Source: Rhodanobacteraceae bacterium
Lineage (GTDB): Bacteria; Pseudomonadota; Gammaproteobacteria; Xanthomonadales; Rhodanobacteraceae
Length of the DNA: 61,144 nucleotides
Reading direction: 5' to 3'
NCBI GenBank assembly: GCA_004299705.1
Contig: SCQS01000005.1
Coordinates: 1-61,144 of the forward strand
Position 1 is the first letter of the stretch. Every line of letters starts with the position of its first letter. A model generated the notes under the pieces. That model saw nothing but the letters and a program-made list of their open reading frames with translations. It did no database searches and was not told the DNA's origin. The translations under genes were made by a program, and so were the position numbers. This document shows, piece by piece, positions 1 to 61,144 of the stretch.

Positions 1-13
1 GAGGCACTGTCTC

Positions 14-253
14 ATGAGCAGCATCGAAGAGCGCGTCAAGAAGATCGTGGTCGATCAGTTGGGGGTCAAGGAAGAGGACGTTACGCCAAACGCCTCGTTC
101 GTCGACGATCTGGGCGCGGATTCGCTGGATACCGTGGAATTGGTGATGGCGCTCGAAGAGGAATTCGAAACCGAAATCCCCGACGAGGAAGCCGAGAAGA
201 TCACCACCGTCCAGCAAGCGGTGGATTACATCAAGGCGCACGTCAAATCCTGA
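14..253 (+). CDS. acpP: Acyl carrier protein
   Basis: Acyl carrier protein of type II fatty-acid synthesis, which carries acyl chains on a phosphopantetheine arm in the cytoplasm. The 79-residue acidic protein has the usual length and the invariant attachment motif GADSLD, placing the modified serine at residue 37. It begins 14 bases into the window, so its promoter and any fabG/fabD neighbours lie outside. fabF follows after a gap of about 285 bases that contains a dispersed palindromic repeat. The acpP-fabF order is standard in gammaproteobacteria. Confidence 0.98.
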
Positions 254-369
254 ATTTGGCTGCGCGTGCCTGCGGGCGGCGCAATGAAGTGCCCTGCGGC
301 AACTCGAAAGCTGCGCCTCCCGTGCGCAGCTTTCGCTTTGTTGGGCCCGCGACTGTGCGGTGGCGTATG

Positions 370-500
370 TCGTTGAACACCCCCTTCGGTACGAGGGGGG
401 TCGCCGCGTAGCGGCGGGGGGATGACGGTGTGCGGCGAGGCCGTCTCCCTCTCGCGCTTCGCGCGCGTTCGCTTCGCTCCGCCCTTCTCATGCGAAGGGG
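370..500. repeat. Palindromic CCCCCTTC/GGGGGATG repeat upstream of fabF
   Basis: This stretch holds a C-run/G-run palindrome (ACCCCCTTCGG followed by GAGGGGGGTCG, then a GCCGCGTAGCGGC hairpin and GGGGGGATG). Degenerate CTTCGCGCGCG-type sequence and a second AGGGGGAAG half follow. The same unit recurs at 5097-5225 and 34610-34920 in both orientations, so it is a dispersed repeat family rather than a fabF-specific regulator. It lies between acpP and fabF and will form strong RNA hairpins in the operon transcript. Confidence 0.7.
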
Positions 501-537
501 GAAGCGGCAACCTCGAGTTTTCGATTACGGAGTTCCC

Positions 538-1791
538 ATGAACGAACGGCCCATGAACAAACGACGTGTGGTGGTCACCGGAATGGGCATGGTTTCGCCC
601 GTGGGCAACGACGTGGCGACGGCGTGGAAGAACGTGGTGGAAGGCGTGAGCGGGATCGGGCCGATCACGCATTTCGACGCCAGTGCGTTTCCGACCCGCA
701 TCGCGGGCGAGGTGAAGGGTTTCGACCCGGCGCTGTACGTCCCGCCGAAGGACATCAAGAAGATGGATACCTTCATCCACTACGGCATCGCCGCGGGCGC
801 CGAGGCGCTGAAGGATTCCGGCATCGAAATCACCGAAGCCAACGCTACCCGGGTCGGGGTCGCGGTGGGCGCCGGCATCGGCGGCATCGCCAGCATCGAG
901 CGCACCACGCTGGCCTATTACGAAGGCGGTCCGCGCAAGATCTCGCCGTTCTTCGTGCCGGGCTGCATCATCAACATGGCTTCCGGCAATCTCGCGATCA
1001 TCCACGGGTTGAAGGGGCCGAACATCGCCTGCGTCACCGCCTGCACCACGGCCACCCACAACATCGGCCTGGCGATGCGGATGATCCAGTACGGCGACGC
1101 CGACGCGATGCTGACCGGCGGTGCGGAGTTTTCGGTGACCGCGACGGCGGTCGGCGGATTCTGCTCGGCGCGCGCGATGAGCACGCGCAACGATGATCCG
1201 ACCCACGCCAGCCGGCCGTGGGACAAGGATCGCGACGGCTTCGTGCTGTCCGACGGTTCCGGCATCCTGATGCTGGAAGAGTACGAGCATGCGAAGGCGC
1301 GCGGTGCCCGTGTCTATGCGGAACTGGCGGGCTTCGGCATGAGCGACGACGCCTACCACATCACCGCGCCCAGCGAGGGTGGCGAGGGTGCGGCACGTTG
1401 CATGGCTGCAGCGGTGAAGGACGCCGGGGTCAATCCCTCCGACGTGCAGTACATCAACGCGCACGGCACCTCGACGCCGCTCGGCGATCTCGGCGAAGTG
1501 CACGCGGCCAAGCGCGTGTTCGGCGAGCATGCCTACAAGTTGGCGATGAGTTCCACCAAGTCCACCACCGGGCATCTGCTGGGCGCAGCCGGTGGCGTGG
1601 AGGCGATCTTCACGCTGCTGGCGATGCGCGACAACGTGCTGCCGCCGACCGCCAACCTCGACGAACCGGGCGAGGGCTGCGATCTCGACTTCGTGCCCAA
1701 CATCGCGCGCGACGGCAAGATCGACATCGCCATTTCCAACTCGTTCGGCTTCGGCGGCACCAACGGCACGCTGCTGTTCAAGCGTATTTGA
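538..1791 (+). CDS. fabF: 3-oxoacyl-[acyl-carrier-protein] synthase II (KAS II)
   Basis: Condensing enzyme that elongates acyl-ACP with malonyl-ACP. The thiolase-fold catalytic triad is visible: Cys169 in TACTTATH, His309 in NAHGTST and His346 in TGHLLGAAGG. The ATG at 538 is chosen because CGGAG sits five bases upstream; a second in-frame ATG at 553 is possible and would give 412 residues. The reading frame is open further upstream through repeat sequence, but that part is not protein-like. The length (417 residues) fits FabF. It acts with AcpP encoded just upstream and starts a run of closely packed genes ending with holB. Confidence 0.97.
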   Translation: MNERPMNKRRVVVTGMGMVSPVGNDVATAWKNVVEGVSGIGPITHFDASAFPTRIAGEVKGFDPALYVPPKDIKKMDTFIHYGIAAGAEALKDSGIEITEANATRVGVAVGAGIGGIASIERTTLAYYEGGPRKISPFFVPGCIINMASGNLAIIHGLKGPNIACVTACTTATHNIGLAMRMIQYGDADAMLTGGAEFSVTATAVGGFCSARAMSTRNDDPTHASRPWDKDRDGFVLSDGSGILMLEEYEHAKARGARVYAELAGFGMSDDAYHITAPSEGGEGAARCMAAAVKDAGVNPSDVQYINAHGTSTPLGDLGEVHAAKRVFGEHAYKLAMSSTKSTTGHLLGAAGGVEAIFTLLAMRDNVLPPTANLDEPGEGCDLDFVPNIARDGKIDIAISNSFGFGGTNGTLLFKRI

Positions 1792-1803
1792 CGGCAGCGG
1801 TCG

Positions 1804-3216
1804 ATGCCGGGTTTGCCAATCGCCGGCGCAGGGCATTTCGCCACGACGTGCCGGCATCGCGTGCTGCCGGGCGTGCGCGATCTGCTGCCATTGGCGGCAC
1901 GGTGCCCGCAGCGCTATCCCGGACTGCTGGAAAGTGCGTTGGCAGGCCCGCACGCACGCTGGGACATCCTGTTCGCATTCCCGCAGGACGCGTTGGTTTT
2001 GCATGCCGGGGTGGTCCGGAACGGCGACGGCGCGGCCATGGATACGGCGTGGCTGGATGCGCTGGATGCGGCATGGCGCTCCGCACAATCTGACCCGGCT
2101 GTCGCGAGCCCGGACGGTTGCGGCGACCTGCCTTTTCGCGGCGGCTGGCTGCTGTACCTGGGTTACGAACTGGCGGGCGAGATCGAGCGCGGACTGCGCC
2201 TGCCGGTTTCCTCCGGCTCGAGGGTGCCGATGGCACTGGCGCTGCGTTGCCCGGCGGCCATCATGGTCGATCGCGTGGCCGGGCGCACCGTGTTGATGGC
2301 GGAAGCCACTCAGCACGAGCTGCTGGATGCAATGCAGCGCGATCTCGAAGACGCGGGCAGCAGTGAGGTTCCCGTCGCGTCCACGTCGCCTGTATCCGTC
2401 CGGGAAGACGACCCCACGCGTTTCCTGTCGGGGGTCGCCCGCGTGCACGATTACCTTCGCAGTGGCGACACGTTTCAGGTGAACCTGTCGCGCGGCTGGC
2501 GCGCGCATTACGCGCAGGCACCGGAGCCGGCATGGCTGTACGCATCGCTGCGGCGCGCCAATCCCGCGCCCTTCGCGGGCTTGCTGCAACAGCCCGGCTG
2601 GGCGATCGCGAGTTCCTCGCCGGAGCGCCTGCTGGAAATCCGCAACGGCGTCGCGCAGACCCGCCCGATTGCCGGCACCCGTCCGCGGCTGGCCGGCGAC
2701 GATGACGCCGCACGCATCCGCGAGCTTGTCGCCAATGCCAAGGAGCGCGCCGAGCACGTGATGCTGGTCGATCTCGAACGCAACGACCTGGGCCGCATCT
2801 GCAGGCCGGGCAGCATCGTGGTCGACGAATGGATGACGACCGAGAGCTACGCGCACGTGCATCACATCGTGTCCAACGTGCGCGGGAACCTGCGCGCGGG
2901 CACGACGCCGGTACAGGCGATCGCCGCGGTGTTTCCGGGTGGCACCATCACCGGCTGCCCCAAGGTGCGCTGCATGGAAATCATCGCCGAACTGGAAGCC
3001 ACGCCGCGCGGCGCATACACCGGCGCGCTGGGTTATCTGAACCATGATGGCGATTGCGACCTCAACATCCTGATCCGTACCCTGGAGATTCAAGGCAATG
3101 CCGTGGCATTCCGCGCCGGCGCCGGCATCGTCGTGGATTCGGACGCCGAGGCAGAACTCGCGGAGACGCGCGCCAAGGCACGCGGCATGTTGCGTGCACT
3201 CGGTGTCGCGGGATGA
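1804..3216 (+). CDS. pabB: Aminodeoxychorismate synthase component I (PabB)
   Basis: Chorismate-utilising enzyme (anthranilate synthase/ADC synthase fold) that aminates chorismate for p-aminobenzoate and folate synthesis with a PabA glutaminase, which is not in this window. The C-terminal half carries VMLVDLERNDLGR and FPGGTITGCPKVRCMEII, typical of PabB. Its stop overlaps the pabC start by ATGA, which supports the PabB rather than TrpE assignment. One oddity: the motif reads PIAGTRPR with Ala290, where E. coli PabB has the PIKGT lysine that attacks chorismate. Alanine here is the TrpE-like state. The N-terminal ~90 residues are more divergent, and the ATG at 1804 lies 12 bases after fabF. 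Confidence 0.9.
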   Translation: MPGLPIAGAGHFATTCRHRVLPGVRDLLPLAARCPQRYPGLLESALAGPHARWDILFAFPQDALVLHAGVVRNGDGAAMDTAWLDALDAAWRSAQSDPAVASPDGCGDLPFRGGWLLYLGYELAGEIERGLRLPVSSGSRVPMALALRCPAAIMVDRVAGRTVLMAEATQHELLDAMQRDLEDAGSSEVPVASTSPVSVREDDPTRFLSGVARVHDYLRSGDTFQVNLSRGWRAHYAQAPEPAWLYASLRRANPAPFAGLLQQPGWAIASSSPERLLEIRNGVAQTRPIAGTRPRLAGDDDAARIRELVANAKERAEHVMLVDLERNDLGRICRPGSIVVDEWMTTESYAHVHHIVSNVRGNLRAGTTPVQAIAAVFPGGTITGCPKVRCMEIIAELEATPRGAYTGALGYLNHDGDCDLNILIRTLEIQGNAVAFRAGAGIVVDSDAEAELAETRAKARGMLRALGVAG

Positions 3217-4037
3217 GCACACGCGTGCTGGTGAATGGCAGCGACGATGCGCGGATCGCCGTGTCCGATCGCGGCCTGCTGTATGGCGACGGCTTGTTCG
3301 AAACGATCCGCTTCGTGCGCGGTGTGGCGCCGCTGTGGTCGCGGCACATGCAACGCTTGCGGGAAGGCTGCGCCCGGCTCGGCCTGGCCGCGCCGGATGC
3401 CGGACAGCTTGCGGCGGAAGCCCGGCACGTGCTGGATGGTGACGCCGACGCCGTGGTCCGCATCACCGTGACGCGCGGCACCGGCGAGCGCGGCTATGCA
3501 CCGTCCGCCACGTTGGCGGGCACGCGCATCGTCGCCGCGTTCGCGCTGCCGGCGCTTCCCGCGGATTGGTACCGGCATGGAATCCGGGTACGCTCTTGCG
3601 GGTTGCGGTTGGCGCGCCAGCCGCGCCTGGCTGGCATCAAGCACCTGAACCGCCTGGAACAGGTGCTGGCGCGGATGGAATGGTCCGATCCGGATCGGGT
3701 CGAAGGCTTGTTGTTCGATACCGACGAAAACCTGGTCTGCGCGACGGCCGCCAACGTGTTCGGCGTGCTGGATGGCGTGCCGGTCACGCCGGCGCTCGAC
3801 CAGTGCGGCGTCGCCGGCGTGCTGCGCGCGGAATTGCTGGAGGCCTTCCCGGATACGCGGGTCGGCGTCGTCACCAAGGAGGCATCGATGCGGATGGATG
3901 AAATGTTCCTGTGCTCCAGCGTGCGCGGCGTGTTGCCGGTGCGGGAAGTGGACGGGCGTCCCTTGCGAATCGGCGCGGCGACCCGCGCCGCGCAGTCGCA
4001 CTGGCGCGCGCTGGGTTTTGACGGAGCGCGGGAATGA
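3213..4037 (+). CDS. pabC: Aminodeoxychorismate lyase (PabC)
   Basis: PLP-dependent fold-type IV lyase that converts 4-amino-4-deoxychorismate to p-aminobenzoate and pyruvate. The start ATG overlaps the pabB stop (ATGA), giving 274 residues, close to E. coli PabC. The N-terminal block SDRGLLYGDGLFETIR is characteristic, and the PLP lysine is Lys143 in GIKHLNRLEQV. The downstream mltG start again overlaps its stop. Branched-chain aminotransferases share this fold, but the position after pabB and the short length favour PabC. Confidence 0.93.
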   Translation: MSTRVLVNGSDDARIAVSDRGLLYGDGLFETIRFVRGVAPLWSRHMQRLREGCARLGLAAPDAGQLAAEARHVLDGDADAVVRITVTRGTGERGYAPSATLAGTRIVAAFALPALPADWYRHGIRVRSCGLRLARQPRLAGIKHLNRLEQVLARMEWSDPDRVEGLLFDTDENLVCATAANVFGVLDGVPVTPALDQCGVAGVLRAELLEAFPDTRVGVVTKEASMRMDEMFLCSSVRGVLPVREVDGRPLRIGAATRAAQSHWRALGFDGARE

Positions 4038-5086
4038 GTCGTCGCGGGATTCGCCGGCAACGCGGTCGTGTGGCAGGGCCCTGGGTACTGCTGGCGCTGG
4101 TGATCGTGCTGGCGATCGCGGCGGCCATCATCTGGAGCGGGATCAGTTACCTGCATTTCACCCGCACGCCGCTGGCCGTGCGTACCACGGGACAGACGCT
4201 GGAAATCGCCAGGGGCGAGGGCTTCAAGGACATCGTCCGGCAGTTGCGCGGCGAAAAACTCAGCGACGCGTCGCCACTGCTGTGGCGGGCGCTGGCGTTG
4301 CGCCTTGGCGTGGCCAACAAGCTGCACGCGGGCGAATACGCACTGGCGCCGGGCATGACGCCGACGGTCTTGCTGGAAAACATGGCGGCGGGCCGCGTGG
4401 TGCACCGGCGCGTCACGCTGGTCGATGGCTGGACCTTCGCGCAGGTGCGGCAGGCATTGCAGAAGGCGCCGAAACTCGTGCACGACCTGGACAAGCTCGG
4501 CGATACGCAGGTGATGGCGAAGCTCGGCGATGCCGGCGTGTCGCCCGAAGGCGAGTTCATGCCGGAAACCTACGATTACGTGCTCGGCATGTCCGACCTC
4601 GACATCCTCAAGCGCGCGCACAAGGCGATGCAGGCGTACCTCGCGCAGCAATGGGCGGCGCGCGACACGTCCATTTCGATCCGGACGCCGTACCAGGCGT
4701 TGATCCTGGCCTCGCTGGTGGAGAAGGAAACCGCGGTGCCGTCCGAGCTGCCGCGCATCGCGGGCGTGTTCGAGCGCAGGCTCAAGCTCGGGATGAAACT
4801 CGAAACCGACCCCAGCGTGATCTTCGGCATGGGCGCGGCCTACACGGGCAAGATCCACAAGGTGGACCTGGAAACCGACACGCCCTACAACACCTACACG
4901 CGCTACGGCCTGCCGCCGACGCCGATCGCGCTGCCCAGCCCCGCCGCGATCCACGCGGTGCTGCACCCCGCCGCGGGCGACGCGCTGTATTTCGTGGCCA
5001 AGGGCGACGGCACCCACCAGTTTTCCGCCACACTGGCCGAGCAGAATGCGGCGGTGAAAAAGTACATCCTGGACAAGAAGCACTGA
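4034..5086 (+). CDS. mltG: Endolytic murein transglycosylase (MltG/YceG family)
   Basis: Inner-membrane lytic transglycosylase that cleaves nascent glycan strands and is thought to act as a terminase of peptidoglycan synthesis. A single membrane anchor spans about residues 15-37 (WVLLALVIVLAIAAAIIW). The YceG domain follows, with the catalytic-region motif LVEKETA (Glu230) and the LETDPSVIFG and PYNTYTRYGLPPTPI blocks. The 350-residue length is normal. It overlaps pabC by ATGA. About 160 bases of palindromic repeat separate it from tmk. Confidence 0.95.
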   Translation: MSRRGIRRQRGRVAGPWVLLALVIVLAIAAAIIWSGISYLHFTRTPLAVRTTGQTLEIARGEGFKDIVRQLRGEKLSDASPLLWRALALRLGVANKLHAGEYALAPGMTPTVLLENMAAGRVVHRRVTLVDGWTFAQVRQALQKAPKLVHDLDKLGDTQVMAKLGDAGVSPEGEFMPETYDYVLGMSDLDILKRAHKAMQAYLAQQWAARDTSISIRTPYQALILASLVEKETAVPSELPRIAGVFERRLKLGMKLETDPSVIFGMGAAYTGKIHKVDLETDTPYNTYTRYGLPPTPIALPSPAAIHAVLHPAAGDALYFVAKGDGTHQFSATLAEQNAAVKKYILDKKH

Positions 5087-5096
5087 TGCGCGTGAG

Positions 5097-5225
5097 ACGA
5101 CCATCCCCCCGCCGCGCTGCGGCGACCCCCTTCGTTTCGAAGGGGGTATCCATTGTCACGTCGGGTGATTCTCGTTGTTCACCCCCTTCCGCAGGAAGGG
5201 GGTCGCTGCGCAGCAGCGGGGGGAT
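5097..5225. repeat. Inverted pair of CCCCCTTC/GGGGGATG palindromic repeats
   Basis: Two copies of the repeat seen before fabF lie head to head. The first reads CATCCCCCCGCC...GACCCCCTTC then GAAGGGGGT; the second reads ACCCCCTTCC GCA GGAAGGGGGTCG ... GGGGGGATG. The arrangement separates mltG from tmk in an otherwise overlapping operon and could form a large cruciform or RNA stem. Its role is unknown. Confidence 0.75.
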
Positions 5226-5246
5226 GCGAGCGGGAGTACGCGCGCG

Positions 5247-5888
5247 ATGACGCACACTGAACCTTCGCAACGTGGCCGGCTGATCACGCTCGAAGGGGGC
5301 GAGGGCGCCGGCAAGAGCACCCTGCTGGCCGGCCTGCGCGCGCATTTCGAAGGCAAGGGGCTGGACGTGCTGTACACGCGCGAACCGGGCGGCACGCCGG
5401 TGGGCGAGGCGATCCGCGCGCTGGTGCTGGATCCCGCGCACCGCCACATCGCCGCCGAAACCGAATTGCTGCTGATGTTCGCGGCGCGCGCGCAATTGGT
5501 GCGCGAGGTGTTGCGGCCGGCGCTGGCGGCAGGGCGCTGGGTGTTGTGCGATCGCTTCACCGACGCAAGTTACGCCTATCAAGGCGGCGGCCGTGGCATC
5601 GACGCCGCACGCATCGCCGAGCTGGAACGCATCGCCACCGAGGGATTGAAACCCGACCTGACCCTGCTGCTGGATTTGCCGGTCGCCGCTGGACGTGCGC
5701 GCGCCAGCCAGCGTAGCGACGCCGACCGCATCGAGGCCGAGCGCGATGATTTCTTCGAACGCGTGCGTGCGGCCTACCGCGCGCGGGCCGCCGCCGAGCC
5801 GCAGCGTTTTTGCGTGATCGATGCATCGCGGCCGGCCGAGGCGGTTTTGCGCGCCGCGCTGGCGGCAATCGAAGGCTTGCGCGCATGA
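5247..5888 (+). CDS. tmk: Thymidylate kinase
   Basis: Phosphorylates dTMP to dTDP for DNA synthesis. The P-loop EGGEGAGKST lies at residues 16-25, the DR motif is in LCDRFTDASYAYQGGGRG, and the lid region is arginine-rich (RARASQRSDADRIEAE). The ATG at 5247 is preceded by GGGAG ten bases upstream and gives 213 residues, the usual size. The open frame continues upstream only through repeat sequence. Its stop overlaps the holB start (ATGA), the common tmk-holB coupling. Confidence 0.96.
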   Translation: MTHTEPSQRGRLITLEGGEGAGKSTLLAGLRAHFEGKGLDVLYTREPGGTPVGEAIRALVLDPAHRHIAAETELLLMFAARAQLVREVLRPALAAGRWVLCDRFTDASYAYQGGGRGIDAARIAELERIATEGLKPDLTLLLDLPVAAGRARASQRSDADRIEAERDDFFERVRAAYRARAAAEPQRFCVIDASRPAEAVLRAALAAIEGLRA

Positions 5889-6883
5889 GCGAGGAAGCGG
5901 CCAACGTCGTTGCCATCGCGCCCGGCGACCCGCTACCGCCGTGGTGCGCTGGGCAATGGAATTTGCTGTCCGCGCGCGCGCTGCAAGGCACGCTTCCGCA
6001 CGCGCTGCTGCTGTGCGGCCCCACCGGCCTCGGCAAACGTGCGCTCAGCGAAGCCTTCGTGCGCGCGCGCCTGTGCGAAACGCCGCGCGACGGACATGCC
6101 TGCGGGAACTGTCGCGCCTGCAAGCTGCTGGCGGCGGGCACACACCCCGACCGCATGCGGGTAACGCTGGAACCCAACCCGAAGACCGGCGTGATGCGCC
6201 GCGAAATCGTGATCGACCAGATCCGTGCGCTGTCGGCACGCCTCGCGATGGCGAGCCAACTGGATGGCTGGCAGGTTGCGGTGATCGACCCGGCCGAGGC
6301 CATGAACGCGGCGGCGCAGAACGCTTTGCTGAAGACCCTGGAAGAGCCCACCGACGCCAGCTTGATCGTGCTTGTGGCCGACCAGCCGTGGCGACTCAGC
6401 GCGACCATCCGGAGCCGTTGCCAGCGGCTGGACTTCGCCGTGCCCGCGCGTGCGGATGCATTGGAATGGTTGCGCGCACGCGGCGTCGAGGCACCTGAAA
6501 GCGTGCTCGCCGCCGCCGGCGGCAACCCGGGGCAAGCCTGGTTGCTGGCAGAGCAAGGCGGCATGCAACGACGGCAGGAAGTCGCGCGTGACCTGCTTGC
6601 CTTGGCGGCTGGGCGGGGCGATGCGCGTGCGATCGGCAAGGCATGGGCGGACGACGAACCCCTGCAACGCCTGGAACACGCCGCGCGCCTGCTGGAAGGC
6701 GCCTTGCGTGCGCGTTCCGAGGAGCGGCACGCACGCTTCGACCCCGGCTGGGACGAGGCGGTGTTGGCCGCGCGCTTCTCCGAAGCCAACCGCCTGCGTG
6801 TGCTGCTGAACGGCCCGTTGCGTGCCGACCTGGTGTTGTTCGAGTGGCTGGATGGCATGGCGCAAAAGCGCACGCCAGCCTGA
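5885..6883 (+). CDS. holB: DNA polymerase III subunit delta'
   Basis: Clamp-loader subunit of the replicative polymerase (AAA+ fold). The 332-residue protein has a P-loop-like CGPTGLGKR at about residues 44-52 and a zinc module with cysteines in CETPRDGHACGNCRACK. AQNALLKTLEEP and a sensor region RSRCQRLDF follow. It begins inside the tmk stop codon and ends about 95 bases before the next gene. In relatives holB is directly followed by pilZ; here a PIG-L gene lies between them. Confidence 0.95.
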   Translation: MSEEAANVVAIAPGDPLPPWCAGQWNLLSARALQGTLPHALLLCGPTGLGKRALSEAFVRARLCETPRDGHACGNCRACKLLAAGTHPDRMRVTLEPNPKTGVMRREIVIDQIRALSARLAMASQLDGWQVAVIDPAEAMNAAAQNALLKTLEEPTDASLIVLVADQPWRLSATIRSRCQRLDFAVPARADALEWLRARGVEAPESVLAAAGGNPGQAWLLAEQGGMQRRQEVARDLLALAAGRGDARAIGKAWADDEPLQRLEHAARLLEGALRARSEERHARFDPGWDEAVLAARFSEANRLRVLLNGPLRADLVLFEWLDGMAQKRTPA

Positions 6884-6977
6884 CCGCGTCCGGTCAGCGC
6901 CCGCTCAGTTGCTTGTCGCACAATCGCGCAGCCGTTGCACGGCGTACCCTGTGCCCTGTAAGGAAGGACAGCCCGAC

Positions 6978-7967
6978 TTGCGCCTGGAAAAAACCTCCGC
7001 CCTGTTCGATCCCGACGCGCTGTTGCAGCGGCCCGATGCCCGCCTGATGGTGCTGGCACCGCATCCGGATGACGAATCGCTGGCTGCGGGCGGGTTGATC
7101 CAGCGCGCGTTGGCGCGGGGCGTGGCAGTGAGCGTGGTGTTCATCACCGACGGCGAAAACAATCCCTGGCCGCAGCGCGTGCTGGAGCGACGGCTTAGGA
7201 TCGGCCCGCGAGAACACGCGGGGTGGGCGGCGCGCCGGCGCTCCGAAGCCGACGCCGCGTTGCGCGCGTTGGGTGCGGAAGGCGTCGCCGTGCATCGGCT
7301 GGGCTGGCCGGATGGCGGCGTCACCTGGAAGCTGCTGGACGACACCGCCACGATGCTGGCGACACTGCGTGCGCTGTTCGAACGCGAGCGGCCCAGCGTG
7401 CTGGTGTTGCCCGACCTTGTCGATCGGCATCCCGACCACAGCGCGATCCACGTGTTGGCGGAAATGGTTTTCCAAAGCATGCCGGATAGGCCGAAGCCGG
7501 CCTGTCTCGGCTATTTGTTGCATGGACGTTCGCGCCCCGGCTTGCCGCGGCGCGCCGTGTTTGCGTTGAACGCCGCGGAGCAGGCGCGCAAGCGCGCGGC
7601 CATCGAAGCCCATGCCAGCCAGACCGCGCTCAGCTACGGGCGTCTGCTGCGCTCGGCGGCGGCGAGCGAGGGTTTCGTGGCCGGACTGGATTTTCATGAT
7701 CGCGTGGATGCGACTTTGCCGTGGTTGCCACCACGCTGGTTGCGGCCGTGGCTTGCATTGCTGGCCGTGGACGGCGCGGGTGGAGAGCGGATTCGCTTGA
7801 GCCATGGCCGCGATGCCAACCTGTTCTGGCGCGACGGCAGTCCCGCGGCCGCCATCCCCAGGACATTGCGACCGCCGTACTACATCAAGCTGTGCTGCCC
7901 GCTGCCGTCGCCGTGGGTGTTCGACGGCTGGGGTTGGTGCCGCTTCGGCGCGCCGCACGTTGCTTGA
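6978..7967 (+). CDS. PIG-L/LmbE family deacetylase
   Basis: Zinc-dependent N-deacetylase family (GlcNAc-PI deacetylase, MshB, LmbE). The metal site is seen as APHPDDE (about residues 27-33) and the second histidine block as HPDHSAIHVL. A TTG start at 6978 is preferred because AAGGAAGG lies ten bases upstream; a GTG at 6951 is an alternative. The result is 329 residues. The substrate cannot be told from sequence; sugar or lipid-linked GlcNAc derivatives are the usual targets. It sits between holB and pilZ, so it may be cotranscribed with the type IV pilus regulator. Confidence 0.8.
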   Translation: MRLEKTSALFDPDALLQRPDARLMVLAPHPDDESLAAGGLIQRALARGVAVSVVFITDGENNPWPQRVLERRLRIGPREHAGWAARRRSEADAALRALGAEGVAVHRLGWPDGGVTWKLLDDTATMLATLRALFERERPSVLVLPDLVDRHPDHSAIHVLAEMVFQSMPDRPKPACLGYLLHGRSRPGLPRRAVFALNAAEQARKRAAIEAHASQTALSYGRLLRSAAASEGFVAGLDFHDRVDATLPWLPPRWLRPWLALLAVDGAGGERIRLSHGRDANLFWRDGSPAAAIPRTLRPPYYIKLCCPLPSPWVFDGWGWCRFGAPHVA

Positions 7968-8022
7968 CCGCGTGGGGCGGCGGCGGCAAGCTGGCGCCGC
8001 CGGCATGCGAGGAGTGGACACG

Positions 8023-8391
8023 ATGGCAACGATGGGCAATGCGCGCGGCATGGGCAGTCAGGGCATCCTGCCGGTCGTCATCAAGGACAAGCACACCCTG
8101 TACCAGTCGTACATGTCCTTCGTGAAGGGCGGCGGCCTGTTCGTGCCCACCAACAAGCGCTACAACCTCGGTGACGAAGTGTTCCTGCTGATGACGCTGC
8201 CCGAGGAGACCGAGCGCGTCGCGACCACCGGTCGGGTGGTGTGGATCACGCCGATCGCGGCGCAGGGCAACCGGCCCGCTGGCATCGGCGTGCAATTCAC
8301 CGAAAGCGCCGACGGCGACAACGCGCGCACCAAGATCGAAACCCTGCTGGCGGGGTTGCAGGGTGGCGACAAGCCGACGCATACGATGTAG
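8023..8391 (+). CDS. pilZ: Type IV pilus assembly protein PilZ
   Basis: Small PilZ-domain protein (122 residues) needed for type IV pilus biogenesis. The sequence SYMSFVKGGGLFVPT, then YNLGDEVFLLMTLPE and GIGVQF, is that of canonical PilZ. The RxxxR and D/NxSxxG motifs that bind c-di-GMP are absent, as known for the founding PilZ group. The ATG at 8023 has GAGGAG about eight bases upstream. Its place downstream of tmk-holB is conserved in Xanthomonas-type genomes, although an extra PIG-L gene intervenes here. Confidence 0.93.
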   Translation: MATMGNARGMGSQGILPVVIKDKHTLYQSYMSFVKGGGLFVPTNKRYNLGDEVFLLMTLPEETERVATTGRVVWITPIAAQGNRPAGIGVQFTESADGDNARTKIETLLAGLQGGDKPTHTM

Positions 8392-8424
8392 GACTTCCGG
8401 ATAATCTGGCATTCGGACCACGGA

Positions 8425-8453
8425 TTGGCCCTTGTCACGCGATGCCGTACAAT
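8425..8453 (+). promoter_or_regulatory. Candidate sigma-70 promoter of the toxin-antitoxin pair
   Basis: TTGGCC at 8425-8430 and TACAAT at 8448-8453 are separated by 17 bases, a plausible housekeeping promoter. The expected transcription start falls almost on the toxin ATG at 8460, and no Shine-Dalgarno sequence is visible there. The transcript may therefore be leaderless or nearly so. This is an inference from pattern only. Confidence 0.4.
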
Positions 8454-8459
8454 AATCCC

Positions 8460-8774
8460 ATGTTCGAGTTCATCGAGCTGGCGCCTTTCGCGCGAGCGCG
8501 AGAGGCGTATGGCATGGACGATGCGGAGTTTGCGCAGTTGCAGGCCGCGTTGCTGGCCGATCCCGACGCCGGTGACGTGATTCCCGCGTCGTCCGGTTGC
8601 CGCAAGTTGCGTTGGCGGGCGCCGGGACGTGGCAAGCGCGGCGGCTACCGCGTGGTCTACTTCCTACGCAACGCCCAGGGTCAGATCGTGCTGGTGCTGC
8701 TGTATGCCAAGAACGTGCGCGAGAACATCGAACCGGAACTGTTGCGAGCGTTGAAAGAGAGGTTCAGACCATGA
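8460..8774 (+). CDS. RelE/HigB-family toxin
   Basis: Small basic protein (104 residues) that resembles the RelE-like HigB2 group of ribosome-dependent mRNA interferases. The motif sequence is CRKLRWRAPGRGKRGGYRVVYF followed by VLVLLYAKN and an ENIEPELLRAL tail. The arrangement is toxin first, with its stop overlapping the start of the XRE antitoxin (ATGA), as in higBA operons. There is no Shine-Dalgarno before the ATG at 8460. The cleavage activity is known for the family and not shown here. Confidence 0.85.
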   Translation: MFEFIELAPFARAREAYGMDDAEFAQLQAALLADPDAGDVIPASSGCRKLRWRAPGRGKRGGYRVVYFLRNAQGQIVLVLLYAKNVRENIEPELLRALKERFRP

Positions 8775-9163
8775 CCAAGATGACTGCCAAACAGCGCGCC
8801 GCGTGGGAACGTGGGCGTGACCTGAATACCGAACTGCGCGAAGCCATTGCCGACACCAAGCACGGCCGCTGGGCGCGCAAGACCGAGTTTCGTCCGCTGG
8901 CCGACGGCCGCATGCGTCGTATGGTGACCCGTCAGGATGGCACCGTGGAAAAGGATGAAGTCATCCCTGCCGCGCGGGCCAACGTGGTCGCCGCGCGTGC
9001 CGGCACCGGCCTGTCGCAATCGCAATTCGCCGACCTGATGGGCGTATCCGTCCGCACCTTGCAGGATTGGGAAGCTGGCCGGCGCGAACCCAGCGGCGCC
9101 GCGCAAACCTTGCTGCGCATTGCCGCACAACATCCGCGTATCGTGCGCGAAGCGGCTGCGTGA
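8771..9163 (+). CDS. XRE-family antitoxin (HigA-like)
   Basis: DNA-binding antitoxin partner of the preceding toxin, 130 residues. The C-terminal half is an XRE helix-turn-helix: AARAGTGLSQSQFADLMGVS then VRTLQDWEAGRREP. The N-terminal half is charged and probably contacts the toxin. The start overlaps the toxin stop codon by four bases. Such antitoxins normally repress their own promoter, here the candidate at 8425-8453. Confidence 0.88.
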   Translation: MTKMTAKQRAAWERGRDLNTELREAIADTKHGRWARKTEFRPLADGRMRRMVTRQDGTVEKDEVIPAARANVVAARAGTGLSQSQFADLMGVSVRTLQDWEAGRREPSGAAQTLLRIAAQHPRIVREAAA

Positions 9164-9255
9164 CGAAGCGTCACGGCCAGGACAAAGCCCGATCCATGAA
9201 TCCTTGATTGTCCCGTCACTGGTACGTGGTGCACCTCCAATACAGGGGAAACCGA

Positions 9256-11373
9256 ATGCAACCGAGCAAGACCACCGTCACCGGATTGTTCAACTCACCG
9301 TATCAGTACCAGATTCCGATTTTTCAGCGTGGCTACGTGTGGACGCTGGAAAAGCAAGTGGTGCCGTTGTGGGCCGACATCCAGGATCGCGCCGATGCGC
9401 GGCTGGAGCGCGATGCCGCCCAGCAAAGCGTGGCGGCCGGGACGCTCAAACCGCTGCAAAAGCATTTCCTTGGCTCACTGGTGCTGACGCCGGTGACGCC
9501 GCCGTTTGGCCGCGTACCGGCCTACGAAGTCATCGACGGTCAACAACGTTCCACGACCCTGCAATTGTTGCTACTGGCGTTTCGCCACGCGGCGCAGCAA
9601 CTGGGCGATACCCAGCTACCCAAGATGCTGGACACGCTGGTGCGGAACCCTGGCCCGTACACGGTGGACACCGACTATCACAAGGTCTGGCCGACCCAGG
9701 CTGGGCAGGATGAAATGCAACTGCTGTACGCCGCCAAGGACGCACCGGCGGTTTGCACCGCGTATCCGGCACGTGACGGCCGGCGCAAGGTGGAACGGCC
9801 GTTGCTGGTGCAGACGTTTTTGTACTTCTGCTTCGCCTGCCTTGCCTACCTGCAAGGCGTGGATTTGGTGGGAACTGGCGACGCGGACGAACACTCGTCC
9901 AGCGACGAGCTGGTCAAGCGTATTCGCGGCAGCAACGATGTAGTGCCGCTTGATCCAGTTACGGCGTTCGACCCCAAGCGTGCCCAGGCGCTGTACATGG
10001 CGTTGGCGGAAAATGTGCAGATCATGACGCTGCAATTGGAGGTCGAGGACGACCCCCAGGTGATCTTCGAGACGCTGAACGCGCGCGGCGAGCCGTTGCT
10101 AGCTTCCGACCTGATTCGCAATTTCGTGTTTCTGGCGGCCGCACGCTCAGGCAAGCCGGCCAGCACGTTGTACGAGAAGTATTGGAGTCCGTTCGACATC
10201 GTGGCGGCTGGCAGCAAGGGTGTGACCAGCAACCGCTACTGGGCCGAGAAGGAACGGCAAGGCCGCTTGACCTATCCACGCATCGACCTGTTCTTCTACA
10301 GCTACACGGTGCTGCGCAGCCGCGAGACGACGCTGGTGGGGCATGTGTTCGAAGCGTTCAAAACGTGGTGGCAAACCGAAACGCGCGAGCTGGAAGACGA
10401 GCTGCAACGCATCGACACCGCCAGCGGCAACTTCAAGGAGTTTGTTTCTCCGCAGGGTACCGGTTGGCTGGCCGAGTTTGCGCGACTCATGCAGGCACTG
10501 GACGTGAGCACAATCACGCCGGTGTATCTGGCGCTGCGTGAGAGGCTGGCGCCGGACAGCGTGGAACTGCGCCAAGCACTGGGCGACCTTGCGTCATACC
10601 TCACCCGCCGTGCCGTGTGCGGCATGACCACCAAGGGCTACAACCGCTTCTTCCTGCGTCTGTTGCAGGCGGTAACCGCTACACCGGACGCGCCCCACGT
10701 GGCACTGCGCGCGGCACTGCTGGCAGCCACGGCCGATAGCGAGCGGTGGCCGAGTGATGAGACATTCAAGGGAAGTTGGCTCCTTCGTCGTGTCTATCAG
10801 GAAATGAAGCCTGCGAGGGTGTGTGGCATCTTGCGTGCTTTGGAGTACGCCGCCCGTGGCACGATGCAGGGCAGCAATCATGTCCCTGTCCAGTTCTTAC
10901 TCACCGTCGAGCACGTGATGCCACAGAGCTGGAGGGCGGAAGCGAGCTATGGTGCGGCTGGAATGGATGATTTGAAGCGCATCGAGCGCGACCTGACCAT
11001 TCAAGGATTCGGCAACCTTACGCTACTGACTCAAACGCTCAATAGCTCGGTAAGCAATGGGCCATTCAACGATAGGCCAACCGAGTCCGGGCGCGTCATA
11101 CAGGGCAAGCGCTCGAAACTAGGTCAGAGCGCGTTGTTGATGAACACCTACTTCAACCAGCAGGGGCTAGACAAGTGGGATGAAGCTGCAATCGCGGCTC
11201 GCGCTGACGCGTTGTTCGATGCGGCATTGCTTGTGTGGGCGCGGCCGGTTTTGGCCACAGTCGCGCCGACGGCTGTCGCTGCGGCACTGGCTGGCAATGC
11301 GTCGCAGCAGCGCGTTACTGCGCACGCGTGCCTTGACCCAGTTCAAGCCAGCGGGGTGCAGTCAACCGCTTGA
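9256..11373 (+). CDS. DUF262/DUF1524 (GmrSD-like) nuclease protein, candidate phage defence
   Basis: A 705-residue protein with the two-part plan of GmrSD-type enzymes. The N-terminal DUF262 domain has FQRGYVWTLEKQ and the signature VIDGQQRSTTLQLLL (Asp94). FETLNARGEPLLASDLIRNF follows. The C-terminal DUF1524 HNH-like region has VEHVMPQSW (His553) and NLTLLTQTLN. Members restrict modified phage DNA (GmrSD, BrxU, SspE), using NTP hydrolysis in DUF262 and DNA cleavage in DUF1524. Here both domains are fused in one chain. The ATG at 9256 follows AGGGGA. Neighbours are a toxin-antitoxin pair upstream and tRNA-Pro downstream; no methylase or integrase is seen. The exact target is unknown. Confidence 0.85.
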   Translation: MQPSKTTVTGLFNSPYQYQIPIFQRGYVWTLEKQVVPLWADIQDRADARLERDAAQQSVAAGTLKPLQKHFLGSLVLTPVTPPFGRVPAYEVIDGQQRSTTLQLLLLAFRHAAQQLGDTQLPKMLDTLVRNPGPYTVDTDYHKVWPTQAGQDEMQLLYAAKDAPAVCTAYPARDGRRKVERPLLVQTFLYFCFACLAYLQGVDLVGTGDADEHSSSDELVKRIRGSNDVVPLDPVTAFDPKRAQALYMALAENVQIMTLQLEVEDDPQVIFETLNARGEPLLASDLIRNFVFLAAARSGKPASTLYEKYWSPFDIVAAGSKGVTSNRYWAEKERQGRLTYPRIDLFFYSYTVLRSRETTLVGHVFEAFKTWWQTETRELEDELQRIDTASGNFKEFVSPQGTGWLAEFARLMQALDVSTITPVYLALRERLAPDSVELRQALGDLASYLTRRAVCGMTTKGYNRFFLRLLQAVTATPDAPHVALRAALLAATADSERWPSDETFKGSWLLRRVYQEMKPARVCGILRALEYAARGTMQGSNHVPVQFLLTVEHVMPQSWRAEASYGAAGMDDLKRIERDLTIQGFGNLTLLTQTLNSSVSNGPFNDRPTESGRVIQGKRSKLGQSALLMNTYFNQQGLDKWDEAAIAARADALFDAALLVWARPVLATVAPTAVAAALAGNASQQRVTAHACLDPVQASGVQSTA

Positions 11374-11486
11374 CCGTTGTGCCGCCTGCTGAACGCAGCA
11401 TCCTTGCTCCAGGGATGCGTCAATAATCGGTTGCCAGAGAGAGGGCGCATTCGAGCTGGTTTAGGCAATTTATAGACAACGGACAC

Positions 11487-11509
11487 AAAAAAGCCACCGC
11501 AAAGGTGGC
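11487..11509 (-). terminator. Rho-independent terminator after tRNA-Pro
   Basis: Read on the minus strand, GCCACC-TTTGC-GGTGGC is followed by six T residues. It lies 18 bases beyond the CCA end of the tRNA gene and fits its transcription terminator. Confidence 0.85.
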
Positions 11510-11526
11510 CTGGATGCTTGAAACAT

Positions 11527-11603
11527 TGGTCGGGGAGACAGGATTTGAACCTGCGACTTCTACGTCCCGAACGTAGCGCTCTACCAGGCTGAGCTACACC
11601 CCG
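11527..11603 (-). tRNA. tRNA-Pro (anticodon CGG)
   Basis: A 77-base cloverleaf on the minus strand. The anticodon arm is CTACG-TTCGGGA-CGTAG, giving anticodon CGG (codon CCG). The T arm is GCAGG-TTCAAAT-CCTGT, and the CCA end is encoded. The acceptor stem CGGGGTG/CTCCCCG has one T-T mismatch at pair 6-67. A terminator follows at 11487-11509. tRNA 3' ends are common integration sites and the accessory genes lie on this side, but no duplicated attachment sequence was found. Confidence 0.97.
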
Positions 11604-11722
11604 ACGGTTCGCCTGGGCACGCAGCCCTGAAGCGAGCCGCAAATGATACTTGGCGCGGGTTCGCGTGCGCAAGATGCCGGGCTGTACTGCTAATCTTGCG
11701 GTTTTGGCAAGAGACCTGAGTC

Positions 11723-13105
11723 ATGGCGCTGACCACGCCCCGCACCATGCCCGGCACGCTGGAATTGCTGCCGCGCGAACAGATCGCCTTCCAGTCGATG
11801 CTGGACACGATCCGGCGCGGCTTCGAGGTGTACGGCTTCCTGCCGATCGAGACGCCGGCGATCGAGTTCGCGGACATCCTGCTGACCAAGAGCGGCGGCG
11901 AAACCGAGCGTCAGGTGTATTTCGTGCAATCCACCGGCGCGCTGGAACAGGAGGGTCGCCCGGAACACGCGCTGCGTTTCGACCTGACCGTGCCGCTTGC
12001 GCGCTACGTGGCCGAGCACGAGCGCGAACTGGCGTTCCCGTTCCGGCGTTACCAGATGCAACGCGTCTACCGCGGCGAACGCGCCCAGCGCGGGCGCTTC
12101 CGCGAGTTCTACCAGTGCGACATCGACGTGATCGGCAAGGACAGCTTGTCGGTCCGCTACGACGCCGAGATTCCGGCGGTGATCCACGCGGTGTTCCGCG
12201 CGCTCGACATCGGTGCCTTCACGATCCAGCTCAACAACCGCAAGTTGATGCGCGGCTTCTTCGAAGGCTTGGGTATCGGCGATGGCGAACAACAGATGCT
12301 GGTGCTGCGCGAGGTGGACAAGCTGGACAAGCGTGGCGCGGAATACGTGCGCGGCGTGTTGACCGGCGAGATGTTCGCGCTCTCGACCGAAGCGGCGGAC
12401 AGGATCATGCGCTTCGTCGAAGTGCGTTCCACTTCGCTGGCCGATGCGCACGCCAAGCTCGACGCGCTGGGCAGTGGCACGGAAACCTTCGAGCAGGGCC
12501 GGGCGGAACTGCGCGAGGTACTGGATACGGTCGCGGCGTTCGGCGTGCCGGAAGCGGCGTTCGCGCTGAACCTTTCGATCGCGCGCGGACTGGATTACTA
12601 CACCGGCACCGTGTACGAAACCACGTTGAACGAGCATCTGGACATCGGCTCGATCTGCTCAGGCGGACGCTACGACAACCTTGCCGCCAACTACACCAAA
12701 TCGACCCTGCCGGGCGTCGGCATTTCGATCGGCCTGACCCGCCTGTTCTGGCAGTTGCGCGAAGCCGGTTTGCTGAAAGCCGCCGACAGCAGCGTGCAGG
12801 TGCTGGTGACCCAGATGGACGCCGCACAGTTGCCCGAATGCCTTGCCATTGCGCGCGAATTGCGCGACGCCGGCATCGCCACCGAGGTCGCGCTGGAAGG
12901 CGGCAAGCTGGGCAAGCAGTTGAAGTACGCCGACCGCGCCGGCATCCGTTTCGCGGTGGTGGTGGGCGATGACGAATTGGCGCGCGCCGCCGTCGCGGTC
13001 AAGGATTTGCGGCGTGGCGATCAGTTCGAAGTGCCGCGCGCCGAATTGGTCAAGGCGCTGCGGGTTGAGTTGGCGCAGGAAGAGGTGCTGACGCCAATGC
13101 GGTGA
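11723..13105 (+). CDS. hisS: Histidyl-tRNA synthetase
   Basis: Class II aminoacyl-tRNA synthetase, 460 residues. Motif 2 is seen as [20 protein letters not shown], the histidine-specific block as [13 protein letters not shown], and motif 3 as [13 protein letters not shown]-terminal anticodon-binding domain begins near QVLVTQMD. Start ATG at 11723. It is followed by a repeat-bounded GIY-YIG remnant and then a histidine ammonia-lyase homologue and the his operon, so several histidine-related genes cluster here. Confidence 0.96.
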
Positions 13106-13140
13106 TTCGCGCAACGTTCGTGAGTGATCCTTTCTTTTGA

Positions 13141-13166
13141 CGTCATTCCCGCGCAAGCGGGAATCC
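13141..13166. repeat. Left inverted repeat around the GIY-YIG gene
   Basis: Contains ATTCCC-GCGCAAGC-GGGAAT at 13145-13164, a palindromic core of the form ATTCCC-N8-GGGAAT, with CGTC on the left and CCA on the right. The exact inverse copy is at 13497-13522. The form is the same as the dRS3 repeat of Neisseria. Confidence 0.85.
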
Positions 13167-13188
13167 ATTCTCCACAGAAACTTCATGG

Positions 13189-13485
13189 ATGAGCAAGCAA
13201 CCGGCTGTTTACATCCTTGCGAGCAGCGAGCGCGGTACGCTGTATGTCGGTGTCACCGGAAATCTGAAATTACGGGTCTGGGAGCATAAGGAAGGATTAG
13301 TTGCAGGTTTCACGAGCAGATATGGCATCAAGCGATTGGTCTGGTACGAATGGTTCGCCGATTTCCCTTAGGCGATTCGCCGTGAGAAGCAGATCAAAAA
13401 GTGGAACAGGGCCTGGAAGCTGGAGTTGATCGAGGATCACAATCCCGAGTGGCGCGATCTGTGGGACGAGTTGTTGGATGGCTAG
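13189..13485 (+). pseudogene. GIY-YIG endonuclease-like gene with internal amber stop
   Basis: A single-domain GIY-YIG superfamily gene of about 98 codons. The first 60 codons give VYILASSERGTLYVGVTGNL then RVWEHKEG and GIKRLVWYEWFADFP. An amber TAG at 13369-13371 interrupts the frame. The same frame continues without error as AIRREKQIKKWNRAWKLELI and ends at TAG 13483-13485. In homologues this position is usually a sense codon within one continuous domain, so a single nonsense change (for example CAG to TAG) is the simplest reading. The gene is tightly bracketed by inverted ATTCCC-N8-GGGAAT repeats. It may be dead, or rescued by readthrough or a suppressor. Confidence 0.85.
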
Positions 13486-13496
13486 CGTTCGAATTT

Positions 13497-13522
13497 GGAT
13501 TCCCGCTTGCGCGGGAATGACG
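13497..13522. repeat. Right inverted repeat around the GIY-YIG gene
   Basis: Contains ATTCCC-GCTTGCGC-GGGAAT at 13499-13518, the reverse complement of the core at 13145-13164, followed by GACG. It ends about 24 bases before the start codon of the lyase gene, so it is part of that gene's leader. Confidence 0.85.
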
Positions 13523-13545
13523 GCACCTTTCTTGAGCGAGTCGTA

Positions 13546-15441
13546 ATGAACGGGTACACAGTGTTGCTGGATGGCGCACATCTCAAGCGCGCCGAAGTGA
13601 TCGCGGTGGCGCGGCAGGGCGCCAGGGTGGAACTGGATCCCTCGCAGTTGCAGGCGGTGCAGCGCGCGGCCGACTTCATCGCCGAAAAAGTCGGTTGCGG
13701 CGAACCCATCTACGGCGTCACCACCGGCTTCGGCAGCAACGCGGACAAACTGCTGGGCGCGCACCGCGCGCGCGACGAATTGCCAGGTGGCAATCCGGAG
13801 CCGCGCGTCGAAACCCTGCCGGAGGAACTGCAGCACAACCTCATCATCACCCACGCGGTGTGCGTGGGCGAGCCGTTCCCCGCCGAGGTCGTGCGCGCGA
13901 TGCTGGTGATCCGCATCAATACCTTGATGCGCGGCCATTCGGGCATCCGCGTCGCGACGCTGCAGGCGCTGGCGGCGATGCTGAATGCCGGCGTGGTGCC
14001 GGTGGTGCCGGCGAAAGGTTCGGTGGGTGCCAGTGGCGACCTGGCGCCGCTTTCGCATCTGGCCATCGTCCTGCTCGGCGGCGGCGAAGCGTTCTTCGAG
14101 GGCGAGCGCGTGCCGGGCGCGGAAGCGCTGAAGCGAGCCGGTTTGTCGCCGGTCAAACTTTCCTACAAGGAAGGCCTTGCGCTCAACAACGGCACCGCGC
14201 AAATGCTGGCCTGCGCGGTGCTGGCGCTGGACGAACTCGAATACCTGCTGGGCGTGGCCGATCTGGCCGCAGCGATGACACTGGATGCCTTCGCGGGGCG
14301 CAGTGGCGCCCTGCGCGAGGACGTGCACGCGTTGCGTCCGCATCCGGGACAGGTCGCGGCAGCGCAGCATGTGCGCGGGCTGCTTGCCGATTCCACCCTG
14401 ATCGACATTCCGTACCATCTGGTGCCGCGCTTCCGTACCTGGACCGCGCAGGCGTGGAATGCGTCCGAGGATCAGGCGCTGTCGTTCGACATCGGCTGGG
14501 AGTGGGTGCCAGCCGACCGGCGTCACGGCCGCGAGGCGTTCTACCAGCGCTTCCTGCCGTTCCGCGGTGGCAAGAAGCACCAGCCGCAGGATGCCTATTG
14601 CCTGCGCTGCATGCCGCAGGTGCACGGCGCGGTGCGCGATGCATGGGCGCAAGCCTGCCGCGTGATCGACATCGAACTGAACGCCGTCACCGACAACCCG
14701 CTGATCTTCCCCGGGAACGTCGATGCGAAACACATCGAGGAGCAGGTGATCTCGGCCGGTCATTTCCACGGCATGCCGCTGGCGCTGGTGATGAGCTACG
14801 TGAAGGCGGCGATCCCGGTGCTGGCGTCGATTTCAGAGCGTCGGCTGAACAAGCTGGCGGATCCGGCAACCAACGACGGGTTGCCGGCATTCCTGACCGG
14901 CAATGAGGACGGCACGGATTCCGGTTTCATGATCGTGCAGTACACCGCCGCGGCGCTGGTGAACGATCTTGCCACCCGCGCGCATCCCGCCTCGGTGTAT
15001 TCGATCCCGACCAGCGCCAACGCCGAGGATCACGTGTCGATGGGCGCCAACGAGGCGCGTCAGGTGCTGGATATGACCCGCGACCTTGGCGATGTGCTGG
15101 CGCTGGAACTGTACACGGCGGCGCAGGCGCTGGATTACCGCAACGAGATGTTGAACGCGGCGCGACGCCTGGCGACGCGGGGCGGATGGCAGGCGCTGGC
15201 CGGGAAGGTCGACAATCCGCCTTCTGCCGGACATGCGCAGCATGCGCAGTTCGAGCGCGAGGTACAGACCTTGGCCGGGCAGTTGGCGAAGTCCGACGCC
15301 TTCCGTCCGGGCACCGCCGTGCACGCCGCGCACGCACGATTGCGTGCGTCGATTGCCTTCATGCACCGCGACCGCGCGATGCAGCACGACATCGCCGCGG
15401 CCTGCCAGTTGGTGCGTGAGCGCGCCTACGACGTGCGCTAG
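13546..15441 (+). CDS. Histidine ammonia-lyase-like MIO enzyme, long form
   Basis: Member of the HAL/PAL/TAL ammonia-lyase family, which makes an unsaturated acid from an aromatic amino acid. The MIO cofactor triad Ala162-Ser163-Gly164 is in GSVGASGDLAPLSH, and the active-site tyrosine block is YGVTTGFGS. A histidine in LIITHAVCVGEP and the block TSANAEDHVSM match histidine-specific rather than phenylalanine-specific enzymes. At 631 residues it is about 120 longer than ordinary HutH; part of the excess is an insert (around DIGWEWVPADRRHGREAFYQ) before the conserved DAYCLRCMPQVHG. No hutU, hutI or hutG lies nearby. It may be a HutH variant or a lyase of another pathway. Confidence 0.8.
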   Translation: MNGYTVLLDGAHLKRAEVIAVARQGARVELDPSQLQAVQRAADFIAEKVGCGEPIYGVTTGFGSNADKLLGAHRARDELPGGNPEPRVETLPEELQHNLIITHAVCVGEPFPAEVVRAMLVIRINTLMRGHSGIRVATLQALAAMLNAGVVPVVPAKGSVGASGDLAPLSHLAIVLLGGGEAFFEGERVPGAEALKRAGLSPVKLSYKEGLALNNGTAQMLACAVLALDELEYLLGVADLAAAMTLDAFAGRSGALREDVHALRPHPGQVAAAQHVRGLLADSTLIDIPYHLVPRFRTWTAQAWNASEDQALSFDIGWEWVPADRRHGREAFYQRFLPFRGGKKHQPQDAYCLRCMPQVHGAVRDAWAQACRVIDIELNAVTDNPLIFPGNVDAKHIEEQVISAGHFHGMPLALVMSYVKAAIPVLASISERRLNKLADPATNDGLPAFLTGNEDGTDSGFMIVQYTAAALVNDLATRAHPASVYSIPTSANAEDHVSMGANEARQVLDMTRDLGDVLALELYTAAQALDYRNEMLNAARRLATRGGWQALAGKVDNPPSAGHAQHAQFEREVQTLAGQLAKSDAFRPGTAVHAAHARLRASIAFMHRDRAMQHDIAAACQLVRERAYDVR

Positions 15442-15525
15442 CCGGTACGCCGGCTTGAATCCTTCCTGAAACCAGCGCCCGCCCCGGCTTGCGCCGTGGC
15501 GCACGGCCCGCTAGCATGTGCCACC

Positions 15526-15549
15526 AATGTATTAACGCGTTAATACATT
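15526..15549. promoter_or_regulatory. 24-bp palindromic operator of the his operon (TrpR-type)
   Basis: A perfect palindrome with half-site AATGTATTAACG lies 41 bases upstream of the regulator start. Its core has the spacing GTAnTA-N6-TAnTAC, the same skeleton as the E. coli trp operator. The first gene of the operon encodes a TrpR-fold protein, so this is very probably its autoregulatory site controlling histidine synthesis. No histidine leader peptide or attenuator was seen. Confidence 0.8.
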
Positions 15550-15590
15550 CATTCATCCGGATGATGGCTTGCGCGTAAGGTGGATACGCA

Positions 15591-15923
15591 GTGAAACGCA
15601 GAATGCTGGACCCCGAAGCTTCCCCGGATTCGGCCGAAACCGGGCTGTGCAAGGCCCTGCTCGCGATGCGCGACGTCGCGGAAATGCGGGCGTTCCTGCA
15701 CGACCTGTGCACGCCGGCCGAACTGGAATCGCTGGTCGACCGCTGGACGGTGGTGCCGCACGTGCTGAAGGGCACGCCGTACCGCGAGATCCACGAGCAC
15801 ACCGCGGTCAGCATCACCACGATCGGGCGGGTTGCGCGCTTCCTGAACCAGGGCAACGGCGGTTACCTGAAGGCCGCGGCACGCGTTGCACGGCGCGGTT
15901 CGGCGCGGGAGCAGCGGGCATGA
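15591..15923 (+). CDS. hisR: TrpR/YerC-family regulator of histidine biosynthesis
   Basis: A 110-residue TrpR-like DNA-binding protein. ALLAMRDVAEMRAFLHDLCT then PAELESLVDRW forms the dimerisation helices, and YREIHEHTAVSITTIGRVAR the helix-turn-helix. A GTG start at 15591 is chosen because AAGGTGG lies about ten bases upstream; an ATG at 15603 is possible. The stop overlaps the hisG start. In Xanthomonadales such a TrpR-family protein has been predicted as the repressor of the his operon (HisR), and the palindrome at 15526-15549 is a fitting target. Histidine as corepressor is inference. Confidence 0.85.
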   Translation: MKRRMLDPEASPDSAETGLCKALLAMRDVAEMRAFLHDLCTPAELESLVDRWTVVPHVLKGTPYREIHEHTAVSITTIGRVARFLNQGNGGYLKAAARVARRGSAREQRA

Positions 15924-16807
15924 TGCAGCGTGAACGCCTGCGCATCGCGGTGCAGAAGTCCGGCCGCCTCAGCGACCCGTGTTTCGATCTCCTGGACCGT
16001 TGCGGCTTGCGCTTCCGGCGCAGCCGCGACGGGTTGTTCTGTTTCGGCGAGGGCGAGCCTATCGACCTGCTGCTGGTGCGCGATGACGATATCCCGGGCC
16101 TGATTGCGCAGGGCGTGTGCGATCTCGGCGTGGTCGGCCGCAACGTGCTGGTCGAGTGCTCCGGCGCGGAGGCGAATGGTGGTGTATGTGCATTGCGTGA
16201 TCTCGGCTTCGGTCGCTGCCGGCTCGCGATCGCCGTGCCGGATGGTCGCGAGTACGTCGATGCTGCGTCGTTGGCCGGCGCCCGCATCGCGACCTCGTAT
16301 CCGAACCTGTTGCGCGACTGGCTGGTGCGGCAGGGCGTTGCGGCCGAAGTCGTGACGCTGGCCGGATCGGTCGAAATCGCACCGCGGCTGGGCACCGCCG
16401 ATGCGATTTGCGACCTGGTGCAGAGCGGGGCCACGCTGGCCGCCAACCAGTTGCGCGAAGTCGAAACGGTGCTGGAAAGCGAGGCCGTGCTGGTCGCGGC
16501 CGCAGCCTTGCCCGCCGATGGTCGCAGCGACGCCATCGAGTTGTTGCTGCGCCGGATTGATGGCGTGACACGGGTGCGCGGATCGCGGCTGCTTCTGCTG
16601 CAGGCCGCGCGCGATTGCGTGGATGCGATCACGGCGGCGCTGCCGGGCGCGCCACGCCCGACGGTTCTGTCGATGGACGGCCAGCCGGGGCAGGTGATGT
16701 TGCAGGCGTTGTGCCCCGATGAACTGGGCTGGCGGCAACTGGAAGCCATCCAGCGCGCAGGCGCGCGCGAACTGTTCGTGCTGCCGGTCGAGAGGGCGCT
16801 GGCATGA
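15920..16807 (+). CDS. hisG: ATP phosphoribosyltransferase, long form
   Basis: First committed enzyme of histidine synthesis, joining ATP and PRPP. At 295 residues it is the long HisG with a C-terminal ACT-like regulatory domain for histidine feedback. Recognisable blocks are [11 protein letters not shown] at the N-terminus, [13 protein letters not shown], and the PRPP loop [16 protein letters not shown]. The ATG at 15920 overlaps the regulator stop, and the stop overlaps hisD. All following his genes are similarly coupled. Confidence 0.97.
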
Positions 16808-18141
16808 GGCGCATCGAATGGGCAGGGCTGGATGAAGCAGCGCGCAGCGAGGCCTTGTCGCGTCCGCGGCAGTCACGCAGCGAGGAACTGAGGGCGACGG
16901 TGGAAGCCATCATCGCCAACGTGCAAGCGCGCGCTGACAACGCGCTGTACGAGTATGCAAAAAAATTCGATGGGGCATCGCTTGCCGCCATCGAGGTTGC
17001 GCCGGCGGAATTCGAAGCCGCCGAGGCCGCGCTCGACGCTGCGCTGAAACAGGCGATCGCAGAGGCATCTGCACGCATCGAAGCCTTTCATCGCGCCTGC
17101 GTGTTGCAGCCGGTGGCGCTGGAAACCGCGCCCGGCCTGCAGGTCGAACGCGTGTCGCGTCCGATCCAGCGGGTCGGGTTGTATGCGCCGGCGGGCAGCG
17201 CGCCGTTGCCGTCGACGGTGATGATGCTGGCCATTCCGGCACGTCTGGCCGGCTGTCGCCAGGTCGTGTTGTGCTCGCCGCCACGCGCGGATGGCAGTCT
17301 GGACCCGGCCGTGTTGTTCACCGCGCGTGCCTGCGGGGTGCAGCGTGTGTTCAAGGCCGGCGGTGCGCAGGCGATCGCGGCCATGGCCTGGGGTACCGAA
17401 ACCGTGCCGCGTTGCGACAAGTTGTTCGGCCCCGGCAATGCCTTCGTGACCGAAGCCAAGTTGCAGGTTGCATCCGACCCGCAGGGCGCGGCGATCGACA
17501 TGCCGGCTGGGCCCTCCGAGGTGCTGGTGATCGCGGACGATTCCGCCAACCCGGCGTTCGTGGCGGCCGACCTGCTGTCGCAGGCCGAGCATGGCCCGGA
17601 TTCGCAGGTGCTGCTGGTCAGCGATTCGGCGCGTTTGCTGGTTGCGGTCGAACGCGACGTGCTGGCGCAATGCGCCGGCCTGCCGCGTGCCTCGATCGCG
17701 CGACAGGCGCTGGCGCACAGCCGCCTGATCCGCGTCGATGACATCGCGGATGCATTCGTCGTGAGCAACCGTTACGCGCCCGAGCACCTGATCGTGCAGG
17801 TGCGTGATGCCCGCCAGTGGCTGGACGCCATCGAAAATGCAGGCTCGGTGTTCCTGGGCCCGTGGACGCCGGAGTCGCTGGGCGATTACTGCAGCGGCAG
17901 CAACCACGTGTTGCCGACCTACGGCTGGGCGCGCAGTTGCAGCGGCGTATCGGTGGCGAGCTTCCAGAAGCAGGTCACGGTGCAGGCGTGTACGGCCGAC
18001 GGCTTGCGCGCAGTGGGGCCGTGCGCGGCGACGCTGGCGCGCGCGGAGCAACTCGAAGCGCATCGTCGCGCCGTGACGCTGCGGCTGACGGCGCTGGGCG
18101 ACGACAGGGACACTCGCGGTGCAGCGAGGTCAGTCGCATGA
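16804..18141 (+). CDS. hisD: Histidinol dehydrogenase
   Basis: NAD-dependent zinc enzyme that performs the last two steps of histidine synthesis (histidinol to histidine). The 445-residue protein shows the signature region [20 protein letters not shown] and the metal/active-site segment [28 protein letters not shown] lies near the C-terminus. It overlaps hisG by ATGA and hisC by ATGA. Confidence 0.97.
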
Positions 18142-19250
18142 ATCCGCTGGATCTGGCGCGTCCGGACATCCGGGCCTTGCAACCGTATTCCTCTGCGCGC
18201 ATGGAAGCGCGTGGGGGATCCATACGGCTCGACGCCAACGAATCGCCGTGGCCGCCATTCGGCGGCGGCGCGTGGAATCGTTATCCCGATCCGCAACCGG
18301 AGGCGCTGGTCGCGCGCCTTGCCGCGCTGTACAGCGTGGCGACTGACCAGTTGCTGGTCGGGCGCGGCAGCGACGAAGGCATCGATCTGCTGGTGCGGGC
18401 GTTCTGCCGCGCGGGGCGCGACGCGATCCTGATCTCGCCGCCGACCTTCGGGATGTATGCGGTGTGCGCGCGCGTGCAGGGTGCTGGCGTGGTGGAAGTA
18501 CCGTTGCGCGAGGATTTCACGCTGGATGTCGACGCGGTGCTCGCGGCTGTCACGTCTGACGTGAAGCTGGTTTTCATATGCGCCCCCAACAACCCATCCG
18601 GCGCGGGCGTGCCGCGCGCGGACATTTTGCGGCTGGCGCAGTCGCTGGCGGATCGCGCGCTGCTGGTGGTCGACGAAGCCTACGTGGAGTTCGCCGAATC
18701 GGGCAGCGCATTCGGCAGCGTGGCCGATCGTGTCGGCGAACTCGCAAACCTGGCGGTGTTGCGAACTCTGTCCAAGGCGTGGGCGCTGGCGGGTGCACGC
18801 GTCGGCAGCCTGCTCGCGGATGCGCGCGTGGTGGCACTGCTGCGCAAGCTGATGCCGCCGTACCCACTGCCGACGCCTTGCGCTTACATCGCGTTGGATG
18901 CGCTGACGGATGCAGGGAAGCATGTCGTCGACGAGCGTGTCCAGACATTGCGCGGCGAACGGGCGCGCTTGCATCGCGAGTTGTCGATGCTTGCGGGCGT
19001 CCGTGCCGTGCTGCCGTCTCAGGCCAATTTTCTCGCCGTCCGTTTTCACGATGCGGAAGCGGCTTTGCTTGCCTTGCGGGAAGCCGGCGTGACCGTGCGC
19101 GACCTGCGCCGGTACCCGATGCTCGCGGATGCCTTGCGCTTCGCGATCGGTACGCGTGACGAGAACGATCGCGTGCTAGGGGTGTTGCATGAGCGGGGTG
19201 GCGCAATAGTTCACTCGGATCATGTGACGCAATTGGAGCAGCCGGCATGA
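18138..19250 (+). CDS. hisC: Histidinol-phosphate aminotransferase
   Basis: PLP-dependent fold-type I aminotransferase that converts imidazole acetol phosphate to histidinol phosphate. Visible features are [10 protein letters not shown] at the N-terminus, [23 protein letters not shown], and the PLP lysine in [16 protein letters not shown]. The length is 370 residues. It is coupled by ATGA to hisD upstream and to hisB downstream. Confidence 0.96.
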
Positions 19251-20314
19251 AACGACGCTTGCTCTTCCTCGATCGCGATGGTTGCCTCGTGGTCGAGCCG
19301 CCCGACGAGCAGTTGGATGCATTCGAGAAATTCGATCTGCTGCCGGGTGTGATCGCGGCCCTGCAGCGTTGTGTCGCCGCCGGCTACGAACTGGTGATGG
19401 TGAGCAACCAGGATGGGCTTGGCACACCTGCGTTTCCGGAAACCGCGTTCGACGGGCCGCATGCATTGTTGCTGCGCATTTTGACTTCGCAGGGCATTCG
19501 TTTCCGCGAAATCCTGATCGACCGCAGTTATCCGCACGAGGGCCGGGACACCCGCAAACCCGGTGTCGGCCTGTTGCGGCACTACCTCGCCGACGATGGC
19601 TGGAGCCGCGCGGATTCCGCCGTAGTCGGTGATCGCGAAACCGACCTGCAACTCGCGACGAATCTCGGTGTGCGCGGGTTCCGGGTCGGGCCCGAGGGCA
19701 TTGCGTGGGGCGAGGTGGCGCATCGCCTGCTGGATCGTCCGCGTGTCGCCGAAGTCGTACGCGGCACCCGGGAAACCCGCATCGCGGTTCGCGTCGACCT
19801 GGATGCGGCCGCCGAGCCGGATGTCGCCACCGGCATCGATTTCTTCGACCACATGCTGGAACAGCTTGGCAAGCATGGCGGGTTTGCACTCGCCATCGAA
19901 TGCGACGGTGACCTCGATGTCGACGAACACCACACGGTCGAGGATTGCGCGCTGGCGCTGGGCGAGGCCCTGCGCCAGGCGTTGGGCGACAAGCGCGGCA
20001 TCGGGCGCTACGGTTTTGCCTTGCCCATGGATGAGGCTGCGGCCGAGGCACGCCTGGATCTTTCCGGGCGCGCCTGCTTCGTGTTCGAGGGCGCGTTCCC
20101 GCGCGAGCGCGTGGGCGGCCTGCCGACCGAACTGGTGCCGCATTTCTTCCGCTCGCTGTGCGATGCGCTGGGGGCGAACCTGCATCTATCTGTGCGCGGC
20201 GACAACGCGCACCACATGGTCGAGGCCTGCTTCAAGGTGGTGGCGCGTGCGCTGCGGCAGGCCATTCGCCGTGAGGGCGATGCGCTGCCGAGCACCAAGG
20301 GCGTGCTGGCATGA
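19247..20314 (+). CDS. hisB: Bifunctional histidinol-phosphatase / imidazoleglycerol-phosphate dehydratase
   Basis: Two-domain HisB of 355 residues. The N-terminal HAD phosphatase has [10 protein letters not shown] and later [10 protein letters not shown]. The C-terminal dehydratase has two metal-binding histidine clusters, [10 protein letters not shown] and [13 protein letters not shown]. The fusion is typical of gammaproteobacteria. It overlaps hisC and hisH by four bases each. Confidence 0.97.
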
Positions 20315-20910
20315 GCGTGGTGCTGGTGGACTCCGGCGGCGCCAACATCGGGTCGGTGCTTTATGCGTTGCAACGCCTGGGTGTCGAGGCCACGTTGACA
20401 TCCGATGCAACCACCATCCGTGCTGCCGACCGCGTGATCCTACCGGGTGTGGGCGCCGCGGCGCCTGCGATGGCGCGTCTGCGCGCATCGGGGCTGGTCG
20501 AGGTGTTGCGCGGGTTGACGCAACCGGTGCTGGGCGTGTGCCTGGGGATGCAACTGCTGTGCACGCATTCCGAAGAAGGTGGCGTGGATTGCCTCGGCGT
20601 GATCGATGCGCCGGTGCTGAAATTGGATGCCACCGCGGGCGTGCGCGTGCCGCACATGGGCTGGAACAAGGTGACGGCCGTGGCGGCGCATCCGCTTTGC
20701 GCGGGCGCGGCTGGCGCCGGCTGGGCCTACTTCGTGCACAGCTATGCCGTACCCCTGTGCAAAGCCACGCTGGCGACGTGCGAGCACGGCGCGCGGTTTT
20801 CCGCGGCGATCGGGCGTGGCAATTTCATGGGGGTGCAGTACCATCCGGAGCGATCCGCCGCAATGGGGGCGGCGATCCTGGGCAATTTTCTGGGGCAGAT
20901 CGCAGCGTGA
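20311..20910 (+). CDS. hisH: Imidazole glycerol phosphate synthase, glutaminase subunit
   Basis: Class I glutamine amidotransferase that feeds ammonia to HisF. The catalytic cysteine is in [10 protein letters not shown] and the His-Glu pair in VQYHPERS. The protein has 199 residues. It overlaps the hisB stop, and the hisA GTG start overlaps its own stop (GTGA). Confidence 0.97.
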
Positions 20911-21638
20911 GCTTCCAGGTGATTCCTGCCATCGACCTGCGTGGCGGCCGCGTCGTGCGGCTGCGCCAGGGCGACTATGCGCGCGAAACCGTGTTCCCGG
21001 ACGATCCGTTCGAACTCGCGCAAAGTTATGCGGACGCGGGTGCGCAGTGGCTGCACGTGGTCGATCTGGATGGCGCGCGCTCGGGACGCTTCGAGAACCT
21101 GGCGGTGATCGAGTCCATCGTGCATGCGGGACGGATGAAGGTACAGGCCGGCGGTGGAGTGCGCACCACCGATGACCTGCGGCGCCTGTACGCGGCGGGG
21201 GTTTCGCGCGTGGTGGTGGGCAGCCTCGCGGTGCAGAACCCCTACGCGACGGCGATCTGGATCAGCCAGTTCGAGCCAGAGCGCCTGGTATTGGCGTTGG
21301 ACGTACGCCAGCAGGCCGGCGCGTGGCGCCTGCCGGTACACGGCTGGACCGAGGATTCCTGCGTCCAGCTCGACACCCTGGCTGCGCATTATGCGCGCGC
21401 GGGTGCGCGCCACATCCTGTGCACGGACATCGCCCGCGACGGCATGCTGGGCGGGTTCAATATCCAGCTCTATCGCGACCTGCATCGACTTGCGCCGGAT
21501 TTCGAGTTGCAGGCTTCGGGCGGCGCCTGTTCGCTGGAAGACATCCGCAAGGTACGCGAAGCGGGCGTGCGCGGCGTGGTGCTGGGACGCGCGCTGCTGG
21601 AGCGCAAATTCGAGCTCAAGGACGCATTGAAATGCTGA
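20907..21638 (+). CDS. hisA: ProFAR isomerase
   Basis: TIM-barrel isomerase of the fourth histidine step, 243 residues. The barrel phosphate sites and catalytic aspartates are visible in [19 protein letters not shown] and in [15 protein letters not shown]. The start is GTG at 20907, inside the hisH stop codon, the only non-ATG start among the enzyme genes of this operon. Its stop is overlapped by hisF over seven bases. Confidence 0.96.
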
Positions 21639-22402
21639 GCCGTCGCATCATTGCCTGCCTCGACGTCAAGGATGGCAAGGTCGTCAAGGGCGTACGTTTC
21701 CGCGATCATATCGTGATGGGCGACATCGTGGAGCTTGCGTTGCGTTATCGCGATGAAGGCGCGGACGAATTGGTGTTCTACGACATTACCGCCAGCCCGC
21801 AGAATCGCACGGTCGAACGCGCATGGGTGGAACGGGTCGCGCGCGAAATCGACATTCCGTTCTGCGTGGCCGGCGGCATCCGCAGCGTCGCAGACGCGCG
21901 CGCGGTGCTGCATGCCGGCGCCGACAAGATATCGATCAATTCGCCCGCGCTGGAGCGCCTGCAATTGATCGATGAACTGGCCGATGCCTTCGGCGTGCAG
22001 TGCGTGGTGGTGGGCATCGATTCGCTGCGTGATGCCGATGGCGAGTGGCGCGTGCGCCAGTACACGGGCGATCCCGAACGTATGCACGCACTGGCGCGAC
22101 ACACGCTGGACTGGATCGAGGAAGCGCAGCGGCGTGGCGCTGGCGAGATCGTGTTGAACTGCATGGGTAGTGATGGCGTGCGCGCAGGCTACGATATCGT
22201 GCAACTGCGTGCGGCACGCGCGGTCTGCAGCGTGCCGTTGATCGCATCCGGCGGCGCCGGCGTGCGTGAACATTTTCGCGACGTGTTTCTCGAAGCGGAC
22301 GTGGATGGCGCACTCGCCGCGAGCGTTTTCCATTCCGGCGCGCTCGCGATTGCCGGGTTGAAGCAATGGCTGGATCGTCAAGGTGTAGTGGTGCGGACAT
22401 GA
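21632..22402 (+). CDS. hisF: Imidazole glycerol phosphate synthase, cyclase subunit
   Basis: TIM-barrel cyclase that uses ammonia from HisH to close the imidazole ring and release AICAR. The N-terminal catalytic aspartate is in [15 protein letters not shown] second conserved block is [20 protein letters not shown], and a phosphate loop is [12 protein letters not shown]. The length is 256 residues. It overlaps hisA by seven bases and hisI by four. Confidence 0.97.
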
Positions 22403-23043
22403 GTGCGAACGCGAAAGAAGTGTTGGCGGAACAGCTCGACTGGGCCAAGGGTGGTGGCCTGTTGCCCGCTATCGTGCAGCACTTCGCGACCGGCGAGGTG
22501 CTGATGCTCGGCTACATGAACCGCGAAGCCCTGGCAGCGACGCAGGCCTCCGGCTTCGTCACGTTCTGGAGCCGCAGCAAGCAACGATTGTGGCGAAAGG
22601 GCGAAACCTCCGGCAACGTGCTGGCGTTGCAGTCCGTGCGTGCCGACTGCGACCGCGACACCTTGCTGGTGCAGGCCGATCCCCGCGGCCCGACCTGTCA
22701 CCTTGGGACATCCAGCTGTTTCGGTGACGGGGTGCAGCCGCCTTTGGGATTTCTCGCGGAACTGGATGCGTTGATCGCAGCGCGCAACCAGGCGCGTCCG
22801 GCAGGCAGTTACACCACGCATTTGTTCGAGAGTGGCGTGCGCCGAATCGCGCAGAAAGTGGGCGAGGAGGGCGTGGAAACCGCGTTGGCCGCGGTTGCAC
22901 AGGACGACGATGCGTTGCTGGGCGAGGCCGCCGACCTCGTCTACCACCTCACCGTGCTGCTGCGTGCGCGCGGATTGTCGCTGGCGGATGTTGCGGGCGT
23001 GCTTGAGAAACGACACACTTCGACTCCCGAAGCGTCGGCATGA
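22399..23043 (+). CDS. hisI: Bifunctional phosphoribosyl-AMP cyclohydrolase / phosphoribosyl-ATP pyrophosphatase
   Basis: Two-domain HisIE of 214 residues. The cyclohydrolase half has [30 protein letters not shown] and the zinc-binding cysteines in [15 protein letters not shown]. The pyrophosphatase half has [13 protein letters not shown] and the [13 protein letters not shown] helix. It is the last gene of the his operon; a 142-base convergent gap to the RloB-like gene follows, with no clear terminator. Confidence 0.96.
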
Positions 23044-23185
23044 ACCGCGTATTTCACTGTGCTGACCGCGCGTGATCGGGGACTGGGTTCAGGGGTGGGA
23101 TCGGCCCAAACCCGCCGGTAGCGACCGTCTGCTTCCGATGGGGCGAACGGACTGAAGTTTCGCGCTACCGCAAGCCACCGCATTG

Positions 23186-23713
23186 CTACGGCTTGCGAAT
23201 ACCCATATGCTTCATAAGCTCGGCAAGCGGTTTAACTGTGCCCCTTGCTCCATCTAGCACTTCCCGGCTGAGGTGCTTTTTCATCCAACCCGGCTCATGC
23301 GCCTCGCATGCCATTCGATCCTTGAAGAGTTTCTTGCACTGTTTGGTATTCGGTGGAGGTCGTACGCCAAGAATCTCTAAAAGCCAAGCTTCCAGGCATG
23401 GCCTCGACTCGATAACATCAAGCCGTCCCCTTCGCCCCATCCGACTGCGCCTTGCTTTTTCTCGTTCAACGTCGGTCCAGTCGGTGTCCGTATCAAGCAG
23501 TAGGACGACTTTGTCGTGATCACGGTTATTAGCGCGTCGGCTAGCTACATCCAAAACGTGGCGTCCGCCCTTGCCGTGGGCATTTGTTGTCTGTACTGAG
23601 CGCCCCAAAGAGTCGAGATACACACTCTTAAGGTATCGAACGAAGGCAACTTCAGCATCCCCCTCTGCGACAACAAGAAGCGTTTCTCGAACGGCGCGCT
23701 TCTTCGCTGTCAT
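23186..23713 (-). CDS. rloB: RloB-like TOPRIM-type protein, partner of RloA-like ATPase
   Basis: A 175-residue protein of the RloB family. A TOPRIM-like pattern is visible: the glutamate in LLVVAEGDAEVAFVRYL and the acidic cluster in VVLLLDTDTDW, followed by SRPCLEAWLLEILG. TOPRIM domains bind metal and cut or bind nucleic acid. Its start overlaps the stop of the upstream AAA ATPase by ATGA, so the two are made together. RloA/RloB were named as genes linked to type I restriction operons; no hsd genes lie here. The pair is like ATPase plus TOPRIM defence systems such as OLD/Gabija or PARIS in plan. Codon use is visibly less GC-biased than in his. Confidence 0.75.
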   Translation of the reverse strand: MTAKKRAVRETLLVVAEGDAEVAFVRYLKSVYLDSLGRSVQTTNAHGKGGRHVLDVASRRANNRDHDKVVLLLDTDTDWTDVEREKARRSRMGRRGRLDVIESRPCLEAWLLEILGVRPPPNTKQCKKLFKDRMACEAHEPGWMKKHLSREVLDGARGTVKPLAELMKHMGIRKP

Positions 23714-24924
23714 AGCTCAGGAACCGCACCGTACGCGCCACTCATGTACTTCGCGTAGAGATTATCTTGACTACGAACGCCGCGCATCGAGTCGAGTCGC
23801 CACGCCTGACTTTCGCAATCCGTTTTCTCCACTAGAAATACCTGCGATTTACCAAGTAAGTTAATCACCTCAACTGAGTGGCTCGTAAAGATTATTTGCG
23901 CATTGTAAGGATTGGTGCTTGAGCTTGCGAAAAGGTCCAATATGGGCTCTATCATGTGGGGATGCATGTCACTTTCCAGCTCGTCGATAACAGCTATGCC
24001 GCCGGTGGACAACACGTTCAGAAGATACCAAAGCGTCACAAACGCTGTCTTAGTTCCACTGGACTCTTCCGTCATCGGAAGCTCATGCTTGGAGCCATCC
24101 TTTAACGTGTGAACACCAAACGGTACATATTGCGATGGCGGACTCGTGCCCTCTGGAAGTTTGATTTCATTGCTAACTGGAAAATCGATCTTACGGATCA
24201 CCACGGCAGACAGTCCAAGATCCCATGATCGTAGTAGGGCTTCCATCTTTTCCCTTAGCGCTTCGTTGCTATGGAAAAATACGGTTGCGGCTCCAGAGAC
24301 AGAATCCGCATACCAACGACCGAACTGCATCAAGTTCGTCGAAACTCTGGCACCGACGAGGTGCTGGGCCATCTCAACGCCATACTGAACCGCTGTCGAG
24401 ATAAGCGAAGCGTTCGCGCGCACCTTCTTGGCCTCAGCAGGATTCAAGCCGAAGCCATCCTGCTTGATCAAATACTGCTGGTCCGCCGCAACCCAGTCAC
24501 GCACGAAAACATAGGAAAACTTCGCGCCCTTCTCGTTGGGCCTCCTGTAAACGGCCTCATGGAGCACCCGGTCCGGAGTCGCCTTCAAGACATATCTCCA
24601 CAAGGTTCCATCCAAATCGTCAGCCTCAATCTCGAATTCGACTGGGTCCAACGGGGTCGAGAAGTGCGGATTAATCGGGATCGGTGCCGTAGGTCGGCTT
24701 TGAAAGGAGCTTGTAATGAACCAGCTCAAGAACGCCAGGGGCTTAATCAGCGACGTCTTGCCGGCGCCGTTGGGGCCGACCACCGACACCGCCGTCAACA
24801 GTCGGTGACCTGTCGGAGATTCCTTGTCCCAACCGCGCGAGCTGGCCTTCCGCGTCAGTCTGAGGGAGACATCTGCTCGCTCCTTGAAGCTTAGGAAGTT
24901 CTTGACCGAATAAGAGTGAAGCAT
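23710..24924 (-). CDS. rloA: RloA-like AAA15-family ATPase, candidate defence sensor
   Basis: A 404-residue ABC/SMC-like ATPase of the AAA15 group. Walker A is VVGPNGAGKTS (about residues 49-58), the signature region is EESSGTKTAF, Walker B is IAVIDELESDMHP, and the switch histidine is in IIFTSHS. An N-terminal SVKNFLSFKE is typical of RloA/OLD-like proteins. It is translationally coupled to the TOPRIM-like gene. Lower G+C than both neighbours suggests horizontal gain. Sensing of phage or damaged DNA is inference from the family. Confidence 0.8.
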   Translation of the reverse strand: MLHSYSVKNFLSFKERADVSLRLTRKASSRGWDKESPTGHRLLTAVSVVGPNGAGKTSLIKPLAFLSWFITSSFQSRPTAPIPINPHFSTPLDPVEFEIEADDLDGTLWRYVLKATPDRVLHEAVYRRPNEKGAKFSYVFVRDWVAADQQYLIKQDGFGLNPAEAKKVRANASLISTAVQYGVEMAQHLVGARVSTNLMQFGRWYADSVSGAATVFFHSNEALREKMEALLRSWDLGLSAVVIRKIDFPVSNEIKLPEGTSPPSQYVPFGVHTLKDGSKHELPMTEESSGTKTAFVTLWYLLNVLSTGGIAVIDELESDMHPHMIEPILDLFASSSTNPYNAQIIFTSHSVEVINLLGKSQVFLVEKTDCESQAWRLDSMRGVRSQDNLYAKYMSGAYGAVPEL

Positions 24925-25300
24925 GATTGCGTCTCATCTGTAAGCGACCCTAGCGCCGCCATGATCGTCAGTTTACGACAAAAATTTGTCGATTTCTGAA
25001 GATACTGTGAAAGTTTATGCTCCAAGACCTTCAGTACGTGCTGCCTACCTTTGGCTCGGTCGGCTAGGGCGACATCTTCGAGGTTCTGGCCGATACCGCC
25101 ATATGCTGCCGTGATGCTTGCCCCTTCAATGACCGCTACCGGGCGGCGCCATTCCAACCACGAATGTCGCCTTCGGGCCGGTTTTGGTACTTCCAGTGAG
25201 CGGGTTCATGACTGAAAGGTGAGTCGGAGGCTACCCTGGAACGCATCGAGGGCAGCAGGGGTGCGTGAGGCGAAATCTTCCAGAGTCCAGGGCGCTGGTG
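24925..25300. other. Gene-free gap left of the sugar-kinase operon
   Basis: This 376-base stretch separates the AT-richer RloA/RloB island from the kinase gene. It must hold the promoter of rloA, which reads leftward. An 88-codon open frame on the minus strand (24891-25157) overlaps the rloA start and shows no recognisable protein features, so it is not called. No repeat, integrase or tRNA remnant was recognised. Confidence 0.5.
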
Positions 25301-26410
25301 TCAGGCCCGCTCGTCAGCGCATGGCGATGCGGGCACCAGCGCCTGCAATGCATCCTGCTGCGCGGTCAGCGCGGCGTACAGCGCGAGCTGGTTGCGTGCG
25401 CGTTCGAGGTTGTGGCCCGGATGCGTGGTGCGGAAGTAGCGGTCGCCGTCGAGGTAGTCGGTGAGGAAGCGCAAGCCGATCACGCCGACGATCAGGCGCG
25501 CGCCGAACACCAGGTTGTCGCGTTCCAGCGGGGTCAGCATGTCGCCGCTGCCTTCCACGTAGCCCCGCGCCAACGCGGCGAAGTAGTCGTGCCGCACGCC
25601 CACGCGTGCGAGGTCGGTCGAATCCTCGGGCACCGGGCTCAGCATGGTGCGGCACATGTCGCCGAAATCGAACAGCACGCTGCCGGGCATCACGGTGTCG
25701 AGGTCGATCACGCAGATCGCGCGGCCGACGGCGTCGAACAGGAGGTTGTTCAACTTGCAGTCGTTGTGGGTGATGCGCCGCGGCAGCCCCCGTGCCAGTA
25801 GCGACCGCCAGTGCGGAAGCACGTCGGCGTAGGCAAGCGCAGCCGCGCAGGTTTGCGCGGCGTCCGCGGCGCGGCCCATGCGATCGTCGGCCAGGGCTTT
25901 GCGGAAGGCGGCGAAGCGGCGTTCGGGATCGTGAAAATGCGGGATGACCTCGCCGATGCCGCTTGCATCCAATCCGGACAGCGCCGCGGCGAAAGCACCG
26001 AAGCCGCGCCCGGCTTCGAGCGCGGTCGCCGGGTGGTCGGCCGTGTTGAAGGTGCAGGTGTCGGCCACGTAGTTGTACAGGCGCCACCAGCTTCCGTCGG
26101 GCAGCACCGCAGCGGCATCGCCGTTCGAGGTCGGCACCAGTTCCAGCGTTGAATAGGCGTAGCGCCCGCCTGCGTGTTGCCGCGCGAGGTGCGCGGTGAC
26201 GGCGCGGTAGTTGCGCATCAACAACGCGGGGTCGGGAAACACGTTGGTGTTGATGCGCTGCAGGACGCAGCGCCGGTCGCCGTCAGCGACCAGCAGGGTC
26301 CGGTTGATCAGGCCGTGGCCGAGTGACGTGCAATTCGCGTGGATGCCGATGCCCCATGCGTGTCTGAGTCCGTCGGCGATGCCGGGTTCGAGCTCGACCG
26401 TTGCGCTCAT
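25301..26410 (-). CDS. Phosphotransferase-family sugar kinase (NahK-like)
   Basis: Aminoglycoside-phosphotransferase-fold kinase, 369 residues. It resembles N-acetylhexosamine 1-kinases: VLQRINTNVFPDPALLMRN near the N-terminus, the catalytic loop RRITHNDCKLNNLLFD and the metal-binding VIDLDTVMPGSVLFDFGD. The ATG at 26410 overlaps the stop of the nucleotidyltransferase gene (ATGA); longer in-frame starts exist but extend into that gene. A 1-kinase followed by a nucleotidyltransferase would make an NDP-sugar by salvage. The sugar is unknown; AmgK/MurU of peptidoglycan recycling is a related arrangement. Confidence 0.75.
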   Translation of the reverse strand: MSATVELEPGIADGLRHAWGIGIHANCTSLGHGLINRTLLVADGDRRCVLQRINTNVFPDPALLMRNYRAVTAHLARQHAGGRYAYSTLELVPTSNGDAAAVLPDGSWWRLYNYVADTCTFNTADHPATALEAGRGFGAFAAALSGLDASGIGEVIPHFHDPERRFAAFRKALADDRMGRAADAAQTCAAALAYADVLPHWRSLLARGLPRRITHNDCKLNNLLFDAVGRAICVIDLDTVMPGSVLFDFGDMCRTMLSPVPEDSTDLARVGVRHDYFAALARGYVEGSGDMLTPLERDNLVFGARLIVGVIGLRFLTDYLDGDRYFRTTHPGHNLERARNQLALYAALTAQQDALQALVPASPCADERA

Positions 26411-27315
26411 GCGTGCGACCAGAGTGGCGTCGGATAAGCGTGCGACGCGTGCAACGCGGCGATGGCATTGACCACGCGCGCGCGATCGTCGGGGTAGGTC
26501 AGGCCCAGCCAAGTGTCATTGGTGGACAGCACCGAAAGCGTTTCGCCGTGCGCGGCCAGGTGCGTGGCGATCGCGTGCGGCAGGAAATATTCGTCGCTGG
26601 CGCCGGCGCGCGCGAGGAATTCCCGCAAGCCGCGTTCGAGGTCGGGCAACAGGGCCGGCGTGAGGCCCCAGCAGTTCAGCGACACCACGGTGTCCTGGGT
26701 CAGCGGTTCGCGCGTGCCGTCCGGCGCGGTGCCGGACAGCGCGCCGTCGCGATCGGCGATGTCCAGGTATTCGGTGACGTCCTGCAGGTGGCCGTGCGGG
26801 TCGATGCGGCACACGCCGCGATTGACGCCGCCGTGGGGCGACAGCGTGGCGTCGAGGCGGTAACCGACCATCGCCGGATTGCGTTGCCTGTGGAAGTGCG
26901 CCTCCAGCAGGCCGAAGGCGTGGCGGCCGTAGTAGTCGTCGGCGTTGACGACGGCAAACGGACCGGTCAGCCATGGCGCGCAGCACCACAGCGCGTGGCC
27001 GGTGCCGAGCGGTTTTTTGCGGCCGATCGGCGCCCGGCATCCGGAAGGAACGTTGTCGAAGGTCTGCTCGATGAAGCGCAAGTCGGCCCGCCCATCGATG
27101 CGCGGGGCGAGGCGTTCGGCCAGCACATCGCGCAGCTCTGCGCGTATTACCATCACGATTTGCGCGAAGCCCGCCGCGAGGGCGTCGTGGACGGCGTATT
27201 CCAGCAACCATTCGCCATCCGGCCCCACGCCCGCGATCTGCTTGACGTCGCCGTAACGGCTGCCGAGTCCGGCGGCCAGGATCACCAGCGTGGGTGCGCT
27301 CGTGCTGGTGGTCAT
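26407..27315 (-). CDS. Sugar-phosphate nucleotidyltransferase
   Basis: GT-A-fold nucleotidyltransferase of 302 residues, start ATG at 27315. The N-terminal LVILAAGLGSRYGDVKQ is the nucleotide-binding loop. GRKKPLGTGHALWC and AVVNADDYYG (metal-binding acidic pair) follow. It probably joins NTP and a sugar 1-phosphate supplied by the downstream kinase. Both ends overlap neighbours by ATGA (C13 peptidase upstream, kinase downstream). The nucleotide and sugar are not predictable from the sequence. Confidence 0.78.
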   Translation of the reverse strand: MTTSTSAPTLVILAAGLGSRYGDVKQIAGVGPDGEWLLEYAVHDALAAGFAQIVMVIRAELRDVLAERLAPRIDGRADLRFIEQTFDNVPSGCRAPIGRKKPLGTGHALWCCAPWLTGPFAVVNADDYYGRHAFGLLEAHFHRQRNPAMVGYRLDATLSPHGGVNRGVCRIDPHGHLQDVTEYLDIADRDGALSGTAPDGTREPLTQDTVVSLNCWGLTPALLPDLERGLREFLARAGASDEYFLPHAIATHLAAHGETLSVLSTNDTWLGLTYPDDRARVVNAIAALHASHAYPTPLWSHA

Positions 27316-28352
27316 TGCGCGGCACCCGTGGACACCGCGAGGGTGGGTGTAAACGGAATGGCAGGCCCGGGTTTGAATGCGTCCCGCCACTTGTCGAGTT
27401 GCGCGGTGATGCCGGGGCCGAACGAAATCTGCGGGTCGGAAGGCTCGTAGTGGTCGTGCTTTTCCCAGGTCGCGACTTGCAGGCTGGCAAGCTTGAACGC
27501 TTGCCGGAAGTTGTCGGTGCGGTTCAGCGCATCGACCAGGAACGCGTGCCCGAACCACGTCAGTTGTGATTGTTCGCCGCAGCCGAACGAGGAGCGATCG
27601 GCGCGTGCGGCGGTGATGATCATGCTGTCCGGCCCTTGCAATGGTGGAATGAAACCGCCCGAGTAGCAGGCGTTGACGACGACCACTTTGTATTTGAACG
27701 GATGCTCGGCAAGGATACCGGGCAGGTCGCTGGCGCCGATCTGGTCCAGCGGCAACGGGTCCATGTCGACCAGCAGCGTGTGGTCCTCGCTGCCGTGGGT
27801 GGTGAAATACACCAGCAGGATGTCCTGCTTCAAATCCATCTTTGCCGCGACGGCATCCAGCGCATCCTCGAGGTTGCTCCAGGTTGCGAGCGGACGCGTG
27901 GTCAGCGAGGCCGTATTGTTCTCCAGCACGAGCACGTGTCCCCTGGCGCCCAGTCGCTCGGAAAACAATTTGTCGAAATACTCGGCTTCGTTGCGGAACA
28001 CGTTCTCGCTGCCGTCGCCCGCGAATACGATGGCATAGAGATTCACCTTGCCGGGCGTGCGCGGCTTCAATTGCGTGATTTCATGACCCAGCAAATTGGG
28101 CTGCGCATAGATGACCTGTTCCGGCGTCGGCGCGCTTTGTGGCCAGTTCGCATCGGAAAGCAGTCCGCCGTCGGGTTCCTGGGCGGGATCGGCCGTGGAT
28201 GCAGGGGGCGGCGCAAACAGGGCGGGACCGTCGAGTGGCCGGTTGTTCGAAGTCAGCGCCAGCCGGGTCTGATGGTTGTGCCAGGCCGCCATCGCGACCG
28301 CGCCCACGATGAACGCGAGAATCGGCAGCAGGATCAGCGCGATGCGTTTCAT
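27312..28352 (-). CDS. C13-family (legumain-like) cysteine peptidase, membrane anchored
   Basis: Caspase-fold peptidase of 346 residues. An N-terminal hydrophobic segment MKRIALILLPILAFIVGAVA acts as signal anchor, so the enzyme faces the periplasm. The catalytic dyad is seen as VYFTTHGSEDH (His) and VVVNACYSGGF (Cys), the arrangement of C13/legumain enzymes. It is embedded between mtnC and the nucleotidyltransferase with ATGA overlaps at both ends, so it belongs to the same transcript as methionine salvage genes. No known link between this peptidase and that pathway explains the coupling. The native substrate is unknown. Confidence 0.85.
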   Translation of the reverse strand: MKRIALILLPILAFIVGAVAMAAWHNHQTRLALTSNNRPLDGPALFAPPPASTADPAQEPDGGLLSDANWPQSAPTPEQVIYAQPNLLGHEITQLKPRTPGKVNLYAIVFAGDGSENVFRNEAEYFDKLFSERLGARGHVLVLENNTASLTTRPLATWSNLEDALDAVAAKMDLKQDILLVYFTTHGSEDHTLLVDMDPLPLDQIGASDLPGILAEHPFKYKVVVVNACYSGGFIPPLQGPDSMIITAARADRSSFGCGEQSQLTWFGHAFLVDALNRTDNFRQAFKLASLQVATWEKHDHYEPSDPQISFGPGITAQLDKWRDAFKPGPAIPFTPTLAVSTGAAQ

Positions 28353-29053
28353 GCGAGTGTGATCGCGCTGAAATCGGCGACGCAGGGGTGCGTGCCGGCT
28401 TCGGGGCAACGTTCCGGCGGGCGGCACAACTGGATGGTCTGCATGCCGGTGTCGTGGGCTGCGTCGAGTTCCGCGGCGATATCGGAAAGGAATACGATGG
28501 CCGTCCGTGGCAAGCCGATCGCCTCGGCGATGCGCAGGTACGAGCCACGCTCGCGCTTGCCGCCGACTTCGGTGTCGAACCAGCCATCGAACAACGATGA
28601 CAAGTCGCCCGCTTCGGTGTGGCCGAAGAACAACTTCTGCGCTGTCACCGAGCCGGATGAGTACACGTACAGTTTAAGGCCCTGTGCCTTCCAGGCGCGC
28701 AGGCGCGCAGGCACTTCGGGGTAGATATGCGCACGGTAGTCGCCGGCTTCGTAACCGGCCTTCCAGATCATGCCCTGCAGGGCTTTCAGCGGCGTGGCCT
28801 TGCGATCCTCGTCGATCCAGCGCAGCAGGGTGTCGATGATGCGGCGCGAGTGCGGATCCTCGACGCCGATTTCGCGCGCGGTGGCATCCAGCCAGCGCAC
28901 GACTTGCGGATCGTCGTGATGGGCCTCGACGAATCGCGGCAGGCGCTGGCGCGCGTACGGAAACAGCACGTCCCTGACGAACGCGATGGAACTGGTGGTG
29001 CCTTCGATGTCGGTGAGGACGGCGCGTACGCCGGATGCTTGCGCTTCAGTCAT
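28349..29053 (-). CDS. mtnC: Enolase-phosphatase E1 of methionine salvage
   Basis: HAD-family enzyme that enolises and dephosphorylates 2,3-diketo-5-methylthiopentyl-1-phosphate. The 234-residue protein has the E1-type motif I VLTDIEGTTSS, motif II in LYVYSSGS, and motif IV FLSDIAAELDAA. The ATG at 29053 fits the family N-terminus; the open frame upstream is not conserved sequence. A 158-base repeat-containing gap separates it from mtnD, while its stop overlaps the C13 peptidase gene. Confidence 0.94.
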   Translation of the reverse strand: MTEAQASGVRAVLTDIEGTTSSIAFVRDVLFPYARQRLPRFVEAHHDDPQVVRWLDATAREIGVEDPHSRRIIDTLLRWIDEDRKATPLKALQGMIWKAGYEAGDYRAHIYPEVPARLRAWKAQGLKLYVYSSGSVTAQKLFFGHTEAGDLSSLFDGWFDTEVGGKRERGSYLRIAEAIGLPRTAIVFLSDIAAELDAAHDTGMQTIQLCRPPERCPEAGTHPCVADFSAITLA

Positions 29054-29123
29054 GCTGCACGGCCGGTTTGCGGTTGTAGGTAGGACACAAGCGCGATCCC
29101 AGGGCATCTGTCCCAAAAAGCCT

Positions 29124-29202
29124 CAGTCCGCAAATGAACGCAAACAACGCAAATGAAGAGCACAAATCTTATTCGCGTTCATTGGCGTTCATTCGCGGAC
29201 TG
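29124..29202. repeat. Inverted repeat built of GCGTTCATT units between mtnD and mtnC
   Basis: A 79-base imperfect palindrome. The left side starts CAGTCCGCAAATGAACGC and the right side ends GCGTTCATTCGCGGACTG. Each side has two spaced copies of the nonamer GCGTTCATT (or complement, or a close variant), joined by an AT-rich middle. It interrupts an otherwise coupled mtnB-mtnD-mtnC operon and has no coding content. Confidence 0.75.
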
Positions 29203-29211
29203 TTTCCGCTT

Positions 29212-29757
29212 TCAGTTTTCCAGGCGCGGGAAACGTTCCGCGATATTCTCGCCGGTGAACTTCGCCACCCAGCCTTCCGGGTTGGTGAAAAGCCGAATCG
29301 CGACGAAGTGCGGGTTCGGGCCCATGTCGAACCAGTGGCGTGTGCCGTCGGGCACGCCGATCAGGTCGCCTTTTTCGCACAGCACGTCGTAGATGCGTTC
29401 GCCGATGTGCAAGGTGAACTGGCCCTGGCCTGCCACGAAAAAGCGCACCTCGTCCTCGGAATGCGTGTGTTCGGACAGGAACTTCTGCCGCAGCGCATCC
29501 TTCTGCGGATGGTCTGCCGTCAGCGAAATCACGTCGACGGCCCGGTAGCCCTTTTCGTGCTTGAGGCGTTCGATGTCGTCGTGGTAGGCCGCGATCACCT
29601 CGTCCTGGGACGCGCCGGGTGCGATGGGCTTGCTGGCCTCCCAGCGTTCGAAGCGTACCCCGACCTCGTCCAGCGCGTGCTCGATCATGGCGTGGTCGAA
29701 CAGGGTTCCGAGCGGGCGCGCGGGTTCGCGCTGGTCATACACGCGCAGGCGGCTCAT
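29212..29757 (-). CDS. mtnD: Acireductone dioxygenase
   Basis: Cupin-fold metal dioxygenase that cleaves acireductone to the keto acid precursor of methionine and formate (Fe form). The metal ligands are in SEHTHSEDEVRFFV and the distal histidine is in GVPDGTRHWFDMG. The protein has 181 residues. Its ATG at 29757 overlaps the mtnB stop by ATGA. It works between MtnC and the final transaminase. Confidence 0.95.
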   Translation of the reverse strand: MSRLRVYDQREPARPLGTLFDHAMIEHALDEVGVRFERWEASKPIAPGASQDEVIAAYHDDIERLKHEKGYRAVDVISLTADHPQKDALRQKFLSEHTHSEDEVRFFVAGQGQFTLHIGERIYDVLCEKGDLIGVPDGTRHWFDMGPNPHFVAIRLFTNPEGWVAKFTGENIAERFPRLEN

Positions 29758-30401
29758 GGGGTTCCTCCGAGGCGTTTCAGGTCGAGTTCGCAGGCCAGCA
29801 GAAATTCCAGCGCTTCCAGGTGGCGCCTGGCTTCCGGCATGTCGCGGCCCCAAGTGTAAAGGCCGTGGCCCGCGATGAGATAGGCGTACAGCGGCTTGCC
29901 GGCATCCAGCCACGCATCGACGCGGGATTCGATGTCGCGCATGTCCTGCGAGTTGGGGAACACAGGCAGGTCGAGCGTGCTGTCGTGGGTGGTGTAGCCG
30001 GTGATGGCCTTCTGCAGTTCCCAGCCGCGCAGGGCGATGGCGCCCCGCGCCGCGAACAGGCGCGAGGCGACGGTCTGGTTGTGCGAATGGGTGTGCAGCA
30101 CCGCGCCGGTTGCAGGCAAGCGTCGGTAGATTTGCAGATGCAGGGCGGTTTCGGCGGACGGACGCAGCGCAGGGTCTGCGGGTCTGCCGTCGAGGCCGAC
30201 CGCCATCACGTCGTCCGGCGTCAGTGCGCCCTTGTCGCGGCCTGAAATCGTGACGGCGATGGTCGAGTCGTCGATCCGCATCGAGAAATTGCTGCTGGTG
30301 GCGGGCGTCCAGCCGCGCGCCGCGAGGTCGGCGCCGGTGCGGGCAATCTCCACGCCACAGGCGTGCAGGCATTCGGAAAGTCGGGTGGGGGAAAGTGCCA
30401 T
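29754..30401 (-). CDS. mtnB: Methylthioribulose-1-phosphate dehydratase
   Basis: Class II aldolase-fold zinc dehydratase of methionine salvage, 215 residues. The metal-binding histidines are in VLHTHSHNQTVAS and in LIAGHGLYTWGRD, and SSNFSMRIDDSTIAVTISG is family-typical. It is the first gene of the minus-strand run mtnB-mtnD-mtnC-C13-nucleotidyltransferase-kinase. mtnA and mtnK are not in this window. Confidence 0.95.
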   Translation of the reverse strand: MALSPTRLSECLHACGVEIARTGADLAARGWTPATSSNFSMRIDDSTIAVTISGRDKGALTPDDVMAVGLDGRPADPALRPSAETALHLQIYRRLPATGAVLHTHSHNQTVASRLFAARGAIALRGWELQKAITGYTTHDSTLDLPVFPNSQDMRDIESRVDAWLDAGKPLYAYLIAGHGLYTWGRDMPEARRHLEALEFLLACELDLKRLGGTP

Positions 30402-30533
30402 GCGTGCTGCAACAGTCTGTTCAGACGACTGAATGTAACACGTGCCCCGCGCCGGAAAACGGTGCGATTCACGCGCTGCGGGCGTAACATGCGCGTGTGC
30501 CCGCCAACATTTTGTCAGATGAGGAGTGTCGAC

Positions 30534-30860
30534 ATGAGTGAAGAAAACGTATCTCCCCGCCGTCGTTTCCTGAAACTGGCCGGCGGCGCAGCCGCGGCGG
30601 CGGTGTTGCTGGGTTCACTGCCGCGGCGTGTGTGGGCTGCGTTGCCGCACTTGAGCGCGGCGACCAATGCCACGGCCAAGGCCCTGCATTACGTCGATGA
30701 CAATGCCAAGGCCGGGCCGCCGCACAAATCCGGGCAGGATTGCTCGAAGTGCGTGCACTTCCAGGGCAAGGCCGGCGAAGCATGGGGGCCGTGCGCGATC
30801 TTCCCGGGCTTCGATGTCAATGCCAAGGGTTGGTGCGACGGATTCCAGGCGAAATCCTGA
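30534..30860 (+). CDS. High-potential iron-sulfur protein (HiPIP), Tat-exported
   Basis: Periplasmic electron carrier with one [4Fe-4S] cluster. The 108-residue precursor has a twin-arginine signal, PRRRFLKLAGGAAAAAVLL ending near VWA. Four cysteines follow, spaced as in HiPIP: CSKC, then WGPCAIFPG and KGWCDGF. GAGGAG lies eight bases before the ATG at 30534. It is a single gene, divergent from mtnB. Confidence 0.93.
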   Translation: MSEENVSPRRRFLKLAGGAAAAAVLLGSLPRRVWAALPHLSAATNATAKALHYVDDNAKAGPPHKSGQDCSKCVHFQGKAGEAWGPCAIFPGFDVNAKGWCDGFQAKS

Positions 30861-31330
30861 GTGGCCGTGCCGGAGCGCCGGCTGCGCGTTGAACGCGCAG
30901 CTGGTGGCTGCGGCGTGCGCAAGGCCGTCGCGAGTGCAAGGAAGGGAACGTGGGCCGGCCCTGAAAAGTTGCTGCCCGGATACGGCAAGCGGAGGAGCTG
31001 ACTACGCTTGCCGCACCGGGCAACGGTCCGGGGTCCACTGCCAATGGGAAATCCCTCGGAGGACGCATCATAGCGCGGGGACTTGCGGGGGCCAAGGTTG
31101 ACAAGCCCGATTTCCGGATGATTTTTTTTAGCTCGCAAGAACAATGGCTTGCGACGTTAATGTTTCGTTGATTCTGGAGTTATCCACAATACGATAGCGT
31201 ATTGTCAGGGGCTTCCAAGACGGCAACGCGTGCCATCAAACCGCACGCACCGCGAGCAAAAAAACGGCGTGGAAACGGTGTTTAGTGTGCAGGCTGCCGA
31301 GTTGCAGCGGCCGATCCGGTTCAATGACGA
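30861..31330. other. Structured convergent intergenic region
   Basis: A 470-base gap where the HiPIP gene and the minus-strand permease converge. A short hairpin, GCTGCGCGTT/AACGCGCAGC (30881-30901), follows the HiPIP stop. A much longer rod lies at 30950-31038: GTGGGCC pairs with GGTCCAC, then GTTG..CCCGG with CCGGGCAAC, then CGGCAAGCG with CGCTTGCCG around a 13-base loop. This looks like a small structured RNA, but no known family was recognised. A T-run is at 31123-31130, and CAATACG-ATAG-CGTATTG forms a palindrome at 31187-31204. No gene was found. Confidence 0.5.
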
Positions 31331-32791
31331 TCAGGCGCGCTCGAGTGCTTCCGAACGCCGCAGCCTGCTGTGCCGATAGCCGTAACCGAAATAGATCACG
31401 AAGCCGAGCAGGGTCCACAAGCCCATCAGCGTCCAGTTGTACCAGTTCTCCCAGTACAGCAGCATCAGGCAGCTCAATACGCCGAGCGTGCAGGTGACGC
31501 CGGCCCACGGCACGCGGAAGGTGCGTGGCAAATCGGGGCGGGTGCGACGCAGGATCAACACGCCGGCGCAGACGGCCACGAACGCAAGCAGGGTGCCCAT
31601 CGATACCAAGTCGCCCAACACGTCCAGCGGGAACACCGCGGCGAGCAGGGCGATGCCTGCGCCGGTGATCAGGGTGTTGATGTGCGGGGTGCGATGGCGC
31701 GGGTGCAGTTTCGAGAACACCGGCGGCAGCATGCCGTCGCCGCCCATCATCATGAAGATGCGTGGCTGCGCGATGATCATCACCAGTACGACCGAGGCCA
31801 GCCCCAGCATCGCGCCGATCTCGACCAACCAGCGCAGCCAGTTGAGCTGTGGGTGTGCCGCCACCGCGGTGACCACCGGCTCGGCGGTGTTGAGCAGCTT
31901 GAAGGGGATCAGTCCGGTCAGCACCGCGGCCATGGCCACGTACAGCACGGTGCAGATCGCCAGCGAGGCCAGCGTGCCGATCGGAAGATCCCGCTGCGGG
32001 TTCTTGGCTTCCTGCGCGGCGGTCGAGGTGGCCTCGAAACCGATGTAGGCAAAGAACACCAGCGTCGCCGCACGCATCACGCCGCCCCAGCCGTAAGTCT
32101 CCGGGCCTTGCGCGGGCGGGATGAACGGGTGCCACAACTTCGGGTCGACGTAGTGCCAGCCGGCCGCGATCACGATCACGATCAGGGTCACCTTCAGGAT
32201 CACGATCGCGGTGTTGACGCCGCTGGATTCGCGGATGCCGACGTAACACAACCATGTAAGTGCCAGTACCAGCACCACCGCCGGCAAGTTGAACAGCGCG
32301 CCCGTGACCACGAGATGCTTGTCGACGAACGCGATCGGCGCGCTGGTGAGCGCGGCGGGCAGGTGGAAGCCCAAGTGCTCGACGAAACTCTTGAAATAGC
32401 CCGTCCAGCTCACCGCGACCGCGGAAGCCGACACGCCGTACTCCAGCACCATGTTCCAGCCGATGAACCACGCCGCGAATTCGCCCAGCGTGGCGTAGGC
32501 GTAGGAATACGAGCTGCCGGACATCGGGATCAGCGTCGCGAATTCGGCGTAGCACAGCGCCGTGAAGCTGCAGCAGATCGCCGCGATCACGAACGACAGC
32601 AACACCGCCGGTCCCGCGTGTTGGGCCGCGGCTTGTCCCGTGATCACGAAGATGCCACCGCCGATCACCGCGCCGATGCCGAGCGCGGTGAGCCCCCATG
32701 GTCCCAGCGTACGGCGCAGTTGCACGCCGTGGCCGTCGTCCCGCCTATCCCCGACCGGTTTGCGCGCAATCAGTTGCCCGAGGATCGTCAC
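31331..32791 (-). CDS. APC-superfamily amino acid permease
   Basis: Inner-membrane amino acid transporter of 486 residues with about twelve or more hydrophobic segments. It begins LGIGAVIGGGIFVITG, the helix I substrate-binding motif of APC proteins. YAEFATLIPMSGSSYSYAY and FFAYIGFEATSTAAQEAKNP are typical of the cationic amino acid transporter group. A GTG start at 32791 is selected because GGAG sits five bases upstream; longer frames overlap the next permease gene. It lies 61 bases downstream of a second permease of the same type. The substrate is unknown. Confidence 0.87.
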   Translation of the reverse strand: MTILGQLIARKPVGDRRDDGHGVQLRRTLGPWGLTALGIGAVIGGGIFVITGQAAAQHAGPAVLLSFVIAAICCSFTALCYAEFATLIPMSGSSYSYAYATLGEFAAWFIGWNMVLEYGVSASAVAVSWTGYFKSFVEHLGFHLPAALTSAPIAFVDKHLVVTGALFNLPAVVLVLALTWLCYVGIRESSGVNTAIVILKVTLIVIVIAAGWHYVDPKLWHPFIPPAQGPETYGWGGVMRAATLVFFAYIGFEATSTAAQEAKNPQRDLPIGTLASLAICTVLYVAMAAVLTGLIPFKLLNTAEPVVTAVAAHPQLNWLRWLVEIGAMLGLASVVLVMIIAQPRIFMMMGGDGMLPPVFSKLHPRHRTPHINTLITGAGIALLAAVFPLDVLGDLVSMGTLLAFVAVCAGVLILRRTRPDLPRTFRVPWAGVTCTLGVLSCLMLLYWENWYNWTLMGLWTLLGFVIYFGYGYRHSRLRRSEALERA

Positions 32792-32852
32792 CGGGACTCC
32801 GGACGTGCGCGTGAAGCGTGGCGGATTGTCGTCATTGCCCTTGCAAGCATCG

Positions 32853-34385
32853 TCACGCCGCCTCGTCCGCGGTGTCGGCCACATACTCGGGCGACATCTG
32901 GCTGCGCTTGTACCCGTACAGGCGGTAGAAGATCAGCCCGATCACCGCCCACGCCACGAAAACCGTCTTGGCGACAATGCTGAGGTTGACGAACAGCAAC
33001 AGGCAACCGGCGACGGCCAGCGGACACACGATCCATACCAGCGGCGTGCGGAACGGCCGCTTGCGGCCGGGTTGCCTGCGGCGCAGGACCATTACGCCCA
33101 CCGACACCATCGCGAAGGCCAGCAGTGTGCCGGCGTTCGAGGTATCGGCCAGTTTGCCGACCGGGAACAAGGCGGCGCACAGCGCCACCACGGTGCCGGT
33201 GATGTAGGTGATCACGTGCGGCGTGAAGAACTTCGGGTGCACCTTGGAAAACACGCCGGGCAGCAGCCCGTCGCGCGACATCGTGAAGAAGATGCGGGTC
33301 TGCCCGAACATCATCACCAGGATCACCGAGGGCAGCGCCACGATCGCCGCGAGTTCGATCATGACGGCAACCCTCGGGTGGCCGAGCGTGCTCATCACTT
33401 GCGCCAGCGGTTCACGGCTGCACACCAGCGCCTGCGAATTGCCGCACGCTGCTGCGAAGGATGGCGTGCCCGGATCCAGGAACGCGCCGGCCGCGCTTGT
33501 CAGTGGCTGTGCGCCGACCGAACCGGCCGCGCCGTAGCCGACCAGCAGGTAGAAGATGGTGCAGATCAGCAGTGCGCCGATCAGGCCAATCGGAATGTTG
33601 CGGTTGGGATTGCGGGTTTCTTCCGCTGCCGTGGACACCGCATCGAAGCCCACGTAGGCGAAGAAGATGGATGCCGCCGCACCCAGCACGCCTACGCCAT
33701 TGCTGCCGAGTGGATTGCCCCAGCCAGTCGGCAGGAACGGGTGCAGGTTCGCGTTCTTCACCGCCGGCAACGCGATCACGATGAACGCGGCGAGTGCGAC
33801 GATCTTGATGGCCACCAGCACGGCGTTGACCCGCGCGCTTTTGGATGTGCCCATCACCAGCAGGCCGGTGATCGCGACGCCGATCAGGAATGCCAGCAGG
33901 TTGAAGCCGCCACCCAGCGACGGGCCGACCTGCAACCACATCGGCAACGACAACGTGCCCGGTTTGACCAGCCCGAAAACGCCGCTATTGAGCAGGCCAT
34001 TGACGTATCCGGACCAGCCCACGCACACGGCGGTCGCGCCAATTGCGTATTCCAGCACCAACGCCCAGCCGACGATCCAGGCAACCAACTCGCCCATCAC
34101 GCCGTAGGAATAGGTGTACGCGGAACCGGACACCGGCACCATGGCGGCCAGTTCGGCGTAGGCGAGCGCCGCGAGGCCGCACACCACCGCTGCGATCACG
34201 AACGAGACCATCATGCCGGGACCGGCCTTCTGCGCGGCTTCGGCGGTGAGCACGAAAATGCCGGTGCCAATCACCGCGCCGATCCCAAGCAGGGTCAACT
34301 GGATTGGTCCCAACTGGCGCTTCAGCGATTTCTTTTCAGCGGTGGCAAGAATCTGGTCGAGCGGCTTTACACGCCAGAAAATCAT
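32853..34385 (-). CDS. APC-superfamily amino acid permease
   Basis: A second transporter of the same family, 510 residues. The helix I motif is LGIGAVIGTGIFVLTAEAA, followed by YAELAAMVPVSGSAYTYSYG and IFFAYVGFDAVSTAAEETRN. An extra hydrophilic loop with two cysteines (around FAAACGNSQALVCSREPL) lies in the middle, a place where the neighbouring permease is shorter. The two genes are in tandem and probably arose by duplication. Start ATG at 34385. Confidence 0.88.
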   Translation of the reverse strand: MIFWRVKPLDQILATAEKKSLKRQLGPIQLTLLGIGAVIGTGIFVLTAEAAQKAGPGMMVSFVIAAVVCGLAALAYAELAAMVPVSGSAYTYSYGVMGELVAWIVGWALVLEYAIGATAVCVGWSGYVNGLLNSGVFGLVKPGTLSLPMWLQVGPSLGGGFNLLAFLIGVAITGLLVMGTSKSARVNAVLVAIKIVALAAFIVIALPAVKNANLHPFLPTGWGNPLGSNGVGVLGAAASIFFAYVGFDAVSTAAEETRNPNRNIPIGLIGALLICTIFYLLVGYGAAGSVGAQPLTSAAGAFLDPGTPSFAAACGNSQALVCSREPLAQVMSTLGHPRVAVMIELAAIVALPSVILVMMFGQTRIFFTMSRDGLLPGVFSKVHPKFFTPHVITYITGTVVALCAALFPVGKLADTSNAGTLLAFAMVSVGVMVLRRRQPGRKRPFRTPLVWIVCPLAVAGCLLLFVNLSIVAKTVFVAWAVIGLIFYRLYGYKRSQMSPEYVADTADEAA

Positions 34386-35094
34386 GGGTGCTCCCCGTCA
34401 CGTCGGGTCCGCGGCATGCACCACGGAGGGGCGGTTGTGAATCCCTGATGGTTCCGCATCGCTCCCTCGAAACGGCGCGGGCTCGTGCGCCTGGCACAAG
34501 AGGCCGTACCATACCGGCCCTCTGGTCCGACGACAAGCGCCGGATGGCACGCGCCCGCGATTCCGTTCGAGCCATCAGCGCCAAAGCGCATCAGGGGGTG
34601 AGCGGCAACAACGCTGCGTCGCTTTCCGCCTTTCCACCCCCTTCCGCGGGAAGGCGGAACGTAGCGAACGCGCATGCAGCGCGACACACTTGTCCTCCCC
34701 CTTCCAAAGGAAGGGGGATCGAGGGGGATGGCTTTTTGCAACCGTGACGACATCCCCCCGATGCTTGCGCATCGACCCCCTTCCTGCGGAAGGGGGTGGG
34801 CTTGTCTTCCTCCTTCGCAAGAGAAGGGGGAATGAGGGGGATGGCTTTTTTCGTTTCGCCGTGCGGGCGCATCCCCCTGCGATTTCGTCGCGACCCCCTT
34901 CCTGCGGAAGGGGGTGGGCGCGCGCTACTGCACCGTCACTCCGTTGCATTGCCTTGGTAGGGCGGGTGACAACCCGCCGTGGTCGTGTCGGGTGGCGGGA
35001 ACTGCACCGTCACTCCGTTGCATTGCCTTGGCAGGGCGGGTGTCAACCCGCCGTGGTCGTGTCGGGTGGCGGGATTCGCTGCGCTGCTCCCGCC
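34386..35094. repeat. Repeat-rich intergenic region
   Basis: A 709-base region with no credible gene. From about 34610 to 34920 it carries at least four palindromic units of the CCCCCTTCC/GGAAGGGGG family, in both orientations, some with the GATGCTTGCGCATCG or GCGATTTCGTCGC hairpin attached. From 34927 to 35074 two 74-base direct repeats lie in tandem (34927-35000 and 35001-35074, three or four differences by eye), each containing GGCGGGTG..CAACCCGCC. Short open frames here are low-complexity translations of repeats. Confidence 0.8.
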
Positions 35095-36975
35095 CTACTG
35101 CACCGTCGCGGTGTTGTATTTCTGAACCAGCTTCTGGAAGCGCGGATCGGCGCGCAGCGCGGTGTAGAACGGATTGATGGCGAGGTCGTTGCAAGCGATC
35201 GGAGCGGCCGGGCACAGGGTTTCCAATCCTTGCAGCACTGCCCCGTGCTCGCCGAGCGAGGCGTACATCACGATCAGATTTTCCGCCACGTCCGGATTGG
35301 ACTGGTGCCGGCTCAAGCCCTTCAACGCAGCCAGCGCCTGCGGGCGCAGCGCCGGATCGACCACGGCCCGGTACACCAGCCGACCGGTCGTGACCTGTTC
35401 CTGATCCACGGCATTGCCGGGTTTCACGAGATCGAACGCCGCCACCATCTTGGCGTACTGGTGCAACTGCTGATAGGCGTAAGCCAAATAGAACGCGCCA
35501 TCCACGCTCGCGGGATCGAGCCGGACCAGAGCCTGGGTGGCCGTCACCACCTGCGCCCAGTCGCCGAGATCCTGGTCATCCGTGGCGAGATTGTTCCAGG
35601 CGGAGGCGTTGTCGGGATCGAGCTGGGTGGCTTCCTGCTGTTCCGCCACGTTCTGTTTGAGCGGCAGGACGAGGCCGTAATCGAGATGCGCGCCGGCATT
35701 GCTGGGATCGAGCGCCAGCGCCTTCTGGAATTCCGCCTTGGCCTTGGCGCGGTCGGGCGGGTCGCTGGCGGCATCCGCATTGCCGAGCACCACCCAGGCA
35801 TCGGCATTGTGCGGGTCGAGCGCCAGCGCCTTCCCGGCTTCGGCGCGGATCTGCGGCAGCATGGCTTGGAGCGACAGGTCGGAACGCTGGGTCAGGGCGG
35901 ACACCGCGCGCGCCAACAGCGCATGCGCGTCGGCGTAGTTCGGATCGAGCGCGATGGCCGCCTCGAAATCCTTGCGCGCGGCTTCATAACTCGCGGCATC
36001 GAACTTGTCCATCAGCGCGCGGCCCTTCAGCACCAGATCGTGCGCTTGGGGATTGCTGGTGCCGCCTTGGGGCAGGTCGGCCTGCGCGAATTTCACCTGC
36101 AGCGCCTGCGCGATCGCCTGCGACACCTTGTCCTGCACCTTGAAGATGTTGGCGAAGGATTCGTCGTAATGGTGCGACCAGAGCTGCTGGCCGGTGACGG
36201 CGTTCACCAGCTCCGCCGTCACCCGCACCTGATCGCCCTCGTGGGCAATGCTGCCGTTGAGGATGTTGGCGACGTTCAACTGCTGGCCGATGGCGTTGGG
36301 CAGTTCGGTGCTGTCGCGAAAGTGGGCGGCGGTTTCCCACGCGGTCACGCGCAGCGCGGCGTTCTGGCCGAGCGCATCGGTCAGTTCCTCGGTGATGCCG
36401 TCGCTGAAATACTGTTGTTTCGGGTCGCCCGAGAGGTTCTTGAAGGGCAACACCACCAGGGTGTCCTTGGGTGGGTTGAAGGGCGCTGGTGTAGTCTTCG
36501 GCGGTGCGGTTTCGGCAACCGGCGCGCTGGATGCGGCCGTCTTGGCGGCTGACGCGGCGCTGGCCGTGGCCGCGACGGCTTTCGATTCGGTGGCCGGCTC
36601 GGCGTGCCGCAACGCCAGCACCCGCCAGCCCAGCAGCGCCACCGCCACGATCAGGATGCCCATGGTGAGGGCGTTGAGCTTGCGCCCGATCTGGCGGGCC
36701 TCGTGTTCCGGCCTTGCCGCCGGCGAATCGGCGGCCTCGGTGCGGCGGATGCCTTCGGGCGTGATCTCGTAGGCCCACGCCAGCGCCAGCGCGATCGGGA
36801 AACCGATCGCGATCAGCACGACCACGAGCCGCACGTCGGCATTGGGGATGTCGAAGAACGGGAAGACTTGCGTCGCGATCTGCACGATCAGCCAGCCGGC
36901 CACGGCGTAGGCGACCGCCGCGCGCCACACGTGGCGGCGCTTCAGCTCCTCCAAGAAACCGGATTTGTCCGCCAC
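35095..36975 (-). CDS. TPR-repeat membrane protein with FlgO-like domain
   Basis: A 626-residue protein of the adenylate-cyclase/TolB-like TPR type found in many copies in this order. The N-terminus has LKRRHVWRAAVAYAVAGWLI followed by two further hydrophobic segments (about residues 45-70 and 100-120), and a low-complexity Ala/Pro stretch. LPFKNLSGDPKQQYFSDGIT opens a FlgO-like domain, and tetratricopeptide repeats fill the C-terminal half. A GTG start at 36975 fits the family N-terminus. The function is unknown; such proteins often accompany regulators. Its last 13 bases are repeated in the tandem duplication downstream. Confidence 0.75.
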   Translation of the reverse strand: MADKSGFLEELKRRHVWRAAVAYAVAGWLIVQIATQVFPFFDIPNADVRLVVVLIAIGFPIALALAWAYEITPEGIRRTEAADSPAARPEHEARQIGRKLNALTMGILIVAVALLGWRVLALRHAEPATESKAVAATASAASAAKTAASSAPVAETAPPKTTPAPFNPPKDTLVVLPFKNLSGDPKQQYFSDGITEELTDALGQNAALRVTAWETAAHFRDSTELPNAIGQQLNVANILNGSIAHEGDQVRVTAELVNAVTGQQLWSHHYDESFANIFKVQDKVSQAIAQALQVKFAQADLPQGGTSNPQAHDLVLKGRALMDKFDAASYEAARKDFEAAIALDPNYADAHALLARAVSALTQRSDLSLQAMLPQIRAEAGKALALDPHNADAWVVLGNADAASDPPDRAKAKAEFQKALALDPSNAGAHLDYGLVLPLKQNVAEQQEATQLDPDNASAWNNLATDDQDLGDWAQVVTATQALVRLDPASVDGAFYLAYAYQQLHQYAKMVAAFDLVKPGNAVDQEQVTTGRLVYRAVVDPALRPQALAALKGLSRHQSNPDVAENLIVMYASLGEHGAVLQGLETLCPAAPIACNDLAINPFYTALRADPRFQKLVQKYNTATVQ

Positions 36976-37194
36976 ACGCGCCCCGGGATTCCCGCCGGCG
37001 ACAGGCCGGCCTCCAGTTGCGCAGAGTTTCCACCTGCGAGGGCGATCCGCGCAAGCGTTTGGCGCGACAGTCCCCCGGATTGTCGCAAACGCCATTGAGA
37101 CTGAGGCAAGCAGCCGTCCGTGGCGCGCAGCCGTTCGGCGTCCTGCCTCACCCTAGCTTGACGCGCGGGAGTCCACCGGACTCCCGCAAACGCG

Positions 37195-37758
37195 TCAAGC
37201 TCGACCAGCGAATTCGCCCGTCAGCGTATTTACCCACACCTTCTCGCCAGTCTTGATGTATTCCGGAACCTGGATTTCGATGCCGGTGTCGAGCTTGGCG
37301 GGCTTGGTGCGCTTGGTGGCCGACGCGCCTTTCAGTTCCGGCGCGGTGTCCGCGATGGTCAGCGCCACGCTGGTCGGGATCAGCAGCGCGACCGGCGCAT
37401 CGTCGATCAATTGCACGTAATAGCCATCCACGCCTTCGACGATGTAGGGCGCGCTGTCGCCGACAAGATCCGGGTCGAGGGTGTAGGGCGTGTAATCCTC
37501 GGCGTCGAGGAACACGAAGGCGTCGCCGTCCTTGTAGGAATAATTCGCGGCGCGACGGGTCAGTTCCATTTCCTTCAAATCGTCTTCGGCGCGCAGGCTC
37601 AAGTCGAACTTGCGACCGCCCGGAATCGAATACAGCGTGAAGCGGAAGGTGAAGTTGCCGCCGCGCGCGGTCGGCGCACTGCGTTCGAGGTCGCGCACCT
37701 GGTACACGGTGCCGTCGTGTTCGACCACGTTGCCTTTCTTGATGTCGGAAGCTTTCAT
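37195..37758 (-). CDS. yeiP: Elongation factor P-like protein (EfpL/YeiP)
   Basis: Three-domain EF-P paralogue of 187 residues. The N-terminal KOW-like domain has a loop reading [10 protein letters not shown] in place of the lysine-bearing tip of EF-P. This is the pattern of the YeiP/EfpL subfamily, which relieves ribosome stalling without the EpmA/Deoxyhypusine-type modification of EF-P. The OB domains end with [20 protein letters not shown]. The start is ATG at 37758. The upstream frame runs through palindromic repeat and is not protein-like. Confidence 0.9.
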
Positions 37759-37792
37759 GAGGTTCGGGACTTGGTAAAAAAACCTGGGGTTG

Positions 37793-37985
37793 TCATTCCG
37801 GGGCCGCCGTGGATTCATCACGGCGGAACCCGGAATCCATGTTGGTTTCGCGAGGGATAGCAGGATCAAAATGGATAAACTCGCCGCCTCCTGCGGCTCG
37901 CCCAGTGGGCCATCGGCTTTGCCGATGTTCGTTCCGGCGTCCTGCCTCCACAGTCGGATCGCGGCTTCGTCGCGTCCGGAATGAC
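37793..37985. repeat. Palindromic GTCATTCCGG repeat cluster upstream of yeiP
   Basis: GTCATTCCGGGGCCGCCGTG and CACGGCGGAACCCGGAATCC form an extended hairpin at 37793-37840. A further CGTCCGGAATGAC copy in inverse orientation is at about 37973-37985. This is a dispersed palindromic family distinct from the ATTCCC-N8-GGGAAT repeat at 13.1-13.5 kb. It occupies the gap between yeiP and the upstream dehydrogenase gene. Confidence 0.65.
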
Positions 37986-37991
37986 GACAAG

Positions 37992-38759
37992 TTATTTGGG
38001 GGCAAGTCTTACGGCGCCATCCAGCCGGATCGTTTCGCCGTTTAGGTAGCGGTTGCCGAGGATGAACGCGACTGTCTGCGCGAACTCTTCCGGCTTGCCG
38101 AGCCGCGAAGGGAAGGGGATGGATGCCGACAGCGATTCCTGCACCTGCGGCGGCATGCCGTCCACCATCGGCGTCCAGAAGATGCCGGGGGCGATGGTCA
38201 TCACGCGGATGCCGAAGCGCGACAGTTCGCGCGCCATCGGCAGGGTCATGCCGACCACGCCGCCTTTCGATGCCGAATACGCGGCCTGCCCGATCTGGCC
38301 CTCGTAGGCCGCGACCGAGGCGGTGTTGACGATCACGCCGCGTTCGCCGTCCTCGCCGGGCTCGTTGGACTGCATCAGCGCGGCGCCGGCCTTAGCGACA
38401 TTGAAGCTGCCGATGAGGTTCACCATCACGGTGCCGGCGAAATTCTTGAGCGGCATCGGGCCCTCCTTGCCCAGCACGCGGCCGGCGCCGAGGATGCCGG
38501 CGCAGTTCATCACGAAGTTGAGCCCGTCCATTGCTGCGTGCGCGGCGGCGACGTTGGCGGTGACACCGTCCTCGCTGGTGACGTCGGTCTTGAAAAAACG
38601 CGCGGCGTCGCCGAGTTCCATCGCGGCGGCCTGGCCCTTCTCTTCGTTGACGTCGAACAGGGTGACCTTGCCGCCGTGGGCGGCGAGGTGTTGCGCGACC
38701 GCGTGGCCGAGCCCGGACGCGCCGCCGGTGACGATGGCCTTGACCTGATCGAGTTGCAT
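37992..38759 (-). CDS. Short-chain 3-hydroxyacyl-CoA dehydrogenase
   Basis: SDR-family dehydrogenase of 255 residues resembling HSD17B10-type 2-methyl-3-hydroxybutyryl-CoA/3-hydroxyacyl-CoA dehydrogenases. The NAD loop is [18 protein letters not shown] is present, and the catalytic Ser-Tyr-Lys lies in [20 protein letters not shown] followed by ASKGG. The role in isoleucine or fatty acyl-CoA oxidation fits the leucine-catabolism genes further right. Start ATG at 38759. Confidence 0.85.
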
Positions 38760-38814
38760 GCCTCTGCTCCGTCCTGTGCAAACCGGTCATTGTAATGGAG
38801 CTGCAAAGGTCTTT

Positions 38815-38936
38815 TGACACGGATCAGACCGGATCAAGGCGGATCGAGAAAAGCCGCCCCGGCTGCACGAATGGTCCGTCCGCCCGTGAATCATGCAGAT
38901 GCTCCATCCGTGTCCATCCGCACTTATCCGTGTCGA
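38815..38936. repeat. Stand-alone ATCCGTGT inverted repeat
   Basis: The left end reads GACACGGATCAGACCGGATC and the right end ATCCGTGTCCATCC...TTATCCGTGTCG, in inverse orientation, with about 60 bases between. The same units bracket the GxxExxY gene at 44.1-44.6 kb, but here there is no gene inside. It looks like a short non-coding relative of that unit. Confidence 0.65.
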
Positions 38937-38969
38937 ATGCTTTTCGCTTTCGTCAGGAGAGCGTCGGCG

Positions 38970-39464
38970 TCACAACGCGCGGATGAACCAGCGGTCGCAG
39001 CCGTGGTGGCCGGTTTTGCCTATCGGCGAACACAGGGGCGTGAAGCCGTGCTTGCGATACAGCGCCTGCGCCGCGTCCATGCCGGTCAGGGTTTCGAGGT
39101 AACAGCGCTTGAAACCGAATCCGCAGGCGGTTTCGAGGCAGCGCGTGATCATTGCGTTGCCCGCGCCGAGTCCACGTGCTTCGGGCAGGAAATACATCTT
39201 GCGCAGTTCGCAGATGTCCGGTTCCGCGTGTTGCAACGGTGCCACGCCACCGCCACCCACGACTTTGCCGCCGACCTCGACCACGAAATAGGCGCTGCGA
39301 GGCTGCGCATAAGCGGCGCTCATCGCGCCGACTTCGGCGTCGTGGATCGCGAAACCCGCGCCGCCGGCGCCGAATTCCGGCATCACGCTGCGGATGATCG
39401 CGGCGACTGCGGCGTCGTCTCGCGGTTCGATCGGCCGAAGAAAAAAACCGGGGTCAGAGTGCAC
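38970..39464 (-). CDS. GNAT-family N-acetyltransferase with repeat-derived start
   Basis: GCN5-related acetyltransferase of about 164 residues. FLRPIEPRDDAAVAAIIR opens the domain, and the acetyl-CoA loop is seen near LPEARGLGAGNAMITRCLE. No ATG lies at the domain start. The nearest in-frame start is GTG at 39462-39464 inside a GGGGTCAGAGT-type repeat, preceded by GGAGG and four A residues. The protein would begin VHSDPGFFLRPIEPRDD, its first seven residues coming from the repeat. A longer frame from 39527 exists, also made of repeat. The acetylated substrate is unknown. Confidence 0.75.
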   Translation of the reverse strand: MHSDPGFFLRPIEPRDDAAVAAIIRSVMPEFGAGGAGFAIHDAEVGAMSAAYAQPRSAYFVVEVGGKVVGGGGVAPLQHAEPDICELRKMYFLPEARGLGAGNAMITRCLETACGFGFKRCYLETLTGMDAAQALYRKHGFTPLCSPIGKTGHHGCDRWFIRAL

Positions 39465-39564
39465 TTTTCCTCCAGGAACCGAATAGGGGGTCAGAGTGCA
39501 CTTTTCATGGCGACTGCCGCACGACATGCAGTCTTTGAAGAAAAGTGCACTCTGACCCCGGTTT
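39445..39564. repeat. Cluster of three GGGGTCAGAGTGCACTTTT elements
   Basis: Two copies run on the plus strand (39445-39468 and 39484-39505) and one inverted copy (39541-39564) closes the unit. The left copy covers the start of the GNAT gene, and the right copy touches the stop codon of HMG-CoA lyase at 39564-39566. The element is shared with 56228-56312, 58914-58996 and 59616-59707. Confidence 0.85.
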
Positions 39565-40460
39565 CATTCACCCATGCGTGCGCGGGTAACGCGGCTGCTG
39601 GTCGGCTTGCCGAGTTGCTGCGCCAGCCACCAGCCGGTTTCAATCAGCTTGTCGAGGTCGACGCCGGTTTCGATGCCCATGCCGTTCAACATGTAGGCGA
39701 CGTCTTCGCTGGCGACGTTGCCGGTGGCGCCCTTGGCATAGGGGCAGCCGCCGGTGCCGGATACCGAACTGTCCACCACCCGCACGCCTTCCTCCAGGCA
39801 CACCAGGATGTTGGCGAGCGCCTGGTCGTAGGTGTCGTGGAAGTGCACGGCCAGCGCCTTCATCGGCACCTCGTGCGATACCGCGCGCAACATCTCGCGC
39901 GCCTTCAGCGGCGTGCCGACGCCGATCGTGTCGCCCAGCGAGATTTCGTCGCAGCCGAGTTCGTAGAGCCGCTTGGAGACGCGCACCACGTCGCTGACCG
40001 GCACGTCGCCCTGGTAGGGACAACCCAGCACGGTGGACACGTAACCGCGCACGCGTACGCCTTCGGCGCGGGCGCGCTCCAGTACCGGGCGGAAGCGTTC
40101 GATGGATTCGTCGATGGATGCGTTGATGTTCTTCTGGTTGAACGCCTCGCTCGCGGCCGTGAACACCGCGATGCTGGTGACGCCACAGGCGCGCGCGCGC
40201 TCGTAACCCTGCATGTTGGGCACCAGCGCCGGATAGTCGACGCCGGGTTTGCGCTTGATGCCCGCATAGACTTCTTCGGCGTCGGCCAGTTGCGGCACCC
40301 ATTTCGGGCTGACGAAGCTGGTCGCCTCGATGGTTTCCAGGCCGCAGCCGGACAGGCGATCGATCAGCTCGACCTTGACCGGCGTCGGGATCACGGTCTT
40401 TTCGTTCTGAAGGCCGTCGCGTGCGCCGACTTCGACGATGCGGACATGGTTGGGAAGCAT
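39564..40460 (-). CDS. mvaB: Hydroxymethylglutaryl-CoA lyase
   Basis: TIM-barrel lyase that splits HMG-CoA to acetyl-CoA and acetoacetate, the last step of leucine degradation. The 298-residue protein has VRIVEVGARDGLQNE, the metal-binding HFHDT and the catalytic cysteine block SVSGTGGCPYAKGATGNVA. The ATG at 40460 matches the family start; a TTG seven codons upstream is possible. The stop codon overlaps a repeat element. It fits with the carboxylase and hydratase genes further right. Confidence 0.95.
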   Translation of the reverse strand: MLPNHVRIVEVGARDGLQNEKTVIPTPVKVELIDRLSGCGLETIEATSFVSPKWVPQLADAEEVYAGIKRKPGVDYPALVPNMQGYERARACGVTSIAVFTAASEAFNQKNINASIDESIERFRPVLERARAEGVRVRGYVSTVLGCPYQGDVPVSDVVRVSKRLYELGCDEISLGDTIGVGTPLKAREMLRAVSHEVPMKALAVHFHDTYDQALANILVCLEEGVRVVDSSVSGTGGCPYAKGATGNVASEDVAYMLNGMGIETGVDLDKLIETGWWLAQQLGKPTSSRVTRARMGE

Positions 40461-40525
40461 GCGGGATCCAGATTCGGGCAAAAAGCAAGCGGATGCCTTG
40501 CCAGCGCACCCGCGAAGACGTCACG

Positions 40526-42145
40526 ATGCAACGTCCAAGACATGTAAATGATGCCATGACCGGCGGATTGCAAGAACTGGATGCGGACTCGCGGGCGCGT
40601 TTCGAGCGCGCCGCGCAGGCATTGGCAGCCGGCAACCTGCGCGAATCCGATGCGTTGTCGCGCGGATTGCTCGAACGCCATCCCGGGCAATCCGATGTAT
40701 TGCACCTGGTTGCCGGAGTGCGCGCACGGCTTGGCAATCATGCCGGCGCGTTGCAAGCCATCCGGCGCGCCTTGGCGACCCGCCCCGATGACGCGGCGTT
40801 TTTGTGCACGTTCGCGGGCCAACTCGCGGCGGTCGGCCAGCTCGACGACGCGCTCGCAACGCTGCGGCGCGCGTGTGGCCTGCAACCTGGGCTCGCGATG
40901 GCTTGGTACAACCTAGGCGTGCTGAGCGTGCGGGCAATGCGTTTCGACGAGGCCGACGCGGCCTTGCGCAGGGCGATCGAGCTTGCGCCCGACCATCTGC
41001 AGGCGCGCCTGCAACGCGCCGACTTGGCGAAGATGTCCGGCCGCGACGATGACGCCAGGGCAGCGTATCGCGCGGTGCTCGGCAAGCACCCGGCTTGCGG
41101 CGATGCGTGGTGGGGTTTGTCCGACATCAGGCAAGCCGGGCTGGGGGAGGACGACATCCCGGCCATGCAAGCCGCGATGCGCGCGCGGGACGCCAGCGAA
41201 CGCGATCGTATCGCGCTCGGTTTCAGCATCGCGCGGCTGCTGGATCGAAGCAATCGCTGCGCGGAGGCGATGGCCGTGCTCAAGGAAACCCACGCGCATG
41301 CGCAACGATTGCAGCCATGGGATACCGCGATGTTCGCGCGCGGCGTGGATGCGATCCTCGCCGCCTTTCCACCGGCGGAAGATGCGGCATCGCCGGCGGA
41401 GCTTGGCAAGGGCGTGATCTTCATCGCCAGCTTGCCGCGTTCGGGATCGACCCTTGCCGAGCAGATGCTGGCATCGCATTCGCGCGTCGAGGGTGCCGGC
41501 GAACTGCAGGATCTGCCGCAGGTGCTGCTGGAAGAATCCACGCGGCGCGGGCAGCACTACCCGGCATGGGTGGCGTCGATGTCACCCGAAGATTGGCGGC
41601 GCCTGGGCGAGCGTTACCTCGCGCGCACCGCGCGCTGGCGGCGCCAGAAGACATTCCATGTCGACAAGCTTCCGGGCAACTGGCTGCACGTGGGCGCGAT
41701 CCGCGCGATGCTGCCGGGTGCCAAGGTTGTCGTGTGTCGGCGCGATCCGCTCGAAACCTGTTTTTCCTGCTGGCGCCAGTACATGACCGCGGCCGGGCAG
41801 GGCTGGACGCACCGCTTCGAAGACTTGGCTGCGTACTGGAACGGATTCGACCGCGCCGTGCGACATTGGCAGCAGGCGCTTCCGGGATTCGTGCATGTGC
41901 AACAGTACGAGCACGTGATCGCCGACCCCGCGGTCACGCTGCGCGCGTTGCTGGATTATTGCGGGCTGCCCTTCGAGCAAGCCTGCCTGGAATTCCACCG
42001 CAACCCGCGCGAGGTGCGCTCACCCAGCGCCATGCAGGTGCGCGAGCCGCTCAAGCGCGATACCGCGCGCGCTTCGCGCTACGGTGCCTTGCTGGACCCC
42101 TTGCGGGCGGCCCTGGGTTTCGTGGACATCATGAGCGCCCATTGA
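40526..42145 (+). CDS. TPR-sulfotransferase fusion protein
   Basis: A 539-residue protein with N-terminal tetratricopeptide repeats (about residues 20-260) and a C-terminal sulfotransferase-fold domain. The 5'-phosphosulfate loop is FIASLPRSGSTLAEQML and the 3'-phosphate site is VVVCRRDPLETCFSCWRQ. Such fusions are widespread in Proteobacteria, and acceptors are mostly unknown. The ATG at 40526 is used; an in-frame ATG at 40556 is an alternative. It is convergent with the carboxylase gene, with 15 bases between stops. Confidence 0.82.
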   Translation: MQRPRHVNDAMTGGLQELDADSRARFERAAQALAAGNLRESDALSRGLLERHPGQSDVLHLVAGVRARLGNHAGALQAIRRALATRPDDAAFLCTFAGQLAAVGQLDDALATLRRACGLQPGLAMAWYNLGVLSVRAMRFDEADAALRRAIELAPDHLQARLQRADLAKMSGRDDDARAAYRAVLGKHPACGDAWWGLSDIRQAGLGEDDIPAMQAAMRARDASERDRIALGFSIARLLDRSNRCAEAMAVLKETHAHAQRLQPWDTAMFARGVDAILAAFPPAEDAASPAELGKGVIFIASLPRSGSTLAEQMLASHSRVEGAGELQDLPQVLLEESTRRGQHYPAWVASMSPEDWRRLGERYLARTARWRRQKTFHVDKLPGNWLHVGAIRAMLPGAKVVVCRRDPLETCFSCWRQYMTAAGQGWTHRFEDLAAYWNGFDRAVRHWQQALPGFVHVQQYEHVIADPAVTLRALLDYCGLPFEQACLEFHRNPREVRSPSAMQVREPLKRDTARASRYGALLDPLRAALGFVDIMSAH

Positions 42146-42160
42146 CTGCGGAGCGTGTGG

Positions 42161-44149
42161 CTATTCCGCGAAACGCACCAGCACTGCATCGGCTTCCACG
42201 AAATCGCCGGCGGCCGCGGATACGGCTTCGATGACGCCCGCGCGCGGTGCCTTGAGCGACAGCTCCATCTTCATCGCTTCCATCACCAGCAATTCCTGTC
42301 CGGCGTCGACCTTGTCGCCGGCCTTGGCCTTGACCAGCACGATGCGGCCCGGCATCGGCGCGATGATCTGGTTGCCCGACGCACTGTCGCCGGTTTCCCA
42401 TACGAACGCCGGGACCCGCTCGAAACGCCAGCGGATGCCCTCGGCATCGTGCAGCAATACGCGGGCTGCGTCTGCACGCACGTCGATGCGCTGTGCTTCG
42501 CCGTCGAAGCGCGCCGACAGCGTGTGCCCATCCCAGCGCGCGGATTCGACGGTGCACGATGCCTCGCCGCATTGCAGCCGGTAGTTGCCGGCATCGCCCC
42601 AGGCTTCGACGACGTGGCGCTGGTCGTGCACGGACAACGCCACCAGCCGCTTGCCCGCGTGGCCGACGCGCCAGGCGTCGGCGCGGTTCCACGGCGAATG
42701 CGGGTCGGCCGCTTCGCTCGTGACGTGGCATTCCCCGTGCAGCAGGGTCGCGACCGCGGCCGCGCACACGACGCGCTGGTCGGGTTGCGCGGCGCCGGCG
42801 ACGAATTCATCCAGGTGCCGATCCAGATAGCCGGTGTCGATGCGATGTTCGATGACCGAAGGGTGCCGCACCAGGCGCTCCAGGAATGCGACGTTGGATT
42901 TGGGGCCGACGATTTCGCAGCCGGCCAGCGCCTCGCGCATGCGCTGCAGCGCCGAGGGGCGGTCCACGTCCCACACGATCAGTTTCGCGATCATGGGGTC
43001 GTAGAAGATCGTCACTGTATCGCCTTGGATCACGCCGCCATCGAGACGCACGTGTGCCGAGGGTTCGGGCAAGCGCAGCCGCACGAGCCTGCCCGAACTG
43101 GGCAGGAAGCCGTGGTCCGGATCCTCGGCGTACAGGCGCGCCTCGATGGCGTGCCCATGCGAGTGGATTTGTTCCTGCGTCATTGGCAGCGGTTCGCCAT
43201 TCGCGACGCGCAACTGCCATTCCACGAGGTCGATGCCGTGCGTCATCTCGGTGACCGGGTGCTCGACTTGCAGGCGCGTGTTCATTTCCATGAAGTGGAA
43301 ATCGCCTTGCGGCCCGACGATGAATTCGACAGTTCCCGCGCCAACGTAGTTGACGGCCTTGGCCGCCGCGACCGCGGCGGCGCCCATTGCGGCGCGACGT
43401 TCCGGTGTCAGGAACGGCGAAGGTGTTTCCTCCAGCACCTTCTGGTAACGCCGTTGCGCCGTGCATTCACGCTCGTCGATGTGGATGACGTTGCCATGGC
43501 GATCGCCGAATACCTGGAACTCGATGTGGCGCGGGTGCTCGATGTAACGTTCCAGCAGCATCGCGGCGTCGCCGAACGCGGCCTTGGCGACGCGTTGCGC
43601 GGTCGCCAACGCTTCCGGGAATTCGGCATCCGATCGGACGATCTGCATGCCCTTGCCGCCGCCGCCCATCGAGGGTTTCAGCAGCAGCGGGTAGCCGATC
43701 TGGTGCGCCTGCTGCGCGAGGAACGCGTTGTCCTGGTTGTCGCCGTCGTAACCGGGTACCAGCGGCACGTCGTGCTTGGCCATCAGATGCTTGGCCGCGG
43801 CCTTGGAACCCATCGCCTCGATGCTTTCCGGATCGGGGCCGATGAACACCAGGCCGGCGTCCTTGCAGGCGCGCGAGAAGCCGGTGTTTTCGGACAGGAA
43901 GCCGTAGCCCGGATGCACCGCTTCCGCGCTGGTCTTCTTCGCGACTTCGATGATCGCGTCGCCGCGCAGGTACGACTCGTCCGGACGCGAGCCGCCGATG
44001 TGCCATGCTTCGTCGGCCAGACGCACGTGCTGCGCGTCTTTGTCGGCATCGGAATACACCGCGATGGTATGGATGCCGAGCCGGCGGCAGGTGCGGATCA
44101 CGCGGCAGGCGATTTCGCCGCGGTTGGCGATCAGGATCCTATCGAACAT
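42161..44149 (-). CDS. liuD: Methylcrotonyl-CoA carboxylase, biotin-containing subunit
   Basis: Biotin carboxylase plus biotin carrier protein, 662 residues. ILIANRGEIACRVIRT opens the carboxylase domain; the ATP-grasp loop is KPSMGGGGKGM, and the block FMEMNTRLQVEHPVTE is present. The biotinyl lysine is Lys627 in VMEAMKMEL. The ATG at 44149 gives the normal N-terminus; a GTG four codons upstream lies in repeat. Leucine specificity is inferred from context with liuB, liuC and mvaB; propionyl-CoA carboxylase is the main alternative. Confidence 0.88.
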   Translation of the reverse strand: MFDRILIANRGEIACRVIRTCRRLGIHTIAVYSDADKDAQHVRLADEAWHIGGSRPDESYLRGDAIIEVAKKTSAEAVHPGYGFLSENTGFSRACKDAGLVFIGPDPESIEAMGSKAAAKHLMAKHDVPLVPGYDGDNQDNAFLAQQAHQIGYPLLLKPSMGGGGKGMQIVRSDAEFPEALATAQRVAKAAFGDAAMLLERYIEHPRHIEFQVFGDRHGNVIHIDERECTAQRRYQKVLEETPSPFLTPERRAAMGAAAVAAAKAVNYVGAGTVEFIVGPQGDFHFMEMNTRLQVEHPVTEMTHGIDLVEWQLRVANGEPLPMTQEQIHSHGHAIEARLYAEDPDHGFLPSSGRLVRLRLPEPSAHVRLDGGVIQGDTVTIFYDPMIAKLIVWDVDRPSALQRMREALAGCEIVGPKSNVAFLERLVRHPSVIEHRIDTGYLDRHLDEFVAGAAQPDQRVVCAAAVATLLHGECHVTSEAADPHSPWNRADAWRVGHAGKRLVALSVHDQRHVVEAWGDAGNYRLQCGEASCTVESARWDGHTLSARFDGEAQRIDVRADAARVLLHDAEGIRWRFERVPAFVWETGDSASGNQIIAPMPGRIVLVKAKAGDKVDAGQELLVMEAMKMELSLKAPRAGVIEAVSAAAGDFVEADAVLVRFAE

Positions 44150-44585
44150 TTTTTTCGACACGGATCAACGCGGATGAACACGGATAAGACATGTTGAATA
44201 TTCTCCTCTTGAATTGCGGGCGTTGGCCGAAATTCACCAACAGCCCGACGTTGTATCCAGTGGCCTTGAGATAGTTGACCAGTTGTGTCTCATGAGCCTT
44301 CACGATCTGCGAAACAGCCTTGACCTCCACCACCAGTCTGCTGGCAACGAGCAGATCCACGCGGAACTGTTCGACGATCGAGCGTCGGAAACGAACGTCC
44401 AGCGGGACCTGTTGGGCAACTTCCAGCCCGGCATCGCGCAGGGCGATGCAGAATGCATTCTCGTACACGCTTTCCAGGAATCCACTGCCGAGTTCATTGT
44501 AAACATCGTAAAAAACACCTATCACCTTGTCGGTAAGTGGGGCGTCGACGAGTCGCGATTCGCCGTTTGTTCTATCCGTGTCCAT
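44139..44585 (-). CDS. GxxExxY protein (PD-(D/E)XK-like)
   Basis: Small protein of the GxxExxY family, 148 residues. The name motif appears as LGSGFLESVYENAF, and VDLLVASRLVVEVKAV carries the D..E.K pattern of restriction-endonuclease-like folds. The first residues (MDTDR) and the last ~18 are encoded by flanking ATCCGTGT repeats. Those repeats sit in inverse orientation at 44156-44188 and 44570-44604. The 3' end overlaps the start of liuD by 11 bases. The function is unknown; members are often found in such repeats. Confidence 0.82.
   Translation of the reverse strand: MDTDRTNGESRLVDAPLTDKVIGVFYDVYNELGSGFLESVYENAFCIALRDAGLEVAQQVPLDVRFRRSIVEQFRVDLLVASRLVVEVKAVSQIVKAHETQLVNYLKATGYNVGLLVNFGQRPQFKRRIFNMSYPCSSALIRVEKNVR
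44156..44188. repeat. Left ATCCGTGT-type repeat of the GxxExxY unit
   Basis: Reads CGACACGGATCAACGCGGAT then GAACACGGATAAG, i.e. three spaced ACACGGAT-like units. It covers the C-terminal codons of the GxxExxY gene and lies just upstream of the liuD start at 44149. Confidence 0.75.
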
Positions 44586-44604
44586 CCGTGCAAATCCGTG
44601 TCCA
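44570..44604. repeat. Right ATCCGTGT-type repeat of the GxxExxY unit
   Basis: Reads TTCTATCCGTGTCCATCCGT followed by GCAAATCCGTGTCC, the inverse of the left copy. It contains the GxxExxY start codon at 44583-44585. Confidence 0.75.
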
Positions 44605-44612
44605 AAAAGGCC

Positions 44613-45134
44613 TTATTCGCCTTCCCAGTAATCGCGCGCATCGTCGGCGCGTCCGACGTGCGCGAACATTTGTGGTTTGCCATCCCGGCCCGCGTCGAAA
44701 AACGCCAGCACGCCGAATTTGCAGGAATCAGGGTAGTCGCAGATTTCCGGCGATTCGGCGGTGCTGACCGCCAGCACTTTCAACTCGACTTCGCCGGTGT
44801 TGTGTAGTTGGTGCGCGGCTTCCGGACCGCCTGGGGGGCAGGCGATCACGTCGCCGGCGCGTACCGAAAACGTCTCGTCGCCGATGCGAACCGCGCCGCT
44901 GCCCTCCAGCACCAGGAACATTTCCTCGTTGACGTGGTGGTTGTGGCGTGGATAGGCGCGCTTGCCCGGCGCGATCGCGGTGACGTTGTAGCCCAGTTTG
45001 CGCGCACCCAACACGCGCCCGAGTTCGGCGCGGCGTCCGCCGAAGCGCTCGGCGGGCATTTCCGTGCCCATCCTGCGCGACGACTCGGCGAGGTCGTTGT
45101 ATTGCGCGTCGGCGATGTTGAGGATTCGGTTCAT
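44613..45134 (-). CDS. Cupin-domain protein
   Basis: A 173-residue single-cupin protein. The first metal-binding motif is PRHNHHVNEEMFLVLEG and the second is CPPGGPEAAHQLHNTG. A C-terminal tail ends near GRADDARDYWEGE. The enzymatic or binding role is unknown. It precedes the GxxExxY unit on the same strand and lies 70 bases downstream of the hydratase gene, so it may be transcribed with liuC. Confidence 0.8.
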   Translation of the reverse strand: MNRILNIADAQYNDLAESSRRMGTEMPAERFGGRRAELGRVLGARKLGYNVTAIAPGKRAYPRHNHHVNEEMFLVLEGSGAVRIGDETFSVRAGDVIACPPGGPEAAHQLHNTGEVELKVLAVSTAESPEICDYPDSCKFGVLAFFDAGRDGKPQMFAHVGRADDARDYWEGE

Positions 45135-45204
45135 GGCTGTACCCGGTGGTGGAGGTCGCCTGCAATGTGGCGCCCTGCGGCTGCCAGCATGTCGTCAGCA
45201 GTCT

Positions 45205-45999
45205 TCATTGCGGCCGTGCCCACGGCGGCGACTGTTTTTCGAGGAATGCGGACAAGCCTTGCTGGCCTTCCGGCGACACGCGTAGGCGCGCGATGAGGTC
45301 CGCGTTCTCGGCGTCGATGCGTTCCATCGATTCCCGCGTCATGCCGGCGGTGCGCAGGGCCAGCTGCTTGGCTTCGTGCTGCGCCGCGGGGCCGCCCTTG
45401 GCGAGGAAGTGCAACTGGCGATCGATGGTTTCATCCAGTTGGTCGGCAGCGACACACTGGTGCAAAAGGCCGATGCGTGCGGCTTCGGCGGCGTCGAAGA
45501 TTTCCGCACTGACGAACAACCGGCGTGCCTGGCGCGGGCCGATGGCCTGCACCACGTACGGCGCGATCGTGGCCGGCACCAGGCCCAGTTTGACTTCGCT
45601 CAACGCAAACTTGGCGCCCGCGACGCCGATCGCGATGTCGCAGCAGGCGATCAGGCCCACACCGCCGCCATAGGCCGAACCATTGACGCGTGCGAGGGTC
45701 GGTTTCGGGAAGAATTGCAATGCCCGCAGGAGCTTGGCCAGGCGCAGGGCGTCGTCGCGGTTTTCCTCCGCACTGGCCTTGGCCATCCGCCGCATCCAGT
45801 TGAGGTCGGCGCCGGCCGAGAAGGTCGCGCCCGCGCCGGTCACGACCAGGGCGCGCAGGCTGGAGTCGTTCGCAAGTGCATCCAGCGCCGCGCTGACTTC
45901 GGCGATCAATGCGTCGTCGAAGGCGTTGTGAACCTGCGGGCGGTTCAAGGTCAGCGTCGCGTGGCCGCCGCGGCGTTCGATTTGTATCGTTTCGTCCAT
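45205..45999 (-). CDS. liuC: Enoyl-CoA hydratase/isomerase, probable methylglutaconyl-CoA hydratase
   Basis: Crotonase-fold enzyme of 264 residues. TLNRPQVHNAFDDALI, the oxyanion block FSAGADLNWMRRMA and the catalytic region VNGSAYGGGVGLIACCD followed by ALSEVKLGLVPATI are visible. FSAGADLNWM is characteristic of methylglutaconyl-CoA hydratases of leucine degradation, consistent with the carboxylase subunits on both sides. Other crotonases cannot be excluded from sequence alone. Confidence 0.87.
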   Translation of the reverse strand: MDETIQIERRGGHATLTLNRPQVHNAFDDALIAEVSAALDALANDSSLRALVVTGAGATFSAGADLNWMRRMAKASAEENRDDALRLAKLLRALQFFPKPTLARVNGSAYGGGVGLIACCDIAIGVAGAKFALSEVKLGLVPATIAPYVVQAIGPRQARRLFVSAEIFDAAEAARIGLLHQCVAADQLDETIDRQLHFLAKGGPAAQHEAKQLALRTAGMTRESMERIDAENADLIARLRVSPEGQQGLSAFLEKQSPPWARPQ

Positions 46000-46146
46000 G
46001 GGTGGGGCCGATCAAAACTGCAAGGATAGCCGCGTTGCGCGCGGCAGGCTTCCGCTTGGGGCCGGTAGCCCGGGTCACAGGCCCCGGATCGCCGCACGTC
46101 CCTGTGCTGTCCGGGGCTCGGCCATCCTGGCCTCGGTTGCGTTCAT

Positions 46147-46167
46147 AAATGAGAACGATTAGCATTT
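46147..46167. promoter_or_regulatory. Fur box upstream of the iron permease genes
   Basis: AAATGAGAACGATTAGCATTT contains TGAGAAC-G-ATTAGCA, matching the 7-1-7 Fur consensus TGATAAT-N-ATTATCA at 12 of 14 positions. It is about 45 bases upstream of the cupredoxin start, so iron repression by Fur is likely. Confidence 0.75.
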
Positions 46168-46210
46168 GCTGACGAGAACGGTGGGCACGCGCCCACGGAG
46201 ATACCTTGCA

Positions 46211-46549
46211 ATGCGTTGGACGTCGTTACTTCCGGTATTGGCCTTCGTGGGCGCCACGGCGTTCGCCGTCACGGCGCGCGCCGATGCGATGCCGGCATTC
46301 CATCTGGTGCTGCAGAACCACAAGTTCGAGCCGGCGACGTTGAAGGTTCCCGCGGGCACCAAGTTCAAGGTGCTGGTGACCAACCACAACCCGACGCCGT
46401 CGGAGTTCGAGAGCACCGATTTCAACCGCGAGAAGATCGTGCTGCCGAACACGACGATCACGGTGTTCATCGGGCCGCTGGACAAGGGCAGCTACAAGTT
46501 CTACGACGATTTCGACCACGCCACCACCGGCGTGTTGATCGTGGAGTGA
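46211..46549 (+). CDS. Periplasmic cupredoxin-domain protein of an iron uptake system
   Basis: A 112-residue secreted protein with signal peptide LLPVLAFVGATAFAVTARA and a cupredoxin-like domain (LVLQNHKFEPATLKVPAGTK). It resembles the cupredoxin part of EfeO and partners of FTR1 permeases. The permease follows after six bases. A Fur box is upstream. Binding and delivery of iron, possibly with copper, in the periplasm is inferred from context. Confidence 0.82.
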   Translation: MRWTSLLPVLAFVGATAFAVTARADAMPAFHLVLQNHKFEPATLKVPAGTKFKVLVTNHNPTPSEFESTDFNREKIVLPNTTITVFIGPLDKGSYKFYDDFDHATTGVLIVE

Positions 46550-46555
46550 TGCAAG

Positions 46556-47428
46556 ATGCTTGGGATTGCACTATTGGTTTTTCGTGAAGTCCTGGAAGCC
46601 GCGCTGATCGTGACCGTGGTGGCGGCCGCCACGCGCGGCGTGCCGCATCGTCGGGTGTTCATCGGCGGCGGCATCGCGCTGGGCGTGTTGGGCGCGAGCG
46701 TGGTGGCGCTGTGCATGGGGTTCATCGAGGGATCGTTGGGTGGTATCGGGCAGGAAGTGTTCGAGGCCTGTGTGCTGTTGACGGCGGTGGTGATGATCGG
46801 CTGGCACGTGACCTGGATGTCCGGCCACGGCAAGGAAATGGTCAAGGAAATGCAGCGTGTCACCGATTCGGTCAAGGCCGGGTCGAGTTCCGTGGCGGTG
46901 CTGCTGGTCGTGGTCGCGCTGGCGGTGATGCGGGAAGGTTCCGAAATCGTGCTGTTCCTGTTTGGCATGGCCGCCGGTGGCGCGGGCAAACTGGGGTTCA
47001 TTGGCGGCGTTCCGATCGGGCTGGCCTGCGGCGTGGGCCTCGGCTTCGCCCTGTACTTCGGGCTGCTGCGCATTCCGATTCGCTACTTCTTCACTGCGAC
47101 CAACTGGATGCTGGTGGTGCTGGCGTCCGGGTTGGCGGCATCCGCGGCCGGTTACTTGTTGCAGGCCAACCTGCTGCCGGCGTGGGGCAACCAGCTGTGG
47201 AATACCTCGTGGCTACTCAGCGACGGTTCGATCGTGGGCCAGGCGGTGCACATCCTGACCGGCTATGTGGCGCGCCCCGCCGGCATGCAGCTGGTGTTCT
47301 GGATCGTCACCTTCGTGGCGCTGGTGACGGGCATGCGGCTGGTGTCGATGCGCATGGCGGCAAAGCGGTGTTGCGCGAAACCGCCGAGTCATTCTGCGGT
47401 CTCGACTGGCGCCACGCGCACGGCCTGA
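46556..47428 (+). CDS. efeU: FTR1-family iron permease
   Basis: Inner-membrane iron transporter of 290 residues with about seven hydrophobic helices. Both REXXE iron-binding motifs are present: REVLE at the N-terminus and REGSE near residue 125. It is coupled to the upstream cupredoxin gene and controlled by the same Fur box. No EfeB peroxidase gene is present, so this is a two-gene FTR1 variant and not a full EfeUOB system. Confidence 0.9.
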   Translation: MLGIALLVFREVLEAALIVTVVAAATRGVPHRRVFIGGGIALGVLGASVVALCMGFIEGSLGGIGQEVFEACVLLTAVVMIGWHVTWMSGHGKEMVKEMQRVTDSVKAGSSSVAVLLVVVALAVMREGSEIVLFLFGMAAGGAGKLGFIGGVPIGLACGVGLGFALYFGLLRIPIRYFFTATNWMLVVLASGLAASAAGYLLQANLLPAWGNQLWNTSWLLSDGSIVGQAVHILTGYVARPAGMQLVFWIVTFVALVTGMRLVSMRMAAKRCCAKPPSHSAVSTGATRTA

Positions 47429-47455
47429 GTCAAACAACGGGCGCTTGTCGCGCCG

Positions 47456-48160
47456 TCACCAGGGAAGTTGCCGTCCCAGGTAGTCGAGGTAGCGAAGGCC
47501 GGGGATTCCGGCTTGCGCATCCATGGTGTCGGCGAGGTTGGGGATGCTGTCCGCGATGTCCAGCCGGGCCTCGGGACCGCCCAAGTCGGTGCGTACCCAG
47601 CCTGGGGCCATCAGCAACAACGTCCTCGGGATGTCGGAGTGGCGCGCGGCGAAGCTGCGCATGAACATGTTGAGCGCGGCCTTGCTGCCGCGATAGACAT
47701 CCTCGTGTCCGTTCTCGTTATTGGCGATGCTGCCGCGTCCGGACGACATGACGCCGATCGTGCCGCCGGGTCGTACCAAATCCTGCAACACTTCGACGAC
47801 GCGCATGGGGCTCAGGGCGTTCGTGACCATCACGCGCATGAACTCGTCGGTCGAGACCTCCGCGGCCGTTTCGTGGTTGGCGGTGGTGACACCGGCGTTG
47901 ACGAACAGCATATCGAATTCCCGCGCGGCCAGGCGCGCGCGCAACGTGCCCACCTGGTCCGGATGGTTGATGTCGACGCGCTCGATTTCAAGTCGCCCGT
48001 GGTGGGATTGCGCAAGCTCGTGCAGTCCGGATGGGCGATCGACGCGTTCCGTCGCGACCACCTCCCATCCGCGTCCGAGGTATTCCTGGGCCAAGGCGAG
48101 GCCGAGGCCCCGCGAGGCGCCGATGAGCAGGAGCTGCTTGTTGGAAGAGTTTGCAGGCAT
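47456..48160 (-). CDS. SDR-family oxidoreductase
   Basis: Short-chain dehydrogenase of 234 residues. The cofactor loop is LLIGASRGLGLALAQEY and NAGV is present. The catalytic region is GVMSSGRGSIANN, then VYRGSKAALNMFMRSFA. The start ATG at 48160 fits the fold; a longer frame exists upstream. It resembles the C-factor/CsgA-like SDR group. The substrate is unknown. It ends 27 bases from the convergent iron permease gene. Confidence 0.83.
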   Translation of the reverse strand: MPANSSNKQLLLIGASRGLGLALAQEYLGRGWEVVATERVDRPSGLHELAQSHHGRLEIERVDINHPDQVGTLRARLAAREFDMLFVNAGVTTANHETAAEVSTDEFMRVMVTNALSPMRVVEVLQDLVRPGGTIGVMSSGRGSIANNENGHEDVYRGSKAALNMFMRSFAARHSDIPRTLLLMAPGWVRTDLGGPEARLDIADSIPNLADTMDAQAGIPGLRYLDYLGRQLPW

Positions 48161-48233
48161 ATGCGGTTTCCTGGGTCCGGGCGTGCGACGAAAAACCACG
48201 GCCGCAGTGCAGCCGTGACCCGGAGGTGTGCGT

Positions 48234-48368
48234 TCAATCGTGCTTGCCGCCGGCGGCAATCTCGCGCACCGCGCGTTCCATGATCGCGGTTACGCGTTCG
48301 GCTTATGCCGATGCAGCGGAAATGCTTGCCATGAGCATGCAGGCGGCGAGGGTGATCGGGCGTTGCAT
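48234..48368 (-). pseudogene. Small secreted-protein gene with stop at the signal-peptide junction
   Basis: AAGGAG lies eight bases before an ATG (48366-48368) that opens MQRPITLAACMLMASISAAS-A, a good signal peptide. A TAA at 48303-48305 stops it exactly after the ASA cleavage site. The same frame then continues for 22 codons (AERVTAIMERAVREIAAGGK then HD) to TGA at 48234-48236. The strong ribosome-binding site and intact frame on both sides suggest a recently broken small periplasmic protein gene. Alternatively the 21-residue peptide itself is the product. It follows liuB by 21 bases on the same strand. Confidence 0.45.
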
Positions 48369-48389
48369 GGCCTGACTCCTTGCAACGGG

Positions 48390-49997
48390 TTACATGCGGA
48401 ACACGCCGTAGCGTTCGGGCTCGATCGGCGCATTCATCGCTGCGGAAATCGCGAGGCCCAGCACGCGGCGGGTGTCGGTCGGGTCGATGATGCCGTCGTC
48501 CCACAGCCGCGCACTGGAATAGTACGGGCTGCCCTGGCGTTCGTATTGTTCGCGGATTGGTGCCTTGAAGGCGTCCTCTTCTTCCTTCGACCACGACTTG
48601 CCGGCGACTTCGATGCCGTCGCGCTTGACCGTGGCCAGTACGCTTGCTGCCTGCTCGCCGCCCATCACGCTGATGCGTGCGTTCGGCCACATCCACAGGA
48701 AGCGCGCACCATAGGCGCGGCCACACATCGCGTAGTTGCCGGCGCCGAAGCTGCCGCCGATCACGACAGTGAACTTGGGCACGTGCGAGCAGGCGACGGC
48801 GGTGACCATCTTGGCGCCGTCCTTGGCGATGCCGGCCTGCTCGTATTTCTTGCCGACCATGAAGCCGGTGATGTTCTGCAGGAACACCAGCGGCACGTTG
48901 CGCTGGTTGCACAGTTCGATGAAGTGCGTGCCCTTGAGCGCGCTTTCCGAGAACAGGATGCCGTTGTTGGCGACGATACCCACCGGGTAACCGTGGATGT
49001 GCGCGAACCCGGTGACCAGGGTCTTGCCGTAGCGCGCCTTGAACTCGTGGAACTCGGAGCCATCGACGATGCGTGCGATCACTTCGCGGATGTCGAACGG
49101 ACGGCGGGTGTCCTCGGGGATCACGCCGTACAATTCCGCGGCCGGGTATTTCGGTTCGCGCGGCTCGGCCGGTGCCAGCGGCATGGATTTCTTGACGTTC
49201 AGCGTGGCCACGATGTCGCGCGCGATCGACAACGCGTGCGCGTCGTTCTCCGCGAAGTGATCCGCGACGCCGGAGATGGATGTATGGACGTCCGCGCCGC
49301 CCAGCGCTTCCGCATCGACCACTTCGCCGGTCGCGGCCTTCACCAGCGGGGGGCCGCCCAGGAAAATGGTGCCCTGGTTTTTCACGATGATGGTTTCGTC
49401 GCTCATCGCCGGCACGTAGGCGCCGCCGGCGGTGCAGCTGCCCATCACCACCGCAATCTGCGGGATGCCCAAGGCCGACATGCGCGCCTGGTTGTAGAAG
49501 ATCCGCCCGAAGTGCTCCTTGTCGGGAAACACCTCGTCCTGCAGCGGCAGGAACGCGCCACCCGAATCGACGAGGTAGATGCAGGGCAGGCGGTTTTCCA
49601 GCGCCACTTCCTGCGCACGCAGGTGCTTCTTCACCGTGATCGGGAAATAGGTGCCGCCTTTTACCGTGGCGTCATTGGCGACGATCACCACTTCCTTGCC
49701 GCGGACGCGGCCGATGCCGGTAATGATGCCCGCGCCCGGCGCGGCGCCGTCGTACATGCCGTGCGCGGCCAGCGGCGAGAGTTCGAGGAAGGGCGAGCCT
49801 GGATCGAGCAAGGCTCGCACGCGCTCGCGCGGCAACAGCTTGCCACGCGCGACATGCCTGGCGCGGGCTTTTTCGCCACCGCCCTCGGCGGTGCGGGCGA
49901 GCTCGGTTTTCAGCTCATCGGTGAGCTTGCGCAGGTTTGCGGTGTTGCCGCGAAAACTGTCGCTCCTGCTGTCGATATTGGTGGGAATGACGGGCAT
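48390..49997 (-). CDS. liuB: Methylcrotonyl-CoA carboxylase, carboxyltransferase subunit
   Basis: Beta subunit (535 residues) that moves carboxyl from biotin to 3-methylcrotonyl-CoA. Features are [40 protein letters not shown] and the oxyanion [16 protein letters not shown] region. The last two are typical of MCC-beta rather than propionyl-CoA carboxylase. The ATG at 49997 ([18 protein letters not shown]) matches family members. The biotin subunit liuD is 4.2 kb away on the same strand, so the leucine genes are dispersed. Confidence 0.92.
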
Positions 49998-50059
49998 GTT
50001 CGGTTCCGTGGCAAACGAGCGCGTGATCCCGCATTCTATCGGCGCCCATGCGTGGCCCC

Positions 50060-50093
50060 AAAAAGAAACCGGCCGCATGAGGCGGCCGGTTTC
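50060..50093 (-). terminator. Rho-independent terminator of the alanine-rich lipoprotein gene
   Basis: On the minus strand, GAAACCGGCCGC and GCGGCCGGTTTC form a 12-bp stem around a short loop, followed by a T-run (complement of 50060-50064). It lies 27 bases after the stop of the lipoprotein gene. Confidence 0.85.
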
Positions 50094-50119
50094 AGGTACA
50101 TCGGGTTGCAACGAGGCGA

Positions 50120-50539
50120 TCAGTGGCCGCTCATCGCATCCTTGGCCTTGCTTGCAGCGTCCTTCATGGCGCCCGCGGCGTTTTTGGCCTTGTTGGCGGC
50201 GTCCTTCATCGCGTCCATGGGATTCTGGGCGCTGGATGCCGGCGCGGCGGTGCTGCTCGCAGCCGGTTCGGCGGCGGTCGAAGCCGGCGCGGCAGCGGTT
50301 GACGATGCGGCAGGTTCACCGCTCATGGCGTTTTTGGCGGCGTTGGCGGCCGAACCCGCGGCGGCGGCGGCGGAGCCGGCAGCTTGCGCAGCGCCGGTGG
50401 CGGCAGAGGAAACGGCAGCGGCGGCATTCTGAGCCTCGTTGGCAGCGGACTGGCCTTCGCCCGAGTGGCTGCATGCGGACAAGGACAGAACCATCGCGGA
50501 GGCAACGGCGACCGCAAGAACGGTACGGTTGAACTTCAT
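50120..50539 (-). CDS. Alanine-rich lipoprotein
   Basis: A 139-residue lipoprotein. The signal peptide [17 protein letters not shown] ends with lipobox LSAC, and the mature part is almost entirely Ala, Ser, Gly, Asn and Lys. The C-terminal third has quasi-repeats of [15 protein letters not shown] type, which would form an amphipathic helix. No enzymatic domain is seen. A strong terminator follows and the gene stands alone between thiolase and liuB. It may be a periplasmic or outer-membrane structural or stress protein. Confidence 0.72.
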
Positions 50540-50694
50540 TGGATATCTCCTGGAATAGGCCGTGGATAGCCACGGAAGTGGCCGCCTTATTAAACCGCGT
50601 CTCACGTCATAACGCCAGCGCCCCGCGGTTTCAAGGCAGTTGGCGTTCAGTCGTCACTTACCGGCGCGGCGGTACAAACCTTGCGCCGGGTGGC

Positions 50695-51870
50695 TCACAG
50701 CCGTTCGATCGCGATCGCGGTGGCTTCGCCGCCGCCGATGCACAGCGACGCCACGCCGCGCTTCGCGCCCGCGTGGATCATTGCGTGCAGCAAGGTAACC
50801 ACGATGCGCGCACCGGTGCAGCCGATCGGATGGCCGAGTGCACAGGCGCCGCCGTGCACATTGAGTTTTTCGTGCGGGATGCCGATGTCCTTCATCGCGG
50901 CCATCGCCACCACCGCGAAGGCTTCGTTGACTTCGAACAGGTCGACGTCGCCGACCTTCCAACCGGCCTTCTGCAGCACCTTTTCGATCGCGCCAACCGG
51001 CGCGGTGGTGAACCACTGCGGCTCCTGCGAATGCGTGGCGTGCGCGACGATGCGTGCCAGCGGCTTGACCCCGCGCGCCTTCGCATCTTCGGCGGACAAC
51101 AACACGACCGCCGCCGCGCCGTCCGAAATGCTGGACGAGCTGGCCGCGGTGACGGTGCCGTTTTCCTTGCGGAACGCGGGTCTCAGCGTCGGGATCTTGG
51201 TCGGGTCGACCTTGCCGGGGGTTTCATCGACGGACACCTGCACGTCGCCCTTGCGCGAAGGCACCGTGACCGCGGCGATCTCGTCGGCGAAGGCACCGGA
51301 CTTCACGGCCGCCTGCGCGCGCCGTACCGATTCGGTCGCGAAAGCGTCCTGGTCGGCGCGCGTGAAGTGGTATTTGTCTGCGCAGGCTTCCGCGAAGACA
51401 CCCATCGACTTGCCGTCGTACGGGTTGGTGAGGCCATCCCACATCATGTGGTCGACCATGCTGCCGTCGCCGATGCGGATGCCGGTGCGCACCGCCGCCA
51501 TGTGTGGCGCGTTGGTCATGGATTCCATGCCGCCCGCGACGACGACGCTGGCCGAGCCGGCCTTGATCAAATCGTGGCCCAACATGATGGCCTTCATGCC
51601 CGAACCGCAGACCTTGTTGAGGGTGGTGCAGCCGGCCGACGGCGGCAGCCCGGCCGCCAGCGCGGCCTGGCGTGCGGGTGCCTGGCCCAGGTTGGCCGGC
51701 AGCACGCAGCCCATCAACACTTCGCCCACATCGCCGGGTGCGATGCCCGATTGCTGCAGTGCGGCGGCGATGGCGGCGGCGCCGAGCTTGGGCGTCGGGA
51801 AGCCCGTGAACTGGCCGAGGAAGGCGCCGATGGGCGTACGTTTTGCGGCGGCGATGATGATGTCGGACAT
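50695..51870 (-). CDS. Acetyl-CoA C-acetyltransferase (thiolase)
   Basis: Degradative/biosynthetic thiolase of 391 residues. The nucleophilic cysteine is in NKVCGSGMKAIM, and the second active-site block is GGACALGHPIGCTGAR. The N-terminal IIIAAAKRTPIGAFLGQF is typical of AtoB/PhaA-type acetyl-CoA acetyltransferases. It could cleave acetoacetyl-CoA arising from leucine breakdown. The ATG at 51870 is followed by the family start MSDIIIAAAKR. It is divergent from the autotransporter gene. Confidence 0.92.
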   Translation of the reverse strand: MSDIIIAAAKRTPIGAFLGQFTGFPTPKLGAAAIAAALQQSGIAPGDVGEVLMGCVLPANLGQAPARQAALAAGLPPSAGCTTLNKVCGSGMKAIMLGHDLIKAGSASVVVAGGMESMTNAPHMAAVRTGIRIGDGSMVDHMMWDGLTNPYDGKSMGVFAEACADKYHFTRADQDAFATESVRRAQAAVKSGAFADEIAAVTVPSRKGDVQVSVDETPGKVDPTKIPTLRPAFRKENGTVTAASSSSISDGAAAVVLLSAEDAKARGVKPLARIVAHATHSQEPQWFTTAPVGAIEKVLQKAGWKVGDVDLFEVNEAFAVVAMAAMKDIGIPHEKLNVHGGACALGHPIGCTGARIVVTLLHAMIHAGAKRGVASLCIGGGEATAIAIERL

Positions 51871-52151
51871 ATTGGACTCCAAGTTGCCGAGTAGTGAGCC
51901 AGGTCGTGCAGCGGCTGCGGCCTTGGCTGTGTGACAAGCTGAGCCGCATAGTGGTTTTGGCTCGATGGATTGTTGCGTATTCGAATTGAGCCGCGCTGCC
52001 CGGCAGCGTCGGCTCGAATGAGCGTTTCTTCGCTGATGCAAGCAGGCAAGCAATTATGGGGCGAATGCTGCGCTGCCGCAAATGGGGTCTGTGCCGCGCT
52101 GCCCGCACTGGTGCAGAATGGCGTGTCATTCCGGAGTGGATGCGTGGACGT

Positions 52152-54968
52152 ATGACGGTCGATCGTTCGATGTGGCGGGTGGTGCGGCGCGCGCCCGAGT
52201 GGTTTGCCGCGGGGATTTTGGCCACATCGCTGGCGGCCTGCGGCGGCGGTGGCGGCGGCTCGGTTCGCCCCAGCGTGCCACCCGAATCCACGCCGCCGCC
52301 CACCCAGCCGAGCACGCCACAGCCGCCGATCGATGCGCAGTTGTCGATCACCAATACCTACGCCGCGCACAGCGCGGGTTACACCGGTGCGGGCGTCACC
52401 ATCGGCGTGGTCGACAGCGGCATCATGCGCAGCAACCCGACGGTTGCGGGCCGCGTGTTGCAGGAATACATCGATGTCGATCCCAGCACCAACAACACCA
52501 GCGTCGACGACGTGGTCGGGCACGGCACCTGGGTGTCCGAGATCGCCGCGGGCACGCCGTTCGCGCAGTTCCCCGGCGGCATCGCGCCGGGCGCCGATCT
52601 GGTGTCGGCGCGCATCCTCGACGACAACTCCCCCGACGACAATGGTAGTTCGCCGCCCTCCACGGTGACTACGCAGGACGCGCAATTCTTCCAGTCGGTC
52701 AACCAGCAGTTGATCGGCTCCAACGTCAAGGTGATGAACAATTCCTGGGGCGGCATCACTTGGGATACCACCAACGCCAGCCTGAACCAGGCCTTCGACG
52801 CGGCCTACAGTCCGTTCGTCAACCAGCAGGGCGGACTGGTGGTGTTCGCCGCGGGCAACGATTCCAACCCCAACCCCAGCACCATCGCCTCGCTGCCGAG
52901 TTACGCGCCGGATCTGGCAAAAGGCTGGCTGGTGGCGGTCGCGGTCAACAGCAACGATCCGACCCAGCTCGACAGTTATTCCAACAAGTGCGGCATCGCG
53001 ATGGATTACTGCCTGGCCGCGCCGGGCGACGTGATCGTGCTGGACAAGGACACTACCGCCGGCACCACCAACCCGACCTACTGGTCGGTGTCGGGCACTT
53101 CGTTCGCGACGCCGGAAGTATCGGGCGCCGCGGCGCTGGTGTGGCAGGCGTTTCCGTATTTCAACAATGATCTGGTGCGACAGACGCTGCTCGGCACCGC
53201 CGATCCGCTGGGCGGTTCGCAGCCCAACACCACGTTTGGCTACGGCGAACTCGACGTCGGACGCGCAGTGAAGGGCCCGATGCAGTTCAACTGGGGCAAC
53301 GTGTCGGTGTCCTTCGCCGGCATCACGTCGACCTGGAGCAACAACATCAGCGGTGCGGGCGGGCTGATCAAGAACGGCACCGGCACGCTGGTTTTGACCG
53401 GCACTGACACTTACTCGGGTGGCACGCAGGTGCTGGGCGGAACGCTGCAGGCCAGCCATCCGCTGCCGTCGGCGGTGACCGTGGGTACCGGCGGGACACT
53501 GGATGCGCCCGGCGCGGGCACGGTGACCAATGCGGGTACGGTGATCGTCAAGGGTGGGAACGTCAGCGTCAATGAATACACCCAGACCTCGACCGGAACG
53601 CTGTCCGTGAGCCTTGGCTCGGCGCTGGGTGTGGCGGGCGCCGCGCAACTCGCAGGCACCTTGAACGTGTTGGGCGCCGATCCGGGCTACGTCAGCAATT
53701 CCCATCAGGACGTGCTGAGTGCCACCATGGGCGTAACCGGCACTTTCGCGCAGCTGACGACGTCGCCCGGCGTGTTCCTCAACACGACCATCCAGTACAC
53801 GCCCAACACGGTATGGCTGGATACCACCAGCCTCAGCATCACGGCCGCGGCGGCGGCGATGGGCATCGTGACCCCGGCATCGGCGGGTGCCGCGCAACGC
53901 GTGCAGGTCGGGTTCGACACGTTGAACTCGAAGCTCGCGACGGGCGGCGGCGTCGCGCCGGGCGTGCTGCAGGGCGCAGCGGCGATCCAGCATTCCGCCA
54001 CGCCGGCGCAGGCCGGTGCCTCGCTGCAGAGTCTTTCGGGGCAGCTCCACGCGGCGAGTGCGGCGATGTTGTTCGACGGCATCGACGCCACCGGCGAAGC
54101 GTTGTCGCAACACTTCGACGCTTTCCTGAGTGGGCGCGCCAAGCCCGGCGGTTGGTACGCAGGCCTGGGCTGGCAGGGTGACCTGCAGCGCGGCGGTTAC
54201 GCCGGCGCCAGCTTCCGCAGCGATGGCGGCATCGTCGGCAGCGATTTCCGCGTCGGCCCCAATGCGTTGCTGGGCTATGCCGTCGGCGCCAGCCAAGGTT
54301 ACGGCCAGTTGGATGCGTCGTGGGATCACAGCCAGACCTGGGCCGACCACGCGATGATTTACGGTGGTACCTGGCACGGCCCGTGGTACGCCAGCGCCAG
54401 CGTCGGCGGCGGCTGGTTCCACGAGGACATGCAGCGGCTGCTGTTGCTTGGGGGCTTTGCCGCGCCGGTAGGCAGCGGCTTTTCCGGCAGCTACCTTGCC
54501 GGGTCGCTGGAAGGTGGCTACCGCCTGCATGCGGGCGCGACCGACATCACCCCGTTCGTTGACATGCGTTACCAGCGCCTCGACCAGGGGGCGTTCGCGG
54601 AAGCGGGTGGTTATGGCTTCGGGCTGAAGGCCAACGCCCGCATGGTCGGACGGCTGCAATCCGGCGTCGGCCTGCGCGCCGAACGCGGTTGGTGGCTGGC
54701 CAACGGCATGCGCATGCAGTTCGACGGCAGCGCCGCGTGGTGGCACGCGTTGCACCAGTACGGCGATGCGTTCGATGCCAGCTTCACCGGTTTCAACGAC
54801 TGGATGCCGGTCGACGGCGTCGGGCTGTCGCGCGACGAATCGGTGTTGCGCGCGGGTGTTTCGCTGTGGCCGCGCCGCGACTTCGACGTGCGCCTGGGCT
54901 ATACCCGCGAGCAGGGCTCGCGGCAACAGGCCAACAGCGTGATGCTGCAAGGGACTGTCGCGTTCTGA
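52152..54968 (+). CDS. Subtilisin-like autotransporter serine protease
   Basis: A 938-residue type Va secreted protease. The N-terminus has a lipobox-like LAAC followed by a glycine run and a proline-rich linker. The S8 protease domain shows the triad as VVDSGI (Asp), GHGTWVSEI (His) and SGTSFATPEVSGAAAL (Ser). A passenger repeat of the type GTLVLTGTDTYSGGTQVLGG follows, then a C-terminal beta-barrel ending in phenylalanine (MLQGTVAF). An ATG at 52152 is preferred; one at 52140 is also possible. The substrate is unknown. The combination of lipid anchor and autotransporter barrel is noteworthy. Confidence 0.88.
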   Translation: MTVDRSMWRVVRRAPEWFAAGILATSLAACGGGGGGSVRPSVPPESTPPPTQPSTPQPPIDAQLSITNTYAAHSAGYTGAGVTIGVVDSGIMRSNPTVAGRVLQEYIDVDPSTNNTSVDDVVGHGTWVSEIAAGTPFAQFPGGIAPGADLVSARILDDNSPDDNGSSPPSTVTTQDAQFFQSVNQQLIGSNVKVMNNSWGGITWDTTNASLNQAFDAAYSPFVNQQGGLVVFAAGNDSNPNPSTIASLPSYAPDLAKGWLVAVAVNSNDPTQLDSYSNKCGIAMDYCLAAPGDVIVLDKDTTAGTTNPTYWSVSGTSFATPEVSGAAALVWQAFPYFNNDLVRQTLLGTADPLGGSQPNTTFGYGELDVGRAVKGPMQFNWGNVSVSFAGITSTWSNNISGAGGLIKNGTGTLVLTGTDTYSGGTQVLGGTLQASHPLPSAVTVGTGGTLDAPGAGTVTNAGTVIVKGGNVSVNEYTQTSTGTLSVSLGSALGVAGAAQLAGTLNVLGADPGYVSNSHQDVLSATMGVTGTFAQLTTSPGVFLNTTIQYTPNTVWLDTTSLSITAAAAAMGIVTPASAGAAQRVQVGFDTLNSKLATGGGVAPGVLQGAAAIQHSATPAQAGASLQSLSGQLHAASAAMLFDGIDATGEALSQHFDAFLSGRAKPGGWYAGLGWQGDLQRGGYAGASFRSDGGIVGSDFRVGPNALLGYAVGASQGYGQLDASWDHSQTWADHAMIYGGTWHGPWYASASVGGGWFHEDMQRLLLLGGFAAPVGSGFSGSYLAGSLEGGYRLHAGATDITPFVDMRYQRLDQGAFAEAGGYGFGLKANARMVGRLQSGVGLRAERGWWLANGMRMQFDGSAAWWHALHQYGDAFDASFTGFNDWMPVDGVGLSRDESVLRAGVSLWPRRDFDVRLGYTREQGSRQQANSVMLQGTVAF

Positions 54969-54974
54969 TTGCAA

Positions 54975-55062
54975 GCACGACGGGTAGGGCGGGAGAAGCG
55001 GAGCGCATCCCGCCAAATGAGTCCCGAAGGCGGCGGGTTGTCACCCGCCCTACAGAATTGCG
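54975..55062. repeat. GGCGGGTTGTCACCCGCC-type repeat
   Basis: GTAGGGCGGGAGAAGCGGAG then CGCATCCCGCC, followed by GGCGGGTTGTCACCCGCCCT. These GTAGGGCGGG/CCCGCCCTAC units also occur around 34957-35097. They lie in the convergent gap between the autotransporter and the isovaleryl-CoA dehydrogenase gene. Confidence 0.65.
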
Positions 55063-55066
55063 GCTA

Positions 55067-56224
55067 TCAGGCGTTGCCGTAAAACAGTTCGCGCCCGATC
55101 AGCATCCGCCGGATTTCGTTGGTGCCGGCGCCGATTTCGTAGAGCTTGGCGTCACGCAGGATGCGGCCGGTCGGGAATTCGTTGATGTAGCCGTTGCCGC
55201 CCAGCGACTGGATCGCTTCCAGCGCGACCTGCACCGCGTTGGTGGATGCGTTGAGCAGGCACGAGGCCGGGTCGATGCGCGACTTGATGCCGTGGTCGAA
55301 CTGCTGCGCGACCATGTAGGCGAAGCCGCGTGCGGATTGCAGCATGGTGTACATGTCGGCGATCTTGGCCTGCATGATCTCGAAGCTGCCGATCGGCGCG
55401 TTGAACTGCTTGCGTTCGCGCACGTAGGGCAGGGTGGCGTCGATGGCCGCCTGCATCAATCCGATCGGGCCGCCCGACAGCACCAGCCGTTCGGTGTCGA
55501 GGCCGCTCATCAGCACGCGCACGCCTTCGTTCACTTCGCCGATCCGGTTGGCGTCGGGGATTTCGCAGTCCTCGAACACCAGCTCGCAGGTGTTGGAGCC
55601 ACGCATGCCCAGCTTGTCTAGTTTCTGCGCGGTCGAGAAACCCTTCATGCCCTTTTCGACGATGAAGGCGGTGATGCAGCGGCTGCCGGCGGTGCGGTCG
55701 GCGGTGCGCATGTACACCAGCAGCACGTCGGCGTCCGGGCCGTTGGTGATCCACATCTTGTTGCCGTTGGCGATCCAGTGATCACCTTTTTTTTCGGCCT
55801 TGCACTTCATGGAACCCACGACGTCGGAGCCGGCGCCGGGTTCGCTCATTGCCAGTGCGCCCACGTATTCGCCCGAGCACAGCTTGGGAATGTATTTCTT
55901 CCTCTGCGCCTCGTTGCCGTTGTGGAAGATGTTGTTGACGCACAGGTTGGAATGCGCGCCGTAGGACAGCCCGACCGAACCCGAGGCGCGCGAGATTTCC
56001 TCCATCGCCACCAGGTGCGCGAGGAAACCCATGCCGCTGCCACCGAATTCCTCGGAGACGGTGATGCCGAGCAGACCCATGTCGCCCAGCTTCTTCCACA
56101 AGTCGTGCGGGAACAGGTTGTCGCGATCGATCGCATCCGCGCGCGGCGCGATTTCCTTGTCCGCGAAGGCGCGCACGCTTTCGCGCAAAAGGTCGATGTC
56201 TTCGCCGAGCTTGAAGGGTTGCAT
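55067..56224 (-). CDS. liuA: Isovaleryl-CoA dehydrogenase
   Basis: FAD-dependent acyl-CoA dehydrogenase of 385 residues, which oxidises isovaleryl-CoA to 3-methylcrotonyl-CoA. Visible blocks are [33 protein letters not shown], and a C-terminal [20 protein letters not shown] with [13 protein letters not shown]. These match the IVD group. The ATG at 56224 is the family start. An in-frame upstream stretch (VHSDPGFR) from a repeat element could extend the N-terminus by up to 18 residues. It feeds LiuB/LiuD. Confidence 0.94.
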
Positions 56225-56227
56225 GCG

Positions 56228-56312
56228 GAAACCGGGGTCAGAGTGCACTTTCGATGAAGGTCTGCGATAGCGTGACATCCGGCGCCAGAAAGTGCACTCT
56301 GACCCCGGTTTC
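56228..56312. repeat. Complete GGGGTCAGAGT inverted-repeat element upstream of liuA
   Basis: Two perfect 25-base inverted arms (56228-56252 and 56288-56312, core CCGGGGTCAGAGTGCAC) enclose a 35-base loop. It fills nearly all of the 99-base gap between the leucine dehydrogenase stop and the liuA start. Only three bases separate its edge from the liuA ATG. Confidence 0.9.
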
Positions 56313-56323
56313 CCGCTTCATCG

Positions 56324-57427
<1,104 letters not shown>

Positions 57428-57740
57428 CGGGTCTGGCTCCAGTTGCGCACGGTTCATGGCGCGGAATGGCAAAGAGGCGCCGCATGGCGCCACGTGTGGG
57501 ACGGCCGCGGGCCGGGTGTCGCATGACTCCGGTCCAGCGTTCGCAGCCGGCGATTGTAGCGGGAGCGTGCGCGAGGGGCAGCCTTGGGCGCATGGGCTAC
57601 TTCAATACCTGTCGCCAGCCTGTTGTTATTTCGCTGTTTTGCACCTGGCCGGCGGTACCAATAAAGGCGGCGCACGTAGTGCGCCGGCACGCAGCGATAG
57701 CCCGGCGCGTGCGCCGGGCTTGAGTGGAAACACAAAGCGA
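57428..57740. other. Intergenic region upstream of leucine dehydrogenase
   Basis: A 313-base gap that must hold the leucine dehydrogenase promoter. A GC-rich hairpin AGCCCGGCGC-GT-GCGCCGGGCT lies at 57699-57720, after the YXWGXW gene read leftward. It could end that transcript but lacks a T-run. No gene was found. Confidence 0.5.
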
Positions 57741-58175
57741 TCAGTTCTGGTCGTCGTTGTCGCCGCGGTGGTGGCCGTGACCGTGGCCATGGTCGCGATC
57801 GTGCTTGTCCCAGCCATTGTGTCGGCCGTTGTCGTGGTGACCGCGGTCGTGCGAGTCGCGGCCCCAGTACGCACGGCGCATCTGCCAACGATCGCCGTCG
57901 TGCACCCAACGCGGCCGGTAGTACACGTAACCCGGGCGGTCGCGGTACCAGCTGCCGCGTACCCAGATGTAACGCTGGCCGCTCCAGTTCCAGTAGCCAG
58001 GCGCCCAGACATAGCCCGGCCTTGGTACCGGCACCGCTTCGTATGGCATCGGCGGCGGCGGCGTACCCACGCTGATGCCGATGCTCACCTGTGCGGATGC
58101 CTGCGGGGTGAACGCCACGGTGGCGCCGCCGGCGATGGCGAACGCGGCAAGCAATGCAAGTTTGCGTGTATGCAC
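57741..58175 (-). CDS. YXWGXW-repeat secreted protein
   Basis: A 144-residue exported protein. The signal peptide is LALLAAFAIAGGATVAFT, ending near ASA. Aromatic repeats follow: PGYVWAPGYWNWSGQRYIWV, then RGSWYRDRPGYVYYRPRW. The tail is rich in His, Asp and Gly (HGHGHGHHRGDNDDQN) and may bind metal. A GTG start at 58175 is chosen because AGAGGAG is about seven bases upstream. Such proteins are small periplasmic or envelope components of unknown function. Confidence 0.8.
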   Translation of the reverse strand: MHTRKLALLAAFAIAGGATVAFTPQASAQVSIGISVGTPPPPMPYEAVPVPRPGYVWAPGYWNWSGQRYIWVRGSWYRDRPGYVYYRPRWVHDGDRWQMRRAYWGRDSHDRGHHDNGRHNGWDKHDRDHGHGHGHHRGDNDDQN

Positions 58176-58309
58176 GGTGCATCTCCTCTGTTTCGGCCAT
58201 TGTGGCCTCGCACCGAGGGTAACCACGCATGGCAACATCGCGCGCGTTTCACCGACCGTTCATTCAGATCGCGTCGGGTTTGCCATTCAGCACGCGTTAG
58301 AATGAAGCA

Positions 58310-61144
58310 ATGAGCCAGACTGCCATTGATCTTTCTTCCCGCGAACCCAAGCTGGACACCACGCCGCTGCGTTTCGTCACCGCCGCCAGCCTGTTCGACG
58401 GGCACGACGCCGCCATCAACATCATGCGCCGGATCATCCAGTCGCAGGGTGCGGAAGTGATCCACCTTGGCCACAACCGCTCGGTTGAAGACGTGGTGCG
58501 CGCCGCGCTGCAGGAAGACGCCGACGGCATCGCGCTGTCCAGCTACCAGGGCGGCCACGTCGAATACTTCAAGTACATGGTGGACATGCTGCGCGAACGC
58601 GGCGCCGGCCACATCCGCGTGTTCGGCGGCGGCGGCGGCACCATCACCCCCGAGGAAATCAGGGAACTGCAGGACTACGGCGTCGAACGCATCTACCACC
58701 CCAACGACGGCATGCACATGGGGTTGGTGCACATGATCGAGGACGTGGTTGGCCGCGCTAGCGCGGCCAGGGACCGGGGACTGGGGACCGGGGACCAGTC
58801 AAAGCACCTGCAGCCGAGCATCGACGACGAGGCCAGCGTCGGGCGGATGCTTTCCCGCATCGAAGACGGCGGCTTCTCAGAATCCGAATTGAAGCTGCTG
58901 CGCAAGCAATGGACAAAAAGGGGTCAGAGTCGTTTTTCGTCCGATGCCGGCGCCAAAGACGGTCCCGCTCGAAAACATGACTCTGACCCCTTTTTGCCTC
59001 CGGTCATCGGCATTACCGGCACCGGCGGCGCGGGCAAGTCGTCGGTGGTGGACGAACTGCTGCTGCGTTTCCTGCACGCCTTCCCGGAAATGCGCATCGC
59101 GGTGCTGGCGGTCGATCCGACCCGCCGCAAGGGCGGCGGCGCGCTGCTGGGCGATCGCATCCGCATGAATGCGCTGCGCTCGCATCGGGTGTTCATGCGC
59201 TCGATGGCGACCCGTCGCGCGCACGTCGCCACCAACGCGGTGTTGCACGATGCCATCGCATTCCTGAAGTCGCTGCCGTTCGACCTGGTGATCGTCGAGA
59301 CCGCCGGCATCGGCCAGGCCGACACCGAAATCGTCGATCTGGTCGATTTTCCCGTCTACGTGATGACCAGCGACTACGGCGCGGCCAGCCAGCTCGAGAA
59401 GATCGACATGCTGGATTTCGCGCAGCTCGTCGTGCTCAACAAATACGACCGCCGCGGCGCCGAAGACGCGCTGCGCGACGTGCGCAAACAGTGGAAGCGC
59501 AACCACACCGCGTTCCAGATGCCGGATGAAGACGTGCCGGTGTATCCCACCATCGCCAGCCAGTTCAACGACCCCGGCGTGACCTGGATGTTCGTGAACC
59601 TGTGCCGGCTCTTGCGGAAAAACCGGGGTCAGAGTCGCCTTTCGGACCCAAGGGCGGGTGCTGACACGGCCCTTGCATCGAAAGGCGACTCTGACCCCGG
59701 TTTTTCCCCGCACTGCGACTTCAAACCGCAGATCGACACCACGCTCAAGGAACCCCGCGCCACCGTCCTCATTCCCGGCAAGCGCGTGCGCTACCTCGCC
59801 GAAATCGCCGAGCAGGGCAGGGGCATCAATGCCGATGCGAAGCGCATGGCCGAGGCGGCGAGCAAAGCGCAGCATTATTACGAATCGTTGAAGGAACTGG
59901 GCGACTCCGATCTGCCGAAGCCGCTGGACCTGTATGGCGCGGAAGCCCTGGTCGCGGGCAAGGCCCGCTCCTACAAGAGCAGTGCCGACGATTCCAAAAC
60001 CCATGTAGGAGCGGGCCTGCCCGCGACCAACGATGCCGACCGCTCGCTGCTCGTCCTCCGCCAACGCTACAACGAAGCCGTCAAGGAACTCTCCGCCGAA
60101 GCCATCCACCTGCTGCGCGACTGGCCTTCCCGCCGCGAATCGGTACAAGCCGAATTCAACGAATACACCGTCCGCGGCAAGGCCATCAAGGTCCAGAACT
60201 ACCGCGAAACCCTGTCGCACCAGAAGGTGCCGAAGATCGCGCCGCCCGTGACCCGCGACTGGGGCGAGCAGCTCAAGTACCTGATGCTGGAAAACCTGCC
60301 CGGCGCGTACCCCTACACCGGCGGCGTGTATCCGTACCGGCGTTCCGGCGAAGACCCGACCCGCATGTTCGCGGGCGAGGGCACGCCCGAGCGCACCAAC
60401 CGCCGTTTCCACTACCTCAGCCTCGGCCAGCCGGCATCGCGGCTGTCCACCGCGTTCGATTCGGTCACGCTGTACGGCGAAGACCCGGCGCCGCGCCCGG
60501 ACATCTACGGCAAGATCGGCAACTCCGGCGTGTCCATCGCCACGCTGGTGGACATGAAGAAGCTCTATTCCGGCTTTGATCTCTGCGATCCCAAGACCTC
60601 CGTGTCGATGACCATCAACGGCCCCGCGCCGATGATCCTCGCGATGTTCATGAACACCGCGATCGACCAGCAGGTCGAGAAATACCTGAAGGAAGACGAC
60701 GCGCGCTGGGCCGCCGCGCAGAAGAAGATCGCGGAGCTGCTGAAGGGCAGGCCGCAGCCGCAGTATCACGGCGATCTGCCGCAAGGCAACGACGGCCTCG
60801 GCCTTGCACTGCTCGGCGTCACCGGCGACCAGCTTGTCGATGCCGAAACCTACGCCCGCATCAAGGAACACACGCTCTCCACCGTGCGCGGCACCGTCCA
60901 GGCCGACATCCTGAAGGAAGACCAGGCGCAGAACACCTGCATCTTCTCCACCGAATTCGCGCTGCGGATGATGGGCGACATCCAGCAGTATTTCGTCGAC
61001 CACAAGGTGCGCAACTTCTATTCGGTGTCGATCTCGGGCTACCACATCGCCGAGGCCGGCGCGAACCCGATCTCGCAGCTCGCCTTCACGCTGTCGAACG
61101 GCTTCACCATCGTCGAGTACTACCTCGCGCGCGGCATGCAGATC
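58310..61144 (+). CDS. icmF: Fused isobutyryl-CoA mutase (IcmF), 3' end outside window
   Basis: B12-dependent mutase with built-in chaperone, interconverting isobutyryl-CoA and butyryl-CoA (and isovaleryl/pivalyl-CoA in some members). The frame stays open for 945 codons to the window edge. The order is the B12-binding domain (LFDGHDAAINIMRR, residues ~20-140), the MeaB-like GTPase with P-loop GTGGAGKSS (~237-245) and NKYDRRG, then the mutase TIM barrel (EYTVRGKAIKVQNYRETLSH from ~615, later TINGPAPMILAMFMNTAIDQ). Four repeat sequences interrupt the linkers in frame, at about residues 154-163, 202-229, 436-466 and 547-574. All catalytic motifs seen are intact. Confidence 0.93.
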   Translation, partial: MSQTAIDLSSREPKLDTTPLRFVTAASLFDGHDAAINIMRRIIQSQGAEVIHLGHNRSVEDVVRAALQEDADGIALSSYQGGHVEYFKYMVDMLRERGAGHIRVFGGGGGTITPEEIRELQDYGVERIYHPNDGMHMGLVHMIEDVVGRASAARDRGLGTGDQSKHLQPSIDDEASVGRMLSRIEDGGFSESELKLLRKQWTKRGQSRFSSDAGAKDGPARKHDSDPFLPPVIGITGTGGAGKSSVVDELLLRFLHAFPEMRIAVLAVDPTRRKGGGALLGDRIRMNALRSHRVFMRSMATRRAHVATNAVLHDAIAFLKSLPFDLVIVETAGIGQADTEIVDLVDFPVYVMTSDYGAASQLEKIDMLDFAQLVVLNKYDRRGAEDALRDVRKQWKRNHTAFQMPDEDVPVYPTIASQFNDPGVTWMFVNLCRLLRKNRGQSRLSDPRAGADTALASKGDSDPGFSPHCDFKPQIDTTLKEPRATVLIPGKRVRYLAEIAEQGRGINADAKRMAEAASKAQHYYESLKELGDSDLPKPLDLYGAEALVAGKARSYKSSADDSKTHVGAGLPATNDADRSLLVLRQRYNEAVKELSAEAIHLLRDWPSRRESVQAEFNEYTVRGKAIKVQNYRETLSHQKVPKIAPPVTRDWGEQLKYLMLENLPGAYPYTGGVYPYRRSGEDPTRMFAGEGTPERTNRRFHYLSLGQPASRLSTAFDSVTLYGEDPAPRPDIYGKIGNSGVSIATLVDMKKLYSGFDLCDPKTSVSMTINGPAPMILAMFMNTAIDQQVEKYLKEDDARWAAAQKKIAELLKGRPQPQYHGDLPQGNDGLGLALLGVTGDQLVDAETYARIKEHTLSTVRGTVQADILKEDQAQNTCIFSTEFALRMMGDIQQYFVDHKVRNFYSVSISGYHIAEAGANPISQLAFTLSNGFTIVEYYLARGMQI
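58771..58796. repeat. GGGGACC short tandem repeat inside icmF
   Basis: The sequence GGACCGGGGACTGGGGACCG then GGGACC is translated as RDRGLGTGDQ in the linker after the B12-binding domain of IcmF. A related GGGGACTGGG stretch is at about 23085 beyond the his operon. Confidence 0.7.
58914..58996. repeat. GGGGTCAGAGT element inserted in frame in icmF (1)
   Basis: Inverted arms CAAAAAGGGGTCAGAGTCG (left) and a matching right arm ending CTGACCCCTTTTTG. The unit is translated as KRGQSRFS...HDSDPFL in IcmF, just before the GTPase P-loop. There are no stop codons in the frame. Confidence 0.88.
59616..59707. repeat. GGGGTCAGAGT element inserted in frame in icmF (2)
   Basis: Perfect 29-base inverted arms (59616-59644 and 59679-59707) with a 34-base middle that itself can pair (AAGGGC/GCCCTT). 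It is translated as KNRGQSRLS...GDSDPGFS between the GTPase domain and the mutase domain, with no stop. Confidence 0.9.
59949..60029. repeat. GTAGGAGCGGGC-type REP pair inserted in frame in icmF
   Basis: Inverted arms TGGTCGCGGGCAAGGCCCGC..CTACA and TGTAGGAGCGGGCCTGCCCG..ACCA differ by one base. The 81-base unit is translated as LVAGKARSYK...HVGAGLPAT in the linker helix region of IcmF. The REP sequence type is well known as an extragenic repeat in Pseudomonas and relatives, so its place inside a coding frame is unusual. Confidence 0.88.

Follow-up and report, generated by a model that had tools for sequence, protein, structure and literature searches.

In-frame palindromes from several repeat families in the interdomain linkers of icmF

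Described in-frame palindromes and related repeats

Palindromic elements inserted in frame within working genes occur in Wolbachia. Rickettsia palindromic elements are likewise in-frame inserts in working genes (as given in PMC3733652), and the available text of the same 2013 study reports intragenic in-frame REPs in several bacteria, including Xanthomonas and Stenotrophomonas. These intragenic REPs, of the GTAG/CGTC type, are often dimers, lie in frame in conserved genes and add approximately 20–30 residues; uvrA and other genes were struck twice, and recB REPs sit at about the same site in two Xanthomonas species (PMC3733652). TIRYTs, also described there, are Y1 transposases with long inverted ends of consensus GGGGWSAS, and their TIRs form dimers elsewhere in the genome (PMC3733652). 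Perfect inverted repeats are kept inside protein-coding genes of Nematomorpha mitochondria (PMC6649704), and reporter assays in E. coli show that template switching at quasipalindromes perfects imperfect inverted repeats (PMC7202029).

The first-pass annotation took the repeats in icmF to be an independent case beyond Rickettsia and Wolbachia; that priority falls, since intragenic in-frame REPs are already published (PMC3733652). As far as the available text of that study goes, icmF and the GTAG/CGTC REPs have in common short in-frame palindromes in conserved genes, but the REPs are found in many genes at mostly differing sites, whereas here one gene is concerned order-wide, at four fixed linkers and by unrelated families. 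The published intragenic survey concerns REPs; here TIR-type copies are intragenic too. With the TIRs of TIRYTs they share the consensus of the ends, a Y1 transposase and the dimers, but here the interiors are unrelated between most copies, the arms co-vary, and copies are read in frame in icmF, mpl, nadE and ctaA. Insertion into these four conserved genes works as in Rickettsia, a likeness of action and not a claim of membership; the present case differs from the Rickettsia and Wolbachia elements in that the genome contains matching transposase genes for two of the families. In Nematomorpha both arms code conserved residues and the abstract claims no mobile-element origin (PMC6649704). Template switching, known from E. 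coli reporters, would here have acted over long evolutionary time (PMC7202029). A single gene serving as a sink for palindromes of many families was not found in the literature, and a search for GGGGTCAGAGT returned titles all on unrelated subjects.

The icmF gene and its four linker repeats

The window (the whole stretch of DNA analysed, 61,144 nt) is the end of contig C23, and the icmF frame runs without a stop from 58310 to the window's end (Table 1). The last 120 nt of C23 are identical to the head of C22, in frame, and the C22 part comprises 344 aa, 40 of these shared with C23; the joined product is approximately 1,249 aa and no frameshift was seen. Continuation of the frame across the overlap rules out a pseudogene in this genome. 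The window part of this vitamin-B12 enzyme scores 1107 bits with the NCBIfam model IsobCoAmut_IcmF (NF045497), compared with a curated cut-off of 1500, the C-terminus being absent from the window; it also matches PDB 4xc6 (E 8.9e-251). Pfam matches to B12-binding (21-124), MeaB (232-395) and MM_CoA_mutase (658-791) give the order expected of IcmF—B12 domain, MeaB-type GTPase, mutase. The structure prediction was poor (mean pLDDT 59.4, pTM 0.45); the model places all four inserts in low-confidence coil, which weakly supports loose linkers.

Table 1. Coordinates of icmF, its linker repeats and further family members in the window
Feature	Positions	Strand	Basis	Details
icmF (fused isobutyryl-CoA mutase)	58310..61144	+		945 codons, ended by contig end; rest on contig C22
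Linker 1, four GGGGACC-type heptads	58770..58797	+	sequence	read RDRGLGTGD
Linker 2, GGGGTCAGAGT palindrome 1	58914..58996	+	sequence, RNA fold	core 58920-58990 (71 nt)
Linker 3, GGGGTCAGAGT palindrome 2	59616..59707	+	sequence, RNA fold	core 59625-59698 (74 nt)
Linker 4, inverted GTAGGAGCGGGC REP pair	59950..60028	+	sequence, RNA fold	GTAG ends inside
Further GGGGTCAGAGT pair, same family	56234..56306		pattern search	near the 5' end of a gene, presumably acyl-CoA dehydrogenase-like
Further GGGGTCAGAGT pair, same family	39487..39559		pattern search	

All four repeats are in frame and lie where the first-pass annotation had placed them. They sum to 282 nt or 94 codons, against the 'about 95 residues' that it attributed to repeats, and the four linkers total 127 residues compared with 49 in the shortest homologues of the set (+78). 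Its observation is confirmed and the core of its interpretation, that several repeat families add peptide to the linkers of one gene, is supported; its description of the repeats as palindromic or tandem needs the refinement that three stretches are palindromic and the heptad run alone is not. Palindrome 1, directly ahead of the P-loop, reads KRGQSRFSS...KHDSDPF and folds as RNA at -52.1 kcal/mol (z -9.3 against shuffles); palindrome 2, at the GTPase/mutase junction, reads NRGQSRLS...KGDSDPG and folds at -76.2 kcal/mol (z -11.0); and the REP pair reads ...KARSYK...HVGAGLPATN and folds at -61.1 kcal/mol (z -8.5). The heptad stretch has no fold excess (z -0.9; 33 of 200 shuffles fold equally well).

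The same families recur in this genome. Searches found 38 exact GGGGTCAGAGT...ACTCTGACCCC miniature pairs scattered across many contigs, 46 + 45 matches to GTAGGAGCNNGCCTGCNNGCGA and heptad runs at 8 places, with 0 in each control (a reversed pattern for the pairs). mpl, nadE and ctaA likewise contain in-frame copies of the GGGGTCAGAGT element, and Pfam matches span the insert there. As in GTAG REPs, GTAGGAGCGGGCCTGCCCGCGA is a stem-loop with GTAG at one end and many copies, and a Y1_Tnp gene (L073) is flanked on either side by GTAGGAGC REPs, as a RAYT gene lies among its repeats. As in TIRYTs, GGGGTCAG fits GGGGWSAS and another Y1_Tnp gene (L072, 56.8 bits) lies between matching ends, GGGGTCAGAGTCGACTTT; this Y1 (IS200-like) transposase gene of the GGGGTCAGAGT family is situated approximately 6 kb downstream of icmF. 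No common filling was found for the 38 pairs, whose interiors have a mean score of 6.46 compared with 6.16 when shuffled, although two pairs score above all ten shuffles. When the interiors of all pairs are compared, the best match is between the window's linker-3 copy and one on a different contig (L078), which is what a fairly recent insertion would give.

Recurrence, reading phase and arm pairing

We surveyed 136 distinct icmF genes with the same four linkers in each (544 linkers). At a palindrome score of at least 12, 52 genes have one or more linkers with a strong palindrome and 84 have none; 66 of the 544 linkers contain one, compared with 1 of 544 control windows, and several genes have linkers of only 3 residues. 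With the stricter cut-off of at least 15, applied to icmF and three other conserved genes in 30 genomes, there are 15 palindromes in the 30 icmF genes and none in the control genes (0/30, 0/28 and 0/30; 0/88 in total). Chance or composition is ruled out as the source of the repeats by the control windows and control genes.

Unrelated repeat families are found at the same four domain borders. Culturable relatives with inserts include Dyella ginsengisoli and Luteimonas gilva. Inserts are absent in some relatives, as had been anticipated, others having different repeats at the same place, and among the homologues listed, read by eye, none has the same linker peptides without the DNA repeat. Since congeners hold different repeats at the same site, linkers can swap one repeat for another. 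The phenomenon is not confined to one gene of one species, being order-wide and recurrent. The conclusion that icmF repeatedly takes up in-frame palindromes from several unrelated families at flexible domain joints holds, and part of a functional enzyme thus seems to be written by mobile DNA; the linker peptides would be retained in the protein.

Of the 19 TIR-type copies identified within icmF genes, 18 share one reading phase, in agreement with the earlier impression that the frame giving RGQSR...DSDP is favoured. Linker-3 copies, recognised by script in 10 of the 136 genes, require 9 or more changes on the core tree, 7 of which well-supported branches make unavoidable; the spread of the label 'GGGGTCAGAGT in linker 3' over the tree resembles that in shuffles (100 of 500 score as low), which fits recurrence and also poor resolution. 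Five genomes (G060, G074, G084, G109 and G025) yielded no GGGGTCAGAGT-type pair other than the icmF copy.

Arms are largely complementary. Across 17 icmF copies 318 of 340 arm cells are paired, and 13 of the 20 positions show compensated changes; for the 38 copies of this genome the count of paired cells is 323 of 342 at the nine positions outside the search pattern (741 of 760 including pattern-fixed positions). Some arm changes are non-silent on one side (CAC/GTG versus CAT/ATG). The arms have decayed in two copies (L012, L037), and the core is altered in two own-genome copies (L080 15629, L091 991), so upkeep of the arms is not universal. In the five congeners examined, linkers 1 and 2 carry heptad arrays that match each other as inverted complements, with 81 nt of native code between them. 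The linker-1 heptads of the window are the complement of linker 2 in two congeners (L032 and L034) and not of the window's own linker 2, where palindrome 1 stands in place of the heptad partner.

Origin and maintenance of the linker palindromes

We consider it probable that miniature mobile palindromes landed in icmF, were tolerated at its linkers and then had their arms kept by template switching. From their matching ends and copy number, the GGGGTCAGAGT pairs appear to be non-autonomous relatives of the Y1 transposase downstream of icmF, the GTAGGAGC pair would go with the second Y1 transposase, and both enzymes may have moved the repeats. Insertions into genes are normally lost; the icmF copies may survive as the four loose linkers accept peptide, as long as the length and phase of an insert preserve the frame, bypass the TGA in the right arm and yield a hydrophilic RGQS...SDP, and selection of this kind would account for the observed positions and phase bias. 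Complementarity of the arms would then be preserved, the likeliest means being quasipalindrome template switching at replication—compensated changes are what is observed—while the interior drifts. Against this reading stand the sole-copy genomes and the different end, GGGGTCAGGTTC, of the transposase neighbouring icmF in G060 and G098, neither of which is predicted by random hops and neutral loss; nor does passive tolerance alone explain the matched arrays of linkers 1 and 2.

A single ancient insertion in linker 3, lost in most lineages, is conceivable but rather unlikely. The copies of G084, G054, G098, G060 and G074 do share length 74, phase and an inner G(A/G)GTCG motif, and further copies in G054 and G098 have another length or arm, but the window copy is without the motif and its interior matches an own-genome copy, linkers 1 and 2 show separate gains, and parsimony asks for 9 changes, of which supported branches carry at least 7, losses also counted. 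We give a lower chance to functional hairpins, in which stems at domain borders slow the ribosome for stepwise B12, GTPase and mutase folding, or the length of the linkers adjusts domain motion, with any hairpin-forming family sufficing. Such a role would suit the unrelated families at the same four borders, stems of -52 to -76 kcal/mol, and arms that are mostly paired, compensated and partly protein-changing even in sole-copy genomes; it sits poorly with the palindrome-free majority of icmF genes, the 3-residue linkers and the decayed arms.

It is improbable that frequent hits on icmF come from an adjoining TIRYT-type transposase moving its ends locally, with linker tolerance secondary. Among 19 genomes with at least 11 kb downstream of icmF, 10 have a TIRYT-type gene 3.6-10 kb downstream, among them 6 of the 8 that carry the linker-3 element and 4 of the other 11, and 8 of the 16 Y1_Tnp matches above 40 bits in 13 genomes fall in that stretch, where other genes are hardly conserved between genomes. 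However, other linkers hold REPs and further families unrelated to it, the G060 and G098 ends disagree, own-genome copies are on many contigs, and 2 of the 8 carriers lack such a neighbour. An inherited transposase neighbourhood is unsupported, as little beyond icmF and the transposase is shared downstream. Least credible is an artefact of assembly or annotation, or a pseudogene: the contig ends within the gene, one hairpin contains Ns (L118) and one gene has a frameshift at the linker-3 G run (L043), but in-frame linkers with conserved domains occur in assemblies of many species and the frame continues in C22, which already largely refutes it.

Beyond mobile palindromes landing and being tolerated, we offer as a speculative extension, itself unlikely, that coding palindromes in icmF are self-perpetuating rather than passive scars: arms would be kept complementary by template switching or hairpin selection, whatever the family, even around native code, as in linkers 1 and 2, or as the last copy of a type in the genome, the hairpin at a domain junction being an inherited but exchangeable feature. 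The gene is a natural replicated experiment on the passage of mobile DNA into protein, with one enzyme, four joints and many families, in dozens of species of which some have inserts and others none. It allows one to test whether intragenic palindromes are junk that is tolerated, are preserved through template switching, or serve as translation-pacing hairpins at domain borders. The arrays matched across 81 nt of native code are unusual in that two parts of a gene evolve as mutual complements.

The icmF frame and its repeats

The genome from which the window derives comprises 3.62 Mb in 78 contigs, and the window is the terminal part of one of them (C23). The first-pass annotation had the frame of icmF, the gene for the B12-dependent fused isobutyryl-CoA mutase, crossing all of its repeats without a stop, and this proved correct: the frame is open to the window end and continues in contig C22, the head of which is identical to the final 120 nt of the window; C22 encodes 344 amino acids of the frame, 40 of them shared. 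The NCBIfam match is to fused isobutyryl-CoA mutase IcmF and scores 1107 bits, where the cut-off is 1500, for a frame whose C-terminus lies outside the window. An alignment with Cupriavidus IcmF (4xc6), which the same annotation had suggested, is interrupted at residues 152-230, 436-593 and 799-845, and the repeats fall within the first two of these breaks. A linker between the G-protein and mutase parts of IcmF is described in PMC10481361, and a poor-quality AlphaFold model lends only weak support to loose linkers.

Features of icmF in the window, with predicted RNA folds, and transposase genes downstream of icmF
Feature	Coordinates	Description	RNA fold
icmF	58310-61144	frame without a stop up to the window end	
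Pfam domains of IcmF	B12-binding 21-124; MeaB 232-395; MM_CoA_mutase from 658		
Linker 1	58770-58797	four GGGGACC-type heptads	nothing notable, z -0.9
Linker 2	58914-58996	GGGGTCAGAGT palindrome 1, core 71 nt	-52.1 kcal/mol, z -9.3
Linker 3	59616-59707	GGGGTCAGAGT palindrome 2, core 74 nt	-76.2 kcal/mol, z -11.0
Linker 4	59950-60028	two GTAGGAGCGGGC REPs oriented towards one another	-61.1 kcal/mol, z -8.5
Downstream TIRYT-type genes (loci)	L101 7139-8476; also L300-L304, L312-L314, L316		

Linker repeats across icmF homologues

The 150 icmF loci, taken from 70 of 114 genomes with a match and, among named records, from the best 80 of 588 relatives, were reduced to 136 by removing 13 duplicates and a frameshift-split gene (L043); of these, at least L002, L033, L035, L045 and L046 are truncated by a contig end. 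With a single score applied to all linkers and a threshold of 12 or more, palindromes number six in linker 1, two in linker 2, 23 in linker 3 and 35 in linker 4, as against one in 544 control windows of equal length elsewhere in the same genes. At least one is present in 52 of the 136 genes, and 13 have two or more. By-eye sorting gave the families GGGGTCAGAGT, GGGGTCAGGTTC, GTAGGAGC, GTAGGGCGGG, GTAGAGCGGAGC, GTCATCCCGGCG (read VIPAKAGIQ), CCCTCTCCC/GGGAGAGGG, CTACGCTCAGG and CCCTTCCCCCGC, with copy number in the homologue genomes examined for GGGGTCAGAGT only. Named carriers include Arenimonas donghaensis, A. metalli, A. malthae, Luteimonas gilva, Pseudoxanthomonas sacheonensis, Lysobacter profundi, Dyella ginsengisoli, Frateuria defendens and Dokdonella fugitiva.

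Thirty of these genomes were used to compare icmF with a small control of three genes, which we take from their sequences to be the biotin carboxylase-like gene of the window, DnaX and UvrA. Palindromes scoring at least 15 number 15 in 30 icmF genes and none in the controls (0/30, 0/28 and 0/30, two cut loci being left out of the second); at 12 or more they occur in 15/30 icmF genes versus 3/30, 2/28 and 3/30. Elsewhere, a frameshift at the linker 3 G run, either real or an assembly error, splits icmF of genome G001 (L043, about 2030-2370), and two Ns at a hairpin tip in linker 1 of L. profundi icmF (L118) hint at assembly trouble.

Heptads in linker 1 are forward in 25 of the 136 genes and reverse in none, those in linker 2 are reverse in 20 and forward in none, and 19 genes have both; the spacer between the linkers is 81 nt of indel-free native code. 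Among 25 genes (window excluded), a gene's own linkers 1 and 2 have a mean complementarity of 20.9. Swapped pairs average 12.2 (0/20,000 permutations) and pairs with the nearest tree relative 13.5, the own pair being ahead of the latter in 19 genes, behind in 3 and level in 3 (Wilcoxon p 0.001); for five congeners the true pairing ranks best of 120. The window's linker 1 is complementary to linker 2 in two congeners, L032 and L034 (a score of 24 in both cases), and scores 7 with its own linker 2, which holds palindrome 1.

Reading phase and insertion history

Across icmF genes, 19 TIR-type copies were recognised, of which linker 3 has 13, linker 1 five and linker 2 one. One reading frame does appear favoured, as had been suggested, with 18 of the 19 translated in a common phase, mostly RGQ-HFS...DP (the exception is L045), although true events are fewer than 19 because the copies are partly non-independent (L039 and L041 are near copies). 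In the GGGGTCAGAGT type the third phase meets a TGA in the right arm, and therefore two phases are open.

A FastTree tree of 816 columns, linkers excluded, was used to follow the insertions. The ten genes with GGGGTCAGAGT in linker 3, by a script rule that missed L168, need nine changes, of which well-supported branches force seven; an equally low score came from 100 of 500 shuffles of the labels. By eye, the copies in L006, L014, L038, L039 and L041 are alike in their length of 74 and in an internal G(A/G)GTCG, a motif found too in the 71-nt copy of L018; wherever the genomes of these five contain other copies, those have another length or another arm. The window's linker-3 copy is without the motif, its interior resembling that of a copy on contig C9. 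Exact pairs number one each in genomes G060, G074 and G084, located in icmF, three in G098, six in G054 and none in seven congeners; in G109 and G025 the icmF pair is the sole paired match with three mismatches allowed to a 19-base end. Old copies and new insertions seem both to occur.

Copies elsewhere and candidate movers

Exact GGGGTCAGAGT...ACTCTGACCCC pairs number 38 in the window's own genome, as against 0 for the reversed pattern, and lie at window positions 39487, 56234, 58920 and 59625 and at 34 places on other contigs. Frames were calculated for all 38, and nine ORFs besides icmF were inspected more closely; Pfam searches with eight of these gave no match in five. The element is in frame in three known genes besides icmF—mpl, nadE and ctaA—so that in-frame pairs number at least five of the 38, in four genes. 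RGQS...SDP is the reading of four of these, and nadE reads GSEC...HSDP. Pfam domains span each insert (Mur ligase middle domain, NAD synthase and COX15-CtaA, respectively). The PDB match of mpl likewise has a loop at this position, the nadE region is 34 residues versus 6 in its PDB match, and the ctaA frame is below the NCBIfam cut-off (27 bits, cut-off 550) and well above that of Pfam (218, cut-off 29.9).

Three Y1_Tnp genes are present in this genome, one flanked on both sides by GGGGTCAGAGTCGACTTT ends, another situated among GTAGGAGC REPs and a further one adjoining GTAGGGCGGGAGAAGC repeats; REP pattern matches number 46 and 45, and heptad runs occur at 8 places. The element ends agree with GGGGWSAS, given in PMC3733652 as the end consensus of TIRYT elements (Y1 transposases flanked by long inverted ends). 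Among 19 genomes with 11 kb or more of sequence, 10 have a TIRYT-type gene 3.6-10 kb downstream of icmF (6/8 linker-3 element carriers versus 4/11 others); the sample was chosen by hand, carriers first, and leaves out G026 and G055, which have too little sequence. Few downstream genes are in common apart from icmF and the transposase, whose ends in G060 and G098 are of the GGGGTCAGGTTC type and differ from the icmF element.

For the repeat families, positions, phases, controls and compensated arms observed here, we infer that Y1 transposases may have moved the elements, that these would survive only in tolerant linkers, and that their arms could be kept up by template switching; the rival explanations are mutually compatible and do not exclude one another. 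The arms of 17 icmF copies are paired in 318 of 340 cells and have compensated changes at 13 of 20 positions. The 38 own-genome copies have 741 of 760 cells paired, the search pattern itself dictating 11 of the 20 positions; at the nine that it left free 323 of 342 are paired, and the six that vary all have compensated changes. Counter to arm upkeep, arms have decayed in L012 and L037, and the core is changed on one arm in two own-genome copies. Two articles describe template switching at E. coli quasipalindromes, by which imperfect inverted repeats become more perfect (PMC7202029), and coding palindromes retained together with protein function in Nematomorpha mitochondria (PMC6649704). Intragenic REPs have been published (PMC3733652); icmF as a recurrent insertion site, or matched linker arrays, were not found in searches of an open-access library, nor in the passages of PMC12306157 examined.

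The 38 pairs mostly have perfect co-varying arms, but their interiors of ~33 nt are unrelated among the copies, two pairs excepted, as if each had received a new filling. Complementarity extends outward into the flanks at L100 2924, L097 2997 and linker 3 of L038, L039 and L139, in the last three reaching the icmF EKK codons, as though an inverted copy of one flank had been made. A related palindrome in the window's own genome (L095, 986-1063) has GTGTCGGGTTC/GAACCTGACAC ends, an additional end type, and a 74-bp unit with GGCGGGTGACAACCCGCC is present in the window as two tandem copies (34927-35074, 97% matches).
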